Part shown: piece after piece, positions 1 to 64,000 of the stretch | How positions within the stretch are numbered: the stretch's first letter is position 1 | Layout of the letters: every line of letters begins with the position of its first letter | Origin: Faecalibacterium sp. I4-1-79 | GTDB lineage: Bacteria > Bacillota > Clostridia > Oscillospirales > Ruminococcaceae | Reading direction: 5' to 3' | DNA: 64,000 nucleotides | Assembly (NCBI RefSeq): GCF_023347235.1 | Contig: NZ_CP094467.1 | Location: forward strand, 558,001 to 622,000 | The notes under the pieces: model-generated | Seen by the model: the letters and a program-made list of their open reading frames with translations, nothing else | Databases searched by the model: none | Told to the model about the DNA's origin: nothing | Position numbers and translations under genes: made by a program

Positions 1-1
1 A

Positions 2-40
2 CTGGCTCAAGCATTGGATGAAGAAGTGATTTCGTGCTAA
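2..40 (+). CDS. 3' end of an unidentified gene
   Basis: The window opens inside a reading frame that gives 12 residues (LAQALDEEVISC) and a TAA stop at 38-40. It is too short to identify. No hairpin terminator follows directly, and the next recognisable element is repeat copy 1. A chance open frame is also possible. Confidence 0.3.
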   Translation: MAQALDEEVISC

Positions 41-224
41 GTGTTAGTCTGCTATACCGGTGCTTGAAACACAAAGTCTGCTGCCAGGCTCAATATCATG
101 TGTTTTATAGCCTGCTTAAAATAAAAACGGCATACCACCGTAAATCCCAATACTCTGTAATTTTGGCACCCGCCCAGGCTGCGATTAAGTCTCCCCGGAA
201 ATAAAATCTGATAGGACAAAGAAG

Positions 225-267
225 AAAAAAGCTCTTAGCTTCTGTAATGGAGGCCAAGAGCTTTTTT
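225..267 (+). terminator. Rho-independent terminator in repeat copy 1
   Basis: An imperfect GCTCTTAGC / GCCAAGAGC stem flanked by A-run and T-run. It is the same hairpin as in copies 2 and 3. It would stop readthrough from upstream just before the module promoter. Confidence 0.8.
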
Positions 268-272
268 GTATC

Positions 273-301
273 TTGTTTTGTAAGCGGAAAGAGGTTCCAA
301 T
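273..301 (+). promoter_or_regulatory. Decayed module promoter
   Basis: TTGTTT (273-278), 17-bp spacer, TCCAAT (296-301). In copies 2 and 3 the -10 is TACAAT. The T-A to T-C change at the second position removes the most conserved base of the -10 box, so activity is doubtful. Confidence 0.55.
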
Positions 302-345
302 AATAGAAAAGAAAGCGTACATTGGTCGAATAAGGTGGTGGATTT

Positions 346-393
346 ATGAATAGTTTAAAGTTAAAAGAAGAAGTATTTATGCACAAAAAATGA
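346..393 (+). pseudogene. 15-codon gene remnant behind repeat copy 1
   Basis: An ATG at the position where jetA and the DUF4869-like gene start in the other copies opens a frame of 15 residues (MNSLKLKEEVFMHKK) and a TGA. The ribosome site is kept. It reads as the first codons of a former cassette gene whose body was deleted, or a scrap left by replacement with the beta-glucoside operon. Family unknown. Confidence 0.4.
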
Positions 394-466
394 CCGATAA
401 AATTGTAAAAAAGGCGAATGGAATCTCTACGAATTTTATGTTAACATCTTATTACAACACGTGATT

Positions 467-562
467 CCTCGGAAGCGTCAGTTGTACTTGTGAACAAAGG
501 ATAGTGCTCGGTAGAGTGTCTATACCTGCAGGTATAATTGTGACTGCAGTCCGAGGTTTTTT
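467..562 (+). promoter_or_regulatory. LicT-type RAT site and terminator in the leader
   Basis: The stretch 499-527 (GGATAGTGCTC ... GTGTCTATACC) resembles the 29-nt ribonucleic antiterminator bound by BglG/LicT proteins. It overlaps the 5' arm of a terminator: CTCGG at 507-511 pairs with CCGAG at 551-555, followed by TTTTTTCTTT. CCTCGGA at 467-473 can pair with the same 3' arm (TCCGAGG, 550-556). A perfect 16-bp palindrome lies at 521-536. The expected logic is that LicT binding frees transcription of its own gene when beta-glucosides are present. RAT match is by eye. Confidence 0.7.
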
Positions 563-591
563 CTTTATCCGAAACGGAGAGGGTGGGTGCT

Positions 592-1419
592 ATGCGAATT
601 GTTCGGAAAATCAATAACAGTGCCGCTGTTGCTCAGGACTCCCGCGGGAAGGAACTGATCGTGATTGGTAAGGGCATCGGGTTTCCGGCGGTTCCATACG
701 AACTGACGGATATGTCGCGGATAGACCGCACGTTTTACGATATCGACCCGCGTTATTTTGAGATGATCAGTACTCTTCCGCAGGAGATTCTTCTGGCGAG
801 TGCCGACATTACAGAAGATGCGCAGGTCGTACTGAATACGACCCTTAACTCCAACCTGCCGCTGACACTGGCCGACCACCTGAACTTTGCGGTGGAGCGT
901 TTTCGCAGCGGGTTGAACCTGACGATCCCCATTGCCTATGATATCCGTCATCTGTATCCCAATGAGTTTGATCTGGGCGTAAAAGCATTGGATATCCTGA
1001 AGGAATACACGGGGGTCTCACTTCCGGATTCCGAAGCGGTCAGCATTGCAATGCATTTGATCAATGCTGAAATCGAAAACAGCGAGATCCATTCCCTCGT
1101 AAAGGCGTTGGAGATTCAGGAAGGCGTGGAGTCCATTGTGGAGCGGGAAATGAACCTGAAACTGGATAAGGACAGCTACAGTTACTACCGGTTCACGATG
1201 CATATCCGCTATCTCATCCAACGGCTGATGAGCGGTACTCAGAGCGAAACGGGGAGTGGCAGCATGGTAAAGATGCTGGCCAATGATTACCCTAAAACAT
1301 ATATCTGTGCTAAAAAGATTGCGGCTTTCTTGCAAAAGCAGGAGAATTGGTGCTGTAATGATGAAGAGCTTCTCTATTTGATGTTGCATATCAACCGCGT
1401 CTGCCAGAAAAATACATAA
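592..1419 (+). CDS. licT: BglG/LicT-family transcriptional antiterminator
   Basis: 275-residue protein with the usual layout: N-terminal RNA-binding CAT domain (MRIVRKINNSAAVAQD, about 1-60), then two PRD domains (about 65-170 and 175-275) whose histidines are phosphorylated by PTS proteins. The normal family length is about 275-285. ATG at 592 is preferred over GTG at 583 because the GGAGAGG site (576-582) is 9 nt upstream of it. The leader carries a RAT and terminator, and the next genes are a beta-glucoside PTS permease and a phospho-beta-glucosidase, the classical LicT targets. The orientation and order match a bgl operon. Confidence 0.93.
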   Translation: MRIVRKINNSAAVAQDSRGKELIVIGKGIGFPAVPYELTDMSRIDRTFYDIDPRYFEMISTLPQEILLASADITEDAQVVLNTTLNSNLPLTLADHLNFAVERFRSGLNLTIPIAYDIRHLYPNEFDLGVKALDILKEYTGVSLPDSEAVSIAMHLINAEIENSEIHSLVKALEIQEGVESIVEREMNLKLDKDSYSYYRFTMHIRYLIQRLMSGTQSETGSGSMVKMLANDYPKTYICAKKIAAFLQKQENWCCNDEELLYLMLHINRVCQKNT

Positions 1420-1463
1420 ACAGCTTCCGTTGCTTGGAGCGGCACTCGCCATTTGCGGGACGT

Positions 1464-1545
1464 GATCCGGGGACAGAGCGCATCCTACCTGAAAACGCTT
1501 GCGTTTTCAGGTAGTTTGAAGGCGCTTTGTGCCCGGATCTTTTAT
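1464..1545 (+). terminator. Long nested hairpin between licT and the PTS gene
   Basis: GATCCGG (1464-1470) pairs with CCGGATC (1533-1539), followed by TTTT; inside sits a near-perfect CTACCTGAAAACGC / GCGTTTTCAGGTAG stem. It can act as an intra-operon terminator. No clear second RAT was seen, so whether LicT controls it is open. Confidence 0.65.
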
Positions 1546-1613
1546 TACATATTGAATGAACAGCGGTGCAGGGCCCGCATCGTTTTTCAGATAAAAAATC
1601 AGGAGGATTAGCC

Positions 1614-3212
1614 ATGAAACAGGATGCATTCTTTCAAACTATCATACATCGCATCGGTGGTGAAGGCAATGTTGCACGAAAACGTTTTGACGGAGAGCAC
1701 CTGTATGTCACTGTGAAAGACAGCGGTATGGCAGATCTAGAAGAACTGAACCGTTTGGATGGGGTTTCCGGTACGGAACTGAACCGGAACATTCTGTCCG
1801 TTACCATCCAGGAAGATTTTTTGGAGGATGTTACAATGGCAAAAAATTTCAAACAGCTGGCGCAGAATATCATGACGTTGGCTGGAGCAAAGGAAAATGT
1901 TACTTCCGTATTTCACTGCATGACCCGTCTGCGTATGACGGTCAAGGACGTCAAGAAGGTAGACCAGAAAGCTATCAATGATCTGGACGGCGTGTTGGGC
2001 GTCACCTATCAGGGCGGTCAGCTGCAGGTCATCATCGGCAAGGATCTGCTGAAGGTTTATGAAGAGGTGCTGAAGCTGGGTTACAGCGATGGCGGTGCTG
2101 TGGACGAAAAACTGGACGGTGACCTGAAAGGCGAAAAGATTTCGGTTGGGCAGGCAGTGATTGGTTACATTTCCGCTGCCGTACAGCCTATGGTTCCGGC
2201 ACTGATCGGCGGCGGTATGATTAAGGTGTTCCTGCTGCTGATCTCCAAGGTTTATGCTCCCTTTGCGGACAGTTCTACTTATACGCTGCTGAGCATCGTG
2301 GGCAATGCGGTGTTTTATTTCATGCCCATTCTGGTCGCTTATGGAGCGGCTAAGAAACTGGGTGCGACCCCCACGTATTCCATGGTCGTGGCCGGTGCAC
2401 TGGTCGCTCCTGAATGGACGGCTATTGTAAGTGCTGGCGATCCAGTCACCATGTTTGGTATCAATGTTGCCCTGAAAGGATACGGCAGTTCTCTGCTTCC
2501 TGCGCTGCTGCTGGCAATCGTTGCGTATTATGTGGAAAAATTCCTGAACAAAGTGATCCCCGGCGTGTTCAAGCCTATCTTTGTCGGTACGTTGACAATG
2601 GCCGCCACCTATGCCGTCTCGATCCTTGCACTGGCGCCTCTGGGTCAGCTGGCAGGTACCTATGTCACCGCCGCGATCCTGTGGTTGTATAACATTGCAG
2701 GCCCCATCACGGTTGCTCTGTTTACGGCTCTGTTCCCCTACATGGTCATGACCGGTATGCACATGACCTTGGGAGCTCCCATGATCCAGCTGCTGTCGGA
2801 AACTGGTTTTGATCCCCTGTTCCGCCCCGGTATGCTGCTGTCCAACATGGCAGAAGGCGGCGCTTCTCTGGGCATCGCCATCAAGGCAAAGGACAAGGCA
2901 ATCAAATCCGAAGCACTGTCCGTTGCAGTGGGCTGCATCTTTGCTAGTGTGACCGAGCCGGCCATTTACGGTTTTAACCTGCCGCTGAAGAAACCTATGT
3001 GGGCTGTTTCCCTCGGCGGCGCCATCGGTGGTGTCGTGGCTGCTCTGCTGGGTGCCCATAACTACGAGTATGGTTCTTCTTCCCTGTTTGCCCTGCCGAT
3101 CTTTGAGGATACCATCGTGGCTATGGTTATTGCAATCATCGTGACGATCGTAGCATCCTGTGTACTTACGATTCTCTTTGGCTTTGACGAGGAAATCTTG
3201 AAGAAACACTGA
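1614..3212 (+). CDS. PTS beta-glucoside transporter EIIBC with an extra EIIB-like domain
   Basis: Membrane permease that imports and phosphorylates beta-glucosides. From ATG 1614 (AGGAGG 10 nt upstream) it is 532 residues. Residues 75-150 form a normal EIIB domain with the phosphorylated Cys at residue 102 (VFHCMTRLRM). Residues ~180-525 are the multi-span EIIC domain with the family motif VTEPAIYGF. Residues 1-70 resemble a second EIIB domain (IIHRIGGEGNV ... LYVTVKD ... LDGVSG) but lack the Cys. An in-frame ATG at 1836 with its own GGAGG site would give a normal 458-residue EIIBC, so both long and short forms may be made. There is no C-terminal EIIA, so a separate EIIA must supply phosphate. 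Confidence 0.92.
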   Translation: MKQDAFFQTIIHRIGGEGNVARKRFDGEHLYVTVKDSGMADLEELNRLDGVSGTELNRNILSVTIQEDFLEDVTMAKNFKQLAQNIMTLAGAKENVTSVFHCMTRLRMTVKDVKKVDQKAINDLDGVLGVTYQGGQLQVIIGKDLLKVYEEVLKLGYSDGGAVDEKLDGDLKGEKISVGQAVIGYISAAVQPMVPALIGGGMIKVFLLLISKVYAPFADSSTYTLLSIVGNAVFYFMPILVAYGAAKKLGATPTYSMVVAGALVAPEWTAIVSAGDPVTMFGINVALKGYGSSLLPALLLAIVAYYVEKFLNKVIPGVFKPIFVGTLTMAATYAVSILALAPLGQLAGTYVTAAILWLYNIAGPITVALFTALFPYMVMTGMHMTLGAPMIQLLSETGFDPLFRPGMLLSNMAEGGASLGIAIKAKDKAIKSEALSVAVGCIFASVTEPAIYGFNLPLKKPMWAVSLGGAIGGVVAALLGAHNYEYGSSSLFALPIFEDTIVAMVIAIIVTIVASCVLTILFGFDEEILKKH

Positions 3213-3228
3213 TCTCAAAATTTTGTTC

Positions 3229-3257
3229 GCCCCGGGGAGCGCATGCGTCCCGGGGCG
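3229..3257 (+). other. GC-rich intercistronic hairpin
   Basis: CGCCCCGGG (3229-3237) and CCCGGGGCG (3249-3257) form a 9-bp stem just before the bglA ribosome site. No T-run follows, so it is more likely an mRNA stability or processing element than a terminator. Confidence 0.6.
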
Positions 3258-3268
3258 TTGGAGGTATT

Positions 3269-4696
3269 ATGAAACTTAAGTCCGATTTTTTGTGGGGTGG
3301 AGCACTTGCGGCTAACCAGTGCGAGGGTGCCTGGCAGGAAGACGGCAGGCTGCCTGCGTCTGCTGACTTTCTGCCGGATGCAGCCCACGGCAGATGGAAT
3401 GCCATGCTGCATCCGGGAAACATTCTGGAAACGCGGTACGATTATTATCCTAGTCGGGAAGCAATTGATTTTTATCATCGATACAAAGAGGATATCCGCC
3501 TTCTTGCAGAGAGCGGGATCAAGGCGCTGCGTTTGTCCATTTCATGGACGCGGATCTATCCGACCGGGGAAGAGAACGCCCCGAACGAAGATGGCCTGCG
3601 TTTTTACGAGGAGCTGTTTACGGAGTGTCGTAGGTACGGGATAGAGCCGGTGGTCACCCTGTGCCACTTTGATGTGCCGGAAGCCCTGATCCGGAAATAT
3701 GGTGCCTGGGCAGACCGCAGGCTGATTGCACTGTATGAAAAATACGCTGCCACCATGTTTGACCGCTACCGGAATCTGGTAAAATACTGGATGACCTTCA
3801 ATGAGATCAACATGATCACCCACATCCCTTATCTGGGCGGTGGCCTGCTGGTGGACAAGGACGACCCGGAGTTCAACCAGATCGTGTACAATGCCGCGCA
3901 TAACCAACTGGTGGCAAGTGCCTGCGCGGTGCGGATCGGTAAAAAAATCAACCCGAATTTCCGAATTGGATGCATGATGGCGGCCGGAAGCTTTTATCCC
4001 TATTCCTGTAACCCCAATGATGTGATGGAAGCACGTATCAGTAACAACAAAAATTACATTTTTCCGGATGTCCAATTGAACGGCTGTTACTCCGGATTCG
4101 CCCGGAATTACTTTGCAAAATTGGGCATCACGCTGGACGAACAGCCGGGTGATGACGAACTTCTGGCTCAGAACACCTGCGATTTTCTGGGGTTCAGTTA
4201 CTATTCCTCCAGACTGATCTCCACGGATCCGGAGCATCTGAAAAATGTGGCGGATGGCAACGCCATTACTACCCTGCGCAACCCGTATCTGCAGATCACG
4301 AAATGGGGACGTCAGATCGACCCGGTCGGCCTGCGCGTGACCATGAATGATCTGTATGATCGCTATCACAAGCCGCTGTTCATTGTGGAAAACGGTTTGG
4401 GCGTGGAGGATACTCTGGAAGTGGACGGGTCCGTCCATGACCCCTACCGGGTGGAGTATCTCGATGCTCATATCACCCAGATGAAAAAAGCCGTTCTGGA
4501 GGACGGCATTCCCTGCATGGGATATCTGGTCTGGGGCATCATCGATCTGGTCAGCGCGGGCGGCGGTGAAATGGATAAGCGGTACGGACTGGTCTATGTA
4601 AATAAACATAACGACGGCACCGGAGACCTCGCCCGCTACAAAAAAGATTCTTTTGGCTGGTACGCACAGAAGATTCGGGAAGAGTGCTATGAATAA
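3269..4696 (+). CDS. bglA: GH1 6-phospho-beta-glucosidase
   Basis: 475-residue cytoplasmic glycoside hydrolase of family 1, which cleaves the phosphorylated beta-glucosides delivered by the upstream PTS permease. The acid/base Glu is in TFNEIN (Glu179) and the nucleophile in IVENGLG (Glu374). Length is typical for the family (460-480). The 56-bp gap to the permease contains a hairpin, and GGAGG lies 4 nt before the ATG. The exact disaccharide substrate (cellobiose, salicin and so on) cannot be read from sequence. Confidence 0.93.
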   Translation: MKLKSDFLWGGALAANQCEGAWQEDGRLPASADFLPDAAHGRWNAMLHPGNILETRYDYYPSREAIDFYHRYKEDIRLLAESGIKALRLSISWTRIYPTGEENAPNEDGLRFYEELFTECRRYGIEPVVTLCHFDVPEALIRKYGAWADRRLIALYEKYAATMFDRYRNLVKYWMTFNEINMITHIPYLGGGLLVDKDDPEFNQIVYNAAHNQLVASACAVRIGKKINPNFRIGCMMAAGSFYPYSCNPNDVMEARISNNKNYIFPDVQLNGCYSGFARNYFAKLGITLDEQPGDDELLAQNTCDFLGFSYYSSRLISTDPEHLKNVADGNAITTLRNPYLQITKWGRQIDPVGLRVTMNDLYDRYHKPLFIVENGLGVEDTLEVDGSVHDPYRVEYLDAHITQMKKAVLEDGIPCMGYLVWGIIDLVSAGGGEMDKRYGLVYVNKHNDGTGDLARYKKDSFGWYAQKIREECYE

Positions 4697-5546
4697 AGCA
4701 TATAAGCAGTATTTTGATCTGATATTTGGCTCCACACTACTGACTTTGGGTATCTACCTGTTTGTCACCCCCAATGGTATCAACTTTGGCGGTGTGATAG
4801 GCCTGGCTCAGATTATAGAGATTTTTCTGCGTAGGTTCATTGCAATCCGCAGTGATGCAAACCTTGTTGGTATGATCAATTTCCTCATCAATGTACCGCT
4901 GTTCCTGATAGGATACCGGGTCATGAGCCGCAGGTTCTGCATCAAAACCATGCTCTCGGTAGCAGTGCAGACGTTGCTTCTCTCAGTACTTCCGCCGCTC
5001 AAAGCACCCCTTGTGGAGGATGTGCTGCTAAACAGTATCTTCGGCGCTATTCTCTGTGGTGTAGGTGTCGGCTATGCGCTGCGGGGCAGTGGGTGCTGCG
5101 GCGGCATGGACATTGCATGCATGTGTCTGGTAAAGAAATACCCGGATTTTAAAAGCGGACGGCTTTCTATTTATGTCAATGCGGTTCTCTTTTCGGTCTG
5201 CCTATTCCTTTTTGATTTGGAAACTACGATGTACTCCATCATCTTTGTGGCAATCCTGTATACGGTGGCAGATAGGTTTCACGACCAGAACATCAATGTG
5301 GCGGCCCTGATATTTACGGATGTTTCCACTGTGCAGACTGAAATCCTGCAGAAGATGGGCCGCGGCGTCACCTTCTGGAACGGATACGGTGCGTACACCA
5401 ACCACCCTAAGAAGATCCTTTTCTGTGCCGTGAACAAGTATGAAATCGGGGAGCTGCAGGAAATTATTCACGAGCAGGATCCCAATGCCTTCGTCACATT
5501 CTTTGTAGGTCCTCTGATCCATGGCGGATTTGAAAAAAGGCTATGA
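4689..5546 (+). CDS. YitT-family membrane protein
   Basis: 285 residues. The ATG at 4689 overlaps the bglA stop (ATGAATAA), indicating translational coupling. The N-terminal ~200 residues carry several hydrophobic spans of the YitT/DUF161 type (ITLGIYLFVTPNGINFGGVIG), and the C-terminal ~80 residues match the DUF2179 pattern (ILQKMGRGVTFWNGYGAYTN). Family function is poorly known; a transporter role is often assumed. Its position in the operon suggests a link to beta-glucoside use, but that is inference. Confidence 0.85.
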   Translation: MNKAYKQYFDLIFGSTLLTLGIYLFVTPNGINFGGVIGLAQIIEIFLRRFIAIRSDANLVGMINFLINVPLFLIGYRVMSRRFCIKTMLSVAVQTLLLSVLPPLKAPLVEDVLLNSIFGAILCGVGVGYALRGSGCCGGMDIACMCLVKKYPDFKSGRLSIYVNAVLFSVCLFLFDLETTMYSIIFVAILYTVADRFHDQNINVAALIFTDVSTVQTEILQKMGRGVTFWNGYGAYTNHPKKILFCAVNKYEIGELQEIIHEQDPNAFVTFFVGPLIHGGFEKRL

Positions 5547-5657
5547 GATTGAGGGTAATCACATAGAACAAATGAAGCGAAGAACGCTCTGCAATTTTGG
5601 CACCCGCTCAGGCTGCGATTAAGTCTCCCCGGAAATAAAATCTGATAGGACAAAGAA

Positions 5658-5700
5658 GAAAAAAGCTCTTGGCTTCTGTAATGGAGGCCAAGAGCTTTTT
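5658..5700 (+). terminator. Rho-independent terminator in repeat copy 2
   Basis: GCTCTTGGC / GCCAAGAGC stem with a 13-nt loop, preceded by A-run and followed by TTTTT. It insulates the Wadjet operon from the bgl operon. The A-run makes it usable in both directions. Confidence 0.9.
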
Positions 5701-5705
5701 GCATC

Positions 5706-5734
5706 TTGTTTTGTAAGCGGAAAGAGGTTACAAT
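5706..5734 (+). promoter_or_regulatory. Promoter of the Wadjet operon
   Basis: TTGTTT (5706-5711), 17-bp spacer, TACAAT (5729-5734). It sits directly behind the module terminator and 44 bp before the jetA ATG. Confidence 0.8.
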
Positions 5735-5778
5735 AATAGAAAAGAAAGCGTATATCAGTCGAATAAGGTGGTAGGCCT

Positions 5779-7179
5779 ATGAAGTTTTTCGAAGTGGTTC
5801 CCAGTGAACTTTTCTCGCCGTTGGCTTCGCCCAACCGTATTTTATATGCGGATGCACTGGACGTACTGTACGCAGCATACCAAGAAAACTTGAAAATACG
5901 GGAAGATGTCTTGTATTCAATGCTGCGCGGCAGGCTGGAGCAGGAACTGGCGGATGCTACGTTTGAAGATGAAGACATTGACGAAGAGGAACTGAGGGAT
6001 ATCTCTGGCCGCGCCCGTTTTTTGATCCGCAAGCTGTGTAGTAAGGGGTGGTTTGAGAAGGAACGTGGGGATGATTTTGAAGAGTACATCACGATTCCTA
6101 ATTACAGCAGTCGCCTGCTGGAACTATTTCATCAACTCAGGGATGATAGTCCGGCTCGTGGATATTCCTATGTGTTCGGAACTTTCTCAGTCTTAAAGAC
6201 CGCCGACGACAGCAACAATGCTTACGATAAAATGACGGCTCTCTATAGTGCCTACGATAACACAACGGCGCTGATTAGCTTGTTGCAAATGGTCTATCAT
6301 AATGTGAAGCATTATTTTCAGACGCAGATCGATATGCAGGATGTCAACCAGGTGCTGGCTGCACACTTTAACGACTTCGGACAAAAGGTTGTGGAGGCAT
6401 ATATCCGTCCGCTGAAAATCAAAGATTCAGTGCCGAAGTATCGTGTGCCCATTCAGTCTGTGCTTAGGCGCTGGGAAGAGGATGATACCTTGCTGATGGC
6501 GATGGCAAATGAAGCATTGCGTGATAAGCGGGGCAAGACATTGGAAGACTGCCGTGCCGATCTGCTGAGGAAAATTTTCTGGATCGAAGAACGCTATGAC
6601 AATTTAGAGAAGGACTATCTTGAGGAAATTGATACGCAGGTCCGGCGCTATACCAGAGCAGCAACACAGAAAATCGAGAACCTGACGAACCGAGATCAAA
6701 GCGTGCGCGGCAATTTGAATGTTTTGCTGACGGCACTGTCCAGAAACCGCAGGGCGGCTGAGCTGGTGGACCAGATACAACTGGCATTTCAATTGTATGA
6801 GCAGTCTTTTTTGTCAGAAAAAAGTCTGTGGTACCGTAAGCGCCCCGAAAAACGGACAAAAACCGCGTCGGTGCTGATACAAGATGATCAGGCACCGAAT
6901 ACGGAAGAACAGGTCAGAGCGGCACAGTTACTGCAATCGAAATATGGCCGGGCAGCAGTAAATGCTTACGTGCAGGGATGGCTGGGAGACGCTGACATTC
7001 GTTGCTCGGAGGAGCTCTCGCTTGAAGAGGACAAGGATTATATCATGAGTTTACTGGCAATCCTTGGAAGCAAGGATGCATCTGCCGGTTATGTGGTCCA
7101 GGAACTCGATGGCATTTTTTGCAAAAATGGCTATTCGATCCCGCAAATGCAGATCCGGAGGAAGGAGAAGAAGCCGTGA
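5779..7179 (+). CDS. jetA: Wadjet subunit JetA (kleisin-like, DUF5716 type)
   Basis: 466-residue acidic, mostly helical protein starting MKFFEVVPSELFSPLASPN. By position and pattern it is the MukF/kleisin-like subunit of a Wadjet SMC complex, which recognises and cuts circular plasmid DNA. It is expected to bridge the JetC ATPase heads and bind JetB. The start is set by the shared repeat leader with an AAGGTGG site. It overlaps jetB by 4 bp. The domain appears closest to the DUF5716 form rather than DUF3375 or DUF2397, pointing to the type III variant of Wadjet; this subtype call is from memory and not certain. Confidence 0.87.
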   Translation: MKFFEVVPSELFSPLASPNRILYADALDVLYAAYQENLKIREDVLYSMLRGRLEQELADATFEDEDIDEEELRDISGRARFLIRKLCSKGWFEKERGDDFEEYITIPNYSSRLLELFHQLRDDSPARGYSYVFGTFSVLKTADDSNNAYDKMTALYSAYDNTTALISLLQMVYHNVKHYFQTQIDMQDVNQVLAAHFNDFGQKVVEAYIRPLKIKDSVPKYRVPIQSVLRRWEEDDTLLMAMANEALRDKRGKTLEDCRADLLRKIFWIEERYDNLEKDYLEEIDTQVRRYTRAATQKIENLTNRDQSVRGNLNVLLTALSRNRRAAELVDQIQLAFQLYEQSFLSEKSLWYRKRPEKRTKTASVLIQDDQAPNTEEQVRAAQLLQSKYGRAAVNAYVQGWLGDADIRCSEELSLEEDKDYIMSLLAILGSKDASAGYVVQELDGIFCKNGYSIPQMQIRRKEKKP

Positions 7180-7823
7180 ATTTTGATTTTGTTACCAATG
7201 CAACGGCAAAAGAACTGGAACAGTTCAAATCTGTCTGCAATCAGCTGCTCAGCCGCACATACATTGTGCGAACCATCTACCAGCCGGGAAAAGGCAGGGT
7301 GGACAACCCAGAATATCTTTTTCTATCACGGCACTATGAGGCTGTACAGGAGTACCTGAGCCTGCTGGACTGGGATTTGCGCAGGGATGAACTGAACGGA
7401 TACTTTTATGTGTTGAACACAGACGAGGCTAACCGTTGCAACCTCAATAAAAAAGAAACGGCGATTTTGCTGGCATTACGGCTGATCTACGAAGAAAATA
7501 TGGAGCGTTTGGGTTTGGAGCAGGATGCCGTGTGTACTGTGCGGGATGTGCTGGAAAAAGTGGTGACCGACTATCCCGTTTTTCCGGCTAAGCCGAATAT
7601 GGAAGAGGTCAAACGCGCGTTTACGGTACTGGAAAACCATTCTGTGATTCAAAGACTGGAAGGAAAATTCAACCAGGGCAGCTGCAGGATCGCAATATTG
7701 CCCACCATTCTCTCTGCGGTCTCCAGCGAAAAGCTGAACTTGGTGGTGTCTGTTTTGAAAAAGGAGGAAACAGATGAAAAAGCTGAAGAAGATCCTGCTG
7801 ATCAACTGGCTCTATTTCAGTAA
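7176..7823 (+). CDS. jetB: Wadjet subunit JetB (MukE-like, DUF4194 type)
   Basis: 215 residues from a GTG at 7176 that overlaps the jetA stop (GTGA), with a strong GGAGGAAGGAGAAG site upstream. Winged-helix, MukE-like subunit that pairs with the JetA kleisin; the pattern NLNKKETAILLALRLIYEE is typical of DUF4194 proteins. It overlaps jetC by 50 bp, so the four genes are translationally linked. A longer start at 7119 lies inside jetA and has no better site. Confidence 0.87.
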   Translation: MNFDFVTNATAKELEQFKSVCNQLLSRTYIVRTIYQPGKGRVDNPEYLFLSRHYEAVQEYLSLLDWDLRRDELNGYFYVLNTDEANRCNLNKKETAILLALRLIYEENMERLGLEQDAVCTVRDVLEKVVTDYPVFPAKPNMEEVKRAFTVLENHSVIQRLEGKFNQGSCRIAILPTILSAVSSEKLNLVVSVLKKEETDEKAEEDPADQLALFQ

Positions 7824-10800
7824 GGAACTGATTGAAGTGGGCGACATCAATTTTCTGACAGGCAAGAACGGCGCCGGAAAGTCAACGGTCATCGATGCAC
7901 TGCAGATCGTACTGCTGGGCGAGACCAACGCCCGCAACTTTAATCAGGCGGCCAACGAAAAATCGCAGCGCACACTGGAAGGCTATCTGCGCGCCGACAT
8001 GGATGATAACAGCCCGTATTCCCGTCGTGGTAAGGACTTTTCCACCTATATTGTCTGCGAATTTCAGGATGAGATGGAGGGCAGCAGCTTTGTGACGGGC
8101 GTTACCTTTGACTGCCGCAGCGATGGAAGTTACCGTGATACATTCTTTATTTACACGGGGACACTGCCGGAAAATTGCTTTATTGAGCAGGGTGAGGCAA
8201 TGGAGACTTCTGCACTTCGCCGTTTTTTGAAGCAGAACTATGCACGGGCAGAATTTTACGATACTCAAAAAGAGTATCGCTGCAACATGCTTGCAAAGTG
8301 GAACGTCCACAACGAGCAGGTCTTACGGATGATGAAGAAGGCTGTTTCGTTCCGGCCAATTGTGGATATCCAAAAATTTATTACGGAGAACATCTGTGAT
8401 ATTCCGGATAAACCCAATATTGAGCTGATGCAGCAAAACATCCGGGATTATAAACGGCACGAATTGCTGGCGCAGCGTCAGCAGGAAAAGCTGGATGCGC
8501 TGCAGCAAATCAGCAGGCTGTATCAGGAGATGAACCAAGCCATAGACCGCTGCCAGATCCAGAAGTTTCTGGTACGGTGGGCCGAAAAAGAAGCTGCGCA
8601 GACAGAGATCGACCAGAGGGAATTGGAACGAACTGAATGCAAGGAGAACCTTGCAAATGTGAATGAGCAACTGAAGGAGCTTGAGCGGCAGATCGAACAG
8701 AAAGAAACGCGCCGCAGTGAGCTGGAGCTGGCCTGTAGGCAGAGCAACGTTTTCCAGGAGGAAGAGCGTCTGCTCAACACGGAAAAGGCTCTGAGAGATG
8801 AGCAGAAAAAGCTGGAACAGGGTCTGCAAAATCTTGAAGTGGAGATTAAGCGGGAAGCACGGCATTTGCAGAGATTCTGTGGGGAGATACAAGAACTGGA
8901 ACCGGAAGAACTTCTCATACCGGTGCAGGAAGCGGCGAACACTGTGCAGAAAGCATATGCTGTATTTACTGGGGACGAGAAGGGATTGTTTGCCCGGCCT
9001 GTGGAGTTGTTTGAAACGGGGCAGCAGGCAGCGGCTGAATTGTCGGATGCTGTCCGCAGTGCGGCTCATAAAACAGAGGATCGTATTGTAGAGCTGAAGA
9101 AGCAAGCCGACCAGAAAAGTGCGGTGCTTGCAAATCTGCGCAGGAACATCAAAGATTATCCCCATGGGCTTCTGCTGTTCAAAGACCGGCTGGAAAAGGA
9201 TCTGGCGGATAAAACGGGGCATGCGGTTCCCGTTTATATTCTGGCTGATGTGCTGGAAATGGCAGATGAGCGCTGGCGTGGAGCGGTAGAAGGCTACCTA
9301 AATAACCAGAAATATTATCTGCTGGTGGAGCCGGGACGTTATCAGGATGCACTTAACATTTACGACCGGCTGAAGCAGGAAGCAGAGTACCGTGCGTTTG
9401 GTCTGGTAGATATCGGAAAACTGCGGGAAAAAGAAACACTTCGCCCGCTGCCCGGCAGTCTGGCAGAAAAGGTGGAGACAGAAAACAAGCTGGCACGCAG
9501 CTATGTGGACTATCTTCTGGGTCGGGTGATATGCTGCGACACGGCAGAACAGTTGCGCTGCTATAAGACGGCAATTACGGCAGAGGGAATGCTGTATCAG
9601 GGCTATGTGGCCCGCGCACTTCGGAAGGGCTGGATGGAAGACGCCTTCATCGGGCGGCGTGCGGTGCAGCTCCGCATCGACCATCTGGAAAAGGAACTGG
9701 CCTGTCTGCAGGAAGAGCTGCGGCATTGGCAGCCGCTCCAGAAGCAGCTGACCGGCCTGCAGGAGCCGCTTTTTACCCAAAGATTTGTCCGAATCGATGT
9801 GGCGCAAAAGCAGGAGGACTACCAGCGCGTCCAGACGATCATCAAGGAAATCGCAGAAGTCAAAAATCAGCTTTCCCAGTTGAATCTGTTCTGGTTGGAT
9901 GAGCAGCGACGCATCATTGAACAGTTGAAAGAAGAAATCCTTGCATTCAATAAGGAAAAAGATGCGAAAAATGTGCAAAAAGGGAAGTTGGAAGACCGCA
10001 TCCATCAGCTGGAATATGAGATCTTGCCGGAAAAATACCAACGGTATGAGGCCATCGAAGATGTTTTGAACGAGGAGTTCACGAAGGAATACCGAGAAAC
10101 CATCGGCGTTCCCCGCTATCGGCAGGAGCTTGTCCGCTTGAAAAAGGCAGATGTCATCCGCAAAAACTTCGGCGACAGTTTGGCGCAGAGCACAAAGGCG
10201 ATGGACGGGGCTCAGAAGAAACTGCTTGCAGCACGCAGAGAATATGCAGAACGGTTCAAACCCTGTGCATTCCAGATCGAGGTGATGGATAACACCGAAT
10301 ACGAGGAAGAACGGCGTACTCTGCAGGAAAGCGAGCTGCCCCGATACAAAGAAAAGATCCGGGCGGCACGGGAAAGCGCAATGGAGCAATTCCAGAACGA
10401 TTTCCTTGCCAAACTGAAATCCAGCATCGACCAGGTGCAAGACCAGGTGCACAATCTGAACAAGGCCCTGCGCCAGGCACAATTTGGCACAGACAAGTAC
10501 CAATTCCGCGTAGGGCCAAACCCGGATTATCTGGATTACTATAACATGATCACGGCAGATGAACTGATGGAAGGCGAATCCGGTCTATTCGCACTGCCCT
10601 TTCAGCAAAAATACGGCCCATTGATCGAAAAACTGTTCAGCCAGATCACAATGGCAGACGATACGCAGCTCAATGTCCGCAAACAGAGCGAACTGCAGGA
10701 GAATATCGTCCGCTATACAGACTTCCGGACGTATCTGAAGTTTGATTTGGAAACGACCGATCAGAACGGTTCCAAGCAGCTGCTTTCTCAAACACTGAAT

Positions 10801-11157
10801 ATGAAGTCCGGTGGCGAAACACAAACGCCATTCTATATTGCGGTGCTGGCCTCGTTTGCCCAGCTGTACCGCGTCAACGATGCTACCCGTTTTGGTAATA
10901 CGGTGCGTCTGGTGGTGTTCGATGAAGCTTTCAATAAAATGGATAGTGACCGGATCACGGAGAGTGTACTCCTTCTCCGAAAGATGGGGCTGCAGGCGAT
11001 CATCTGTACGCCGCCGGATAAGGTCTCGGACATTATGCCCATTGCAGACCGCACATTATTAGTGGACAAATCCGGATACCGGATGCATATTATTCCATTT
11101 GGAAAGGAGATGCAGAATGAAGGAAGCACAGGTGATCCTGAATCGTCTGCTGGATAA
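7774..11157 (+). CDS. jetC: Wadjet SMC-like ATPase JetC
   Basis: 1127-residue MukB/SMC-like motor. Walker A GKNGAGKST is at residues 30-38. The ABC signature (MKSGGET, about 1010-1016) and Walker B (VRLVVFDEAF, about 1044-1053) lie near the C-terminus. Between them are two long coiled-coil blocks rich in Glu, Lys and Gln, separated by a hinge-like region (about 460-620). This layout fits a loop-extruding SMC dimer. GGAGG lies 7 nt before the ATG. Together with JetA, JetB and JetD it forms the plasmid-cleaving complex. Confidence 0.94.
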   Translation: MKKLKKILLINWLYFSKELIEVGDINFLTGKNGAGKSTVIDALQIVLLGETNARNFNQAANEKSQRTLEGYLRADMDDNSPYSRRGKDFSTYIVCEFQDEMEGSSFVTGVTFDCRSDGSYRDTFFIYTGTLPENCFIEQGEAMETSALRRFLKQNYARAEFYDTQKEYRCNMLAKWNVHNEQVLRMMKKAVSFRPIVDIQKFITENICDIPDKPNIELMQQNIRDYKRHELLAQRQQEKLDALQQISRLYQEMNQAIDRCQIQKFLVRWAEKEAAQTEIDQRELERTECKENLANVNEQLKELERQIEQKETRRSELELACRQSNVFQEEERLLNTEKALRDEQKKLEQGLQNLEVEIKREARHLQRFCGEIQELEPEELLIPVQEAANTVQKAYAVFTGDEKGLFARPVELFETGQQAAAELSDAVRSAAHKTEDRIVELKKQADQKSAVLANLRRNIKDYPHGLLLFKDRLEKDLADKTGHAVPVYILADVLEMADERWRGAVEGYLNNQKYYLLVEPGRYQDALNIYDRLKQEAEYRAFGLVDIGKLREKETLRPLPGSLAEKVETENKLARSYVDYLLGRVICCDTAEQLRCYKTAITAEGMLYQGYVARALRKGWMEDAFIGRRAVQLRIDHLEKELACLQEELRHWQPLQKQLTGLQEPLFTQRFVRIDVAQKQEDYQRVQTIIKEIAEVKNQLSQLNLFWLDEQRRIIEQLKEEILAFNKEKDAKNVQKGKLEDRIHQLEYEILPEKYQRYEAIEDVLNEEFTKEYRETIGVPRYRQELVRLKKADVIRKNFGDSLAQSTKAMDGAQKKLLAARREYAERFKPCAFQIEVMDNTEYEEERRTLQESELPRYKEKIRAARESAMEQFQNDFLAKLKSSIDQVQDQVHNLNKALRQAQFGTDKYQFRVGPNPDYLDYYNMITADELMEGESGLFALPFQQKYGPLIEKLFSQITMADDTQLNVRKQSELQENIVRYTDFRTYLKFDLETTDQNGSKQLLSQTLNMKSGGETQTPFYIAVLASFAQLYRVNDATRFGNTVRLVVFDEAFNKMDSDRITESVLLLRKMGLQAIICTPPDKVSDIMPIADRTLLVDKSGYRMHIIPFGKEMQNEGSTGDPESSAG

Positions 11158-12355
11158 GTTTGAAAACAGTAAGCATCTTTCTGAACCCAACACATCCAGA
11201 CGTCGGGTAATGCTGCGCATTGATAAAAGGGAGTTGCCGGAGTATCAATACGAAGATGCGGTGGTTCGGGATGCTTACAATATTGCAGCGCGGGAGCTGG
11301 AGCAGCAGGCTTTGGTGCGTCTGGAATGGGCGAGAAAGCAGAGCGTTCTCTCCTGCATTGTGCTGGATCTGGAACGGGTCGCACAGTGCTATGAATGCGC
11401 CGACAGAGTGCATCCGCGAAAAAAGGCAGAAGAGGTTGCAAACATCATCATGCAGAAGCTGGCAGACAATCCCGTTCCATGGATCGCGGCATGGAGGGAT
11501 GCTGTATGTGCTCAGGTGCGGAACAGCATGAAAGTGCCGACGTATTGCAGGGGAAACGACGGTCTGCTGCAGGAGCTTTTGCTCACGTTTCAACGATATG
11601 CGGAGCTGTCCGGCAGTGTGACGATGCGTGCATTCAGCAGCCAGTGTTTTCACGATACCAAGTATTTTGAGCGAAATGTACGGGAGCTGTTTCTTACCAT
11701 TGCACGAAAGTACAATACCCAACTGGCGGCGGCCTGTACAGAAGCGGAACTTGGTGCGCGGGATCAGCTTGCATTTCTGGGAATCTATGCCCGCCCGGAG
11801 CTTTACGAACTCTCGGGCGATTGCGCAATCTGCTTGAAGAAGGGAGAACTACGGCTCAGCGCAGCAGAACCTTATGGATTGGCTTTGCCCAGTACACTTG
11901 TGTCAGAGATTGTGGACATTGAACTGAAAAACATCTGCTGCATTACCTTTATCGAAAATAAAACGAACTATGATGAATATTTGCTGGCGGAAAAACAGCC
12001 GGAAGAACTTGTTGTTTATCACGGCGGCTTTCTGAGCCCGCGGAAGAAAAAACTTTTTGAAAAACTGGCTGCTGCGGCAGGGGAAACCATGCAAATTCGA
12101 TTCTGGGCAGATATTGATCTGGGCGGTTTTTGTATGTTTGAAAACCTGCAAACGGTGTTTCCACAGCTTGAACCCATGCGTATGGAAGGGCGCTTTGTGG
12201 AACAGTACCACAAAAATGGCCTGAAGCGGCCGGAGCAGTATCTGAAGAAGCTGAAGGAAGAGCGGAATGCGGGAAGACATACGCTGTTTGTTGATGCAAT
12301 TGATAAGATTTTGCAATATGGGGTCACAATCGAACAAGAAACATTTCTGGAGTAG
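11117..12355 (+). CDS. jetD: Wadjet nuclease JetD (TOPRIM)
   Basis: 412 residues from ATG 11117 (AAGGAGA upstream), overlapping jetC by 41 bp. The C-terminal half has the TOPRIM signatures needed for metal-dependent DNA cleavage: Glu280 in FIENKTNYDEYL and Asp332/Asp334 in WADIDLGG. This is the DUF3322/DUF2220-like subunit that cuts plasmids once the SMC motor has measured them as small circles. All key acidic residues are present, so the system looks intact. Confidence 0.92.
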   Translation: MKEAQVILNRLLDKFENSKHLSEPNTSRRRVMLRIDKRELPEYQYEDAVVRDAYNIAARELEQQALVRLEWARKQSVLSCIVLDLERVAQCYECADRVHPRKKAEEVANIIMQKLADNPVPWIAAWRDAVCAQVRNSMKVPTYCRGNDGLLQELLLTFQRYAELSGSVTMRAFSSQCFHDTKYFERNVRELFLTIARKYNTQLAAACTEAELGARDQLAFLGIYARPELYELSGDCAICLKKGELRLSAAEPYGLALPSTLVSEIVDIELKNICCITFIENKTNYDEYLLAEKQPEELVVYHGGFLSPRKKKLFEKLAAAAGETMQIRFWADIDLGGFCMFENLQTVFPQLEPMRMEGRFVEQYHKNGLKRPEQYLKKLKEERNAGRHTLFVDAIDKILQYGVTIEQETFLE

Positions 12356-12491
12356 AATTCGTGCGAAGATAAAAACGCTTGTTGCCCCATAAAAACGTAC
12401 TATTATTCTTTCCAACGCTCTGCAATTTTGACATCCGCTCAGGCTGCAATTAAGTCTCCCCGGAAATAAAATCTGGTAGGACAAAGAAGAT

Positions 12492-12531
12492 AAAAGCTCT
12501 TGGCTTCTGTAATGGAGGCCAAGAGCTTTTT
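12492..12531 (+). terminator. Rho-independent terminator in repeat copy 3 (end of Wadjet operon)
   Basis: GCTCTTGGC / GCCAAGAGC stem followed by TTTTT, identical in the stem to copy 2. Confidence 0.88.
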
Positions 12532-12536
12532 GCATC

Positions 12537-12565
12537 TTGTTTTGTAAGCTGAAAGAGGGTACAAT
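12537..12565 (+). promoter_or_regulatory. Promoter of the DUF4869-ATPase cassette
   Basis: TTGTTT (12537-12542), 17-bp spacer, TACAAT (12560-12565), equivalent to the jetA promoter in copy 2. Confidence 0.78.
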
Positions 12566-12600
12566 GATAGCAGAAGTACGCACATCGATGAGGTGATAAG

Positions 12601-13038
12601 ATGCTGAACATTTTTTACGGTGATATGAAGGAAGCGGTGTACAATACGGCTTCTTATTTCAAATACGATTACGAGGAAGACTGGATCGTTGACCCGATGG
12701 TCAAGGAAATGATTCAGGATGTGGATAAGTCTACCGTTATCGACAGTGGTGTAATTGACAGCCCGGTCTTGGGTAAAATTCCACCGATTGGTTTGTCTGG
12801 TGGCGTAAAGACACTGATTTTGGTAAAGTTTGAGCCGGAGAAAGTGTTCAATGTATCGACTTGTGGCGACAACTGTGCAAAGTGGCTGCTCAAAATTGCA
12901 GAGCAGGAGGATCGCACGGTGAATCTGCACCACCTGATGGATTTTGGTAAAAAACCATTTACAGTAAAAGTGCTGAATACAAATCAAATCGTTCACAGCA
13001 TGGAAGAACTGATTTTGGCCGCAGGTGAGTTTGTGTAA
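12601..13038 (+). CDS. DUF4869-like protein of unknown function
   Basis: 145-residue protein (MLNIFYGDMKEAVYN ...) with no signal peptide or membrane span. It resembles the DUF4869 family, which I recognise only by overall pattern; no catalytic motif is evident. GAGGTGATAAG precedes the ATG inside the repeat leader. The next gene, a P-loop ATPase, begins 14 bp after the stop, so the two are almost certainly co-transcribed and may form a functional pair. Its placement beside Wadjet, behind the same promoter module, suggests a defence or stress role, but this is guilt by association. Confidence 0.7.
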   Translation: MLNIFYGDMKEAVYNTASYFKYDYEEDWIVDPMVKEMIQDVDKSTVIDSGVIDSPVLGKIPPIGLSGGVKTLILVKFEPEKVFNVSTCGDNCAKWLLKIAEQEDRTVNLHHLMDFGKKPFTVKVLNTNQIVHSMEELILAAGEFV

Positions 13039-13052
13039 AGGGGCTGACAGAA

Positions 13053-14015
13053 ATGAAAGGCATTCATAAAGTGGTTGTCGGCACAAAGTATCTAAAGTAT
13101 GAGTTTGAACTGCGGCGCAACTTAACCGTCATTCGCGGGGATAGCGCAACGGGTAAAACGACCCTCGTGGATATGATTCGTACTCATATGAACGATGGAG
13201 AAAGTGGGCCGGTCACTCTAAATTGTGATAAAGGTTGCTATGTGGTAGAAGGAAATCTTTGGAAGGGACAACTTGACAATATTCAGGACAGCATTGTTTT
13301 TATCGATGAAGGAAACGAGTTTGTCAAGACCAAAGATTTTGCGCGTGCGATTCAGCAGACGGATAACTATTATGTTATCGTGACCAGAGAGGGTTTGCCG
13401 GCCTTGCCATACAGTGTGGAAGAAGTGTATGGAATCCGAACCTCTGGAAAGTATGGGACACTGAAACGGAGTTATCATTCGTTCTATCGAATTTACCCGG
13501 ATAGTACGACTGAAAATATTAAACCGGAGAAGATCTTGACAGAGGACAGCAATTCGGGGTATCAGTTTTTTGATGCGGTCTGTAAAGAACAGCAAATACA
13601 GTGTGATACTGCGAACGGAAAATCTAATGTATTTTCCTATTTGAAGGTTCATAAGGATGAAAAGATTCTGGTGATTGCAGATGGTGCCGCTTTTGGCCCG
13701 GAAATGGACAGGGTGTTGCAGTTGGTGCAGACAAGAAAAAATCTGGCACTATATCTGCCGGAATCTTTTGAATGGCTGATACTTTCCTCTGGAATTTTGA
13801 AAGATGCAGAGACCACACAGATTTTGCAAACACCGTCTGGCTACATCGATAGTAAGGAATATTTTAGCTGGGAGCACTACTTTACGGCACTTTTGATAGA
13901 GAAAGCGGCTGGGACATATCTGAATTATACTAAGAAAACGCTGAATGAGGCCTATCTGAGGGATGGTGTGAAAAACGCGATTTTGGGACAGATGCAGAAA
14001 GTCGAATTGAAATAA
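13053..14015 (+). CDS. P-loop ATPase paired with the DUF4869-like protein
   Basis: 320 residues. Walker A GDSATGKTTLVDMI is at about residues 29-42 and a Walker B-like DSIVFIDEGNEF at about 80-91, both in the first third. The remainder (from ~100) has no motif I recognise and is not ABC-like, as no signature follows. It resembles short stand-alone AAA-type ATP-binding proteins in Clostridia. Cytoplasmic; no membrane spans. An AAAGGGG site precedes the ATG. Function unknown; ATP-dependent sensing or gating of its neighbour is conceivable. Confidence 0.7.
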   Translation: MKGIHKVVVGTKYLKYEFELRRNLTVIRGDSATGKTTLVDMIRTHMNDGESGPVTLNCDKGCYVVEGNLWKGQLDNIQDSIVFIDEGNEFVKTKDFARAIQQTDNYYVIVTREGLPALPYSVEEVYGIRTSGKYGTLKRSYHSFYRIYPDSTTENIKPEKILTEDSNSGYQFFDAVCKEQQIQCDTANGKSNVFSYLKVHKDEKILVIADGAAFGPEMDRVLQLVQTRKNLALYLPESFEWLILSSGILKDAETTQILQTPSGYIDSKEYFSWEHYFTALLIEKAAGTYLNYTKKTLNEAYLRDGVKNAILGQMQKVELK

Positions 14016-14038
14016 AATCAAAAGAAAGTGGAATCGTA

Positions 14039-14464
14039 ATGAGGATACAGTATACATTAAAGGTTTATCCGGCAGGGCTTGGGCGCAGCGTATACAGAAC
14101 GATAACCATCTGTGGTACGGATACACTGGATCAGCTCTGCATGGCGATTTTGAATGCATTTGATTTTACGGCAGAGCATCTGTATGAATTTTGCATGGAC
14201 AACAAGATGTACAGCGAAGACTGCTATCGATTCAATCCGATGGAAGATGACCTGTTTGACGAAGATGATGCAGAAGGAACCGATATTGCATTGGATGAAC
14301 TGGGGCTGATCGAAGGACAAAAATTCTCGCTCCATTATGACTTTGGCGACGATTGGATGTTTGCCATCCGTGTGATGAAAATAGAAGAAGTAAAAAAACA
14401 TCGCAAGCCGATGCTGCTCAGTTCAAAAGGAAGCGTTGAGCAGTACCCGGAGGGAGAAGAATGA
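14039..14464 (+). CDS. Plasmid pRiA4b ORF-3-like protein
   Basis: 141-residue acidic protein with the family hallmark YDFGDDWMFAIRVMKI followed by PMLLSSKG and QYPEGEE. Family members are common on plasmids and mobile elements and have no settled function. It is shorter than many members (about 180-200), and the stop falls 5 bp before the core of repeat copy 4, so the C-terminus may have been trimmed. It lies 23 bp after the ATPase and is probably in the same transcript. Confidence 0.75.
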   Translation: MRIQYTLKVYPAGLGRSVYRTITICGTDTLDQLCMAILNAFDFTAEHLYEFCMDNKMYSEDCYRFNPMEDDLFDEDDAEGTDIALDELGLIEGQKFSLHYDFGDDWMFAIRVMKIEEVKKHRKPMLLSSKGSVEQYPEGEE

Positions 14465-14469
14465 TGCCC

Positions 14470-14509
14470 AACGCTCTGTAATTTTGGCACCCGCTCAGGC
14501 TGCTATTAA
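14470..14509 (+). repeat. Repeat core, copy 4 (short)
   Basis: Only the first ~40 bp of the module is present (ACGCTCTGTAATTTTGGC ... CAGGCTGCTATTAA); then homology stops at AAAAAAACG. It closes the DUF4869 cassette. This shared 40-bp edge is the only part common to all four copies and may be the recombination boundary. Confidence 0.75.
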
Positions 14510-14562
14510 AAAAACGAGAGCATAAGGGATTTATAGCGAGTTATCGTTAAAAATCAAGCTTA

Positions 14563-14606
14563 AAATAAGGCTCACCGTCAATTTTGACGGTAGGCCTTAT
14601 TTGTTT
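14563..14606 (+). terminator. Terminator after the DUF4869 cassette
   Basis: AAATAAGGC ... CACCGTCAATTTTGACGGT ... GCCTTATTT: a long stem with a small mismatch, followed by TG TTTT. It is symmetrical enough to serve the minus-strand remnant at 14658 as well. Confidence 0.85.
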
Positions 14607-14657
14607 TCTCATGTATGAGATGAATTGCGTTTAACACAGGGCTGCTTCCCAGAAGCA

Positions 14658-15465
14658 TCACAGATACACCTCCACAGTCAGGTCGGTCCACGCTGCACGG
14701 CGGAACTGGTGGGGCATCTTGCTGGCTTCCCAGTAACGCTTGGCAGTTTCAAAGTCGATGGTGAAGGTAAGGATGGGCTTTTCCGATACAGCCATCAAAT
14801 CGGTGCGCTCCTCTTTGGACTTCTTGCAGCCGGTGTTCAGCTTCCAGCGGTAGGAGTAATCGGCAATGGGGGGTGACCACTTCAACGAACCGGTCAATCA
14901 ATTCGGGAGCAAGACGGGCACCGTGCACATCGAACTTCTGAGAGAGAAAATCGTGGATCTCTTTCATGCCCGAAGAAACCGTCTGGGGATCGGGCGCAGG
15001 GGAGATGGCTTTCAGCTCCTGCTCTAAGTGTGCAATCTCGTCATCTGCCTGTTTGCAGAGGGCTTGGTATTCCTCTCTTGGCAGTTTTCCGTCTGCACGC
15101 ATGGCAGCGTAGTTCAGATTGCGCTTTTTGATTTTTTCGATAAAAGCTCTGAATTTCTCTTTGTAGAAATCCATTGCACTCTGCGGCAGGGAAGTCAGAT
15201 TCCCTTCGTTGTCGCATCCGGCCAGAAATCCCGGCCCGGCAAGAACATCGGCTCCATCCCACAGCGGACGATTGAGCGGCAGGCCAAGCAGCTTGCCTTC
15301 ATCATTGCAGACCAGTGTGACCGCTGAACCGGTGTCACTTAAGGTGATGCATTTGATCAGCCCGCCTACAAATTTCTGCATGGCTTCAAGGGTGTTGTCC
15401 AGCTCGATCTCCTTTGGCAGCTCCATTGGCAGGAGTGCAAGGACTTTGATTTTTTCTTCTTTCAT
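14658..15465 (-). pseudogene. DUF3846 domain joined to a recombinase-like tail, frameshifted
   Basis: From ATG 15465 (GGAGG upstream) the first ~90 residues match DUF3846 proteins of conjugative elements (VCNDEGKLLGLPLNRPL). Then comes a coiled segment (MRADGKLPREEYQALCKQ ... LAPELIDRFVEVV) resembling the C-terminal end of large serine recombinases. At a run of six G (14868-14873 on the plus strand) the frame breaks; removing one base continues the protein as IADYSYRWKLNTG ... to a stop at 14658. It is a decayed piece of a mobile element. The fusion of the two parts may itself be a recombination scar. Confidence 0.65.
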
Positions 15466-15554
15466 TGTGTGCCTCCAAATAAAAACAGGACAATCCACTC
15501 GGACTGCCCTGCAAAAGTAAAGAGGAGCATCCGAAGATACTCCCCAGTAGATAA

Positions 15555-17228
15555 TTATTTTTTCCTTACCATACAGCGTTTTTTGAAGAATGCAATGCCA
15601 TAGCAGAGGATGTCATCATAGTCGTCCCGGAAGTCCGCCGCGTACATCCGGTCATTGATCTGCTGAATGGCAGTATCGCAAGCATCCGGCAGAGCATCCA
15701 GAGTTTTGGCATACTTGGCTTCAAAAATTGCCACACGACCATTGCGGATGTCCTTTACAATAACATCGCTGCGACCCTCGCCATGCTCTTTGTTAGATTC
15801 TACCACATAGCCAGCACCAGTAAAGATGCCTGCAAGGAAAGCGTGGTAAAAATCCTCCCGATAGTCATGGTAGCTGATGGTCATGCGAAGCAGCTTGGTC
15901 ATTTCCTGTGTCAAAGCTTCGCTGTTTCCGCTCCAGACTGCATCAAACAAAGGGCTGCGGTTCCACGCCTTTGCACTGTCATCAAACCATTTGCTTACAG
16001 TGGTTTCAAAAATTTCCCGAATCTCTGCATTGGGAATCATCAGCGCAGAGCAACCATCCGGCAGCGAATCTGTCAGATCCTTATCCCGCACCTTGGTCAG
16101 ATAGCCTGCCAGATACAACACACTCCAAAGATTTTCCTCAGAGGAGTGCAGATAATCGTAGGTCAGGTTTTCTTCAATGTGCTGAACAATAGAGCCGCCA
16201 GCCATCAGCGTTTCGAGCTTCGTGGTGATATTGTCACCTGCATAGTCGATGAAAGAACGGATGATGGCGTTATCACTGGTGTTTTTCCAATAGCTTTTCG
16301 GCTTCTGTGCTACACCATACTGGAAATCCCGCAGATAACTGATTACGTCCCACGGACAATAAATGTCTGCATCGCCAAAATGATAACCGTCGTACCATGC
16401 CTTGATTTCAGCAGACTGCGATTCAAGATCAGCATCTTTCAGCATTTGATCTACATCTGCCTGTGTAAAACCAAAGGATTCGCTCAACCGGGGAGAAAGA
16501 ATCGTATCCGAAACGAAATTGTTCGTCCCGGTAAAAATGCTTTCTTTTGCAATTTTCAGGCAGCCAGTAACAACAGCAAAGTCGAGGGAGGTGTTGTCTT
16601 TGAGCGTGGTGCTCATCATAGCCCGCATCACGTCCAGCATCTGCGAATAATATCCGTTGCTGCTGGCTTTGGCAATGGGAACATCATACTCATCCAGAAT
16701 GACGACCGCCGACTTTTTGAAATGGATTTCCAGCATCCGGGTCAATAGCAAAAAGCAGCTTTTTGTTTCATCCATGGATGCAGTGCGTCCCAGAATCCGC
16801 TTAAAGATGCCTTTGTCATCGTCGGAAATAGCAGCGTCATCCAAAAGAAACTGATAATCCTGAAATGCAAATGCCAGTTTCATGCACAGCATTCCATAGG
16901 CACTTTCAAAGGTCAGACCATCCGTGTCCTTGAAAGAGAAAAATACCACAGGACACTGGTTCATCCATTTTTTGCAAAGCTCTGTATTTTTGGAAATCGC
17001 CAATCCCTCAAACATCTGCTTGCTGTCTTTGCGGATATTCAGAAAATTTGCGAGAGTGCTCATGCCAAGAGTCTTTCCGAAGCGGCGAGGGCGAGTAATT
17101 TGAGTTACTTCAACCGGCCCTTTATCAAGGAGGTCAACGATCAGATTTGTTTTGTCGATATAATAGTATCCGTTGTTGCGCATCTCGGCAAAATCCGAGA
17201 TTCCGACAGGAAACTGCAAATCTTTCAT
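15555..17228 (-). CDS. AAA-ATPase-like / PD-(D/E)XK nuclease-like protein
   Basis: 557 residues from ATG 17228 (AAGGAG 6 nt upstream). The N-terminal AAA-ATPase-like domain has RPRRFGKT (about 41-48) and a Walker B-like VVILDEYDVPI. The C-terminal ~100 residues carry a nuclease-like core, GRSDVIVKD ... VAIFEAKYAK. This architecture (PF09820-like plus PF08011-like) is widespread and multicopy in gut Firmicutes and Bacteroidetes; its biological role is unsettled, with mobile-element or defence roles proposed. Monocistronic, bracketed by decayed genes. Confidence 0.85.
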   Translation of the reverse strand: MKDLQFPVGISDFAEMRNNGYYYIDKTNLIVDLLDKGPVEVTQITRPRRFGKTLGMSTLANFLNIRKDSKQMFEGLAISKNTELCKKWMNQCPVVFFSFKDTDGLTFESAYGMLCMKLAFAFQDYQFLLDDAAISDDDKGIFKRILGRTASMDETKSCFLLLTRMLEIHFKKSAVVILDEYDVPIAKASSNGYYSQMLDVMRAMMSTTLKDNTSLDFAVVTGCLKIAKESIFTGTNNFVSDTILSPRLSESFGFTQADVDQMLKDADLESQSAEIKAWYDGYHFGDADIYCPWDVISYLRDFQYGVAQKPKSYWKNTSDNAIIRSFIDYAGDNITTKLETLMAGGSIVQHIEENLTYDYLHSSEENLWSVLYLAGYLTKVRDKDLTDSLPDGCSALMIPNAEIREIFETTVSKWFDDSAKAWNRSPLFDAVWSGNSEALTQEMTKLLRMTISYHDYREDFYHAFLAGIFTGAGYVVESNKEHGEGRSDVIVKDIRNGRVAIFEAKYAKTLDALPDACDTAIQQINDRMYAADFRDDYDDILCYGIAFFKKRCMVRKK

Positions 17229-17340
17229 GCAATGCTCCTTTCCGCTCACAGAGGAGAGCTTTCAGAACTCACTACTGTAAGTGTACCATGAAATATAGAA
17301 TCATACAAGAATTAAGTGACATCGAAATAGAGCAGTTTTA

Positions 17341-17938
17341 TTATGCTACGTTCAATCTGGTGGCTTTGTAGCAGTCTGCGCACATTCCCTCATGGGGAGC
17401 TGCAAACTCTGCCGCCTGCATGATGGAGCCGTCCTCCTTCAGCTTGACCCTCTTGATGGGCTGGTTGCACCGGGCACAGATAGGTATACGCTCCTGCACC
17501 GCCAAAACGGGCATCTGCCTTGAACTCGCGCACGAACAGCAGCACCCGGCTTCCCTTTGCCCGGTGATGGATGTACCGCTGCCCGGTGGCAGAGTTTTCG
17601 GCGGTGGTGCTCTGGCTCTGCCAGTGGAACAGGCTTTCGTTGATGGAATAGTCCTTGTACATGGTGGTGGGGGAGTAATCCTTATCCGCTTTGTTCAGGG
17701 TCACAAAGAATACGTCCAGCTGCTTTTCCGGCAGCCACTTCACGCCCTCGCGGACAGTGGCAGGCTTCAAAAAGTCCAGTGCCACTAGCAGCTGGTCGCG
17801 GGTATAGGTGCAGTGCAGGTCCAGCGGACAAGCAAAGCCCACATCCACAGGTTCGTCGATAAAATCAATGCGGTCATATTGATACTGCAAAAGTGCCTGC
17901 AGCTCCCCCCAGCAAAACGGGACTATCCGAGAGAGCAT
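17341..17938 (-). pseudogene. C-terminal fragment of a DUF3427-type helicase, frameshifted
   Basis: The frame from 17938 gives a piece typical of the DUF3427 region of DEAD/DEAH helicases (TLNKADKDYSPTTMYKDYSI ... HHRAKGSRVLLFVREFK). Around 17480-17500 the frame shifts; the other frame then reads a zinc-ribbon-like end, CARCNQPIKRVKLKEDG ... CADCYKATRLNVA, and stops at 17341. The helicase motor and N-terminus are missing. The divergent fragment at 18088 looks like the N-terminal nuclease domain of the same kind of protein. Confidence 0.7.
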
Positions 17939-18087
17939 ACAGGTTATGATGCTACAATAAAAAGAGACTGATGCAGTGCAACCCGTGCATTGCTTTCGTT
18001 TGGTTGCAGGAGTAAAATAAAAATGATTTATTATAGATTGTCAGAACCTCTAAAAGGTGATAAGGTTTAAAATAACAGGCGACCATC

Positions 18088-18375
18088 ATGGAGCCAAAAG
18101 CAACCGGTGTCAACAGCCGTGCAGAGGAGCTGTTTGTACAGCTTTTCTGTGAGGCTTTTGGCCCAGAAAAGACCGAAAATCTGCAGGTCCAGTACCCCTG
18201 TGTGGACATCTATGGTCGGCACCGCTATATCGACTTTGCGCTGGAATCTCCTGAGTCCAAAATCGCAATCGAAATTGACGGCGAGACCTACCACAACCCC
18301 AGCAAGGTGTCCGAAAACAAATACGCTGATGACCTCCTGAAACAGAAGTTCAGCGGCAAGCAAAAAAGCTCTTGA
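18088..18375 (+). pseudogene. N-terminal nuclease-like fragment of a helicase
   Basis: 95 residues: RAEELFVQLFCEAFGPEK ... YIDFALESPESKIAIEIDGETYHNP. The IDFAL ... IAIEIDG pattern is that of a DUF559/Vsr-like endonuclease fold, as found at the start of some DUF3427 helicases. After residue ~88 it runs straight into a terminator hairpin (KQKSS-stop). Together with the minus-strand fragment at 17341-17938 it suggests one gene broken by deletion plus inversion. It could also be a small free-standing gene. Confidence 0.6.
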
Positions 18376-18403
18376 CCTCTATATTAAAGGCCAAGAGCTT
18401 TTT
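18362..18403 (+). terminator. Terminator at the end of the nuclease fragment
   Basis: AAAAAAGCTCTTG ... CAAGAGCTTTTT. The stem is the same as in the repeat modules, so this may be the scar of a fifth module that cut the helicase gene. Confidence 0.8.
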
Positions 18404-18460
18404 GCAAAGATGATGCTGTAAAGAAGTAAAACAGTGAAAGCAATAAGAACAGGTGGTCAA

Positions 18461-19267
18461 TTACTTTGCATTTTTTGCATGCGTTGCGCTAACCAGTGAT
18501 TGAGAAGGCGTTAATGGAGCAAGCCATACTTTGCCAGTTCCCTTATAAACATTTACCAGACCCTCACCGGATGCGGCAGAACCAAGCAAGGTTTTTCCGG
18601 AACGTTCAACCGTAAAGCTGAGACTGCCGGACCAGCAAATCGCAAAGCTGCCATCAATTTTTAAAACGTCGTCTTGAAGGTCGATTTCTACGATTTCCGA
18701 ACGGGGAACATTGCTTTCCAGTACACATACACCATTGCCAGCAAGCCGTAGATTGAAGAGCTCTTCATTTCCGAGTGCTGCAGAAGAAAGCGAGGAGCGT
18801 GCCTGAATCTCGTGCTTGACAGTGGATTCACAGGCCAGGAACATGCCGTCTTCCATTACAAGACCGCCTGTCCAGTCACCGACATTTTCGGTCAGAAGAT
18901 ATTTATAGGTGGGTTCGGTCACGAGCACACCCGTTCCGACGTACTCCGGCTTGATTGCGCTTTCTTTTGTGACGGAACTTTTTACCATTTTGCCTAAGAA
19001 GTCGCCAACACCCTTCAATCCGGTGGTTGCTTGCACGTTGCCAACAATGTACTGCATTGCGCCCGCTTGGAGAACAAGCCCAACTTTTCCGTTGAGATTG
19101 GCAATGGCCTGTTTCCGTTTGACATTCATCTGGCTCATATAGTATTCTTCCATTGCATTGCAAGGCGCTACGGAGAAATCGACATTGTGCTCAACAATGG
19201 AGAAGATACCCTTCTGTTCGGTGACGATGTGACTTGTCTGATTTGCCAGATTGTTGATTTTAAACAT
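18461..19267 (-). CDS. AIM24-family protein
   Basis: 268 residues starting MFKINNLANQTSHIVTEQKG. Beta-rich protein of the AIM24/DUF124 family, with the typical MQYIVGNVQATTGLKG and ERSGKTLLGSAASGEGLVNVYKGTGKVWLAP segments. Bacterial members are small cytoplasmic proteins of unclear function. The start is the ATG at 19267; the ribosome site is weak. It ends the AT-rich island. No neighbour on the same strand suggests a pathway. Confidence 0.85.
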   Translation of the reverse strand: MFKINNLANQTSHIVTEQKGIFSIVEHNVDFSVAPCNAMEEYYMSQMNVKRKQAIANLNGKVGLVLQAGAMQYIVGNVQATTGLKGVGDFLGKMVKSSVTKESAIKPEYVGTGVLVTEPTYKYLLTENVGDWTGGLVMEDGMFLACESTVKHEIQARSSLSSAALGNEELFNLRLAGNGVCVLESNVPRSEIVEIDLQDDVLKIDGSFAICWSGSLSFTVERSGKTLLGSAASGEGLVNVYKGTGKVWLAPLTPSQSLVSATHAKNAK

Positions 19268-19889
19268 AAGCAAATACCCCATTTCAAAGCAGATTTCGCA
19301 TTTTTGTATGCAAGATTTGGTGTCCGTAAAAATGCTTAGATAAGTAGTCACAGTACAACTGAATAACTCCTTAAAATTCAGTGTATCATACGTCAACTGA
19401 AAATACTATCATCAAACCACACAAAGCATTTGAGACTTTTTTGGCGAGGGGAGAGTATAGGAGTTGAAAGTTTGGCCAGTGAGAATATAAAAAAACAGGT
19501 TACTGATGCAAGTCGAAAAACTGCCGTTTGTAGCAGATCTGTAGCAAATCGAGCCTATTTAACGAATCAACGCCCTAAAAACCGAAAAGTCATCATGCAT
19601 CACACGCAGGGGGTCTGGGGTTCAAGTGTGTTTTTTATTCACGGAGGTTTGCGTTTACGCAACGGAGCGGTAAACGATCAAAGGCAGGGTATCATCACGG
19701 CGATGGTGTCCTGCCTTTTTGCTTTGCAGAAGGAAGCTTGCGTTGTGCGAGCCTGACCGCTTCCTGCAAGACAGGCGTCTAAAAAACAGCCTTGTTTCAA
19801 ACAAGGTTTTCCATTGCATTTCACGGAAAAGTGTGTTTCAATAAAAAGAGTGATACGGCGATCAGACGCAGAGAGAAGGTGGGGGCAGG
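19268..19889. other. Intergenic stretch at the island boundary
   Basis: About 620 bp with no convincing gene. It contains a terminator hairpin (19680-19720), a small CCTTG/CAAGG hairpin followed by TTTT (about 19791-19812), and a GGGGGTCTGGGGTTCAAG stretch (about 19607-19624) that faintly recalls a tRNA TC-arm but has no tRNA around it. Base composition changes from AT-rich to GC-rich here, so this may be the right edge of the accessory island. Confidence 0.5.
19680..19720 (+). terminator. Rho-independent terminator
   Basis: AAAGGCAGG ... CCTGCCTTTTT with an inner ATCATC/GATGGT pairing. No clear gene lies directly upstream on the plus strand. Confidence 0.75.
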
Positions 19890-20600
19890 ATGTTCAGGAT
19901 CGCAATCGTGGAGGATCAGGATGAAACACGGGAATGCCTGAACCGGTTCGTCCGGCAATATGCCGAGGAGCAGGGAGTACAGGTGGAGATCAGCCTCATT
20001 ACAGACGGCTCCGAAATCGCAGAGCACTATACGCCGGGGTTCGACATCATTTTTATGGATGTGGAGATGCCCCGGCTGGACGGCTTTGGCGCTGCCGAAG
20101 CCATCCGGGCAGTGGATGCGGAGGTGGTGCTGGTCTTTGTGACCAACATGGCGCAGTATGCCATCCGGGGGTACGAGGTGGACGCACTGGATTATGTGCT
20201 GAAGCCGGTGAATTATTATCAGTTCTGCACAAAGCTCTCCCGCGCCATTCAGCGGGTACAGCGGCGCAGAGGCGGGCAGGTGGTGTTGCAGCTGGCGGGT
20301 GGCGGCATCCAGCTGCTGGACACGGCGGATATCTATTATCTGGAGACCCGCAGCCGGATGCTGTACTACCACACCGCCAAAGGAGAATTTGCGGTGCGCG
20401 CCAGCCTGCAAAGCGCCGAAAAGCAGCTTGCAGAGTACCATTTTGTCCGCTGCAACCAGTGCTATCTGGTCAACTTGGCCTACGTCAAGGGCATTGAAAG
20501 CGACTTTGCCCTTGTGAAAGACGACCGGCTGGAGATCAGCCGACGGCAGCGCACGGCCTTTCTTACTGCGGTGGCGTCCTACATGGGAGGTGTGCTGTGA
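19890..20600 (+). CDS. LytTR-family response regulator
   Basis: 236 residues: receiver domain (1-120) with acidic pocket ED at 8-9, phospho-acceptor Asp57 in FDIIFMDVEMP and the switch Lys in LDYVLKPVNY; then a LytTR DNA-binding domain (about 135-236; YYLETRSRMLYYHT ... FVRCNQCYLVNLAYVKGIE). Members usually bind paired direct repeats upstream of target genes. The kinase gene starts on the last bases of this gene (GTGA overlap), so they form a two-component pair. No peptide-signal gene was seen next to it. Confidence 0.93.
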   Translation: MFRIAIVEDQDETRECLNRFVRQYAEEQGVQVEISLITDGSEIAEHYTPGFDIIFMDVEMPRLDGFGAAEAIRAVDAEVVLVFVTNMAQYAIRGYEVDALDYVLKPVNYYQFCTKLSRAIQRVQRRRGGQVVLQLAGGGIQLLDTADIYYLETRSRMLYYHTAKGEFAVRASLQSAEKQLAEYHFVRCNQCYLVNLAYVKGIESDFALVKDDRLEISRRQRTAFLTAVASYMGGVL

Positions 20601-21881
20601 CCACATCCCTGCTGAACAGCCTGCTCCGGGCGCTGCTGCGCTGGGGTGCAGCAATGGTCTTTTGTCTGCCCTTGCGGCATCGCTCCTATTTCTGGGCGCG
20701 CGCCTGCGGGATGCTGTTCCCGCTGCTTTTACTGGCGCAGCTGCTGGACCCGCTGGCGCAGTCCACAACACTGTGGCAGCAGCAGCTCTTGCTGCTGGCG
20801 CTTTATATCTCCTTTTTTGCGCTGCTTGGTGGGATGATCTACCTGTGCACGGATATCAATAAAAAAAGGAGCCATGTACTGCGCGGTGTGGAGTCTGCTT
20901 ATCGCGCAGTGCGCCTACGAGGGCTGGTGCTTTCTAGAGCTGCAATTTGCCCGGTATGGACACCCGCTGAACATGGCTTCCCCTTGGGCGGTTCTGGTAC
21001 AATTGCTGTCCGGGGCGGTATTCTTTGCGGCAGTGTACATCCTGCTGGCACGGCAGCTGCCTTATAAAGGAGGGTATCATATCGGTCCCCGGCAGCTATT
21101 CAGCGCATTTTTTATCGGCATCCTGTTCATGGTACAGGCAGCGGTGCTGGACAATTTCCGCGCGGAACAGTTTCCGCGGAGCGTTATAGCCACCATTCTG
21201 ATCGGGCAGTTCTATTTTATCACCCTGCTGTATTTTCAAAGTGAGCTGTTCAAGAAATCTGCCATGGAAAAAGAGATGAATGCCCTGAACCTGCTGTACG
21301 AGCGCCAGCGCCAGCAGTATCAGGTCGCCCGGCAGAATGTGCAGATCATCAATAAGCGCTGCCATGAACTGAAGGTGCAGATCGCCAATCTCCGCAAGCT
21401 GTCGCCTGAAGCGGTGCCGCCGGAGCGCATCGAGGAGGCCGAGCGCGCAGCCCGCCTTTATGACGCGAACCGCAACACCGGTAACGAGGTGCTGGATGTG
21501 GTGCTGACCGAGAAGAGCCTGCTGTGCGAGTCCCGGGGTATCCAGTTGAATGCCGTGGCAAACGGCAGTTGTCTTGGCTTTATCGAGGCAGGGGATCTGT
21601 ACGCGCTGTTTGCCAATGCGTTGGATCATGCTGTGGAAAGCGCAGTGCAGACCGCCCGCCCGGAGTGCCGGGTCATCGACCTGCTGGTCTGTGTGCGGCA
21701 GGGCTTTGTGGTGGTGAATATCATCAGTCCGCTGCGCCCGCCGGAAAAGCAGGCAAACCGTTCTACACAGTATGAGCTGAAGGTGATCCGGCGTATCGTA
21801 CAGAAATATAAAGGCACGCTGACCTTGGAAGAGCAGGGCGAATTCTTTGCGGAAAAGATCATCTTTCCGCTGCAAAAATAA
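20597..21881 (+). pseudogene. GHKL sensor histidine kinase split by a frameshift at an A7 run
   Basis: From GTG 20597 the first ~88 codons encode three hydrophobic spans (LLLLAQLLD, LLLLALYISFFALLGGMIYL). At 20861-20867 there are seven A; losing one A joins this frame to the second frame (KKGAMYCAVWSLL), which supplies three more spans, a coiled linker with the likely H-box (NKRCHELKVQIANLRKL) and a GHKL-type ATPase domain ending at 21881. The intact protein would be ~427 residues, normal for AgrC-like kinases. As written, only the second part from ATG 20874 (335 residues) could be made separately; its AAGGAG is just 2 nt from the ATG. This could be mutation, sequencing error, slippage or phase variation. 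Confidence 0.75.
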
Positions 21882-21895
21882 GTTAAGGAAACGGC

Positions 21896-21945
21896 AGCCG
21901 CCGCAGAATTTTCGAAAACGGAAGTCCTGCGGCGGCTTTCTTTTT
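21896..21945 (+). terminator. Terminator after the two-component pair
   Basis: AGCCGCCGCAG / CTGCGGCGGCT stem followed by TTCTTTTTG. Confidence 0.9.
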
Positions 21946-22053
21946 GTAGTTTGTTGGATACATCTGTTTGTGAAAAATATACAAATATATCGGTTCACAT
22001 TTGGGAGCCGAAAACCGAATGCGCACGCAAAGCGACCGATTTTCGCGGGCATC

Positions 22054-22081
22054 TTGCGAAATGCGGTTGCTTTGATAAAAT
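22054..22081 (+). promoter_or_regulatory. Probable promoter of the GH2 gene
   Basis: TTGCGA (22054-22059), 16-bp spacer, TAAAAT (22076-22081), 62 bp before the GH2 ATG. The only reasonable match in the 21946-22143 gap. Confidence 0.5.
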
Positions 22082-22143
22082 AACAACGAAAGAAAAATGT
22101 ACGGAAAAATTACCGGAGCACAGCGAAAAACAGGAGGAATCGG

Positions 22144-24063
22144 ATGCGTAGTATTGCAAAGCTTATGAAGGACTGGCAGTTTACCGGCCCGGACGGCGTG
22201 ACCGCTGCCGTAGCACTGCCCCACACCTGGAACGCCGTGGATGGACAGGACGGCGGTAACGATTACTGGCGGGGTACCTGCACCTACCGCACCAGCTTTG
22301 CAGCACCGGCCTTTGACCCGGCACAGCAGCAGGTCTGGCTGCAGTTTGAGGGCGTCAATTCCAGCGCTGCCGTGCTGCTGAACGGTCAACAGCTCTGCAC
22401 CCATGACGGCGGCTACTCCACCTTCCGGGCAGAGATCACGGAGCTGCTGCAGGCAGAAAACCAGCTCACGGTGCAGGTAGACAACAGCGTCAACGACCGC
22501 GTTTATCCCCAGAAAGCAGATTTTACCTTCTACGGCGGCATCTACCGGGATGTGAGCCTGCTGGTGGTGAACAAGAACCACATTGCACTGGGTCACTTTG
22601 GCGACACCGGCGTGAAAATCACCCCCGATCTGAAAGAGGGCAGCGCCGACATTCAGGTGGAGACGCTGGTGGAAGGCGAGGGCACTGTTGTGGTGGAGCT
22701 GCTGGATGCCGAGGGCAGCACCGTTGCAAAGGGTGAAGGCCCAAAGGCTTCCCTCCATCTGGAGGCTCCCCACCTGTGGAACGGCGTGAAGGATCCCTAC
22801 CTGTACACCTGTATCGTCCGTTTGATGCAGGACGGCAAGCCGGTGGACGAAGTGACCACCAAGGTGGGTCTGCGCAGCTTCTCGGTGGATGCGAAAAAGG
22901 GCTTTTTCCTCAATGGCAAGCCTTATCCGCTCCACGGCGTTTCCCGCCATCAGGACCGCAAGGGTCTGGGCAATGCCATCACCCGGGAGATGCACGATGA
23001 GGATATGGCGCTGATCCGGGAGCTGGGTGCAAACACCGTCCGTCTGGCACACTACCAGCACGACCAGTATTTCTACGACCTGTGCGACAAGTATGGTATG
23101 GTGGTCTGGGCAGAGATTCCCTATATCTCCGAGCACCTGCCCAATGGCCGGGAAAATACCATCAGCCAGATGAAAGAGCTGATCCACCAGAACTATAACC
23201 ACCCCTCCATCGTCTGCTGGGGCGTGTCCAACGAGATCACCATCTCCACCAAGGATAAGGCGGATATGCTGGATAACCATCGGGTGCTCAACGAGCTGTG
23301 CCACAAGATGGACCCCACCCGCCTGACCACCTTGGCCTGCTACGCCATGTGCGGCCCCTTCAACTCGGTGGCGCACATCACCGATCTGGTCAGCTGGAAC
23401 CTGTATCTGGGCTGGTATGTGCCGGGGCTGTTTTTGAATGACCTGTGGATGGGCTTTTTCCATCTGGTATACCCCAACCGTCCGCTGGGCTTTTCCGAGT
23501 ACGGTGCCGAGGGTATGCCCAATCTCCACAGTGCCCACCCCCGCCGGGGCGACCACACCGAGGAGTATCAGGCCAAGTACCACGAGTACATGCTGAAGTG
23601 CTTTGACCGCCACCCGTGGCTGTGGGCGACCCACGTCTGGAATATGTTCGACTTTGCAGCAGACGCCCGGGATCAGGGCGGCGAGCCGGGCATGAACCAC
23701 AAGGGTTTGGTCACCTTTGACCGAAAGACCAAAAAGGACAGCTTTTACCTCTATAAAGCGTGGTGGAGCGAGGAGAACTTCGTTCATATCTGCTCCAAGC
23801 GGTTCACCGACCGCACCGAGAAGGAGATCGAGGTCAAGGTCTACTCCAACCAGAAATCCGTTACCCTGTATGCGGACGGCAAAAAGCTGGCAGAGCAGAC
23901 CGGGGAGCATATCTTTAAGTTCCGCGTGCCGCTGCACGGAAAGGTGGAGCTGAAAGCCGTTGCAGGCGACTGCATCGACACCGCCTGCTTCCGCAGCGTG
24001 GCGGCCCCGAACCCCAGCTACAAGCTGGTAAAAACCAAGTCGAAGAGTGCGAACTGGGTCTGA
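22144..24063 (+). CDS. GH2 beta-galactosidase/beta-glycosidase
   Basis: 639-residue cytoplasmic glycoside hydrolase of family 2, with no signal peptide. Domain order: jelly-roll sugar-binding (1-165), immunoglobulin-like sandwich (165-265), TIM barrel (265-580) and a short C-terminal beta domain. The acid/base Glu364 is in WGVSNEI and the nucleophile Glu452 in FSEYGAEG. The pattern looks more like the short beta-galactosidases than beta-glucuronidases, but substrate is not certain. AGGAGG lies 6 nt before the ATG. It heads a block with a surface GH3 and a sugar symporter. Confidence 0.9.
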   Translation: MRSIAKLMKDWQFTGPDGVTAAVALPHTWNAVDGQDGGNDYWRGTCTYRTSFAAPAFDPAQQQVWLQFEGVNSSAAVLLNGQQLCTHDGGYSTFRAEITELLQAENQLTVQVDNSVNDRVYPQKADFTFYGGIYRDVSLLVVNKNHIALGHFGDTGVKITPDLKEGSADIQVETLVEGEGTVVVELLDAEGSTVAKGEGPKASLHLEAPHLWNGVKDPYLYTCIVRLMQDGKPVDEVTTKVGLRSFSVDAKKGFFLNGKPYPLHGVSRHQDRKGLGNAITREMHDEDMALIRELGANTVRLAHYQHDQYFYDLCDKYGMVVWAEIPYISEHLPNGRENTISQMKELIHQNYNHPSIVCWGVSNEITISTKDKADMLDNHRVLNELCHKMDPTRLTTLACYAMCGPFNSVAHITDLVSWNLYLGWYVPGLFLNDLWMGFFHLVYPNRPLGFSEYGAEGMPNLHSAHPRRGDHTEEYQAKYHEYMLKCFDRHPWLWATHVWNMFDFAADARDQGGEPGMNHKGLVTFDRKTKKDSFYLYKAWWSEENFVHICSKRFTDRTEKEIEVKVYSNQKSVTLYADGKKLAEQTGEHIFKFRVPLHGKVELKAVAGDCIDTACFRSVAAPNPSYKLVKTKSKSANWV

Positions 24064-24175
24064 GTACCGGTCCACACCTTGGAATAAATTGCCGCACTTT
24101 GGAAAATGGCTGCGCCACAGCGGCCATAAAAAAGCCTGCGGCGATCGCTGACACACACAAGAAAAGGAGAACAAC

Positions 24176-27100
24176 ATGAAGAAGGGCAAGAAGAAAGGCT
24201 CTGGCGTTGTACTGTGGAGCATCCTTACGGTGCTTTTTACGGTACTGTTCGCCGGTGCCTGCATCGGTTCCAATCTGGCATTTGCCAGTGCACAGGCCGT
24301 GAACATTGCACTGAAGACCCCCACCCACAAGACCGTGGGCAAGGACGACAGTGCCGTGTATTACGAGAGTGATTTCAGCAGTGTGGAAGAGCTGGAAGCA
24401 CACGATAAGGAAATTGCAGAGCAGCTTACCGGTGAGGGTGCTGTGCTGCTGAAGAACGATAACAACACCCTGCCTCTGGCTGCGGGCAGCAAGGTGTCTA
24501 CGCTCAGCCATTCCAGCGTGGACGTTGTGACCTGCGGTACCGGCTCTGCCGATATCGACACCTCCAAGGCTCCCACCTGGAAGCAGGCTCTGGAGGATGT
24601 GGGCTTTGACGTGAACCCGGTGCTGTGGGACTTCTACACCAACGGTGCAGGCAAGGACTATGTCCGCTCTCCCAGCAAGGGTACCAGTTTGGGTGACCGC
24701 TCTGCATGGCACATCAACGAAGTGCCTGTCTCCCTGTACAGCACGAACGTCAAGGCTGCGGATGCGGCAGCCGGTGCAAACATCGCCGATGTGCGCTCCA
24801 GCTTTGCCTCCTACGGCGATGCCGCCATCGTAATGCTCTCCCGTGTGGCCGGTGAGGGTGCTGATCTGGAGTACGGCGATTTTGTGGATGGCACCAATGT
24901 GCTGTCCCTGACCAACGAAGAAAAGGATATGCTGAAGATGGCCAAGGAGGAGTTTGCACGCACCATCGTGCTGATCAACTCCACCAACGCCATGGAGTGC
25001 GATTTCCTCAATGATCCCGAGTACGGCGTGGACGCCGCTCTGTGGATCGGCTACACCGGCTCTTACGGCCTGAATGCCGTGGCAGATATTCTGGCCGGCA
25101 ATGTGAACCCCAGCGGCCATCTGGTGGACACCTACTGCTACGACAACACCACCGCACCCGGTCTGGTGGACTACTATGCAAACCAGTACACCAACTATGA
25201 CGAGAAGGATACCAGCAAGTGGTATTCTGTTGCAAACGGCGGTCTGGACGGCAACGGTTACTACACCACCTATCAGGAAGGCATCTATGTGGGCTACCGT
25301 TACTACGAGACCCGCTACGAGGATGTGGTCATGGGCACCCAGAACGTGGGCGAGTACGACTACGCCTCCACCGTGGCCTATCCCTTTGGCTACGGCATGA
25401 GCTACACCACCTTTGACTGGTCCAACTTCCAGTCCTCCTACGATGCCGCTACCGACAGCTTCAACATCAGCGTGGATGTGAAGAACACCGGCTCTGTGGC
25501 AGGTAAGGAAGTGGTGCAGGCTTACTTCCAGTCCCCCTATACCGAGTACGATAAGGCAAACGGCATCGAGAAGGCTTCTGTGGAGCTGTGCGGCTTTGGC
25601 AAGACCCAGCTGCTGGCCCCCGGCGAAAGCGAGACTGTTACCATCAACGTGCCCCGCAGTGAGCTGGCCTGCTACGACGAGAATGTGGCACAGACCTATA
25701 TTCTGGAGGCCGGTGATTACTACCTGACCGCCGCACACAATGCCCACGATGCTGTGAACAATGTTCTGGCTGCCAAGGGCTACACCACTGCCAACGGCAT
25801 GACCGCCAACGGCGATGCCGCTTTCACTTACACCTACACCAACGGTGTGACCGATACCGAGACCTACTCCATCTCTGCTGTGACCGGCGAGAAGATCACC
25901 AACCAGCTGGATTCTGCCGACATGACCTACTACGGTTATGACGAGATGAATATGCTCACCCGTGCCAACTGGACCGGCACCTGGCCGGAGAAGATCGCCA
26001 TTGAGGCCAACGATGCCTTGCTGGTGGATATCAACCCGTATCAGAGCTACAAGGGCATTGATGGCTCTACCACCGAGATGCCCACTATGGGTGCCGACAA
26101 CGGCATGACGCTGGGCATGATGATCGGCAAGGATTACGATGATCCGGATTGGGACAAGCTGCTGGATCAGGTCACCTATGAGGAAATGGCCGAACTGGTG
26201 GGCAAGGGATATCACAACACCGCTATGGTGCAGAGCGTTTCCAAGCCTGCCACTACCGATGATAACGGCCCGCAGGGCTTTACCCAGACCCTGACCGGTG
26301 TAGCCACCTGTCATGCTGCTTACAGCGACGAAAACATCATGGCCGCCACCTTCAATGTGGACCTGATGAAGGAAGTGGGCATCTGCATCGGCAACGATAT
26401 GCTGGATCTGGGCGCTTCCGGCCTGTACGGCCCTGCTATGAACATCCACCGCACTGCTTACTCCGGCCGCAACTTTGAGTATTACTCCGAGGATCCGTTC
26501 CTCTCCGGCAAGATTGCAGCCGCCGAGGTGGAGGGCATCCAGTCCAAGGGCGTGTATGTCTACATCAAGCACTTTGCCCTGAACGATACGGAATCCAAGT
26601 GCCGCTGCATTGCAACCTTCACCAGCGAGCAGGCCATCCGCGAAGTCTACCTGAAGAGCTTTGAGACCGCTGTCACTGAGGGCGGTGCCAAATGCGTCAT
26701 GAACGCATTCGCCCGCATCGGAGGCATCTGGTCCGGCGCACACAAGGGCCTGCAGACCAACATCCTGCGCGGCGAGTGGGGTCTGACCGGCTTTAACCTG
26801 ACCGACTTCTCTGGCAATGCCGCCTTTGCAAACTACGGCATCACCATGAAGAGCTTCGACGTGGCACAGGGTCTGCTGGCAGGCACCGACAGCTGGGATT
26901 CCAGTGCACAGCAGTGGACCAGCGAACTGATCAAGACCTATCAGGGTGACCCCGATATCACCCAGGCCATGCGGGAGGCTACCCACCGTATTCTGTACAC
27001 TGTGGCCAACTCCAATGCCATGAATGGCTTTACCGCAGATACCAAGATCGTGGGGGTGACCCCGTGGTGGAAGATTGCACTGATCTGCGTTGATGTGGTG

Positions 27101-27202
27101 CTGGGCGTTCTGGTGGCTGTCAGCATCTTTATGCTGGTCAAGCGCATCAAGGCACGCAAGGCCGCAAAGGCGCTGACTGCCCCGGCGGAAGATCAGGAAT
27201 AA
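24176..27202 (+). CDS. Membrane-anchored GH3 beta-glycosidase with swapped domain order
   Basis: 1008 residues. An N-terminal membrane span (about 10-40) and a C-terminal span (about 955-985, ALICVDVVLGVLVAVSIFML) with a positive tail anchor it; the catalytic part faces outside. The domain order is unusual: the GH3 C-terminal-type sandwich comes first (EGAVLLKNDNNTLPL at ~85), then a fibronectin III-like domain, then the GH3 TIM barrel (~650-900) with LYGPAMNIHRTAYSGRNFEY and a nucleophile-region Asp in FNLTDFSG. This order is known in some ruminococcal GH3 enzymes. It probably trims oligosaccharides at the surface for the symporter and GH2. Confidence 0.88.
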   Translation: MKKGKKKGSGVVLWSILTVLFTVLFAGACIGSNLAFASAQAVNIALKTPTHKTVGKDDSAVYYESDFSSVEELEAHDKEIAEQLTGEGAVLLKNDNNTLPLAAGSKVSTLSHSSVDVVTCGTGSADIDTSKAPTWKQALEDVGFDVNPVLWDFYTNGAGKDYVRSPSKGTSLGDRSAWHINEVPVSLYSTNVKAADAAAGANIADVRSSFASYGDAAIVMLSRVAGEGADLEYGDFVDGTNVLSLTNEEKDMLKMAKEEFARTIVLINSTNAMECDFLNDPEYGVDAALWIGYTGSYGLNAVADILAGNVNPSGHLVDTYCYDNTTAPGLVDYYANQYTNYDEKDTSKWYSVANGGLDGNGYYTTYQEGIYVGYRYYETRYEDVVMGTQNVGEYDYASTVAYPFGYGMSYTTFDWSNFQSSYDAATDSFNISVDVKNTGSVAGKEVVQAYFQSPYTEYDKANGIEKASVELCGFGKTQLLAPGESETVTINVPRSELACYDENVAQTYILEAGDYYLTAAHNAHDAVNNVLAAKGYTTANGMTANGDAAFTYTYTNGVTDTETYSISAVTGEKITNQLDSADMTYYGYDEMNMLTRANWTGTWPEKIAIEANDALLVDINPYQSYKGIDGSTTEMPTMGADNGMTLGMMIGKDYDDPDWDKLLDQVTYEEMAELVGKGYHNTAMVQSVSKPATTDDNGPQGFTQTLTGVATCHAAYSDENIMAATFNVDLMKEVGICIGNDMLDLGASGLYGPAMNIHRTAYSGRNFEYYSEDPFLSGKIAAAEVEGIQSKGVYVYIKHFALNDTESKCRCIATFTSEQAIREVYLKSFETAVTEGGAKCVMNAFARIGGIWSGAHKGLQTNILRGEWGLTGFNLTDFSGNAAFANYGITMKSFDVAQGLLAGTDSWDSSAQQWTSELIKTYQGDPDITQAMREATHRILYTVANSNAMNGFTADTKIVGVTPWWKIALICVDVVLGVLVAVSIFMLVKRIKARKAAKALTAPAEDQE

Positions 27203-27234
27203 TCAGCCCTCCGAAAAATCAGATTTTCGCAAGT

Positions 27235-27275
27235 GGCAGCCTGCCCCGAAGGCGGGGCAGGCTGCCGCTTTTTTA
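27235..27275 (+). terminator. Strong terminator between GH3 and the symporter
   Basis: GGCAGCCTGCCCC, loop GAAGGC, GGGGCAGGCTGCC, then CGCTTTTTT. A 12-13 bp GC stem with no obvious promoter between it and the symporter, so symporter expression may depend on readthrough. Confidence 0.9.
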
Positions 27276-27299
27276 TCAAAGACAAAAGGAGAGACCGCA

Positions 27300-28865
27300 A
27301 TGGGCGAACAAAAAACAACGGCGTCGAGTGTGAACCGCGCCAAAACCTACCAGCTGGTGCTGTTTCCGCTGAACAACGGCGCAACGAATGTGTACTATGT
27401 GCTGGTGCTTTCCTACATCGCAACCTTCGGCAGCAAGGTGCTGGCGCTAAGTATGCTGTTTGCTTCGGTGATGGTCACCGGTATGCGTCTGTTTGACGCC
27501 ATCACCGACCCCATCATCGGTGCCCTCATGGACCGCACCAACGGCAAATTCGGCAAGTTCCGGCCTTTTATGGTCATCGGCAACCTCATCATGGCAGTCA
27601 GCATTCTGGTGCTGTACTGCCTTACCCCGCTCATCCCCGCCAGTGCCATGGGGCTGCGCTACGCTGCCTTTGTGGGGCTGTACGCCGTGTGGGTCATCGG
27701 CTACACCTTCCAGACCAGCTGCACCCGCTCCGGCCAGACCGTTTTGACCAATGATCCGAAGCAGCGTCCGCTGTTTACCATCTTCAACACCGTGGGCAGT
27801 CTGCTGGGCATGGGCGCTATGCAGTTCTTTGCTCCCATCCTTGCCAAGAACTATGAGGGCGGCTACGCCTCTGCCGGGTTCTTCCGCACGCTGGCGCCGG
27901 TGGGCATCGTCATCTCCATTCTGCTCACCCTGCTGGCCGTTATCGGCATCTGGGAGAAGGATCAGCCCAAGTACTTCGGCATCGGCGGCGAGGTCAGCGA
28001 GAAGGTCAAGCTGCGCGAGTACCTCCAGATCATCAAAAACAATAACCCCATGCAGCGGCTGATGGTGGCCGGTGCTGGCTGCAAGCTGGCACTTTCCATC
28101 GCCACCAACACCACCGTGCTGTGCATGCTGTACGGCTGCATGATGGGCAACTATGATGGTCTGTACCTGCCCATGATGGTGCTGGGCTATGTGTGCAGCG
28201 TGCCCTTCTTCCTGCTGACCGTCCGCACCAGCCAGAAAGAGGGCCAGAAGGCCAGCCTGATGAAGTACGTCACCGTGGCGCTGGTGTGCTATGTGGGCGT
28301 GCTTGTGCTGCTGCTGCTCTGGGGCCGCGGCGATGCCTTTACCCTGTCCATTCTGGGGGAGAACGGCCTGTCCCTGAACCTGTACACCATCCTGTTCATC
28401 GCCTTCTTTGGCATCGGCTACGGCGCGTACTACGCCACCGCCGATATGCCCATCCCCATGGTTGCCGACTGCTCCGACTACGAGACCTACCGCAGCGGCA
28501 ACTACATCCCCGGTATCATGGGCACCCTGTTCAGCTTGGTGGACAAGCTGGTGTCCAGCCTTTCCGCTACCGTTGTGGGCATTGCGGTCAGCTTTGTGGG
28601 CCTGCAGAGCCTGCCCACTCAGTATGACCCCTACACCCCGGGCATGAACTGGGTGGTCATCGTGCTGTTCTGCATCATCCCTATGGTGGCTTGGGCGGCT
28701 ACCCTCATCGCCATGAAGGGCTACACCCTGACCGGTGCCAAGATGAAGGAAATTCAGGCTGTCAACGCCTGCCGCCGCGACGCAGTGGCCAAGGGCATGA
28801 AGCTGGAAGAAGCCATGGACAAGTGGCAGACCATGGAGCAGCTGCCGGCAGAATACCGGAGCTGA
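27300..28865 (+). CDS. GPH-family (MelB-like) sugar:cation symporter
   Basis: 521-residue inner-membrane transporter with about 12 spans. The N-terminal half has the glycoside-pentoside-hexuronide signature: DAITDPIIGALMDRTNGKFGKFRP, with the conserved Asp residues and the charged loop. C-terminal cytoplasmic tail rich in charged residues. GGAGAG lies 8 nt before the ATG. It is the import partner of the GH2/GH3 block; the substrate is probably a beta-linked disaccharide, not determinable from sequence. Confidence 0.9.
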   Translation: MGEQKTTASSVNRAKTYQLVLFPLNNGATNVYYVLVLSYIATFGSKVLALSMLFASVMVTGMRLFDAITDPIIGALMDRTNGKFGKFRPFMVIGNLIMAVSILVLYCLTPLIPASAMGLRYAAFVGLYAVWVIGYTFQTSCTRSGQTVLTNDPKQRPLFTIFNTVGSLLGMGAMQFFAPILAKNYEGGYASAGFFRTLAPVGIVISILLTLLAVIGIWEKDQPKYFGIGGEVSEKVKLREYLQIIKNNNPMQRLMVAGAGCKLALSIATNTTVLCMLYGCMMGNYDGLYLPMMVLGYVCSVPFFLLTVRTSQKEGQKASLMKYVTVALVCYVGVLVLLLLWGRGDAFTLSILGENGLSLNLYTILFIAFFGIGYGAYYATADMPIPMVADCSDYETYRSGNYIPGIMGTLFSLVDKLVSSLSATVVGIAVSFVGLQSLPTQYDPYTPGMNWVVIVLFCIIPMVAWAATLIAMKGYTLTGAKMKEIQAVNACRRDAVAKGMKLEEAMDKWQTMEQLPAEYRS

Positions 28866-28885
28866 GACGCTGCCTGCAATAAACA

Positions 28886-28935
28886 AAACAGGGGCTGCTG
28901 CACAGGGAAGAAACCTTGTGCAGCAGCCCCTTATT
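28886..28935. terminator. Bidirectional terminator between convergent genes
   Basis: AGGGGCTGCTGCACA / TTGTGCAGCAGCCCCTT, a 14-bp stem with A- and T-rich flanks on both sides. Serves the GPH symporter and the minus-strand BASS gene. Confidence 0.88.
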
Positions 28936-28947
28936 GATTGTATAAGA

Positions 28948-29892
28948 TCAGTCCTTCTTCTCTGCGGTGCGGGCAAAGAAGTTGGCAAGGACAGCACCGG
29001 AAATGTTATGCCACACCGAGAACACAGCGCCGGGGATAGTTGCCAGCGGATACTGTGCAAAGTGGGCAGCGGCCAGCGAGGTGGCCAGACCGGAGTTCTG
29101 CATGCCGACCTCGATGGAGATCGCGCGGCACTTGGTGGTATCCAGCTTCAGCAGCTTGCCCACGCCAAAGCCGGTGAGGTAGCCCAGCAGGTTGTGCAGG
29201 ATGACCACGGCAAGGATCAGCAGGCCGCTGGTCATGATCTTGGCGGAGTTTGCAGAAACAACGGCGCAGATGATGAGCACGATGGCGGTGGTGGAGACCA
29301 GCGGCAGCACGCGGACAGCATTCTGAGTGAAGGCATGGAAGAAGTGGTTGACCACAAAGCCCAGCGCGATGGGCACCAGCACTACTTTGACGATGGACAG
29401 GAACATATTTACAGGGTTCACATCCACGCGCTGACCGGCATACAGCAGGGTCAGCAGAGGAGTCAGGAAGGGTGCCAGCACGGTAGAAACGGCAGTCATA
29501 CCGACGGACAGTGCAACGTCGCCCTTGGACAGATAGGTCATCACGTTAGAGGAGGTGCCGCCGGGGCAGGTACCCACAAGGATGACGCCGATAGCCAGCT
29601 CGGTGGGCAGGTGGAACAGCTGCGTCAGCGCCCATGCAAGGAAGGGCATCAGGGTGAACTGCGCAATGCAGCCAATGATCACGTCTTTCGGGCGGCTGAA
29701 CACCACCTTGAAGTCCTCCGGCTTCAGGGTAAGACCCATGCCGAACATGACGATGCCCAGCAAGGTGTTGACCCATGCGGTCTTTACCACGCTGAAGGTG
29801 CCGGGGAACAGCAGCGCCAGTGCCGCCACCACAATGACGATGGCGGCCATGTACTTGCCCACAAAGTCGCTTACTTTTTCCAATGTTTTCAT
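28948..29892 (-). CDS. BASS-family (bile acid:sodium symporter-like) transporter
   Basis: 314 residues, about 9-10 membrane spans, with the family signatures GVILVGTCPGGTSSNVMTYLSKGD (sodium-site region) and SIEVGMQNSGLATSLA. AGGAG is 7 nt before ATG 29892. Bacterial BASS proteins carry small organic anions such as ketopantoate and keto acids rather than bile acids. A complete T-box leader precedes this gene, so it is controlled by an uncharged tRNA; this points to an amino acid, keto acid or related anion as substrate (inference). Confidence 0.9.
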   Translation of the reverse strand: MKTLEKVSDFVGKYMAAIVIVVAALALLFPGTFSVVKTAWVNTLLGIVMFGMGLTLKPEDFKVVFSRPKDVIIGCIAQFTLMPFLAWALTQLFHLPTELAIGVILVGTCPGGTSSNVMTYLSKGDVALSVGMTAVSTVLAPFLTPLLTLLYAGQRVDVNPVNMFLSIVKVVLVPIALGFVVNHFFHAFTQNAVRVLPLVSTTAIVLIICAVVSANSAKIMTSGLLILAVVILHNLLGYLTGFGVGKLLKLDTTKCRAISIEVGMQNSGLATSLAAAHFAQYPLATIPGAVFSVWHNISGAVLANFFARTAEKKD

Positions 29893-29970
29893 GATAAACT
29901 CTCCTTTTTCCTGAACACTTATTTTTGCGGATGTAAAGGCAATGAAACATCCGGGAAATGGCTTTCCCGC

Positions 29971-30260
29971 AAACAAAAACGCCTTTGCCCCTTACGGTTC
30001 GTAAGAGACAAAGGCGTATAAACTCCTCTGCGGTACCACTCTTATTGCCGGTGCAAAGCCCGGCCCCTCAGTGCGCATCCAACAATGCGCGGCCCGTGAT
30101 AACGGGGGCCTGCCGTTCCCGCTTACTGGGGCGTAGACACCGCCCATTCAGCCGGAAAGCTCGGAGAGGATCTTCCCACGGATGCCCTGCACTGCCTTGC
30201 ACCAGCCGGCAGCTCTCTGTAACATTCTTTCCGGGTACTCTTTCTCGTCATAGCCGAATA
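29971..30260 (-). promoter_or_regulatory. T-box riboswitch
   Basis: Read on the minus strand. The stem I base pairs AUUCGGC (30259-30253) with GCUGAAU near 30150. AGAGUACCC (about 30242-30233) is the specifier-loop AGUA side, and AGAGAGCUGCCGGCUGGUG (about 30217-30199) the distal AG-bulge region. AGUGGUACCGC (30040-30030) is the T-box that pairs with the tRNA acceptor end. A terminator hairpin (ACGCCTTTG / CAAAGGCGT, 30018-29979) ends in a U-run at 29979-29971. The specifier lies in GGAAGAUCCUCUCCGAGC (30176-30159); AUC (Ile) or CUC (Leu) are the best candidates, unresolved. Confidence 0.92.
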
Positions 30261-30274
30261 TTTCACTGCCACGG

Positions 30275-30303
30275 AGTATACTCCCCCGGGGGACTGAAGT
30301 CAA
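30275..30303 (-). promoter_or_regulatory. Promoter of the T-box leader
   Basis: Minus strand TTGACT (30303-30298), 17-bp spacer, TATACT (30280-30275). The spacer contains CCCCCGGGGG, a perfect 10-bp palindrome that could be an operator. Confidence 0.85.
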
Positions 30304-30401
30304 GGGATATGACCCGTCTGTTTTTTCATCTGGTTCATATCATGAATGAAAGCAATTCAGGCAAGGCCTGTCCGGCTGGCTTTGCCGGGCATGGCTCCTG
30401 C

Positions 30402-30441
30402 AAAAAAAGGTGAAGTGACCGTGGGTCACTTCACCTTTTTT
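30402..30441. terminator. Terminator at the end of the cas operon
   Basis: AAAAAAAGGTGAAGTGACC / GGTCACTTCACCTTTTTT with a 3-nt loop: a perfect stem with A and T runs, active in both directions. It ends the minus-strand csm operon 20 bp after cas6. Confidence 0.92.
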
Positions 30442-30461
30442 GTTTGCGGTAAACCGTGCTT

Positions 30462-31214
30462 TTATAGCGCACCGGTGCGCCCGATGGAGCAGACTGTGCC
30501 GCCCATACCGAGGGTCGTTTTGATGCCGACCCCGCCGTAGGGCGCGAAAGAAAGCAACGCGTTCCAAAGCTCCAGAAGCGGCGGCGCAAGATGCGCTTCG
30601 ACCGTTACGCTGCCCTGAAAAGACGGAATGCGCGTTTCCTTCAGCGGATAACGTGTGGTGCGCAGGTTGTAGTCCACGATATGCAGCCCCTGCTGCAAAG
30701 CCAGCAGCGCATCATCATCCGTAAGAGCGTATTCCGGGAAAGCGGTGTTCCAATGCGCGGTCAGGCTTTGCAAAAGCAGCGTTTCCTGCGGAAAAATAGC
30801 ATAGCGGCCGGACTGCTTGAAGGCGCAGGGCGACAGAAAAACGAGCTTTGCGCGGCTTTCATCGAAGGAACGACCAAAGCGGATCAGCTCGGCGGCGGAG
30901 ACTGCCGGGGAAACACGGACTTCTGTGACCGGCAGGGGCGATTCGTGCAGCGGGATCTCCTTTACGGACGTCAGAAGGGGAGAGACGCTCTGCCGGACCG
31001 TCTCGTTCAGCAGATTGACCGTCCAGACCAGCGCCTGCTTTTCCGGCGAAAAATGCAGGAAATGCGCAATGGGGTGCTCCCCTTGCAGATGCAGGGCATC
31101 GCCAACGTCTGCCGGAAGCTGTGCCATCAGCCAGCCATACAGGCGGTAGGCCCATGCCTGCGGGACGCGTACCCCCGTGGGCGGCGTTAAAACAAGCTGA
31201 AACTGCTGGATCAT
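30462..31214 (-). CDS. cas6: CRISPR repeat endoribonuclease Cas6
   Basis: 250 residues from ATG 31214, overlapping the csm5 stop (ATGA). Two RAMP-like halves; the C-terminal glycine-rich loop GGVGIKTTLGMGG is the Cas6 hallmark. It should cut the CRISPR transcript within the repeat to leave an 8-nt 5' handle (ACGGAAAC if the usual rule holds here). Last gene of the csm operon, so transcribed with the effector. The catalytic His/Lys set could not be assigned by eye. Confidence 0.9.
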   Translation of the reverse strand: MIQQFQLVLTPPTGVRVPQAWAYRLYGWLMAQLPADVGDALHLQGEHPIAHFLHFSPEKQALVWTVNLLNETVRQSVSPLLTSVKEIPLHESPLPVTEVRVSPAVSAAELIRFGRSFDESRAKLVFLSPCAFKQSGRYAIFPQETLLLQSLTAHWNTAFPEYALTDDDALLALQQGLHIVDYNLRTTRYPLKETRIPSFQGSVTVEAHLAPPLLELWNALLSFAPYGGVGIKTTLGMGGTVCSIGRTGAL

Positions 31215-32311
31215 AGGATACTCACCTCGCAATACCCATAGGGATAGAACTGGTCGCGAAAGCGGGCGTATTTCATGGTGTGCGGGGAGACGCCTTTTTC
31301 GATATCGCACTCATGCCCATGCTTGTGGAACATCTGTGTCATTTGCGCTGCCGTCCAGCGCAGCCCCTTTTCTTCGCCCAGATAGGGGTACGCCAGCGAC
31401 TTGGCAAAAAAGCCGGAGCCGCCGCCAAGGATCAGGTGCGGCTGCTGCGGCAGGTTGACGGCACCGCTTGGCGCGGTGAAGTGCCTGCTGTATGTCTGCT
31501 CGTAATAAGTATCAAACTGCTGGATGGCATCCATAAGGGACTCTTTGGTAATACGCCCCTTCAGCACCGATTGATCCAGCGTCAGCTTAAAACGAACCTT
31601 AGCGCCGGGGATCGCGCATTCCCGGAACAGGGGAAGGCCTTTCTTGCTGTTCTTTGGAAAGGAACCGTCCGGAAGTACATCGAATTTTCCGCAAAGAGCC
31701 ATCCGCTCATTCGGGATGGGCTTACTGTCGGAGACCTGAACACCCCGGAACAGGCTGTTGACCGCATCGGAAGCGATGCTGCCGTCCTCCTGAAGGCGCA
31801 GATGCAGCTGATTGATGTATTTTTCCTCCGGGAATGCGGCGTTATCGTCTGACGCAAGGCTGTGCCCGGTGCTCTGGTCGGCCCGAACGGCCTGCAAGAG
31901 CCATACGGTGCGCAGTGCACCCTTGAGGCTGCTGCCGGGAATGTACGCCCTGTCATGGGCATCCCGCTGGAAGGTGTAGAGATTTTTCGGCGGATTTGTA
32001 ACGGCATCTCCCGCCTCGATCGTATAGCGGGTCAGCGCGTTCAGATCCGTATCAGAAACGCCGCAGTCCTCGGTCAGAAAATCCCGGAGATTGGACTGAT
32101 TGCAGAGCATGAACTGGATGTACCGGTCGATCAGCCCGCGATCTGTCAGAAAGGTGAAAAATTTCTGTTCGTCCAGCAAGGAGGCTCTTCCGTTGCGGGT
32201 GCAATACAGGTACTCTGCTTTCGTGTACATGCGGCCGTCACCGATGAACAGGGGCGACCGCACGGTCAGGATCAGGTCGAATATTTGCAGATGATCCTGC
32301 TGTTTCATCAT
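31211..32311 (-). CDS. csm5: Type III-A effector subunit Csm5
   Basis: 366 residues from ATG 32311 (ATGATG, overlapping the csm4 stop; GGGGGTG upstream). RAMP protein that caps the 3' end of the crRNA in the Csm complex. Typical features: MKQQDHLQIFDLILTVRSPLFIGDG, AYIPGSSLKGALRTVW and LGGGSGFFAKSL. Position after csm4 and before cas6 supports the call. Confidence 0.92.
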   Translation of the reverse strand: MMKQQDHLQIFDLILTVRSPLFIGDGRMYTKAEYLYCTRNGRASLLDEQKFFTFLTDRGLIDRYIQFMLCNQSNLRDFLTEDCGVSDTDLNALTRYTIEAGDAVTNPPKNLYTFQRDAHDRAYIPGSSLKGALRTVWLLQAVRADQSTGHSLASDDNAAFPEEKYINQLHLRLQEDGSIASDAVNSLFRGVQVSDSKPIPNERMALCGKFDVLPDGSFPKNSKKGLPLFRECAIPGAKVRFKLTLDQSVLKGRITKESLMDAIQQFDTYYEQTYSRHFTAPSGAVNLPQQPHLILGGGSGFFAKSLAYPYLGEEKGLRWTAAQMTQMFHKHGHECDIEKGVSPHTMKYARFRDQFYPYGYCEVSIL

Positions 32312-33273
32312 AAGGTCACCCCCATCAAGATCGGTTTGGAATAACGGTATGCCGGGTGCGTGTCGGTCAGGCTGACATCGTACAGCGCCCCCTGATAGGG
32401 GTGCTGCAGCACAGAGCCGGCGGCAAGGGCATACTGCGTTTTTTTCTTCAGCGGCGTTTCCACGCAGTCCGAGGCCATAAAGCCGCTGCGGCGCACCAGC
32501 TGGAAGGAGGCGTCTTTTAAAGCGCTGTCCAGCTCGTTCGCCTGCGGCAGGCTGGTGGTCAGCAGCAGATAGGGCGCACGGTTGGCAGCAAGCGCACGGC
32601 GCAGCCACTTGGTCTGCGCGTCAGGGGGCGTATTCAGGCAGAGCTTTTGCACTACATGGAATTTGCCGTAACCGGTGCTGACCCTGCCGCCGATCCCGGT
32701 GACGCCCAGCCCTTCCAGCAGGGCGTGCAGCTTTTTGTCCTGTCCGCTTTCCGAGACGCCGCAGATGAAATACAGCCCGCAGTTCGGTGCAAAGCGGAAC
32801 AGCCCTACCTGATAAGGCTTGGTGTCTCCCTGCGCGGGGATATTTGCCTTGGTCTGCTCGTAATGCGTGCCGAAGCTTTCCGGCTGGTCATCGGGCGTAA
32901 AATGCCCTGCGTGCAGGCTTTTGGCATAGCGGTCAAAGGCCAGCACAGGGATCCACGCCATCTTTTTGACTTTTTTGCGCAGGGTGGTCTCCACCTCCTC
33001 GGTGGATTCCGATGCAGCGATGGGTTTGGGCAGATAGAACGTTTTGTCGTACCACGGCATCGTATCGCTGAACAGGAGTTTGCCCTGCCGGACGCTTTCG
33101 CATAGCCGCTCCAGCGCGGCTTCCCCCTGCTGGACGAGGGTCTCATGGCAAAGCGCAGAAAACAGGGTATCTGCCCGCAGTGTCTCCTCGGAGGTGTAGA
33201 GCGACAATGCGGAGTCCGAACCGCCGAAATGCACAGCGGTGTCGAACTGAAGCTTAAACAGAAAATAGTTCAT
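32308..33273 (-). CDS. csm4: Type III-A effector subunit Csm4
   Basis: 321 residues from ATG 33273 (GAGGTGG upstream), overlapping csm3 by 20 bp. RAMP protein that binds the 5' handle of the crRNA and contacts Cas10. Start LFKLQFDTAVHFGGSDSALSLYTSEETLRADTLFSAL and the glycine loop GIGGRVSTGYGKF are typical. An upstream in-frame start inside csm3 is not needed. Confidence 0.92.
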   Translation of the reverse strand: MNYFLFKLQFDTAVHFGGSDSALSLYTSEETLRADTLFSALCHETLVQQGEAALERLCESVRQGKLLFSDTMPWYDKTFYLPKPIAASESTEEVETTLRKKVKKMAWIPVLAFDRYAKSLHAGHFTPDDQPESFGTHYEQTKANIPAQGDTKPYQVGLFRFAPNCGLYFICGVSESGQDKKLHALLEGLGVTGIGGRVSTGYGKFHVVQKLCLNTPPDAQTKWLRRALAANRAPYLLLTTSLPQANELDSALKDASFQLVRRSGFMASDCVETPLKKKTQYALAAGSVLQHPYQGALYDVSLTDTHPAYRYSKPILMGVTL

Positions 33274-33925
33274 AGCTGTCCACCTCATCAAAGAGGGCTT
33301 TCAGGCTGTCAAGTTCCACCGGTGCGCCGTAGTTTTTCAGCGTAAAGTTTTTCAGGCTGACGCGGCCGCTGCCGCGGGAGCCGTGACCGCCCAGATAATC
33401 CCATTGCAGCAGCTTCATGCCCTTGGCCAGCAGGGCAAGATCTTCCTCCACCTGTGCCGGGTCGGTTACATCGTAAACAATGCTGACGCCAAACACTGCA
33501 CCGGCGATCACGCGCTCGATCTGGCGGGGGGTTGCCTGCGCGTTTGCACGGGAGATCGTGTTTTCGGTCTTGACCTCGGTCACGCGCACGCCCTTGTTGG
33601 AAAGTGCCTCTGCATTGGTCAGAAAGGCGTCTGCAAATTGCAGGCGGGAGCGGCGCACCGGCTCGGCGGAGCCGAACAGGCGCAGAATGCGTGCGTCGTC
33701 CGCACTGAGATCGGGCATATTCTCAATATCCTGACAGAGGCTGCGGGCCAGCAGGGTGCGCAGCTTGCCCTTCAGGCTGCTTCCGGGCACGATGGGCAGA
33801 CCGGTATAGGGGTCGCGCACCACCGGGCTGTCCACAGCACCGATGGCAGAAAACGCAGAGGAACCGCCGATGTGCATACCGGTGCACACGATCAGATCGC
33901 ACCGGATCAGAATTTTTCCATACAT
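33254..33925 (-). CDS. csm3: Type III-A backbone subunit and target RNase Csm3
   Basis: 223 residues from ATG 33925 (AGGAG 8 nt upstream; a TTG two codons earlier is less likely). Forms the crRNA-bound filament and cleaves target RNA every six nucleotides. The catalytic Asp is in the AIGAVDSPVVRDPYTG loop, which is intact. PIVPGSSLKGKLRTLL is the conserved RAMP motif. Begins 2 bp after csm2. Confidence 0.94.
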   Translation of the reverse strand: MYGKILIRCDLIVCTGMHIGGSSAFSAIGAVDSPVVRDPYTGLPIVPGSSLKGKLRTLLARSLCQDIENMPDLSADDARILRLFGSAEPVRRSRLQFADAFLTNAEALSNKGVRVTEVKTENTISRANAQATPRQIERVIAGAVFGVSIVYDVTDPAQVEEDLALLAKGMKLLQWDYLGGHGSRGSGRVSLKNFTLKNYGAPVELDSLKALFDEVDSYELFSV

Positions 33926-33927
33926 AA

Positions 33928-34470
33928 TCAATTCTCCTTGCCGCCAAGGTAGCGGTGGAAAGCGACCAGCGCTTCCATGTAGTGTGCAAAACGGATCAGA
34001 TCCGCACGGTCGGTGGAAATGCCCTTGAGGTATTCCCGCAGATGCGCTTGCGAAATAAAGTCTTTCATGGGATAAACTTTATCTTTACCGCTGCTCTTTT
34101 CTTTGTCACGGCCATTGCTTTCTCCTCTGTCACGGTCGCTGCCCTCTTCTTTGTTGCGGCTCTTGTTCTCTCCTGTGTCACGGCCATACTCGTAGGCTAC
34201 GCGCACCCGCATCAGGTTGAGTTTGACCACACTGTCCGGTTTCAGCTTGTCCTCAGTGCGGATGCTTTCGTCATTATAGATATCGGTCACAAGGCTCAGC
34301 AGATTGCGGATCTTGCTGGTGGTTATGGTCGTGCCGCTGCTTATCAGGGCGCGCATAATGCGCTCGGCCTCGTCCACATAATTCTCCGGCACCTTTCTCG
34401 GTACGGTCTCCGGCGGGAGCGCCTTCTGCGGGTCTTTTCCGTCCCGGCTGTTGTTATTCCATTCTGCCAT
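33928..34470 (-). CDS. csm2: Type III-A small subunit Csm2 with a charged insert
   Basis: 180 residues from ATG 34470, overlapping cas10 by 17 bp. Small helical subunit of the Csm backbone: YVDEAERIMRALI ... TTSKIRNLLSLVTDIYND at the N-terminal side, LREYLKGISTDRADLIRFAHYMEALVAFHRYLGG at the end. Between them, about residues 96-134, is a Lys/Glu/Asp/Arg/Gly/Ser-rich low-complexity stretch with near-repeats (GENKSRNKEEGSDRDRGESN). Usual family length is about 120-150, so this insert is an addition. Confidence 0.88.
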   Translation of the reverse strand: MAEWNNNSRDGKDPQKALPPETVPRKVPENYVDEAERIMRALISSGTTITTSKIRNLLSLVTDIYNDESIRTEDKLKPDSVVKLNLMRVRVAYEYGRDTGENKSRNKEEGSDRDRGESNGRDKEKSSGKDKVYPMKDFISQAHLREYLKGISTDRADLIRFAHYMEALVAFHRYLGGKEN

Positions 34471-36865
34471 CTGTGTCGCCACCCTTTCTGTTCTGATACA
34501 CATAAATGTAGATCGCGGTGATGAGCTGGTGACGCTGCACGGCATCAAAGGCCCAGTCGTCCATCATGCTGTGAGAAAATTGTTCGTAGAGCGGATAGTC
34601 CGGCGCGTTCTTTTCGGGGGAGAGCCGCGCCAGCAGATAGGCATACCGCGCAAGGTTGATGCGGTCGTTCTCCGCTTCCCGCAGCAGTGCCAGCAAATTG
34701 TAGAGCATGGAATTTCCGCGCGGGGTCTCGCCTTTGTCTGCGCAGCTGCGGTCATAGGCTTGGAAGAAGCGCTGCAAGCAGCCAACCTTTTCTTCCAGCA
34801 CCTTTGTGCGGAAGGTGTCCCACGCATAGGTATGCCCCTGCTCCGGCTGCACCAGCAGATTGCCCTTTGCATCCCGGACGGCTTTGCGCTCCGGCGTAAA
34901 CAGCGCCACGGCATTTTTACCGGGCAGATGCTTGGCGGCTTCCTCCAGTGCGGCGGTTTCCTCGGCAGAAAGCCGGATGGGGTAGTGGGGGTCGAAGATG
35001 CCGATGCCTGCGCTGAGAGTCAGCGCCCCGCAGGAAAAGGCGGTCAGATTGCGCTGGATGCGCTGCGCGGCTTCCAGAACATCGTTCCATGCGCCCACAA
35101 GGAACACGTCATCGCCGCCGGCATAGACGATACTTACCTGCAAACCGTCCAGAATGCCGTTGATATAGCCCTTGAAAAACAGGGACATCTGCCGGGAGAA
35201 CGCCGAGGTGCGGGACAGGTTGACATAGCGCATCCGCCGCACCGGGTCTTTTTCGCTCTCCTGCTCAAAACCGGAGATGAACGCGTGGCCGAGATTGTCC
35301 ACATCCATGCGGCAGACCGCAATGCGGCGCACGCCCGCAGCCTGCTCGGCCAGTTCATCCATGCTGTTTTTGGCGGCGTAATCGCCCACATACAGGTTGG
35401 TGGTGGAGGGAAGGGGGCTGTACGGGGTATTTTTGGTGTACATCCGCAGGACCGGCTCGCCGGAGGAAAGGCGCTTTTGCGCCGAAGCCCGGTCGGTCGT
35501 GGTCAGGTAGACGCTGCCGCCGTCCAGCGTGGGCAGCGTGCAGTCATCGGCTGCCGAGGGCTGACGGCTTACCACCAGCACGCTCCTGTGCTGAATTTTG
35601 TCAGAAAACTCCACAAACAGCCTGCACCACGGGCAAAGCTCGTCCGCAAGGGCGGCGCTGGTGCCGCACACCTTGCATTCCCGGCCATCCGGGTAAGCGG
35701 CGGCATCGTTCAGCAGCCGCAGATCTTCGGCGGTGTAGCGATGGAACTTGTGCTGTTCCAGCAGGCGGTTCACCCGGCGGAACAGCTCCTTATAGGGGCT
35801 GCTCTGGGCGGGGGTGTTGGTCAGGTCGTTGCCGGAGCAGGGCGTCCATGCGTTTGCCAGAAACAGCTGGGTGCCGAACTGCTGTTGCAGCCAGCGGTTG
35901 AACTGCCGGTTCCACCGGGTCAGGGTATCGGCCACGGCGGCGGTGTTGGGCAGCAGCACATAGCAGTGCCCGCCGCCGCTGTAAATCAGGTTGGCGCGGG
36001 ACACGCCGCACCCGGCCAGAAGCTCGTCCAGATAGTGCTCCATGAACAGTTCCAGAAAGAACGACCGGCTGCGCAGGGAGCGCAGGGCGTTTTCGGTGCG
36101 GACGGTATAAAGGAACTTCTGGATGCGAGAAAAATCGGCGGTGTAAAGCAGAAAAACGCCCTTCCGGCAAAAATCGTTCTTTTGCTCAAAAAGCGTTTTA
36201 CGCAGGTCGGTGATGTGGTTCGCCTGCACATATTCGCTAAGGCACGCCGCAATGGCTGCGGTGGTCTTGGCGTGGTCGAACAGGGAAATATCCGCGCCAT
36301 CCCCGGGATAGATGCTGGACGGGAAACAGCCAAGCTGCGTTTCCAGCAGCCCCAGCAGCTTGCCAAGCTGCTCCGGCTGGGGCTGCAACTGCGGCAGCTG
36401 CGCTTCCAGCGTGCGCACGGCCTCGGCGTAGACGGCAGCGGAAAGCGGCTGGGACTTTTGCGGCAGTTTCAGGCTGCCGTCCTGCGGCTGCGCGGGCATC
36501 ATCCAGCCGGGGTGGGAACCGTTCAGGTGGGTGAACACTGCATCCAGCGGAAGCTCCCGCCGGTAGGCATCGCTTTCGCCTTCGGTCTCCCGGCGGTCAG
36601 CCGCGCCGGAAAGCAGGTTGGCCAGATAGACCAGATACGCCGGGGAATCGGCTGGCAGTGTTTTTGCAGCACCACGCAGCGCGGCGGCGTGGTGGTAACG
36701 CACACAGTCCAGAACCGGGGTCCAGTCTGCGCCGGACAAAACGCCGTGCAAAAACTGGCAGCCCTGTTCACTGTGGCTGCCGCGCTGCCCACCGGCACGG
36801 TACACCGCTTTGCCGGTGTCGTGCAGCAGCCCGCCATAGGTGGACTGCAGGGTGAGAACGTTCAA
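34454..36865 (-). CDS. cas10: Cas10/Csm1, cyclic-oligoadenylate synthase subunit
   Basis: 803 residues. Start set to TTG 36865 because AAAGGAG lies 8 nt upstream; no suitable ATG is nearby. The HD nuclease motif is at the very start (LLHDTGK, His15-Asp16). A zinc-ribbon lies mid-protein (CKVCG ... CPWC), and the catalytic palm has YAGGDDVFL (Gly583-Gly584-Asp585-Asp586), needed to make cyclic oligoadenylates after target RNA binding. Both activities look intact. The cOA signal matches the presence of two CARF proteins encoded beyond array 1. Confidence 0.95.
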   Translation of the reverse strand: MNVLTLQSTYGGLLHDTGKAVYRAGGQRGSHSEQGCQFLHGVLSGADWTPVLDCVRYHHAAALRGAAKTLPADSPAYLVYLANLLSGAADRRETEGESDAYRRELPLDAVFTHLNGSHPGWMMPAQPQDGSLKLPQKSQPLSAAVYAEAVRTLEAQLPQLQPQPEQLGKLLGLLETQLGCFPSSIYPGDGADISLFDHAKTTAAIAACLSEYVQANHITDLRKTLFEQKNDFCRKGVFLLYTADFSRIQKFLYTVRTENALRSLRSRSFFLELFMEHYLDELLAGCGVSRANLIYSGGGHCYVLLPNTAAVADTLTRWNRQFNRWLQQQFGTQLFLANAWTPCSGNDLTNTPAQSSPYKELFRRVNRLLEQHKFHRYTAEDLRLLNDAAAYPDGRECKVCGTSAALADELCPWCRLFVEFSDKIQHRSVLVVSRQPSAADDCTLPTLDGGSVYLTTTDRASAQKRLSSGEPVLRMYTKNTPYSPLPSTTNLYVGDYAAKNSMDELAEQAAGVRRIAVCRMDVDNLGHAFISGFEQESEKDPVRRMRYVNLSRTSAFSRQMSLFFKGYINGILDGLQVSIVYAGGDDVFLVGAWNDVLEAAQRIQRNLTAFSCGALTLSAGIGIFDPHYPIRLSAEETAALEEAAKHLPGKNAVALFTPERKAVRDAKGNLLVQPEQGHTYAWDTFRTKVLEEKVGCLQRFFQAYDRSCADKGETPRGNSMLYNLLALLREAENDRINLARYAYLLARLSPEKNAPDYPLYEQFSHSMMDDWAFDAVQRHQLITAIYIYVYQNRKGGDTDGRME

Positions 36866-36956
36866 AATACCATCTCCTTTACAAATTGTGGAAGAGTTGC
36901 ACAACAAACGAAGAATATAGTTGTATATTTTGTGAGAGATGCTTTGATTTGGCTCT

Positions 36957-36985
36957 ATTATAGCACATTTTGTCGCAATACAAAA
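36957..36985 (-). promoter_or_regulatory. Promoter of the cas10-csm-cas6 operon
   Basis: Minus strand TTTTGT (36985-36980), 17-bp spacer, TATAAT (36962-36957). Perfect -10, 92 bp before the cas10 TTG. Confidence 0.75.
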
Positions 36986-37095
36986 GCCATGGCAGAGAAA
37001 ATGCCGCAGCAGCTCTGTTCATAGAGAAAAAGCCCACGAAAACCGAAAAGTTAAGGCACGCAAAAGAAAAACTCCGCACCATTTTTGATGCGGAG

Positions 37096-37802
37096 TTTTT
37101 TGCCCCCTTGCGGGGATAAGTTGAAATAATTCAGCGAAGTAAAATCCGGAATCATCTTCTTTATGTTTCCGTCCCCTTGCGGGGAGAACCCTCTCAGTCA
37201 CGGCTTACGCCGTGCCAGCTCCCCCGAAAGGGGGAGCTTAGTACAAGGTAAGTGGCAGCTGGAAAAGCTCTCCCTTCGGGAGAGCTGGCGCGCAGCGCCT
37301 GAGAGGGTTTTGCGGGGATAAGTTGAAATCCGAAGAAAAGCGTCTCCGCGCAGAGACTGAAAAGTTTCCGTCCCCTTGCGGGGATAAGTTGAAATGGTGA
37401 TGATATCAGAGTCATGCCTCTGATCAAAGGGTTTCCGTCCCCTTGCGGGGATAAGTTGAAATCTAAACATCTCTGTTGTGGGTATCGGTAACTGCGGATG
37501 TTTCCGTCCCCTTGCGGGGATAAGTTGAAATTATGCTGCGTTTGGGCTAATCGTAAGAGAGTTCCATGTTTCCGTCCCCTTGCGGGGATAAGTTGAAATT
37601 TCAATAAGACTTATAGCGAAGACGAAGTTAAAGAGTTTCCGTCCCCTTGCGGGGATAAGTTGAAATACGTGCGCAAGTCGTGCGCACGCTGGAAAGGAGC
37701 GGTTTCCGTCCCCTTGCGGGGATAAGTTGAAATAACAAGTTGCATCCGCTCCTGCATCTGGTTACCCATTGTTTCCGTCCCCTTGCGGGGATAAGTTGAA
37801 AT
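37096..37802 (-). CRISPR. CRISPR array 1, 9 repeats including one degenerate and one interrupted
   Basis: 32-bp repeat; on the plus strand it begins GTTTCCGTCCCCTTGCGGGG and ends ATAAGTTGAAAT. Repeats: 37096-37127 (degenerate 5' part), 37165-37184 plus 37312-37329 (interrupted by a palindromic element), 37364, 37431, 37500, 37568, 37635, 37702, 37771-37802. Spacers are 34-37 bp. On the minus strand the repeat ends GGAAAC, the usual 5' handle for type III, and the degenerate repeat is at the left. So transcription runs right to left from a leader at 37803 onward, toward the cas operon. Confidence 0.97.
37185..37309. mobile_element. Palindromic MITE-like element inside a repeat of array 1
   Basis: 125 bp between two copies of TTGCGGGG (37177-37184 and 37310-37317), the likely target duplication. 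Ends AGAACCCTCTCAG and CTGAGAGGGTT are inverted. Inside are nested hairpins (CACGGCTTACGCCGTG; CAGCTCCCCCGAAAGGGGGAG; AGCTCTCCCTTCGGGAGAGCT) around a 25-bp core (37240-37264). No coding capacity. Similar ends occur at 45332-45494 and 56551-56688. Confidence 0.85.
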
Positions 37803-37992
37803 AGCAAAGCTGTTCTAAGAAAAAGAGAAAAATACTTGATTTCAGGGCAGCTTTCACAATTCCAAGACCAATATACCACAACCATACGAAAAATAAAAGA
37901 GCATTTTTGGCAGGAGGCTGGAAAAGCGGGTGCGAGCCGCCCACCGAAATGGAGAAACAGGCGGCTGAATGGGGGCAGCCGCACCGGGAAGT
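37803..37992 (-). promoter_or_regulatory. Leader of CRISPR array 1
   Basis: AT-rich sequence right of the last perfect repeat, starting AGCAAAGC, as does the array 2 leader (AGCAAAC). It should hold the promoter for pre-crRNA on the minus strand; TATATT near 37870-37875 is a candidate -10. The 37900-37992 part is GC-rich, with nothing recognised. Confidence 0.65.
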
Positions 37993-38361
37993 TCAGGGCG
38001 AGCCATAGCGGCGGAAGCCTGCAAAGGCGAAGATGCTGCGCTTCAGGGTGCTGCCGTCCGGGCAGGTGGTCTCCTGGCTCTTGCGGCGGGAGCAGGCGGC
38101 CAGCGTGGGGATGCCCGCGGCTTCCAGCCGCTGGACTACCCGGTACACAAAGGTGCACTCGCCCTGACAGAGCACGGCGTCCGGGTTAAGGTGCAGGATG
38201 TGGTCGGCGTATACCGTGGCAAGGGAGTCCAGCGCGGCCTCGTCGGCGGCGGGGTCGATGGCGGGAAAAGCAAGATCGACCACCGGGCCGTAGCGCTGCG
38301 CCGCCGCCTGCTGCTCGGCGCTCCACAGGGCGTAGGGGTGGTTGGAAAAGTTGATGAACAT
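37993..38361 (-). CDS. Small protein of a CRISPR-neighbourhood family, function unknown
   Basis: 122 residues from ATG 38361 (GGGAGGT upstream), starting MFINFSNHPYALWSAEQQAAA and containing AVLCQGECTFVYRVVQRLEAAGI and AACSRRK. I have an impression of similar MFINFSNHP-type proteins beside type III loci in other Firmicutes, but no assigned function. Mixed alpha/beta with no signal or span; a small nucleotide-binding fold is possible. It lies between leader 1 and a terminator, on the same strand as the arrays. Confidence 0.75.
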   Translation of the reverse strand: MFINFSNHPYALWSAEQQAAAQRYGPVVDLAFPAIDPAADEAALDSLATVYADHILHLNPDAVLCQGECTFVYRVVQRLEAAGIPTLAACSRRKSQETTCPDGSTLKRSIFAFAGFRRYGSP

Positions 38362-38383
38362 AGCGTGTACCTCCCGGTTCTTA

Positions 38384-38421
38384 AAAAAAGGCTCCCGTCC
38401 GCACAAAACGGACGGGAGCGC
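38384..38421 (-). terminator. Terminator after the glycine-zipper gene
   Basis: Minus strand GCTCCCGTCCG, loop TTTTGTG, CGGACGGGAGC, then CTTTTTTT. It separates the 64-aa gene from the 122-aa gene. Confidence 0.88.
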
Positions 38422-38432
38422 TGGCGCGGGGC

Positions 38433-38627
38433 TCACCGCTCGTCGATGCGGTGGCCGACGTTGTTGCCGGCCAGAGCGCCGGTAACGCCGCCAACGATGG
38501 CGCAGGGGATGGTGCCGGCAATGGCACCGACAGGGCCGCCCACGGCGATGCCGATGGAAGCGCCCTTCACGGCGCCTGCGACGGCACCGGCTGCGGCGCA
38601 GCCCAGAGTAGAGATCAGCTCAAACAT
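38433..38627 (-). CDS. 64-residue glycine-zipper membrane peptide
   Basis: MFELISTLGCAAAGAVAGAVKG ... then a Gly/Ala-rich stretch with many G-x-x-x-G spacings (GIAVGGPVGAIAGTIP, GGVTGALAGNNVGHRIDER). AAAGGAGG lies 8 nt before the ATG. Such glycine zippers form tight helical hairpins in membranes and occur in bacteriocin-like and pore-forming peptides as well as in outer-membrane anchors. Its own terminator follows. Located between two CRISPR arrays and divergent from the CARF operon, so it might be a membrane effector, but no family link to known type III effectors was seen. Confidence 0.7.
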   Translation of the reverse strand: MFELISTLGCAAAGAVAGAVKGASIGIAVGGPVGAIAGTIPCAIVGGVTGALAGNNVGHRIDER

Positions 38628-38716
38628 GTTTTTCGCCTCCTTTCACCTACCAAAAGCCCACGGCAGGGGCGCAGTTAAGGCGGAAAAAAATAAATCTGCA
38701 TAAATTTTTTAAGCCA

Positions 38717-38745
38717 TTGTAGCAGCGGCCTTTTTATGGTATGAT
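38717..38745 (+). promoter_or_regulatory. Promoter of the CARF-sigma-Csm6 operon
   Basis: TTGTAG (38717-38722), 17-bp spacer, TATGAT (38740-38745), 37 bp before the first ATG. A minus-strand TACAAT overlaps the -35 (38721-38716), hinting at overlapping divergent promoters in the 38628-38781 gap. Confidence 0.7.
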
Positions 38746-38781
38746 GCAAATAATGGATCTTATAAAAAGGAGTGTTGCCCT

Positions 38782-39390
38782 GTGCTAAAGACTTATATCA
38801 CCACCGTGCCTTTGCAGGGAAAGCTGGACCCTATGCTGTACCAGCGGGAGCGGGCAGAGGCCCCCACGGCCACCTGCTTTCCCATCGTGCAGGTAATGCG
38901 GGATACCCTTGAACCCGGGGACACGGTGCGGCTGCTGGCCATCCGGCAGGAAAACGCCGATACCGCCCGCAACTATCAGCGCCTGCTGGAAGAACTGGCG
39001 CAGCTGGGCATTGCAGAAGCGCAGGTGGAGCCGGTGCCCCTGCCCGAGGATCAGCGCCCGGAAACGCTGATCGGCCTGTGCCGGGATCTGGTGGATGCCC
39101 TGCCGCAGGTCACCCGGGTGTATGCCTGCATCACCTACGGCTCCAAGAGCATCCCGGTGGTCACGCTGACCGCGCTTAGCTGCGCCGAAGCCACCCACAC
39201 CGAGCTGGAGGTGGGCGGCGTCTATTATGGCGAGGTCAAGCGGGAGAACGGAAAGGTGGTGGGTGCGCGGCTTTACGAAATGTCGGCACTGTACCAGCTG
39301 GCCGGGCTGGTGGGCACCATGCGGGACAGCAAGACCGCAGAAGAGGTGTTCCGTCAGCTGATCTGGATGAGCCAGCACCGGGAGGACTGA
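38782..39390 (+). CDS. Stand-alone CARF-domain protein
   Basis: 202 residues. The pattern resembles TM1812/Csx1-type CARF domains: a Rossmann-like start (YITTVPLQGKLDP), the ligand-loop-like ACITYGSKSIPVVTL (Thr118-Lys122) and EVGGVYYGEVKRENGKVVGARLYEMSALYQLAGLVGTM, matching the YYG ... L region of the family. No HEPN or other effector domain follows, so it is either a sensor/regulator or a ring nuclease for cyclic oligoadenylate. First gene of a tight three-gene operon (6-bp gap to the sigma-like gene). Spaced AAAAGGAG before the ATG. Confidence 0.75.
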   Translation: MLKTYITTVPLQGKLDPMLYQRERAEAPTATCFPIVQVMRDTLEPGDTVRLLAIRQENADTARNYQRLLEELAQLGIAEAQVEPVPLPEDQRPETLIGLCRDLVDALPQVTRVYACITYGSKSIPVVTLTALSCAEATHTELEVGGVYYGEVKRENGKVVGARLYEMSALYQLAGLVGTMRDSKTAEEVFRQLIWMSQHRED

Positions 39391-39396
39391 ACTGCC

Positions 39397-40401
39397 ATGA
39401 AGAATGATAAAGTATGGGATAAGATCGATGCTTCGCCCCTGCTGCAGCTGCCGCCGGAGCAGCGCAAAGCGCTGCACGAGGCGGGGGATGAACAGTTCCG
39501 CACCCTCTGGGGCGATTGCTTTGCCGCTGCGCTGACCCTTGGACAGCCGGTGGACGGCGGGGACTTTTGCCGCATCTTCCTGAAGGCGTTCGACTTCTGG
39601 GTGCCGAAGCCCGGGCAGACCTTCAGCGCCTATCTGCGCAGCGCCCTGAAGCACCAGAACGCCCATGACGCGCAGCAGGAACAAATGGCGGTGACCGGCT
39701 TTGGCCGGGAGACCAACCGCAAGATCAAAAATGCCTTGGCTTATATGGCGAAGAACCAGATCACCGAGGAAAAGCTCTGCCACGACCCGGAAAAAGAGCA
39801 GCTGGTGGCCGATATTGCCGGGGTCGGGGTCAAGACCCTGCGGGAGACGCTGCGCAACAAGCAGTCGATCCTCAGCTTGGACGGCACCGACGGCGAGGAG
39901 ACGGCACTGGAAACGCGGGTCGCCGCCCCTGCGCAAAGCGTGGAGGAGCAGGCCGAGCAGACCGGTGAGCTGCTGGCATGGCTGCACCGCGGCATCGGGC
40001 TGATGAGCTTGCAGCAGAAGGAGCAGTACGGCAAGACTGCCGGCCCGCTTTGGAGCAGCGTACTGCTGGGCTTTTTGCGCAACAGGGACGTGCTGCCCCC
40101 GGCAGAGGATACCCCCGCGCGGCTGGCAAACTGCGATGATCTGCGTCCGCTGGAACAGGACAACTGCCTGTGGGACATCCTGCTGCTGCATAAGTATGTG
40201 GCGTTTACCGTTCAGCCGCCCTATGCGCCCAAAGCGCTGGAATGCGCCGCGCTCCACGCCCTGCTGGACCCGGAGCGCAACCCGGCGCAGGATAAGACCG
40301 TGGCAGAATTTCTTGGTGTGAGCAGGGCGGCGGTGTCGCAGCGGCGCAAAACATGGCAGCAAAAACTGGTGCAGATGAAAACGGAACAGGAGGACGGATA
40401 A
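39397..40401 (+). CDS. Sigma-70-like protein inside the CARF operon
   Basis: 334 residues with the order of an alternative sigma factor: region 2-like helices at about 57-92 (FLKAFDFWVPKPGQTFSAYL), region 3-like at about 107-165 (LVADIAGVGVKTLRETLRNK ... SLD) and a C-terminal helix-turn-helix at about 298-325 (KTVAEFLGVSRAAVSQRRK). A longer linker (165-290) is unusual. It could be a true sigma factor or a derived DNA-binding regulator. It lies between two CARF genes with gaps of 6 bp and 1 bp, so expression is coupled to cOA sensing. No sigma gene of this kind is part of standard type III-A loci. Confidence 0.7.
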   Translation: MKNDKVWDKIDASPLLQLPPEQRKALHEAGDEQFRTLWGDCFAAALTLGQPVDGGDFCRIFLKAFDFWVPKPGQTFSAYLRSALKHQNAHDAQQEQMAVTGFGRETNRKIKNALAYMAKNQITEEKLCHDPEKEQLVADIAGVGVKTLRETLRNKQSILSLDGTDGEETALETRVAAPAQSVEEQAEQTGELLAWLHRGIGLMSLQQKEQYGKTAGPLWSSVLLGFLRNRDVLPPAEDTPARLANCDDLRPLEQDNCLWDILLLHKYVAFTVQPPYAPKALECAALHALLDPERNPAQDKTVAEFLGVSRAAVSQRRKTWQQKLVQMKTEQEDG

Positions 40402-40402
40402 G

Positions 40403-41845
40403 ATGGGACGCAATGTTTTACTGCTATATATGAGCATTTTCAACAAGAACCCGAAGATCCAGACCCAGACCCAGACCAACGAGGGCGCGGTGCGATATCT
40501 GATAGAGGAAGGAGAGACCCCGGACTGCATTCTGGCACTGTGCAGCGAGAGGGTGCGCAAAGAAGCGAAAGAGATGCCGGACGGCAGCACCCGCACCACG
40601 CTGGAATACTTCCGGGATAGCTTTCTGCCCAAGGTGCACATCCCGGCAGAACGGCTGGTGGTGATCGAGGTGCCGGACAGCATGGACGAAGAAACACAGT
40701 TTCAGGCTATCTCGCAGCTGCTGGAAAAGATCGAGACAGAGGACACCCTTTTTGTTGACCTTTCCGGCGGTTTGCGGGACGTGGCCATGCTGCTGGTGAT
40801 CGCTGCCCGCTGCATGCGGGACCTGCGCAAAGTGCAGACCCGCCGGGTGATCTATGCGGAACTGCGCGGGGGAGAGTCTATCGTTCGCGACCGCACCCAG
40901 CTGTATGGTCTGTTCGACTTTGTTACCGCCATGGATCAGTTCTTCTCCACCGGCACAGCGCAAAAGCTGGAGAACTATCTGCGGAGCGAGGGCGAAAAAG
41001 ACCCGGTGCTGCACACGCTGCTGACCCGCATCAACCAGTTCTCGGAAGATCTGGCACTGTGCCGGGTGCGGAAGCTGAACGACGATTTGAACCAGATCGC
41101 TCAGGCGCTGAAAGAAACGCCCAAGAAGAGCCAGAACCTGACCGACCTATTCTTCCAGATGCTGAAAGACCGTTTCAGCACCGAGTTTGCAGAACTGCTT
41201 TCCTCCGGCGAAAAGGCGCTGCCTGCACTGGTGAGCTGGTGCGCTGGCCACGGGATGTACCAGCAGGCGCTGACCCTGCTGTGCGAGCAGATGCCGGAAT
41301 ACGTCTGCCAGCATCTCTTTGTGCAGCCCACCCCCAAAGGCTGGGACTATCTGGCAGATCAGAAGCAGAACAGGGGCAAGCCGTGGGTGTACCCGCTGTT
41401 CCATTTCCATTTCTGCCGGTTGACGCTGTTGCAGAAGGAATATCCCTATACAACAGACCTGCGCCTGACCCTGAGCCGGGACGATGCAGAAGGCAATATG
41501 CTGTTCGGTGTAGCAAATGATACAGAAATGCACGACTATCTGGATATGGTGCTTGCCTCTGACCAGCTGGTCATCGACCCTGCCATCCGCCCGCAGCTGG
41601 AGCAGGCTGCCCTGCACTACCAGTGCGTGATGCAGTACCGCAACCAGATCAATCACGCCAGCGCCAACGACCTGGGCTTACAGAGCGAGCGCGTTCGGCC
41701 GCTGGATACCGAGCACATTAAAGAGACCCTGCAAAAGATCACCGTCTACCTGCATGAGATCCGCCCCTTGAAGCGGAACGTCCCGCAGGACATCGAGGCA
41801 ATTCCCGTTGATGCGGCCATCCCCGCCGGAACGCCCGCCCGCTGA
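40403..41845 (+). CDS. CARF-HEPN ribonuclease, Csm6/Csx1-like
   Basis: 480 residues from ATG 40403 (AGGAGG 9 nt upstream). N-terminal CARF domain (about 1-190) with the ligand-binding motif DLSGGLRDVAML (Asp119-Asp126) and VIYAELRGGE; helical linker; C-terminal HEPN domain with the RNase motif RNQINH (Arg413 ... His418, an R-x4-H). Binding of cyclic oligoadenylate made by Cas10 should switch on RNA cleavage. Length and layout fit Csm6/Csx1 proteins. Third gene of the operon, 1 bp after the sigma-like gene. Confidence 0.88.
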   Translation: MGRNVLLLYMSIFNKNPKIQTQTQTNEGAVRYLIEEGETPDCILALCSERVRKEAKEMPDGSTRTTLEYFRDSFLPKVHIPAERLVVIEVPDSMDEETQFQAISQLLEKIETEDTLFVDLSGGLRDVAMLLVIAARCMRDLRKVQTRRVIYAELRGGESIVRDRTQLYGLFDFVTAMDQFFSTGTAQKLENYLRSEGEKDPVLHTLLTRINQFSEDLALCRVRKLNDDLNQIAQALKETPKKSQNLTDLFFQMLKDRFSTEFAELLSSGEKALPALVSWCAGHGMYQQALTLLCEQMPEYVCQHLFVQPTPKGWDYLADQKQNRGKPWVYPLFHFHFCRLTLLQKEYPYTTDLRLTLSRDDAEGNMLFGVANDTEMHDYLDMVLASDQLVIDPAIRPQLEQAALHYQCVMQYRNQINHASANDLGLQSERVRPLDTEHIKETLQKITVYLHEIRPLKRNVPQDIEAIPVDAAIPAGTPAR

Positions 41846-41872
41846 CCCTAAAACAGAAGAATCCTGAAAAGC

Positions 41873-41918
41873 AAAGCCCCTCCGCACTGGTTCATACCAG
41901 CAGCGGAGGGGCTTTTTT
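41873..41918 (+). terminator. Terminator of the CARF-sigma-Csm6 operon
   Basis: AAGCCCCTCCGC / GCGGAGGGGCTTTTTT. Its T-run overlaps the degenerate first repeat of array 2. Confidence 0.9.
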
Positions 41919-42407
41919 GTCCCCTTACGGGGATAAATTGTAATCTGACCAGTTCACCAACGACACGCCCGACAAGGTGTTTCCGTCCCCTTGCGGGGAG
42001 AACCCTCTCAGTCACGGCTTACGCCGTGCCAGCTCCCCCGACGGGGGGAGCTTTCGCAGCTGCCGTTACCCTGTACTAAGCTCTCCCTTCGGGAGAGCTG
42101 GCGCGCAGCGCCTGAGAGGGTTTTGCGGGGATAAGTTGAAATCTCTGCTATCGTTCTCGTGTCAAAGACTGCAATCGAGTTTCCGTCCCCTTACGGGGAT
42201 AAGTTGTAATGGTATCCTTCGGTAACCGTGGCTGCAGTAGCAAAGTTTCCGTCCCCTTGCGGGGATAAGTTGTAATCTGCGCCATATCAAGGCATGGAAT
42301 ATGAGCATCGTTTCCGTCCCCTTGCGGGGATAAGTTGTAATTTACTACAGGTATTGACATCAAGAAAGCCCTTGAGTTTCCGTCCCCTTGCGGGGATAAG
42401 TTGTAAT
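41913..42407 (-). CRISPR. CRISPR array 2, 6 repeats including one degenerate and one interrupted
   Basis: Same 32-bp repeat as array 1 but ending TTGTAAT instead of TTGAAAT. Repeats: 41913-41944 (degenerate), 41979-41998 plus 42125-42142 (interrupted), 42179, 42245, 42310, 42376-42407. The repeat at 42179 has TTACGGGG. Spacers are 33-36 bp. Read on the minus strand from a leader at 42408. The right half of the interrupted repeat ends GAAAT like array 1, unlike its neighbours. Confidence 0.96.
41999..42122. mobile_element. Palindromic MITE-like element inside a repeat of array 2
   Basis: 124 bp at exactly the same nucleotide of the repeat as in array 1, between TTGCGGGG copies at 41991-41998 and 42123-42130. 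Outer arms are the same as in array 1 and in the same orientation, but the ~24-bp core (42053-42077, TTCGCAGCTGCCG ...) is the reverse complement of the array 1 core with a few changes. Confidence 0.85.
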
Positions 42408-42503
42408 AGCAAACTTCACCGGAAAAGCGCGAAAAATACGCGCAAAACAGGGAAGAACGCATAATACAAAACTTATTATACCTCTTTTTGCCGCAAAAGA
42501 AAA
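42408..42503 (-). promoter_or_regulatory. Leader of CRISPR array 2
   Basis: AT-rich. A perfect minus-strand TATAAT lies at 42480-42475, about 70 bp before the first repeat; the matching -35 (TTTTCT, 42503-42498) is weak. Confidence 0.65.
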
Positions 42504-42580
42504 GAACGTTTTCAGGAAAAAAGGCCGGATTCCGGGGTGCGAAGCGGAAAGCCCGGCGGGCGCAAAATGCCCGCAGCGCA

Positions 42581-42630
42581 CAAAACCCGCCCGGCGAGGC
42601 AGAAAGTGCTCCGGCAGGGCGGGTGTTTTT
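42581..42630 (-). terminator. Terminator of serC-serA
   Basis: Minus strand ACCCGCCCTGCC ... GCCTCGCCGGGCGGGT followed by TTTG. Moderate T-run. Confidence 0.6.
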
Positions 42631-42648
42631 GGTGCTGCTTTGGGCGGT

Positions 42649-43809
42649 TTACAGGATGCGCACCCGGATGACGGCGGGGATGCTGCTCAGCTTCTCGCTC
42701 AGGCGGGCGTCCACGGCACCGGTGGCGTCCAGCATGGTGTAGGCCATGTTCTTTTTGCTCTTGTTCACCATGTTTTCGATGTTCAGACCCGCTTCGGTGG
42801 TCAGGGCGGTGATCTGGCTGATCATGCCCGGCTCATTCTTGTGGATGATGCAGATGCGTTTGCCGCCGGCGCGGGGCTGGTGCACCTCCGGCAGGTTGAC
42901 CGAGTGGGTAATGTTGCCGTTGCGCAGGTAATCGCTCAGCTCCTGTGCCGCCATGATGGCGCAGTTGTCCTCGGCTTCCGGGGTGGAAGCGCCAAGGTGC
43001 GGGGTGCACACGATGCCGGGACGGCCCAGAATGGCCTCGGAGGGGAAGTCGGTCATGTAGCCGGACACCTTGCCGTTGTCCATGGCTTCCAGCAGGGCGG
43101 CGGTGTTCACCAGCTCGCCGCGGGCGTAGTTCAAAATCTTGACGCCGTCCTTGCACAGGGCAAGGGTCTGGGTGTTGATGGTGTCCTTGGTGGTGGGCAG
43201 GTAGGGCACATGGATGGTGATGTAGTCGCACAGGGGCAGCATATCGTTCAGGTTTACGCAGTGGTGCACCTGACTGCTCAGGTTCCATGCTGCTTCAATG
43301 GAGATGTAGGGGTCGTAGCCGTAGACCTCCATGCCCAGCTCGATGGCGCAGTTTGCCACCCGGGAGCCGATGGCACCCAGACCGATGACGCCAAGGGTCT
43401 TGCCCTTGATCTCGTTGCCCACGAACTGCTTTTTGCCCTTTTCCACGCTCTTTGCCATGGCCGGGTCACCGGCCAGTCCCTGACACCACTGGGCGGCGAC
43501 GGCCACGTTGCGGCTGCCTGCGATGAGCATCCCGATGACCAGTTCCGCCACGGCATTGGCGTTGGCACCCGGGGTGTTGAACACCACGATGCCCTGCTCA
43601 CTGCAGCGCTCCAGCGGGATATTGTTCACACCCGCACCGGCGCGGGCGATAGCCAGCAGATTGTTGTTGAAGGTGGTGTTCAAAAGGTCGGCGCTGCGCA
43701 CCAGAATACCGTCCGGGGCGTCGGCATCCACCGTGACATCGAACTGGTTCTTGGGCAGCTTTGCCAGCCCCACCGGGCTGATGGCGTTGAGCGTTTTAAT
43801 GGTGTACAT
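42649..43809 (-). CDS. serA: D-3-phosphoglycerate dehydrogenase
   Basis: 386 residues. First step of serine synthesis: oxidation of 3-phosphoglycerate with NAD. NAD-binding GVIGLGAIGSRVANCAIELGM, substrate-site RAGAGVNNIP and catalytic His in TPHLGASTPEAE are present. The last ~75 residues form an ACT domain (ICIIHKNEPGMISQITALTTEAGLNI), usually for serine feedback. GAGGGG precedes the ATG. Directly downstream of serC (15-bp gap), so one operon. Confidence 0.95.
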   Translation of the reverse strand: MYTIKTLNAISPVGLAKLPKNQFDVTVDADAPDGILVRSADLLNTTFNNNLLAIARAGAGVNNIPLERCSEQGIVVFNTPGANANAVAELVIGMLIAGSRNVAVAAQWCQGLAGDPAMAKSVEKGKKQFVGNEIKGKTLGVIGLGAIGSRVANCAIELGMEVYGYDPYISIEAAWNLSSQVHHCVNLNDMLPLCDYITIHVPYLPTTKDTINTQTLALCKDGVKILNYARGELVNTAALLEAMDNGKVSGYMTDFPSEAILGRPGIVCTPHLGASTPEAEDNCAIMAAQELSDYLRNGNITHSVNLPEVHQPRAGGKRICIIHKNEPGMISQITALTTEAGLNIENMVNKSKKNMAYTMLDATGAVDARLSEKLSSIPAVIRVRIL

Positions 43810-43824
43810 ATCTGAAACCCCTCT

Positions 43825-44907
43825 TTATGCATTCTCTTTGCGGAACTTCTCCATGAAGTCCACCAGCTTATCCACGCCCTCAGCAGGCATGGCGTTGTAG
43901 ATGGAAGCGCGCATACCGCCTACCAGACGGTGACCCTTCAGGTTCACAAAGCCCGCCTCGGCGGCCTCAGCGCAGAACTTTTTGTCCATGTCCGGATTGG
44001 GGCTGGTGAAGGTGACGTTCATGGTGCTGCGGTAGCGGTGCTCCACAGGATTTGTGAAGAACTCCTGCCCGTCCAGATAATCGTACAGCACCTTGGCCTT
44101 GGCTTCGTTGATCTTTTGCATATTGGCCAGACCGCCGATGTCGTTTTCCAGATACTTGAGCACCAGACCGGTCATGTAGATGCACCAGCACGGCGGGGTG
44201 TTGTACATGCTGTCCTTCGCCAGCAGGGTGGTGTAGTTCATCATGGTGGGCACGTTATCTGCGGCGTGACCCAGCAGGTCATCCCGGATGATAGCAATGG
44301 CCATACCGGCGGGGGCTACGTTCTTCTGCACGCCAAAGTAGATGCAGCCGTACTTGCTGACATCCACGGGCTTGGAAAGGATCATGGAGCTCATATCTGC
44401 CACCAGCGGTACGCCCTCCACCTGCGGCAGCTCCACATATTGGGTGCCGAAGATGGTGTTGTTCTGGCAGATGTGGATGTAGCTGGCGTCCTTGTCGTAG
44501 TCGATGGCGTTTACATCCGGGATATAAGTGAAATTTTTATCCTTACTGGATGCTACGATTTTGGCCTCGCCGAACTTGGCGGCCTCCTTGGCAGCCAGAC
44601 CCGAGAAGTTGCCGGACACGATGTAGTCTGCCTTGCCGGTGGTCATAAAGTTCAGCGGCACCATGGCGAACTGCTGGGTAGCACCGCCCTGAAAGAAGCC
44701 CACCTTGTAGTTATCGGGAATGTTCATCACCCGGCGCAGGGAAGCCTCGGTGTCCTTGATGATGGCATCGAACCACTTGCTGCGGTGGCTCATCTCCATG
44801 ACGCTCTGACCGCTGTCGCCGTATTCCAGCAGCTCGGCCTGTGCCTGCCGCAGCACCTTTTCGGGCAGCATGCTGGGGCCTGCGCTGAAGTTATATACTC
44901 GTGCCAT
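43825..44907 (-). CDS. serC: Phosphoserine aminotransferase
   Basis: 360 residues from ATG 44907 (AAAGGAGAGG upstream). PLP enzyme converting 3-phosphohydroxypyruvate to phosphoserine, second step of the serine pathway (also acts in B6 synthesis). MARVYNFSAGPSMLPEKVLR, SMILSKPVDVSKYGCIYFGVQKN (PLP lysine region) and HRLVGGMRASIYNAMP are diagnostic. First gene of the serC-serA operon. No serB was seen nearby. Confidence 0.95.
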   Translation of the reverse strand: MARVYNFSAGPSMLPEKVLRQAQAELLEYGDSGQSVMEMSHRSKWFDAIIKDTEASLRRVMNIPDNYKVGFFQGGATQQFAMVPLNFMTTGKADYIVSGNFSGLAAKEAAKFGEAKIVASSKDKNFTYIPDVNAIDYDKDASYIHICQNNTIFGTQYVELPQVEGVPLVADMSSMILSKPVDVSKYGCIYFGVQKNVAPAGMAIAIIRDDLLGHAADNVPTMMNYTTLLAKDSMYNTPPCWCIYMTGLVLKYLENDIGGLANMQKINEAKAKVLYDYLDGQEFFTNPVEHRYRSTMNVTFTSPNPDMDKKFCAEAAEAGFVNLKGHRLVGGMRASIYNAMPAEGVDKLVDFMEKFRKENA

Positions 44908-44989
44908 AATGAACCTCTCCTTTTCCTGTGATGCACCTATTACGCAGCACCGCCTGTTTTGCGGTGCGTCTGTTACTTTCCGTAGCCGT

Positions 44990-45019
44990 AGTATACCGGT
45001 TTTTCCCTGCCGAAAACAA
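44990..45019 (-). promoter_or_regulatory. Promoter of serC-serA
   Basis: Minus strand TTGTTT (45019-45014), 18-bp spacer, TATACT (44995-44990), 83 bp before the serC ATG. Confidence 0.7.
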
Positions 45020-45331
45020 GAGCATCTTTGCACAAAGATATGGCCCCTGTACCCCGCCTGATGGCACAAAGCATACAAATGTACGCCATGCGGAGACAAA
45101 ATATAAGACAAATGTAAAAGATGCGCGCTATCCCTTGGTTTCATGCGGATTTTCCACCCTTGCAGCTTTGGCGGAAATGCGGTATACTGGAAATACTAAG
45201 ACAAATGTAAAAGAAAACTCCCTCAGGCAAAACCTGATGGTTTTGCCAGCTCCCTCGGAGAGGGAGGCTCTGGCATGGCGGGAAGGTTTCTTATTGCATT
45301 TGATACTTTAGCACTGAGGGCGACGGCGTGC

Positions 45332-45494
45332 GCCCTCTCCGTCACGGCTTACGCCGTGCCACCTCTCCCAAAGGGAGAGGCAAGAGCACTGCCGGAAACT
45401 TTCGCATTACGCATAACGCTTTAGCAATGGGCTTTAAACCTTGGCTCCCCCTTTGGGGGAGCTGGCAAAGCCGATAGGCTTTGACTGAGAGGGC
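45332..45494. mobile_element. MITE-like palindromic element
   Basis: Ends GCCCTCTCCGTCACGG and GACTGAGAGGGC are near-inverted. Internal hairpins CACGGCTTACGCCGTG, CCTCTCCCAAAGGGAGAGG and CTCCCCCTTTGGGGGAG. Shares arm sequence with the elements inside the CRISPR repeats. Non-coding. Confidence 0.7.
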
Positions 45495-45528
45495 GCTCCC
45501 GCTAAAAAAAATTATGGAGGTACAACAG

Positions 45529-45951
45529 ATGTACGGTTTACCAGATACCCTGCGGCCGCTTTCGGCGGCGGAAGAACAGGTGATGTTGGCGGTGTGGGCG
45601 TGCCCGGGCGCGGCGGCGCGGCGGGACATCAGCCAGAAGCTCAAGGCCACCGGCTGGGCGGCGGCTACGGTGCTGAATTTTCTCTACCGGTTGGAGGAAA
45701 AAGGCTGGGTCAGGTCGGCAAAGCAGGGCAACTGCAACGTGTATGTGCCGCTGGTCACCCGGCGGGCGTACGGCGTGTACTGTATGCGGCAGCGGCTGGA
45801 CACCCTGTTTGACGGCGACCTTGCCGCCGCCGTTCATGCGCTGGTAAGCGAGAGCGGCTGCTCTCAGAGCGCCTTGGAGCAGGCCATCCGGGTGTTGGAG
45901 GAGAAGCATCAGGAGACGGAGGAGTACGACCTGTACGACCCCTACGGTTGA
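45529..45951 (+). CDS. BlaI/MecI/CopY-family repressor
   Basis: 140 residues from ATG 45529 (GGAGGT 7 nt upstream). The N-terminal winged helix is typical: LSAAEEQVMLAVWACPGAAARRDISQKLKATGWAAATVLNFLYRLEEKGWV. The C-terminal part serves dimerisation. No partner BlaR1-type sensor protease or beta-lactamase gene lies beside it, so its signal and targets are unknown; the next genes are citrate synthase and a MarR-like regulator. Confidence 0.85.
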   Translation: MYGLPDTLRPLSAAEEQVMLAVWACPGAAARRDISQKLKATGWAAATVLNFLYRLEEKGWVRSAKQGNCNVYVPLVTRRAYGVYCMRQRLDTLFDGDLAAAVHALVSESGCSQSALEQAIRVLEEKHQETEEYDLYDPYG

Positions 45952-45981
45952 ATTGTTTCATATTTTTTTACAAAATGTTGG

Positions 45982-46010
45982 TTGACAGCGAAGTATCCGT
46001 TCTGTAATAT
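45982..46010 (+). promoter_or_regulatory. Promoter of the citrate synthase operon
   Basis: TTGACA (45982-45987), 17-bp spacer, TAATAT (46005-46010), 59 bp before the ATG. Confidence 0.85.
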
Positions 46011-46069
46011 AAAAGCTATTGAAAAACGAGAAACTGATATGGACGAACAGGAAAGGAGCAGCCAGACAC

Positions 46070-47428
46070 ATGGATCATTTGCAGAATGTATTAAGCTACT
46101 TCGACCAGCAGCAGCCCCTTTGCGCAGAGCATGACCGCATCCCCAAGGACCTCTATCGGGAGTTCGGGGTCAAGGCCGGTTTGCGCGACGAGACCGGCAA
46201 GGGCGTGCTGGCAGGTCTGACCAACATCTCGGACATCCGGGCGTTCCAGTATGTGGACGGGGTCAAGCACCCGGCAGACGGTCAGCTGCTGTACCGCGGC
46301 TATGACGTAAAAGACCTCATCAACGGCAGCCGCGGCAGCCGCTTTGCCTTTGAGGAGGCGGGATATCTGTTGCTGTTTGGTCAGCTGCCCACCCCGGAGC
46401 AGCTGGAGCAGTTCTGCGCGGTGCTGGGCGAGTGCCGCACCATGCCCACCAACTTTACCCGCGATGTCATTATGAAGGCACCCAGCCACGATATCATGAA
46501 CAGCATGGCGCGCAGCGTGCTGACGCTGGCGTCCTACGACCCCAAGGCGGCAGATTTAGATACCGCCAACGTGCTGCGCCAGAGCATCCAGCTGGCGGGC
46601 ATCTTCCCCATGCTGGCGGTGTACAGCTACCACGCCTATAACCACTACGAAAAAGACGCCAGTATGTATATCCACCGCCCGGACCCCAGCCTTTCCACTG
46701 CAGAGAACTTTTTGCGGATGCTGCGCCCGGATATGCAGTACACCCCGCTGGAAGCCCGCGTACTGGACGTGGCGCTGCTGCTGCACGCCGAGCACGGCGG
46801 CGGCAACAACTCCACCTTTACCACCCGCGTGGTCACCTCTTCCGGCACGGACACCTACTCGGCCATGGCGGCGGCGCTGTGCTCCCTCAAGGGCCCGCGC
46901 CACGGCGGTGCAAACCTGATGGTCATGCACATGATGCAGAACATCCGGGACAACCTCCACGACATCGAGGACGACGAGGAGCTGGAAGCCTACCTGAAAA
47001 AGCTGCTCCATGGCGAGGTCTTCGACCGCAAGGGGCTCATCTACGGCATGGGTCACGCCGTCTACTCCCTGAGCGACCCGCGCGAGGTGGTGTTCAAGGG
47101 CTATGTGGAGCAGCTTGCCCACGAAAAGGGCCGGGATAAGGATCTTTCCCTCTACACCCGTATCGAGCGCATGGCACCGCAGCTGATCGCGCAGGAGCGC
47201 AAGATCTTCAAGGGCGTCAGCCCCAATGTGGACTTTTACAGCGGCTTTGTGTACGAGATGCTGGGCATCCCCATGGAGCTGTACACCCCGCTGTTTGCCG
47301 TGGCGCGCGTCATGGGCTGGAGCGCCCACCGCATCGAGGAGCTGCTCAGCGCCAACAAGATCATCCGTCCGGCCTACAAGAGCCTTGGCGGCACCCATGA
47401 TTATATCCCGCGCAGCCAGCGGGCATAA
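46070..47428 (+). CDS. gltA: Citrate synthase
   Basis: 452 residues; condenses oxaloacetate and acetyl-CoA. Active-site segments: HAEHGGGNNSTFTTRVVTSSG (His), GMGHAVYSLSDPR (His) and VNVDFYSGFVYEMLGIP (Asp). The extended N-terminus fits the larger citrate synthases of Clostridia. ATG 46070 has AAAGGAG 11 nt upstream; an earlier ATG at 46019 lies beside the promoter and is unlikely. Likely supplies 2-oxoglutarate for glutamate. Co-transcribed with the MarR-like gene 15 bp downstream. Confidence 0.93.
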   Translation: MDHLQNVLSYFDQQQPLCAEHDRIPKDLYREFGVKAGLRDETGKGVLAGLTNISDIRAFQYVDGVKHPADGQLLYRGYDVKDLINGSRGSRFAFEEAGYLLLFGQLPTPEQLEQFCAVLGECRTMPTNFTRDVIMKAPSHDIMNSMARSVLTLASYDPKAADLDTANVLRQSIQLAGIFPMLAVYSYHAYNHYEKDASMYIHRPDPSLSTAENFLRMLRPDMQYTPLEARVLDVALLLHAEHGGGNNSTFTTRVVTSSGTDTYSAMAAALCSLKGPRHGGANLMVMHMMQNIRDNLHDIEDDEELEAYLKKLLHGEVFDRKGLIYGMGHAVYSLSDPREVVFKGYVEQLAHEKGRDKDLSLYTRIERMAPQLIAQERKIFKGVSPNVDFYSGFVYEMLGIPMELYTPLFAVARVMGWSAHRIEELLSANKIIRPAYKSLGGTHDYIPRSQRA

Positions 47429-47443
47429 AGGGAGGGCATCAGC

Positions 47444-47896
47444 ATGGAAGAAATGCAGCAGCATCAGGGGGAATGGTTCTTCCTCCACGAGCTCAACGTG
47501 GATAAGGTGTTCAGCACCATCCAGCGGGCAGATTATCTCATCCTGTATTATATCAAGGTGGCGCAGGAGGAACACCCCGGCGAAAAACTCTATCTTGCCG
47601 ATCTTGCCGCCGCCATGGGGCTGCGGGTGACCGAGCTTTCCAAGGGCATCGAGAAGCTGCAGGACAGCGGCTTTGTAACATGGAAAACCGACCGCGAGGC
47701 CGGGCGCACCTATGTGGAGCTTTCCAGCAAGGCGGTGGAGCTGATGGCAGAGGAGCAGGCGCTTTTGCAGCGCTGCTACCGCCGGATGCGTGCCGAACTT
47801 GGGGACGAGGAGCTGCGCCGCGCCGCTGCCACCATGCAGCGCGCCACTGCCATCCTGAAAGAAGAGCGGGAGAAGGAGTTTCCCGCTGCACAGTAA
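47444..47896 (+). CDS. MarR-like winged-helix regulator
   Basis: 150 residues. Central winged helix: KLYLADLAAAMGLRVTELSKGIEKLQDSGFVTWKTDREAGRTYVELSSKA; flanking helices form the dimer. GGAGGG precedes the ATG. Its operon with citrate synthase suggests control of carbon flow or a redox/acid response, but ligand and targets are unknown. Confidence 0.82.
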   Translation: MEEMQQHQGEWFFLHELNVDKVFSTIQRADYLILYYIKVAQEEHPGEKLYLADLAAAMGLRVTELSKGIEKLQDSGFVTWKTDREAGRTYVELSSKAVELMAEEQALLQRCYRRMRAELGDEELRRAAATMQRATAILKEEREKEFPAAQ

Positions 47897-47904
47897 CGAT
47901 TATG

Positions 47905-47953
47905 AAAGAAAGACACCGGACAGCCTTGCAGGCCGCCGGTGTCTTTCTTTTTA
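47905..47953. terminator. Terminator between convergent genes
   Basis: AAAGACACCGG / CCGGTGTCTTT followed by CTTTTT; A-rich on the other side. Confidence 0.85.
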
Positions 47954-47964
47954 TAAAAATATTT

Positions 47965-49071
47965 TTATTTGATGCAGCTTGCGCAGGGGGTATAGCCTGC
48001 GGCAATGGCTTCGTCATAGCTGGAAAAGGGGACTTGGTTCTTTTCCGCAGGCAGGTTTGCGCAGGTGGGCAGATGGAACTTTTTGCTGTTCACATTGCCG
48101 ATGTAGGCCTGCTGCGCGGTGCTGGAGGACGACGGGTCGGTGGGGTTCAGTTGGCTGTCCGGCACAAAGTGCTCGGTGCCCACGGTGAAGTTCTGGCCGT
48201 CACTGCCAATGGTGATGGTGCCCTGCAGGTCGGTGCGGTAGACGTCCACCTTTGCATCCCGCAGAATGCTTAACGTTTCCTCGTGGGGGTGGCCGTACTT
48301 GTTGCCCGTGCCGCAGGAGATGACGCCCATTTCCGGCAGCACAGCGTTCAGAAACAGGTAGCCGGTACTGGTGCTGGAGCCGTGGTGCCCTACCTGTAAA
48401 ACATCAGCCTTCAGGTTGGCACCGCTGTTTACAAGGTCGGTCTCAGCGGTATTTTCCATGTCACCGGTCAGCAGAAAGCTGGTGTTGCCGTAGTCGATGC
48501 GCAGCACCAGCGAGGTGTTGTTGGTCTCGCTGTACTGCGTTACCGGGCCAAGCATGGTGACGGTGGCGTTGCCCAGCGGCCAGACCGTGCCCACGGAGGG
48601 CACCTCCAATTGTAAGCCCTGCTGCCGGGTGTACTTGACAAAATCGTTGAAGCATTTGGTGCTGCTCTCGGTCACCGGGCTGTAAGCGTGCCCCGCCGGA
48701 AACTTTGCCATTACGGCGGCAAGCCCGCCCACATGATCCTCGTGGGCGTGGGAGCAGAACACATATTGCAGTTGCTCCACCCCCTGCTTTTGCAGGTAGG
48801 ATACCACCAGACTGCCGTCGTCCACATTGCCGCCATCGTAGAGCATGAACTGTCCGTCACACTCTACCAATACGCTCAACGCCTGCCCTACGTCAATGAA
48901 GTGCATCTCAAAGGGCTGGCTTGCCCCGGTGGAGGGCTTGACGATGTGTCCGCCGTTGCTGTCACAGGCGGTAAGCCCCAGCGCCAGCACAGCGGCCAGC
49001 GCCAGCGCAGCCAGCCGCAGGAACAGGCGGCGGGGGAGCAGGGTTATTTTTTCTTCTTTCCGGTTTTCCAC
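47965..49071 (-). CDS. Secreted lipoprotein metallo-beta-lactamase-fold hydrolase (ComEC-like)
   Basis: 368 residues from GTG 49071. A signal peptide with lipobox LGLTAC (Cys ~36) anchors it outside the membrane. The MBL core is that of the ComEC C-terminal domain: MHFIDVGQALSVLVE, CSHAHEDHVGG (metal site), LTGDMENTAE and LQVGHHGSSTSTG. These enzymes may be nucleases or phosphodiesterases acting on DNA outside the cell. The C-terminal ~45 residues (KFHLPTCANLPAEK ... CASCIK) resemble an Ada-type metal-binding module. The start overlaps the ygiQ-like gene by 28 bp. Confidence 0.88.
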   Translation of the reverse strand: MENRKEEKITLLPRRLFLRLAALALAAVLALGLTACDSNGGHIVKPSTGASQPFEMHFIDVGQALSVLVECDGQFMLYDGGNVDDGSLVVSYLQKQGVEQLQYVFCSHAHEDHVGGLAAVMAKFPAGHAYSPVTESSTKCFNDFVKYTRQQGLQLEVPSVGTVWPLGNATVTMLGPVTQYSETNNTSLVLRIDYGNTSFLLTGDMENTAETDLVNSGANLKADVLQVGHHGSSTSTGYLFLNAVLPEMGVISCGTGNKYGHPHEETLSILRDAKVDVYRTDLQGTITIGSDGQNFTVGTEHFVPDSQLNPTDPSSSSTAQQAYIGNVNSKKFHLPTCANLPAEKNQVPFSSYDEAIAAGYTPCASCIK

Positions 49072-51101
49072 GTTGCGTTCTCTTTCTGTTGATTATTCTT
49101 GGGTTTATGGCCGGGCGCAGAGTTGGGCGCAAAGCGTGCGCCCGGGCTGGGCTGACGGCCTGCCGGGGCGGCAGCGCGGGTATTTTTGCCGGTGCTGCGT
49201 CCCTTCTGGTTGGAATGTACGGTATAGGTGCCATCGTTGTGGATGGTCACCTCGGCGCTCTCTGCCCGGCGGGCGGTGCGCTGCACGGCGCGCCGGCCAA
49301 CCGCGGGCACCAGCAGAGGGATGAGATCCTCCCGGTGGGTCAGCTGCAAGGCTTTGACCACTTTTTCCGCGTTGCGGGGCTCGTAGTACTGCAGCAGTGC
49401 ACGCTGCAATGCCTTGCCCTCGGGGGTCTTTTCCACAAACACCGGCTTGAGGGTGTAGGGGTCAAGCCCGGTGTAGAACATACAGGTGCTCACGGTGCCG
49501 GGGGTGGGGTAGAAGTCCTGCACCTGCTCCGGGCGCATGTGGTTCTTATAAAGGTACTCGGCCAGATAGACCGCGTCCTTCAGGGTGCTGCCCGGGTGGC
49601 TGGACATGAGGTAGGGCACCAGATACTGCTTTTTGCCCGCCTTCTTGCTCAGCTCGTAGAACTTATCCTTGAACTTGTTGAAGGTCTCGATGGGCGGCTT
49701 GCCCATGTAGGCAAGGGTGTTGGGGGCGCAGTGCTCCGGGGCGACCTTCAGCTGTCCGGACACATGGTACTCCACCAGTTCCTTAAAGAAGGTATCGTCC
49801 GGGTCAGCCATCAGGTAGTCGAACCGGATGCCGCTGCGGATGAACACCTTTTTTACGCCCGGCAGTTCCCGCACCCGGCGCAGAATTTTAAGGTAGTCGC
49901 TGTGATCCACGATCATGTGGGAGCAGGTGGTGGGAGCAAGACAGTGCTTGCCGCCGGTGCACATGCCGCGCAGCATCTGCTCGCGGCAGGAGGGGAAGCG
50001 GAAGTTTGCGGTGGGGCCGCCCACATCGTGGATGTAGCCCTTAAAATCCGGCTCGTGGGTCATGCGCTCGGCTTCCTCCACGATGCTGTCGGCGCTGCGG
50101 CTGGTGACCCGCCGCCCCTGATGCAGCTGGATGGCGCAGAAGTTGCAGCCGCCGAAGCAGCCGCGGTTCTGGATGATGGAAAACTGCACCTCGCGGATGG
50201 CGGGTACGCCGCCCATGCTCTCGTAGATGGGGTGGTAGCGGCGGGTGTAAGGCAGGGCGTAGACCTTGTCCAGTTCTCCGCGCACCAGCGGCTTTGCGGG
50301 GATGTTCTGCACCAGATATTTTTCGCTCTGTTTTTGCACGATGATCTGGCCGCTGACCACGTCCTGATTGTCCATCTGGATGCGGCAGGCCTTGGCGTAG
50401 GCGGTCTTATCGCTGGCCACCTTTTTAAAACCGGCGCACTCCACATACCGCTGGGGCAGGTGGTCGAAATCGGTCAGGTAGCAGGTGCCGTTCACGTCCG
50501 TGATGGTCTCCACCGGCTCCCCGGCGGCCAGACGGCGGGCGATCTCCACGGTCTGGTGCTCGCCCATGCCAAAGCTGATGAGATCCGCGCCGGAGTCCTC
50601 GGCGATGCTGGGCAGCACGGTGTCCAGCCAGTAATCGTAGTGGGCAAACCGGCGCAGGCTGGCTTCCAGACCGCCTAAGATCACCGGCAGGTCGGGGTAA
50701 GCCTGCTTGGCAAGCTTGGTGTACACGGTGGCGCTGCGGTCCGGGCGGGCACCGGCCTTGCCGCCGGGGGAGTATTCGTCCTCGGCGCGGGGAATTTTTG
50801 CCACGGAATAGTGGCTGACCATGCTGTCCACGTTGCCGCCGCCGATGAAAAAGCCGTACTTCGGCTTGCCGAACCGCTTGAAGTCCTCGCAGTCGGTGTA
50901 GCGGGGCTGCGCCAGCACGCCCACCTTGTAGCCCTCGGATTCCAGCAGGCGGCTGATGATGGCGGTGCCAAAGCTGGGGTGGTCTACATAGGCGTCACCG
51001 CCTACCACCACAAAGTCCAGCTGCTCCCAGCCCCGGGCTTCCATGTCCGCCCGGCTGATGGGAAGAAATTCGGTGTAGATCTGGGGAGTAGAATGTTCCA
51101 T
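49044..51101 (-). CDS. YgiQ-family radical SAM protein
   Basis: 685 residues. Radical SAM cluster Cys residues in NRGCFGGCNFCAIQLHQG, preceded by a cobalamin-binding-like N-terminal domain (FVVVGGDAYVDHPSFGTAII ... GGNVDSMVSHYS). The C-terminal tail is a low-complexity basic region. YgiQ proteins are widespread; the reaction is not established. The stop overlaps the start of the lipoprotein gene, so the two are linked. GGAG lies upstream of the ATG. Confidence 0.92.
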   Translation of the reverse strand: MEHSTPQIYTEFLPISRADMEARGWEQLDFVVVGGDAYVDHPSFGTAIISRLLESEGYKVGVLAQPRYTDCEDFKRFGKPKYGFFIGGGNVDSMVSHYSVAKIPRAEDEYSPGGKAGARPDRSATVYTKLAKQAYPDLPVILGGLEASLRRFAHYDYWLDTVLPSIAEDSGADLISFGMGEHQTVEIARRLAAGEPVETITDVNGTCYLTDFDHLPQRYVECAGFKKVASDKTAYAKACRIQMDNQDVVSGQIIVQKQSEKYLVQNIPAKPLVRGELDKVYALPYTRRYHPIYESMGGVPAIREVQFSIIQNRGCFGGCNFCAIQLHQGRRVTSRSADSIVEEAERMTHEPDFKGYIHDVGGPTANFRFPSCREQMLRGMCTGGKHCLAPTTCSHMIVDHSDYLKILRRVRELPGVKKVFIRSGIRFDYLMADPDDTFFKELVEYHVSGQLKVAPEHCAPNTLAYMGKPPIETFNKFKDKFYELSKKAGKKQYLVPYLMSSHPGSTLKDAVYLAEYLYKNHMRPEQVQDFYPTPGTVSTCMFYTGLDPYTLKPVFVEKTPEGKALQRALLQYYEPRNAEKVVKALQLTHREDLIPLLVPAVGRRAVQRTARRAESAEVTIHNDGTYTVHSNQKGRSTGKNTRAAAPAGRQPSPGARFAPNSAPGHKPKNNQQKENATWKTGKKKK

Positions 51102-51113
51102 AATGCTCCTTTA

Positions 51114-53978
51114 TTATTCCTCCGGTTGGTTCATCTGCATTTCCAGCCACTGCTGGCGGCTGATGAGCACGGCGCGGGGCTTTGCGCCCTCGTAGGGGCC
51201 GATGATGCTCTTTTGCTCCATCTCGTCCATGATGCGGGCGGCGCGGGCGTAGCCCAGCTTGCAGCGGCGCTGCAACAGGCTGGTGGAGGCCTGACCGGCG
51301 TCGATGACCACATCCACGGCCTGCTTGAACATGGGATCGGAGCCTGCGTCCTCCTCGGCATCGGCACCGCCGCCGCCCTTTTTGCCGTCCTGAATGGCGT
51401 GCTTTTCCATGGCCTCGATCATGGCTTCGTCGTACTGTACGGTGGCGCTGGACTTGATGAAGTCCAGCACACGGCTGATCTCTTCATCCCGCACAAAGGT
51501 GCCCTGAATACGGGTGGGCTTGGGTGCGCCCACGGGCATAAAGAGCATATCGCCCTGACCCAGCAGCTTTTCTGCACCGGCACCGTCCAGAATGGTGCGG
51601 CTGTCCACCTGACTGGACACCGCAAAGGCGATGCGGCTGGGGATGTTGGCCTTGATCAGGCCGGTGATCACGTCCACGCTGGGGCGCTGGGTGGCAACGA
51701 TCAGGTGCATACCGGCGGCACGCGCCTTCTGGGCGATGCGGCAGATGGAATCCTCCACGTCCTTGCCCACCACCATCATCAGGTCGGCCAACTCGTCGAT
51801 GATAATGGCGATGTAGGGCATCTTTTCCAGTCCCGGCTGCTCGGCAGCCAGCTTGTTGAAGGACTTGATATCGCGCACATTGTTCTCCGCAAACAGGCGG
51901 TAGCGGCGCTCCATCTCCTGCACCGCGCTGCCCAGTGCACCGGCAGCCTTGCGGGGCTCGGTGACCACCGGCATCAGCAGGTGGGGGATGCCGTTATACT
52001 CGGCAAGTTCCACCACCTTGGGGTCGATGAGCAGCAGCTTCACGTCCTCCGGGCTGGAGCGGAACAGCAGGCTCATGATGATGCTGTTCACGCACACGGA
52101 TTTACCGCTGCCGGTGCTGCCCGCGATGAGCAGGTGGGGCATCTTACACAGGTCGGTCACCTGCGCCACACCGGCAATGTCCTTGCCAAGGGCGATGCCC
52201 AGCGGCGAGGTCATGCGCAGAAAGCTCTGGCTTTCAAAGATACTGCGGATGTACACGGGGGTCTTTTTATGGTTGGGCACCTCGATGCCCACGGCGGGCT
52301 TGCCGGGGATGGGGGCCTCCATACGCACATCAGCCACCGCAAGGTTCAGGGCGATATCGTCTGCCAGCGAGGTGATGCGGCTGATCTTCACACCCGCCAT
52401 GGGCTGCAGCTCGTACCGGGTAACAGAAGGTCCGCGGGAGATATCCAGCACCCGGGTGCGCACGCCGAAGCTTTCCAGCGTGTCCACCAGCTTCTGGGCG
52501 TTGGCCTTCAGCTCTTCCTGTGCGCCGGGGTCGCTTTCCTCCTGCGATTTTTCAAACAGCTCGATGGGCGGGTACTGGTACTCGTAGCTGTCCACCGGCT
52601 CGGTCTCCTCGGCAGGGGCGGTGGCAGCTGCCTGCTCCGAGACGGCGGGCTTTTCCATGGCCGCTGCCACCAGCGAGTTGATGTCCTTTTCCTCCACCGG
52701 CTCGGCGGTGATGCTGATCCAGCCGTCCTCGTCCGGCGCAGAGCGGAACGCCACGGCGTTCTCGGCACTCACCCGGGGCACGGCGGGCTGGATGGGCGCA
52801 GCTTCCGGCGGCTGCGGCATCTGCGGCTGCACCACCGGCGCTGCCGGCTGGACGATGGAAGTATCAAAAACAGGGGCAGGGGAAGCCTCTTCCGGCTGGG
52901 GGGCATCTTTGGCAAAGAAATCTGACGCAGCGGTGACTACCGGGTCTGCCACGATGGGCGGCGGCGTGGGTTTGGGCGCAGAACGCAGTGGGTCCTGCCC
53001 GAAGGTGCCGCCCGGCCCGACGATCAGCGGCTCAATGGGCTCGCTGCCGCCCTCGGAGAGAGCGGTGTGGTCGGGGCCAAGGTCTACGTCAAAAGCGGCG
53101 CGGGGACGCGCAACGCTGACCCGCACCGGGGTGATGGGCGGTGTGGCAGGCTCCGGCTGGGCAGGGGCGGCGGGCGCAGCTTCGGCGTCCGCAGCGTCTG
53201 CTTCCATCTCCTGCGTTACCTTATGCCCCCAGCGCAGCACGCCGGACATCCAGTCCGGCACCCCCAGATGCAGCCCGGCAGGCTCGTCCTCCTCGTCCAG
53301 CGGCTCGTCCTCGGTTTCGTCGTATTCCTCGTCGATCTCCTGCTCTGCCTGCCGGATGGCGGCACGCTCGGCGCGGCGGGCGGCGCTCTGCTCTGCAAAG
53401 GCAGAGCCGCGGGCGCGGATGCCGCCGGTGACGGCGCACAGCCAGACCCAGACCTCGGCGGGGGTAATATCAAAAATGTACAAGCTGCCGCACAACAAAA
53501 GCACGATCATAATGAGGTTTGCCGCCGGGCGACCGCACAGCAAAAGCAGCACGCCGCCCAGCACAAAGCCCATTGCGCCGCCGGAGAGCCATGCGCTGAC
53601 GCCGTTGGCGTAGCAGGCAGAAAGCATTTGCAGCGCCGACAGTCCCTGCGGCTGGATATCGGAAAACACGATGACTGTGCCGCAGACAAAGATAAGCCCC
53701 AGCACCAGCTTGAGGATGCGGGACAGCAGCTCCTCGCCCCGGGTGTACAAAACGGCCAGACAGCACACGGCTGCACCCAGCACAAAGCTGCCGCAGCCGA
53801 ACAGCCCGAACAGCACATCATGGAGCACCCGCCATGCGGAATCGCCCTGCACAAAGGCCAGCACCATCAGCAGCAGGCCGCCGAACAGGGTGCCAAGCCC
53901 TGCCGGGAGCCGCTGTTCTGCCTTTTTACGGCGGGCAGCAGTACGCCGTTTCGTTGATTTTCGTTTTTTTGTTGCCAT
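51114..53978 (-). CDS. ftsK: FtsK/SpoIIIE DNA translocase
   Basis: 954 residues from ATG 53978. N-terminal membrane domain with four spans (about 25-190), a long acidic/Pro/Ala-rich linker (about 190-440), then the motor with Walker [13 protein letters not shown] and Walker B-like [15 protein letters not shown], and a C-terminal gamma domain ([26 protein letters not shown]) that reads the KOPS/SRS orientation motifs. Pumps chromosome ends across the septum in division or sporulation. Ends 12 bp before the YgiQ-type gene. Confidence 0.93.
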
Positions 53979-54072
53979 TCTACTCTGTTCCCCAACTTCC
54001 CATAGACACAATAATTGATTCTACTATTGTACCACGCAAGGGCAAAAATGGCAAACCATAATGTTGTTTTTA

Positions 54073-54756
54073 TTATTCCCGCTCGATCTCCCTGTACAGC
54101 CACGTCAGCGCGTCCGAAAGACCGCCCAGCTCGTCGATGAGCTTTTCCTTTACGGCGCGGCGTCCGTCCAGCACTGTGCCCATGTCCATGACCAGTTCCC
54201 CGGTGTGGAGCATCAGCTGGGTGTAGCGCTTTTCCGGCATGCCGCTGTGGGCGGCTACAAAACCGGTGATGCGCTGCTGCATCTGCTCAAAGCAGTGCAT
54301 GGTCTGTGGTACGCCTAAGATTAGCCCGGAGTGCCGCACCGGATGCACTGTCATGGTGGCGGTGGGGACAATAAAGCTGTGCCGTGCGCTGACTGCCAGC
54401 GGGATGCCGATGGAGTGCCCGCCGCCCAGTACCAGCGTGGCGCTGGGCTTGGAGATACTGGCGATCAGCTCTGCCAGTGCAAGGCCGGTCTCCACATCGC
54501 CGCCCACCGTGTTCAGCAGCACCAGCAGCCCCTCGATGCGGGGGTCCTCCTGCACCGCCACCAGCTGGGGGATGACGTGCTCGTACTTGGTGGTCTTTTG
54601 CCCCTGCGGCGCTTCGGTATGCCCTTCGATCTGGCCGATGACGGTCAGGCAGTGGATGACATGACCGCCCCGGCTCAGGGTGACTGTGCCCAGATCCTCG
54701 ATATCCTCTTTTTCCATCCGGTGCTGCTCTGCGAGGGTGTCTTTTGCCGTATCCAT
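54073..54756 (-). CDS. TepA/ClpP-like serine protease
   Basis: 227 residues from ATG 54756; an ATG two codons earlier abuts the AAGGAG site. ClpP-fold protein with a Ser in GGHSIGIPLAV and His in MTVHPVRHSGLILGVPQTM. The VLLNTVGGDVETGLALAELIASI segment is typical of TepA/YmfB proteins linked to spore protein or translocation. Directly upstream of ftsK on the same strand, as often seen in Clostridia. Confidence 0.85.
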   Translation of the reverse strand: MDTAKDTLAEQHRMEKEDIEDLGTVTLSRGGHVIHCLTVIGQIEGHTEAPQGQKTTKYEHVIPQLVAVQEDPRIEGLLVLLNTVGGDVETGLALAELIASISKPSATLVLGGGHSIGIPLAVSARHSFIVPTATMTVHPVRHSGLILGVPQTMHCFEQMQQRITGFVAAHSGMPEKRYTQLMLHTGELVMDMGTVLDGRRAVKEKLIDELGGLSDALTWLYREIERE

Positions 54757-54878
54757 GCGCATTCTCCTTCCGTAGCGGGATCTTTGTGGGGTCAGTATCC
54801 CCCGGCATCCGGGGAAGTATACAGGAGAAAAGAAACAAAAAAACTTTGTGAATTTTTTGCTTTTTTATAAATAGGTAT

Positions 54879-54906
54879 TTGACATTCGCCTTTCATGCTG
54901 TATACT
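54879..54906 (+). promoter_or_regulatory. Promoter of rex-tdk
   Basis: TTGACA (54879-54884), 16-bp spacer, TATACT (54901-54906). No clear Rex palindrome was found around it. Confidence 0.8.
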
Positions 54907-55011
54907 TTAAATAATATAACAGGATAAAACGGAACATCTCTCTGCGCGCAAAGAAGCCCCTTGCATGGCGGCAGAAGCTGCAGCGCGTTGGGCAGAAAGG
55001 AGAATTTTGCT

Positions 55012-55653
55012 ATGAACACCCCCCAAAAAGCATCGATCCCTGTGATCAAGCGTCTCCCCAAATATTACCGGTATCTGCGCTCCTTGCAGGACGACGGCAT
55101 TACCAGCATCTCCTCCCGGGAGCTGGCTTCCCAGATGGGCACCACTGCCTCGCAGGTGCGGCAGGACTTTAACTGCATCGGTGACGTGAACGGACGGCAG
55201 GGCATCGGCTACTCGGTGGAGAACCTGCTTTCCATTCTGGAAAGCCTGCTGTTTGGCAACGGCGACCGTCTGCCCACCATTCTGATCGGCTGCGGCCGTC
55301 TGGGCAAGGCGGTGAGCCGCTTTATCACCACCGATACCAACGGCTACAAGCTGATCGCGGCCTTTGACGTGGCCGAGAACGAGGTAGGCAAGGAGATCAG
55401 CGGCATCCGCATCCGGCATATTGACGAGCTGGAAGCCTTCTGTGAGGAAAACAAGCCCAAGGTGGCGGTGCTCTGCGTCCCCCGCGATGGTGCACAGCAG
55501 GTGAGCGGACGGCTGGTGGATCTGGGCATCGAGGGCTTTTGGAACTTCTCCCACTATGACCTGTCGGTGCCTTACCCCGATGTGGTGGTGGAAAACGTCC
55601 ATCTGGGCGACAGCCTGATGAGCTTGGGCTACCGTCTGCGCAATCAGGAGTGA
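55012..55653 (+). CDS. rex: Redox-sensing transcriptional repressor Rex
   Basis: 213 residues from ATG 55012 (AAAGGAG 9 nt upstream). N-terminal winged helix (RLPKYYRYLRSLQDDGI ... SSRELASQMGTTASQVRQDFN) and a Rossmann domain with ILIGCGRLGKAVSR that senses the NADH/NAD ratio. Length is normal. Represses fermentation and respiration genes when NAD is high. First gene of an operon with tdk (4-bp gap). Confidence 0.95.
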   Translation: MNTPQKASIPVIKRLPKYYRYLRSLQDDGITSISSRELASQMGTTASQVRQDFNCIGDVNGRQGIGYSVENLLSILESLLFGNGDRLPTILIGCGRLGKAVSRFITTDTNGYKLIAAFDVAENEVGKEISGIRIRHIDELEAFCEENKPKVAVLCVPRDGAQQVSGRLVDLGIEGFWNFSHYDLSVPYPDVVVENVHLGDSLMSLGYRLRNQE

Positions 55654-55657
55654 CGGC

Positions 55658-56263
55658 ATGGCAAAATTGTATTTCCGCTACGGTGCCATGAACAGCGGCA
55701 AGAGCACGGCGCTGATGCAGGTGGCACACAACTACGAAGAGCAGGGCATGAAGGTGCTCATTTTGAAGCCGCAGGTGGATACCAAGGGCGGCGGGGAGCT
55801 GGTGAGCCGTCTGGGCGTGCGCCGCAAAGCAGACCTGCTGATCCCGCCGGAGCTGGACGTGTTCGAAGCCGTGAAGGCGGCAAACGATGCTTCTGGCCCA
55901 CTGGCCTGTGTGCTGTGCGATGAGAGCCAGTTCTTTACCCCGAAGCAGGCCGAGCAGCTGTTCATGATCACGGTAGATCTGAACATCCCGGTGATCTGCT
56001 ACGGTCTGCGAGCAGATTTTTCCCTCAAGGGCTTCCCGGGCTCTACCCGTCTGCTGGAGCTGGCACACACCATCGAGGAGATGAAAACGATCTGCACCTG
56101 TGGGCGCAAGGCCATCTGCAACTGCCGCAAGGTGAACGGGCAGTTCGTCTTTGAGGGTGAACAGGTAGCCATCGACCTTGAAAACGATGTGCAGTACGTC
56201 AGCATGTGCCCCCAGTGCTACTTCAAGGCGCGGCGGGCGTTCTATGCTGCAAAGAAAAACTGA
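55658..56263 (+). CDS. tdk: Thymidine kinase
   Basis: 201 residues. Walker A GAMNSGKSTALM at about 9-20, Walker B-like VLCDESQFF, thymidine-binding YGLRADFSLKGFPGS, and zinc Cys pairs CTCGRKAICNCRK ... CPQC. Salvages thymidine to dTMP. Co-transcribed with rex. Confidence 0.95.
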   Translation: MAKLYFRYGAMNSGKSTALMQVAHNYEEQGMKVLILKPQVDTKGGGELVSRLGVRRKADLLIPPELDVFEAVKAANDASGPLACVLCDESQFFTPKQAEQLFMITVDLNIPVICYGLRADFSLKGFPGSTRLLELAHTIEEMKTICTCGRKAICNCRKVNGQFVFEGEQVAIDLENDVQYVSMCPQCYFKARRAFYAAKKN

Positions 56264-56284
56264 GATACTTTTATGTTGTATACA

Positions 56285-56319
56285 AGCCGCTGCGCCGCGC
56301 TGGGTGCAGCGGCTTTTTT
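56285..56319 (+). terminator. Terminator of rex-tdk
   Basis: AGCCGCTGC / GCAGCGGCTTTTTT. Confidence 0.88.
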
Positions 56320-56550
56320 GCGTGATTTGCGGAAGAGCTACCCCCTCAGCCTCGCTGCGCTCTGCGGGGGAGGTTTTTGCTTGCCGGGGGATGTTCTCTT
56401 TTGACACCAAAAGAGAACCAGAAAAGTGCCAGCGATTTCGACGCGCTGGAGCCACGAAAAAGGGGTGGGCTGCACCGGAAAAAACTGAAGATTCACGCCT
56501 GTTCGGCGTGAAGATCTTTTAACCGTTTTTTCCGGCTCCGCCGATTTGAA

Positions 56551-56688
56551 GCCCCTCAGTCGCTGCGCGCCAGCTCCCCCAAGGGGGAGCTGGCACGCCC
56601 GCAAACTTTACGGTTTAACCGGGAACTTTGCCGCTATGCCAAGGGCTCTCCCTTTGGGAGAGCTGTCACCGCAGGTGACTGAGAGGGC
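56551..56688. mobile_element. MITE-like palindromic element
   Basis: Ends GCCCCTCAGTC and GACTGAGAGGGC with internal hairpins CAGCTCCCCCAAGGGGGAGCTG and CTCTCCCTTTGGGAGAG (each shorter arm about 9-10 bp). Same family as 37185, 41999 and 45332. Confidence 0.65.
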
Positions 56689-56768
56689 GAGGACGCTGCC
56701 CTTGGGAAAGGTGGCTGCGAACACAGTGAGCAGACGGAAGGGGTATCTCCAACAAGCTGTATACAGAC

Positions 56769-56852
56769 TGATATATTAATTTGCTGCGTTTCGCGGCCAC
56801 TGATATATCAACTGGGCGAAATACGCACGTTTTTTGCGCTATTGATATATCA
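56769..56852. promoter_or_regulatory. Three phased TGATATATCA-type sites
   Basis: TGATATATTA (56769-56778), TGATATATCA (56801-56810) and TGATATATCA (56843-56852). The last two are perfect 10-bp palindromes. Centre spacings are 32 and 42 bp, near 3 and 4 helical turns, as expected for a regulator binding one face of DNA. Confidence 0.5.
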
Positions 56853-57175
56853 GTTCAGATTGGGCAGTTACTCGACAGAGGGGAGAGAAAGTGGGAAAAG
56901 AAGAGAGCAGCGGGGGCGGCAGAGCATAAAAAATTACTGGTAGAACGGTAAATGTAACAGAAATTATTGAAATTTTTGCCGTTCTTCCCATGTTGCATCC
57001 CAGATTTTTATGCAAGTCATTGAAGTATACAAGTTGCACAGTTTTTCAGCGCAAGTTTATTCATTTCGGCAAGGACGTCGAATCTGTTTCGAAAACAAGA
57101 GCAATATTTGTACGTTTTTATGCTGTATCACTGTAAATTGCATCTTTCTTTTTTTGGTGGCTTTTGTTATCATAA

Positions 57176-57185
57176 TTGTATACAA
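57176..57185. promoter_or_regulatory. TTGTATACAA operator-like palindrome
   Basis: Perfect 10-bp palindrome 57 bp before the importer ATG; the same decamer occurs at 56276-56285. The TNGTATACNA form resembles GntR-type operators. Regulator unknown. Confidence 0.4.
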
Positions 57186-57241
57186 GGGGGTATGTGCAGA
57201 CCCCCTACATGAAGATGTTTTCTATTAGGAGGAGAACAAAA

Positions 57242-58633
57242 ATGAGCAAGGCAATTTCTCGTCGTAACTTCCTGATGGCTACCGGCGCTGTCGGTGCTGC
57301 AGGTCTGCTGGCTGCCTGCGGCAGCAAGCCCGCTGCTTCTTCCACCGCTTCTTCCGCTGCTTCTCAGGCCCCCGCTGCTTCCGCAGATGAGAGCCTGGCC
57401 CTGTCTGACGGCCCCGTCAACCTGAGCATCAGCTGGTGGGGCGGCGACAGCCGTCACGCTGCTTACCAGAGCGCTCTGGAGGCTTTCCAGGCTGAGCACT
57501 CCAACATCACCGTGGAGCCCACCTTTGCCGCATGGTCCGGCTGGGAAGAGAAGATGGCTGCTGCCTTCATCGCAGGCAACGCTCAGGATGTCTGCCAGGT
57601 GAACTGGAACTGGCTGTACAACTACTCTGCCGACGGCAGCAAGTTCGTGGATCTGAACACCACCTCCAAGTTCATCGACCTGACCCAGTGGGATTCCGCT
57701 GCTATGGACGCTTGCTATGTGGCCAACAGCCAGCAGTGCGTGCCCGTCTCCATGACCGGTCGTATCTTCTACTGGAACATGACCACCTTTAATAAGGCTG
57801 GCATCACCGAGGTTCCCAAGTCTCTGGACGATCTGATGGCTGCCGGTAAGGCTTTTCAGGAGAAGCTGGGCAACGATTACTACCCCATGCACCTGGGCGC
57901 ATACGACCGTATGATCCTGATGGTGTTCTACCTCGAGTCCAAGTACGGCAAGGACTGGGCTGATCCCGTTACCTCCACCCTGAACTACACCGAGGACGAG
58001 ATCGCTGAGGGTCTGGCCTTCATCAAGAGCCTGGTGGACAACCACGTCATGATGAACCTGAAGACCTACTACTCTGCAAACTCCGATACCGCTACCCACC
58101 AGTCCAACGAGTGGATCACCGGTAAGATCGCAGGCATCTTCGAGTGGGATTCCGCTGCAAGCAAGTATTCTTCCGCTCTGGACGACAGCAACAAGGACGG
58201 CTTTACCGTCGGCGAGGAGATCAAGTTCGGCGACAACAACGGCGGCTTCTCCAAGGTGTCCATGGGTCTGGCTATCACCAAGACCTGCAAGAACGTTGCC
58301 GAGGCTGCTACCCTGATCAACTTCCTGCTGAACGAGGAAAAGGGCGCTTCCATCATGGGCTCTGAGTGCGGCATCCCCGCTTCCAAGGCTGGCCTGAAGT
58401 TCGCTCAGGACGCCGGCGCTGTCAAGAGCCTGGTTGCTGAGGCTAACGCCAAGGTCATGGCTTTCACCACCAACAAGCTGGATCCCCTGTTCGAGAATAA
58501 CGACCTGAAGGCTTCCGGCACCGGCATCTATCAGGAAGTGTTCGACAACATCGACTACGGTGATCAGACCCCTGAAGAGGCTGTTGAGACTCTGCTGGAC
58601 GGCATGGAGTCTGTTGGCTACACTATCGGCTAA
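57242..58633 (+). CDS. ABC sugar importer, solute-binding lipoprotein
   Basis: 463 residues. AGGAGG lies 9 nt before ATG 57242. The N-terminus has a twin-arginine-like SRRNFLMATGA and a lipobox LLAAC (Cys ~26), then a Ser/Ala linker. Extracellular family-1-type carbohydrate-binding protein (NLSISWWGGDSRHAAYQ ... FAAWSGWEEKMAAAF). Captures sugar for the two permeases downstream. With GH28 and GH105 nearby, pectin-derived oligogalacturonides are a likely ligand. No ATPase gene is in the block, so a shared MsmX-like ATPase is expected. Confidence 0.92.
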   Translation: MSKAISRRNFLMATGAVGAAGLLAACGSKPAASSTASSAASQAPAASADESLALSDGPVNLSISWWGGDSRHAAYQSALEAFQAEHSNITVEPTFAAWSGWEEKMAAAFIAGNAQDVCQVNWNWLYNYSADGSKFVDLNTTSKFIDLTQWDSAAMDACYVANSQQCVPVSMTGRIFYWNMTTFNKAGITEVPKSLDDLMAAGKAFQEKLGNDYYPMHLGAYDRMILMVFYLESKYGKDWADPVTSTLNYTEDEIAEGLAFIKSLVDNHVMMNLKTYYSANSDTATHQSNEWITGKIAGIFEWDSAASKYSSALDDSNKDGFTVGEEIKFGDNNGGFSKVSMGLAITKTCKNVAEAATLINFLLNEEKGASIMGSECGIPASKAGLKFAQDAGAVKSLVAEANAKVMAFTTNKLDPLFENNDLKASGTGIYQEVFDNIDYGDQTPEEAVETLLDGMESVGYTIG

Positions 58634-58690
58634 GCTTACCTCTCTCTGACAGCGGTCAGAACCGGATATTCAGTATCTGAAATAAATAAG

Positions 58691-58729
58691 GGCATCTGCC
58701 GCCCGTACGACAGATGCCCTTGTTTTTTC
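58691..58729 (+). terminator. Attenuating terminator after the binding protein
   Basis: GGGCATCTG / CAGATGCCC followed by TTGTTTTTT. Lies between binding protein and permeases, fitting the common need for more binding protein than permease. Confidence 0.85.
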
Positions 58730-58819
58730 GGTGAATGGTTATCAAACCTTGAATGAATTGTTGCCGGTCTGTGACCTGCTGCACTGTCTGCTTCAAATCC
58801 TGTAAAAGGAGGACTTTGG

Positions 58820-59749
58820 ATGAAAAAAAGTAATGCGCCCGCAGGCGCACGAACTCCGTTCCAGAAATGGGTCGATAAGTATCAGGGTCTGTTTTATCTG
58901 ATCCCCTGGATCATCGGCTTTCTCGTCTTTAAGGCGTTCCCCTTCGGTCAGTCGCTGTATTACAGCTTCACCGATATGAACTTCTTCAAGGACGGCACCA
59001 GCTTTGTTGGTCTGGCCAACTACATTACCGCATTCCACACCAGAAAGATCACCAAGGCGCTGATCATCACCTTCAAGTACGCCTTTATCACCGTGCCCCT
59101 GAAGCTGATCTTCGCGCTGTTCATCGCCTACATCCTGAACTTCAAGATCGCCTGCGTCAACCTGTTCCGCACTGTGTACTACATCCCCTCCATTCTGGGC
59201 GGCTCTGTGGCTATCGCCGTGCTGTGGAAGGCTGTGTTCAGCGTGGACGGTCTGCTGAACACCGTGGTGCGCGCTGTCACCTTTGGTGCGGTGCAGGGCC
59301 CCGAGTGGCTGTCTGACCCCAACTACGCTCTGTGGATCATCTGCTTCCTGCGTATATGGCAGTTCGGCTCCGCCATGGTGCTGTTCCTTGCCGCACTGAA
59401 GGGCGTGCCCGCAGACCTGTACGAGGCTGCTACCATCGACGGTGCCGGCAAGTGGCGTCAGTTCTTCTCCATCACCGTTCCGATGATCACCCCCATCATC
59501 TTCTACAACCTGGTTACTCAGATCTGCCAGGCTTTCCAGGAGTTCAACGGCCCCTACATCATCACCAACGGTGGTCCCCGTGGTTCCACTACCCTGATCT
59601 CCCTGCTGGTTTACAACTACGCATTCAAGTCCTACGACATGGGCATGGCTTCTGCTCTGGCATGGATCATGTTCATCATCGTCTGCATCCTGACGATCAT
59701 TGCGTTCACCAGCCAGAAGAAGTGGGTCTACTACTCGGATGAAAGGTAA
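58820..59749 (+). CDS. ABC sugar importer, permease 1
   Basis: 309 residues, six membrane spans (first at ~30-50, LFYLIPWIIGFLVFKAFP), with the EAA loop DLYEAATIDGAGKWRQFFSITVPMITP that docks the ATPase. UgpA/MalF-like. AAAGGAGG lies before the ATG. Pairs with the next gene. Confidence 0.93.
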   Translation: MKKSNAPAGARTPFQKWVDKYQGLFYLIPWIIGFLVFKAFPFGQSLYYSFTDMNFFKDGTSFVGLANYITAFHTRKITKALIITFKYAFITVPLKLIFALFIAYILNFKIACVNLFRTVYYIPSILGGSVAIAVLWKAVFSVDGLLNTVVRAVTFGAVQGPEWLSDPNYALWIICFLRIWQFGSAMVLFLAALKGVPADLYEAATIDGAGKWRQFFSITVPMITPIIFYNLVTQICQAFQEFNGPYIITNGGPRGSTTLISLLVYNYAFKSYDMGMASALAWIMFIIVCILTIIAFTSQKKWVYYSDER

Positions 59750-59759
59750 GGTGACCAAT

Positions 59760-60617
59760 ATGGGAATGAAAGCATCGAATAAGATCGCAACCTTCTTTAA
59801 GTACTTCGTGCTGATCCTGGTTGGTGTCATCATGATCTATCCTCTGCTGTGGATGATCAGCGCTACCTTCAAGGACAACAGCGAGATCTTTGCAGGCATC
59901 AGCCTGTGGATCAAAAAGCCTACGCTGGATGGCTACCGCAACGCCCTGAACAACTTCGGCGGCTCCATCAACATCCTGCAGGCTATGCTCAACACTTACA
60001 GCTACGTCCTCCCCAAGGTGATCTGCACTGTGGTGTCTGCCTGTATTGCCGCTTACGGCTTTGGCCGTTTCGACTTCCCCGGCCGCAAGCTGCTGTTCAA
60101 CATCATGCTGGCCACTCTGTTCCTGCCGCAGGTCGTGCTGAACGTGCCCCAGTACCTGCTGTACAACAAGTTCGGCTGGGTGGACAGCCCCTTCTATCTG
60201 GCCATCTGGGTGCACTGCGCATTTGCTACCGAGACCTACTTCGTGTATCAGCTGGTGCAGTTCATGCGCAACGTCCCGCGTGATCTGGACGAGGCTGCCG
60301 CCATTGACGGCTGCTCCTCTTTCCAGACCCTGTACAAGGTCATCGTGCCCATGCTGGGACCCGCTCTGGTGTCCTGCGCACTGTTCCAGTTCATGTGGAG
60401 CTGCAACGACTTTATGGGCCCGCTGCTTTACGTCAGCACCCCCGGCAAGTACCCCATGTCCCTGTTCGTCAAGCTGTCCATGGACGGTGATACCGGCTTT
60501 GCATGGAACAAGATCCTTGCGCTGTCCCTCATCTCCATCCTGCCGCAGCTGATCGTATTCTTCTGTGCACAGGATCAGTTCGTTGAAGGTATCTCCGCAG
60601 GTGCCGTCAAGGGCTAA
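59760..60617 (+). CDS. ABC sugar importer, permease 2
   Basis: 285 residues from ATG 59760 (AAGGTGA 5 nt upstream). UgpE/MalG-like, six spans, EAA loop DLDEAAAIDGCSSFQTLYKVIVPMLGPAL. 10 bp after permease 1. Completes the importer apart from the ATPase, which is absent. Confidence 0.93.
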   Translation: MGMKASNKIATFFKYFVLILVGVIMIYPLLWMISATFKDNSEIFAGISLWIKKPTLDGYRNALNNFGGSINILQAMLNTYSYVLPKVICTVVSACIAAYGFGRFDFPGRKLLFNIMLATLFLPQVVLNVPQYLLYNKFGWVDSPFYLAIWVHCAFATETYFVYQLVQFMRNVPRDLDEAAAIDGCSSFQTLYKVIVPMLGPALVSCALFQFMWSCNDFMGPLLYVSTPGKYPMSLFVKLSMDGDTGFAWNKILALSLISILPQLIVFFCAQDQFVEGISAGAVKG

Positions 60618-60644
60618 TGCGCCATAAGAACATCTGACCAAGAC

Positions 60645-60690
60645 CAACACCCCCTGTGCTGCTCCCAACGGATGGCACAGGGGGTGTTTT
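60645..60690. terminator. Bidirectional terminator
   Basis: AACACCCCCTGTGC / GCACAGGGGGTGTTTT. Ends the importer operon and the minus-strand AraC gene. Confidence 0.88.
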
Positions 60691-60700
60691 GGTTGATACA

Positions 60701-61519
60701 TCATTTCGTCTGCTTTTTGCGGTACTGCAAAGGACTGATATCCATCACCTCGCGGAACACGCGGCGGAAGTGGGCTGCGCTGGCAAAGCCGGTCTGCTCG
60801 GCAATAGCGCTGATGGACAGCTCGGTGGTCTCCAGCAGTTTCTGCGCAGCCTCGATGCGGCGGTTGTTCAGGTAGTCCACGATGGATTGCCCGGTCACCC
60901 GCCGGAACAGGCGGCTGAGGTAGTAAGGGGAAAGGTAGAACTTTGCTGCCACCTCGGTAAGAGAGAACTTTTGCCGGTAGTTGGCGGCAAGATAGCCGCA
61001 CACCTGCTCAATGGTCTCGTTGCTGGGGCGCGCCACAGCGCTGCTCTCGGCAAGGCACTCCTGCTCTACATAGTGCAGAATCAGCAGCAGGTACAGTCCG
61101 CCGGGGTAGTCCTGCTCCGGCATGGCAGCGCGCATCATCTCCAGCAGGGTGCGCAGGCGGCGGGTCCACAGCACCGGGCCGTACAGCACCGTTGCCTCGC
61201 CGGGCAAAAACAGCCGGGCAAAATCCTGCTGGGCGGCGCTGCGCAGCTCGTGCAGGGCGCTGAGCGGGAACCGGCAGCCCACCAGTTCCGGGACGGCTGC
61301 ACCGGCGGCAGAGAGCACCGCGTCCCCCGCGCCCAGCAGCAGCGCACTGCCGGGGTTCAGCAGCAGATCGTTTTCCCCCATTTGCAGGGTGCAGCTGCCC
61401 TCGCTTACCAGCAAAAAGGTGCACATCTCCTCGTCTGCCGTCAGCTCCAGCTTGCTACCGTTCAGCCGCACGGTGTCTGCCTTTACCTTTGCGTTGATCT
61501 TTTCCCGTTCCGCTTTCAT
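60701..61519 (-). CDS. AraC-family transcriptional regulator
   Basis: 272 residues from ATG 61519 (AAGGA 8 nt upstream; ATG 61528 overlaps that site). N-terminal cupin-like sugar-sensing domain (about 1-150), C-terminal double helix-turn-helix: FSLTEVAAKFYLSPYYLSRLFRRVTGQSIVDYLNNRRIEAAQKLLETTELSISAIAEQTGFASAAHFRRVFREVMD. Divergent from GH28/GH105 and next to the importer, so the likely activator of pectin use. Confidence 0.9.
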   Translation of the reverse strand: MKAEREKINAKVKADTVRLNGSKLELTADEEMCTFLLVSEGSCTLQMGENDLLLNPGSALLLGAGDAVLSAAGAAVPELVGCRFPLSALHELRSAAQQDFARLFLPGEATVLYGPVLWTRRLRTLLEMMRAAMPEQDYPGGLYLLLILHYVEQECLAESSAVARPSNETIEQVCGYLAANYRQKFSLTEVAAKFYLSPYYLSRLFRRVTGQSIVDYLNNRRIEAAQKLLETTELSISAIAEQTGFASAAHFRRVFREVMDISPLQYRKKQTK

Positions 61520-61541
61520 TTTGCGCATCCTTTCCGAGAAT

Positions 61542-61572
61542 AACCCTCCCGGTAGCCGGGAGAGGGCTTTTC
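61542..61572 (+). other. Hairpin between araC-like and GH28 genes
   Basis: CCCTCCCGG, loop TAG, CCGGGAGAGGG, then CTTTT. May be a leader hairpin or an operator in the 110-bp divergent gap. Confidence 0.5.
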
Positions 61573-61630
61573 CTCATGATACCACGTCTGTCCCGTGGGG
61601 GCAAGACAAACTCACAGGAGGTTATTTCGC

Positions 61631-63187
61631 ATGAATCTGACCCTGATCCGTTCCATGACCCGCAGCGCCGTTTTCGAGCTGGAAAACGAGCTGTGCTACC
61701 GTCCGGCACACCCCTTTACCGTTGCCCTGAACGGCAAGACGGTGTACGAGGCCTGCAACACCAATGTATTTTCTCTGTTCTCCCTGCTGCCCGGCACCAC
61801 CTATACGGTGGAGGTGCAGGCCGAGGGTGAGACCCTGAAGCTGGATTTCACCACCGAGGCCGAGACCTTCTTTGTGGATGCTGCCCGCTATGGTCTGGTG
61901 GCCGATGGCGAGACCGACAACACCGTGCGGCTGCAGGCGGCGCTGTCCACCTGCCCCAAGGGCGGCACGGTGTATGTGCCCGCCGGCCGTTACCGCACCG
62001 CCAGCCTGTTCATGAAGAGCAACACCACCCTGTATCTGGAAAAGGGCGCTGTGCTGCTGGGCGATAACGACCGCACCCATTACCCCATCCTGCCCGGCGT
62101 GCTGCCCAGCGAGAACGAGGTGGACGAGTACTATCTGACAGGCTGGGAGGGCAACCCGCTGGACAGCTTTGCGGGTCTGTTGAACATCACGCAGGTGCAT
62201 GACGTGGTGGTGACCGGTGAGGGCACGCTGGACTGTGACGCCGAAAACGGCGACTGGTGGGTGAACCCCAAGGTCAAGCGCATCGCATGGCGTCCCCGGG
62301 CCGTGGCTGCGGTGGACAGCGAGAACGTCTGCCTGCACGGCATCACGGTGCAGAACAGCTACTCGTGGACCATCCACCCCATCTTTGTCAAGCACCTCGA
62401 CCTGCTCAACTTCAACATCAACAACCCCTACAACGCCCCCAACACGGACGGCATCGACCCCGAAAGCTGCGAGTATATCCGCATCATCGGCATGAATATC
62501 CATGTGGGCGACGACTGCATCGCCATGAAGGCCAGCAAAGTCTTTCTGGGCATGAAACTGAAGCGCAGCTGCGAGCACACCGTTATCCGCAACTGCCTGC
62601 TGGACAAGGGCCACGGCGGCATCGTCATCGGCAGCGAGATGAGCGGCGGTGTGAAGGACATGGTGGTGACCCAGTGCCTGATGGACCACACCGACCGCGG
62701 TCTGCGCGTCAAGACCCGCCGCGGCCGCGGCAACACCGCCGTCATTGACGGGCTGGTGTTCCGCAATGTGGAGATGCGGGGCGTCAAGGCACCCTTTGTC
62801 ATCAATATGTTCTACTTCTGCGACCCGGACGGCCACGGCCCCTATGTGCAGTGCCGCGAGCCGATGCCGGTGGACGAGTACACCCCCAAGCTGGGCAGCC
62901 TGACCATGGAGAACATCGTGGCTACCGATGCCCAGTTCGCGGGCTGCTACTTTGATGGCCTGCCGGAGCAGCCCATCGAACGGGTGACCATGCGGGATGT
63001 AAGCATCACCTTTGACCCCAACGCCAAGGAGGGACAGGCAGCTATGGCCGACAACCGTCCGCTGGTGAAAAAGCTGGCCATCTATGCCGAGAACGTCAAA
63101 GAGATCGACCTGCACAACGTGAAGATCGAGGGTTACGAGGGCGAGCGGCTGCACTTTGCCAACGTAGGACATTTTGAGGAGGACTGA
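61631..63187 (+). CDS. GH28 polygalacturonase-like enzyme
   Basis: 518 residues from ATG 61631 (AGGAGG 8 nt upstream), no signal peptide, so cytoplasmic. An N-terminal ~85-residue beta domain precedes the parallel beta-helix. GH28 motifs are present in order: APNTDGIDPESC, VGDDCIAMK, KGHGGIVIGSE and RGLRVKTRRGRG. Probably an exo-acting enzyme that trims imported oligogalacturonides. 3 bp before the GH105 gene. Confidence 0.92.
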   Translation: MNLTLIRSMTRSAVFELENELCYRPAHPFTVALNGKTVYEACNTNVFSLFSLLPGTTYTVEVQAEGETLKLDFTTEAETFFVDAARYGLVADGETDNTVRLQAALSTCPKGGTVYVPAGRYRTASLFMKSNTTLYLEKGAVLLGDNDRTHYPILPGVLPSENEVDEYYLTGWEGNPLDSFAGLLNITQVHDVVVTGEGTLDCDAENGDWWVNPKVKRIAWRPRAVAAVDSENVCLHGITVQNSYSWTIHPIFVKHLDLLNFNINNPYNAPNTDGIDPESCEYIRIIGMNIHVGDDCIAMKASKVFLGMKLKRSCEHTVIRNCLLDKGHGGIVIGSEMSGGVKDMVVTQCLMDHTDRGLRVKTRRGRGNTAVIDGLVFRNVEMRGVKAPFVINMFYFCDPDGHGPYVQCREPMPVDEYTPKLGSLTMENIVATDAQFAGCYFDGLPEQPIERVTMRDVSITFDPNAKEGQAAMADNRPLVKKLAIYAENVKEIDLHNVKIEGYEGERLHFANVGHFEED

Positions 63188-63190
63188 CCC

Positions 63191-64000
63191 ATGACCCATG
63201 AAGAGATCCTGTCCATGCTGGGCGACTATGTGGACTACCTGATCGCCAATTCCAGCGCCGAGGCACCGATGTGGAACATCGAGAAGGTGCGCAGCGGCAA
63301 GCCCAACAAGTGGAACTACATCGACGGCTGCATGATCACCGCCTGCCTGAGCCTGTACAAGACCACCGGCGACGAGAAGTATCTGGAGTTTTCCAAGGAG
63401 TTCATCGACTACTTTGTGCAGCCGGACGGCTCCATCAAGACCTACGACCCCAAGGAGTATAATCTGGACAACGTGAATCAGGGCAAGAACCTGTTCATTC
63501 TGTATGATATCTACGGGGACGAGAAGTACCGCAAGGCCATCGACACCATCCGCAGCCAGCTGCTCACCCAGCCCCGCACCAAGGAGGGCAACTTCTGGCA
63601 CAAGGACATCTACCCGTGGCAGGTGTGGCTGGACGGCACCTATATGGCGCAGCCCTTCTACATGGAGTACGAGACCCGCTTCAACAAGATGCAGGGCTGC
63701 ATCGACAGCTACAAGCAGTTCATGAACATCAAAAAGCACATGCGGGACGAAAAGACCGGCCTGTACTACCACGGCTACGATGAGAGCCGCCAGATGTACT
63801 GGGCAGACCCCGAGACCGGCTGCAGCCCCAACTTCTGGCTGCGCGCCATGGGCTGGTTCCTTGTGGCAATGGTGGATGTGCTGGAACGCATGGACGAGCA
63901 GCTGTACAACGAGTACCGCGGCATCATGGCCATGCTCAAGCAGACCGTAGAGGATATGCACAAGTTCCAGGACGAGCAGACCGGGATGTTCTGGCAGGTC
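63191..64000 (+). CDS. GH105 unsaturated rhamnogalacturonyl hydrolase, 5' part
   Basis: 270 codons from ATG 63191 (GAGGAGG upstream) with no stop before the window end. Matches YteR/GH105 enzymes: KWNYIDGCMITACLSLYKTTGD, NFWHKDIYPWQVWLDGTYMAQPFYMEYE (catalytic Asp region), GLYYHGYDESRQMYWADPETGCSPNFWLRAMGWF. Removes unsaturated galacturonic acid from pectin fragments in the cytoplasm. Truncated only by the window; a full protein is ~370 residues. Confidence 0.92.
   Translation, partial: MTHEEILSMLGDYVDYLIANSSAEAPMWNIEKVRSGKPNKWNYIDGCMITACLSLYKTTGDEKYLEFSKEFIDYFVQPDGSIKTYDPKEYNLDNVNQGKNLFILYDIYGDEKYRKAIDTIRSQLLTQPRTKEGNFWHKDIYPWQVWLDGTYMAQPFYMEYETRFNKMQGCIDSYKQFMNIKKHMRDEKTGLYYHGYDESRQMYWADPETGCSPNFWLRAMGWFLVAMVDVLERMDEQLYNEYRGIMAMLKQTVEDMHKFQDEQTGMFWQV

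Follow-up and report, generated by a model that had tools for sequence, protein, structure and literature searches.

A CRISPR-Cas locus of Faecalibacterium sp. I4-1-79 raises the question of how a palindromic element came to interrupt a repeat at the identical base in each of its two arrays. Two elements may have struck this base separately, or one interrupted repeat may have been passed from array to array. We suggest that the second history is the probable one: the insertion into a type III-A repeat belongs to a single lineage of the element, and the interrupted repeat was inherited and moved between the arrays by recombination between repeats.

The locus and its interrupted repeats

The window, which is the whole stretch of 64,000 nucleotides analysed here, carries the type III-A gene set on the minus strand: Cas6 (30462..31310), Csm5 (31211..32608, with an uncertain start), Csm4 (32308..33291), Csm3 (33254..33931), Csm2 (33928..34548) and Cas10/Csm1 (34454..36907). 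Array 1 (37096..37802) and array 2 (41913..42407) flank plus-strand genes for a CARF protein (38782..39390) and a Csx1/Csm6-like CARF-HEPN protein (40403..41845). Two further ORFs between the arrays, 37969-38703 and 39397-40401, have no match in Pfam, PADLOC or NCBIfam at E 0.001. Adjacent cas1/cas2 genes are missing from many type III loci, and the window's own genome gives a single Cas1 match, at 1.54 Mb beside another array. That distant array (L164, 1534000-1553000 of the own genome) has 35 counted copies of a different repeat, ATTTCTATCCACGCCCTCCGCGAGGAGGGCGAC, which occurs in two core versions, CCGCGAGG and CCTCGCGG.

Both arrays of the window are built of a 32-base repeat, GTTTCCGTCCCCTTGCGGGGATAAGTTG(A/T)AAT. 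Among 31 genomes of the genus, one per species and including the window's genome (G000), this repeat is matched in five, namely G000, G008, G013, G018 and G030, and nine arrays were read in them. Three features point to the left end of the arrays as the trailer: the left-most repeat is degenerate in 9/9 arrays, a minus-strand terminator-like hairpin (37067..37100) adjoins the left end of array 1, and the repeat on the minus strand, ATTTCAACTTATCCCCGCAAGGGGACGGAAAC, ends in the handle-like ACGGAAAC, which presumably resembles known Csm handles. The minus strand would thus be the crRNA strand, with the leader of array 2 at its right end. Both flanks of array 2 are conserved between G000 and G018 (96% identity on the right, 93% on the left), so that the orientation cannot be read from them and depends on the handle and on the degenerate repeat at the left end; array 1 shows no similarity between these two genomes in its right flank. 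The trailer repeat is a T-run fused to the repeat and starts with TTTTTTG or TTTGTTG in all nine arrays; in array 2 (41913..41944, minus strand) the start is TTTTTTG. At 37067-37127 and 41870-41944 the trailer repeat abuts a hairpin, as if array and terminator were fused, the hairpin of array 1 being a terminator-like call and that of array 2 seen by eye.

The interrupted repeat of array 2 occupies 41979-42142, and the break, after GTTTCCGTCCCCTTGCGGGG, is filled by a palindromic element of about 120 bp. The order is GTTTCCGTCCCCTTGCGGGG (41979-41998), a single A, the element GAACCCTCTCAG...CTGAGAGGGTTT (42000..42123, its exact ends ambiguous by 1-3 bases) and TGCGGGGATAAGTTGAAAT (42124-42142). 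The motif TTGCGGGG flanks the element on both sides, and the doubled stretch reaches 9 bp when the A is counted in. In array 1 the repeat at 37165-37329 (minus strand) is split at the identical base and in the same orientation, and the reading of both junctions confirms what the first-pass annotation had noticed. It had also placed the insert in the second repeat from the trailer end of each array, which holds with the trailer side taken as above; in array 2 this is the second from the left of six repeats. In their outer parts the two inserts show identities of 97% and 100%, but array 2 has the centre in the opposite orientation to array 1 and to the copy of G030 described below; neither this inversion nor the array 1 type ending within array 2, treated below, had been mentioned in the first-pass annotation. 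Between the split repeat and the trailer repeat of array 2 lies one spacer of 34 nt (41945..41978, minus strand), which has no match in phages and whose 27-base core has none in viral_contigs. More broadly, 4 of 13 spacers compared with phages and the cores of four spacers compared with viral_contigs gave no match.

A third insert is present in a different species. In G030, which has one of the nine arrays, the insert (L080:9866-10080) sits at the same base and in the same orientation, in the third repeat from the trailer, thus cutting off two trailer-side spacers, and an extra module is nested in the element. Over 445 bases, the flank of this array and that of G000 array 2 share 82% identity. 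All six arrays of G008, G013 and G018 are free of such an insert. The third insert is new; the insertion of IS or MITE elements into CRISPR repeats is already known. Inserts at varied positions in many strains had been named beforehand as the sign of coincidence; with one genome per species, 3/3 known inserts lie at one base and in one orientation.

Two junction patterns, which detect only inserts after the CCCCTT part of a well-kept repeat, matched over the 31 genomes the three CRISPR junctions and one place each in G006, G007 and G030. One of the patterns had the G006 place as its single match beyond the three junctions, by which the shared position exceeds chance. The G006 and G007 matches were rejected, since their sequence proved to be of unrelated places, and the G030 match, at 1322884, was left unread. 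In a wider pattern search of 396 genomes, seven of them of the genus including G000, G000 itself and a single unrelated place were the only matches. From genome_contigs six stretches came back, of which L083 lacks such a repeat when read and the other five were judged by title, and neither junction has a match in viral_contigs; both collections may omit records close to the window's genome.

Several features of the related arrays are recorded here on their own. Array 1 of G018 and of G008 holds repeats of another CRISPR type, GTTTTCGCCCCCTTACGGGG..., together with hybrids (L077:6346-6437; L078 reverse-complement 7151-7503), and a full array of this other type is present in G030 (L080:4484-5643). 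Array 2 of G030 and of G013 ends in damaged repeats (L080:10117-10136; L079 reverse-complement 10209-10300), and its right flank is common to both genomes (93% over 73 bases), unlike that of G000 and G018. These two arrays may have lost their leaders.

The element family and its shared centre

The inserts belong to a family that resembles MITEs in being short, putatively non-coding, bounded by terminal inverted repeats and dispersed in many copies. The element measures about 120 bp, or about 170 bp in G030, and has GAACCCTCTC-type ends in inverted orientation. There are 84 family matches in the own genome, at about 40 places when grouped by eye, and 82 in G030, with strands and parts taken separately in both counts. 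By eye, the copies are mostly intergenic. REP-type palindromic families carry a GTAG/CGTC tag. End motifs number 58 among those listed for the own genome. The search for an autonomous partner covered one interval and found no transposase in the 5 of 8 ORFs scanned. The family also has very short copies (L136, L137, L138) with 35-38 bp between the outer ends and little beyond two inverted ends. Arms are nearly identical in an orthologous pair of copies outside CRISPR (L064/L126) and less conserved in two other pairs; arm identity was therefore rejected as a sign of recency.

The three CRISPR elements have a common centre of 24-25 nt (37240..37264 in array 1, 42054..42077 in array 2), which is absent from 18 other centres compared. 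Scores among the three copies are 0.50-0.58, and none of the 18 other centres reaches more than 0.19 with them, the 21 distinct centres having been extracted by a pattern that leaves out copies with another centre architecture. A centre pattern written from the CRISPR copies matches at up to one mismatch, in the 31 genomes, only these three copies and two places outside the family; places with two mismatches, left unread, are no commoner than in a reversed control. From this private common centre we take the three elements to be one lineage.

A common centre is no proof of a single insertion, since other subfamilies have common centres at several sites. With 17 of 21 centres re-scored, centres recur at different sites in L111/L112 of G030 (0.85), in L042 of G000 and L111 (0.70), in two copies within L113 (0.62) and in L042/L112 (0.61). 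A subfamily can thus insert more than once, and the peculiarity of the subfamily with the CRISPR centre is that it was seen in CRISPR repeats only.

The centres of array 1 and array 2 differ at 5/31 columns, and differ from that of G030 at 6/31 and 6/30. Recent copying of the whole element between the arrays was set aside in view of the 5/31 columns. The divergence between the two G000 centres is close to that between species. Both arrays therefore seem to have carried the element for a long time, and the GAAAT ending of the right half-repeat in array 2, discussed below, would be a later conversion.

Entry of the element and passage between arrays

The repeats of the two arrays can be told apart by one base near their end. 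In G000 all eight uninterrupted repeats of array 1 end in GAAAT (the GTTGAAAT type) and all five of array 2 end in GTAAT. G018 has the same division, with A in 14/14 scored repeats of array 1 and T in 8/8 of array 2. The right half of the interrupted repeat of array 2 (42124..42142, minus strand) has the array 1 ending, GAAAT, and it looks as if at least this half comes from the array 1 type. Within G000 the argument comes down to a single diagnostic base that one mutation could also produce, and beyond this base only 3-4 bases of homology are left for conversion, unless a neighbouring spacer moved too. Repeats of this genus do recombine around the core, as follows from the hybrid repeats in array 1 of G018 and G008, which change type around the hairpin core CCCCTTRCGGGG. 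In a comparison of 74 spacers of the five genomes, a set in which spacers beside repeats with more than nine mismatches may be missing or misread, no G000 spacer resembles that of any other array or species. The only similar pair joins a spacer of G018 array 1 (L077:6180-6213) and one of the other-type array of G030 (L080:4691-4723) with a local score of 25, as if two CRISPR types in two species had sampled related targets.

The first-pass annotation spoke of two independent hits, a view that the private common centre and the array 1 type ending within array 2 do not favour. It had explained the pattern either by strong target choice or by a passage of the interrupted repeat between arrays. 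The same two observations speak for transfer or shared descent, and target choice is not favoured, with room still left for a subfamily that homes to this site.

Hence, we suggest the following course of events. One copy of a common intergenic palindromic element would have entered the hairpin core CCCCTTGCGGGG of a type III-A repeat, in the simplest case a single time. The interrupted repeat would afterwards have been passed on by inheritance and carried from one array of the locus to the other via recombination between repeats. It may have passed between species by descent or by horizontal transfer. In array 2 the interrupted repeat, or at least its right half, would last have been replaced by the array 1 version, and the short centre of the array 2 copy was probably inverted via the inverted arms of the element itself. 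The insertion would persist because it does little harm: the CCCCGCAAGGGG hairpin and the ACGGAAAC handle are left for Cas6, and the element is predicted to fold upstream of them. Against this history stands G018, which is insert-free in both arrays and requires either loss or horizontal spread.

The first event itself may have taken another form, compatible with the later history proposed here. The element may have taken the place of a spacer, linking the 5' portion of one repeat with the 3' portion of its neighbour, in which case the doubled TTGCGGGG would stem from two repeats and would be no footprint of transposition. A duplication of fixed target length is clear in the CRISPR copies only. 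End repeats of at least 6 bp occur in 3/70 entries, one of them a CRISPR copy, that is in 2/67 entries outside CRISPR; 200 shuffles of the 70 entries give a mean of 1.53 and a maximum of 5. The 70 entries include nested pairings of one locus, count both CRISPR copies of the window once, and include in two pairings the CRISPR copy of G030, whose right half is mutated. In an offset test on 46 entries outside CRISPR that have AACCCTCTC-type ends on both sides, identity at the best 8- and 9-base offsets is 0.304 and 0.302 against about 0.25 expected (0.249 for 8 bp; z 2.3 and 2.5); these values are the best of 16 offsets per length, with the three best by z considered for each length. Moreover, in 9/9 G000 loci aligned beside G018 no clean empty site was found. 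These results fit an entry without duplication, but most copies may be old, the same test also responds weakly at 4-5 bp (identity 0.31-0.34, with 0.22-0.23 expected; z 3.4), and a plain duplication of 8-9 bp takes fewer steps. The doubled TTGCGGGG may thus be either a true duplication or the mark of an element bridging two neighbouring repeats in place of a spacer, and we hold the bridging origin to be possible, on the doubtful side of even.

Independent insertion by a site-selective subfamily is less probable. Here the ends of the element or its transposase would recognise the CCCCTTGCGGGG hairpin, and each array would have been hit separately. This would agree with the single base and single orientation of the three inserts and with a target that is a stem-loop, and the half-repeat of G030 ends in GCAAT like its neighbours, as expected when a local repeat is hit. 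Other subfamilies with common centres do occupy several sites, so that the case against independent target choice is not decisive. On the other side, the subfamily with the private centre was not found outside CRISPR in the 31 genomes at up to one mismatch, the two junction patterns, which cover positions of the repeat in part, found no family copy with another centre in such a repeat, and the half-repeat of array 2 is of the array 1 type. We consider separate hits unlikely on this balance.

Retention of the insert as a transcription terminator or insulator is very improbable. The predicted fold is very stable and the insert is near the trailer end in 3/3 cases, as such a role would have it, but no terminator-like call falls in either element of the window on either strand, one is made at the trailer of array 1, and members of the family occur dispersed across the genome. 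Least of all can array 2 have arisen by duplication of array 1 once the insert was in place: the same insert at the same repeat counted from the trailer would suit it, but we reject it, since the arrays have no spacer in common and their trailer flanks are dissimilar beyond the repeat, each having its own G018 counterpart at 93%, by which both arrays predate the split of G000 and G018.

Effect on crRNA and meaning of the insert

On the strand taken as that of the crRNA, the interrupted repeat reads ATTTCAACTTATCCCCGCAA, then the element, then CTCCCCGCAAGGGGACGGAAAC, and the junction rebuilds the CCCCGCAAGGGG hairpin and the ACGGAAAC handle. The handle-side half (41979..41998, minus strand) carries both. 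The interrupted repeat has two copies of the loop and of one arm of the stem, and the trailer-side hairpin and handle are therefore complete. In the predicted fold (z -5.0) the element pairs with itself alone, at 90/90 of its paired bases, and the repeat hairpin keeps its pairs as in the intact repeat. A Cas6 cut at the hairpin base is usual for type III-A. Both the sequence and the predicted fold fit the type III pattern of a hairpin followed by an 8-nt 5' handle, and the trailer crRNA could still get its handle if Cas6 cuts at the hairpin base. The insert had also been described as separating the degenerate trailer repeat and its spacer from the active part of the array. The geometry is as described. 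A functional separation does not follow. The junction keeps a complete hairpin and handle; nor is the degenerate trailer repeat a consequence of the insert, as it is found in 9/9 arrays, six of them insert-free.

A bolder extension of these observations is that a lineage of the element has specialised to live in CRISPR repeats. It would enter only at the hairpin core, where the doubled TTGCGGGG rebuilds the Cas6 hairpin and handle, would leave immunity working and would spread across arrays and species by repeat recombination. We regard this as an improbable, speculative reading.

Related cases are known. A survey (Biomed Res Int 2016, PMC4852346) lists 59 CRISPRs with transposon-split repeats, among them a 180 bp MITE in a repeat of Microcystis aeruginosa NIES-843 whose 5 bp duplication was taken as a sign of recent movement. 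These cases are alike in having an element within a direct repeat. Unlike that MITE, one lineage sits here at one base in two arrays of one species and in one array of another, and its family lacks a clear duplication elsewhere. The MITE HqIRS37 of Haloquadratum walsbyi (PMC3119063) is likewise found in a CRISPR array, but it is reported to sit in a spacer and in a strain without cas genes. Small mobile elements (IS, MITE) interrupting CRISPR loci are also described in PMC10359306, which mentions prophages integrating into direct repeats; its reported insertions lie in cas genes, whereas here a repeat is split and its hairpin preserved. REP-type palindromic repeats, as outlined in PMC3733652, share the many copies and the palindromic form with our family, whose copies are mostly intergenic by eye. 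In the literature covered, mostly titles and abstract openings, no report was found of one lineage at one repeat base across arrays and species, and none of the titles and abstract openings names this palindromic element.

The insert is thus a real and informative oddity, and its kind is already known. Most likely it goes back to an old insertion that repeat recombination has spread, and its position is possibly tolerated since crRNA processing would be left intact. Interrupted repeats are rare fixed markers in arrays with spacer turnover. A marker common to two arrays and two species makes recombination between arrays traceable; where no spacer is in common, such exchange otherwise goes almost unseen. 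Last, if it is true that crRNA processing stays intact, this locus would show a mobile element that resides in a defence locus without breaking it.
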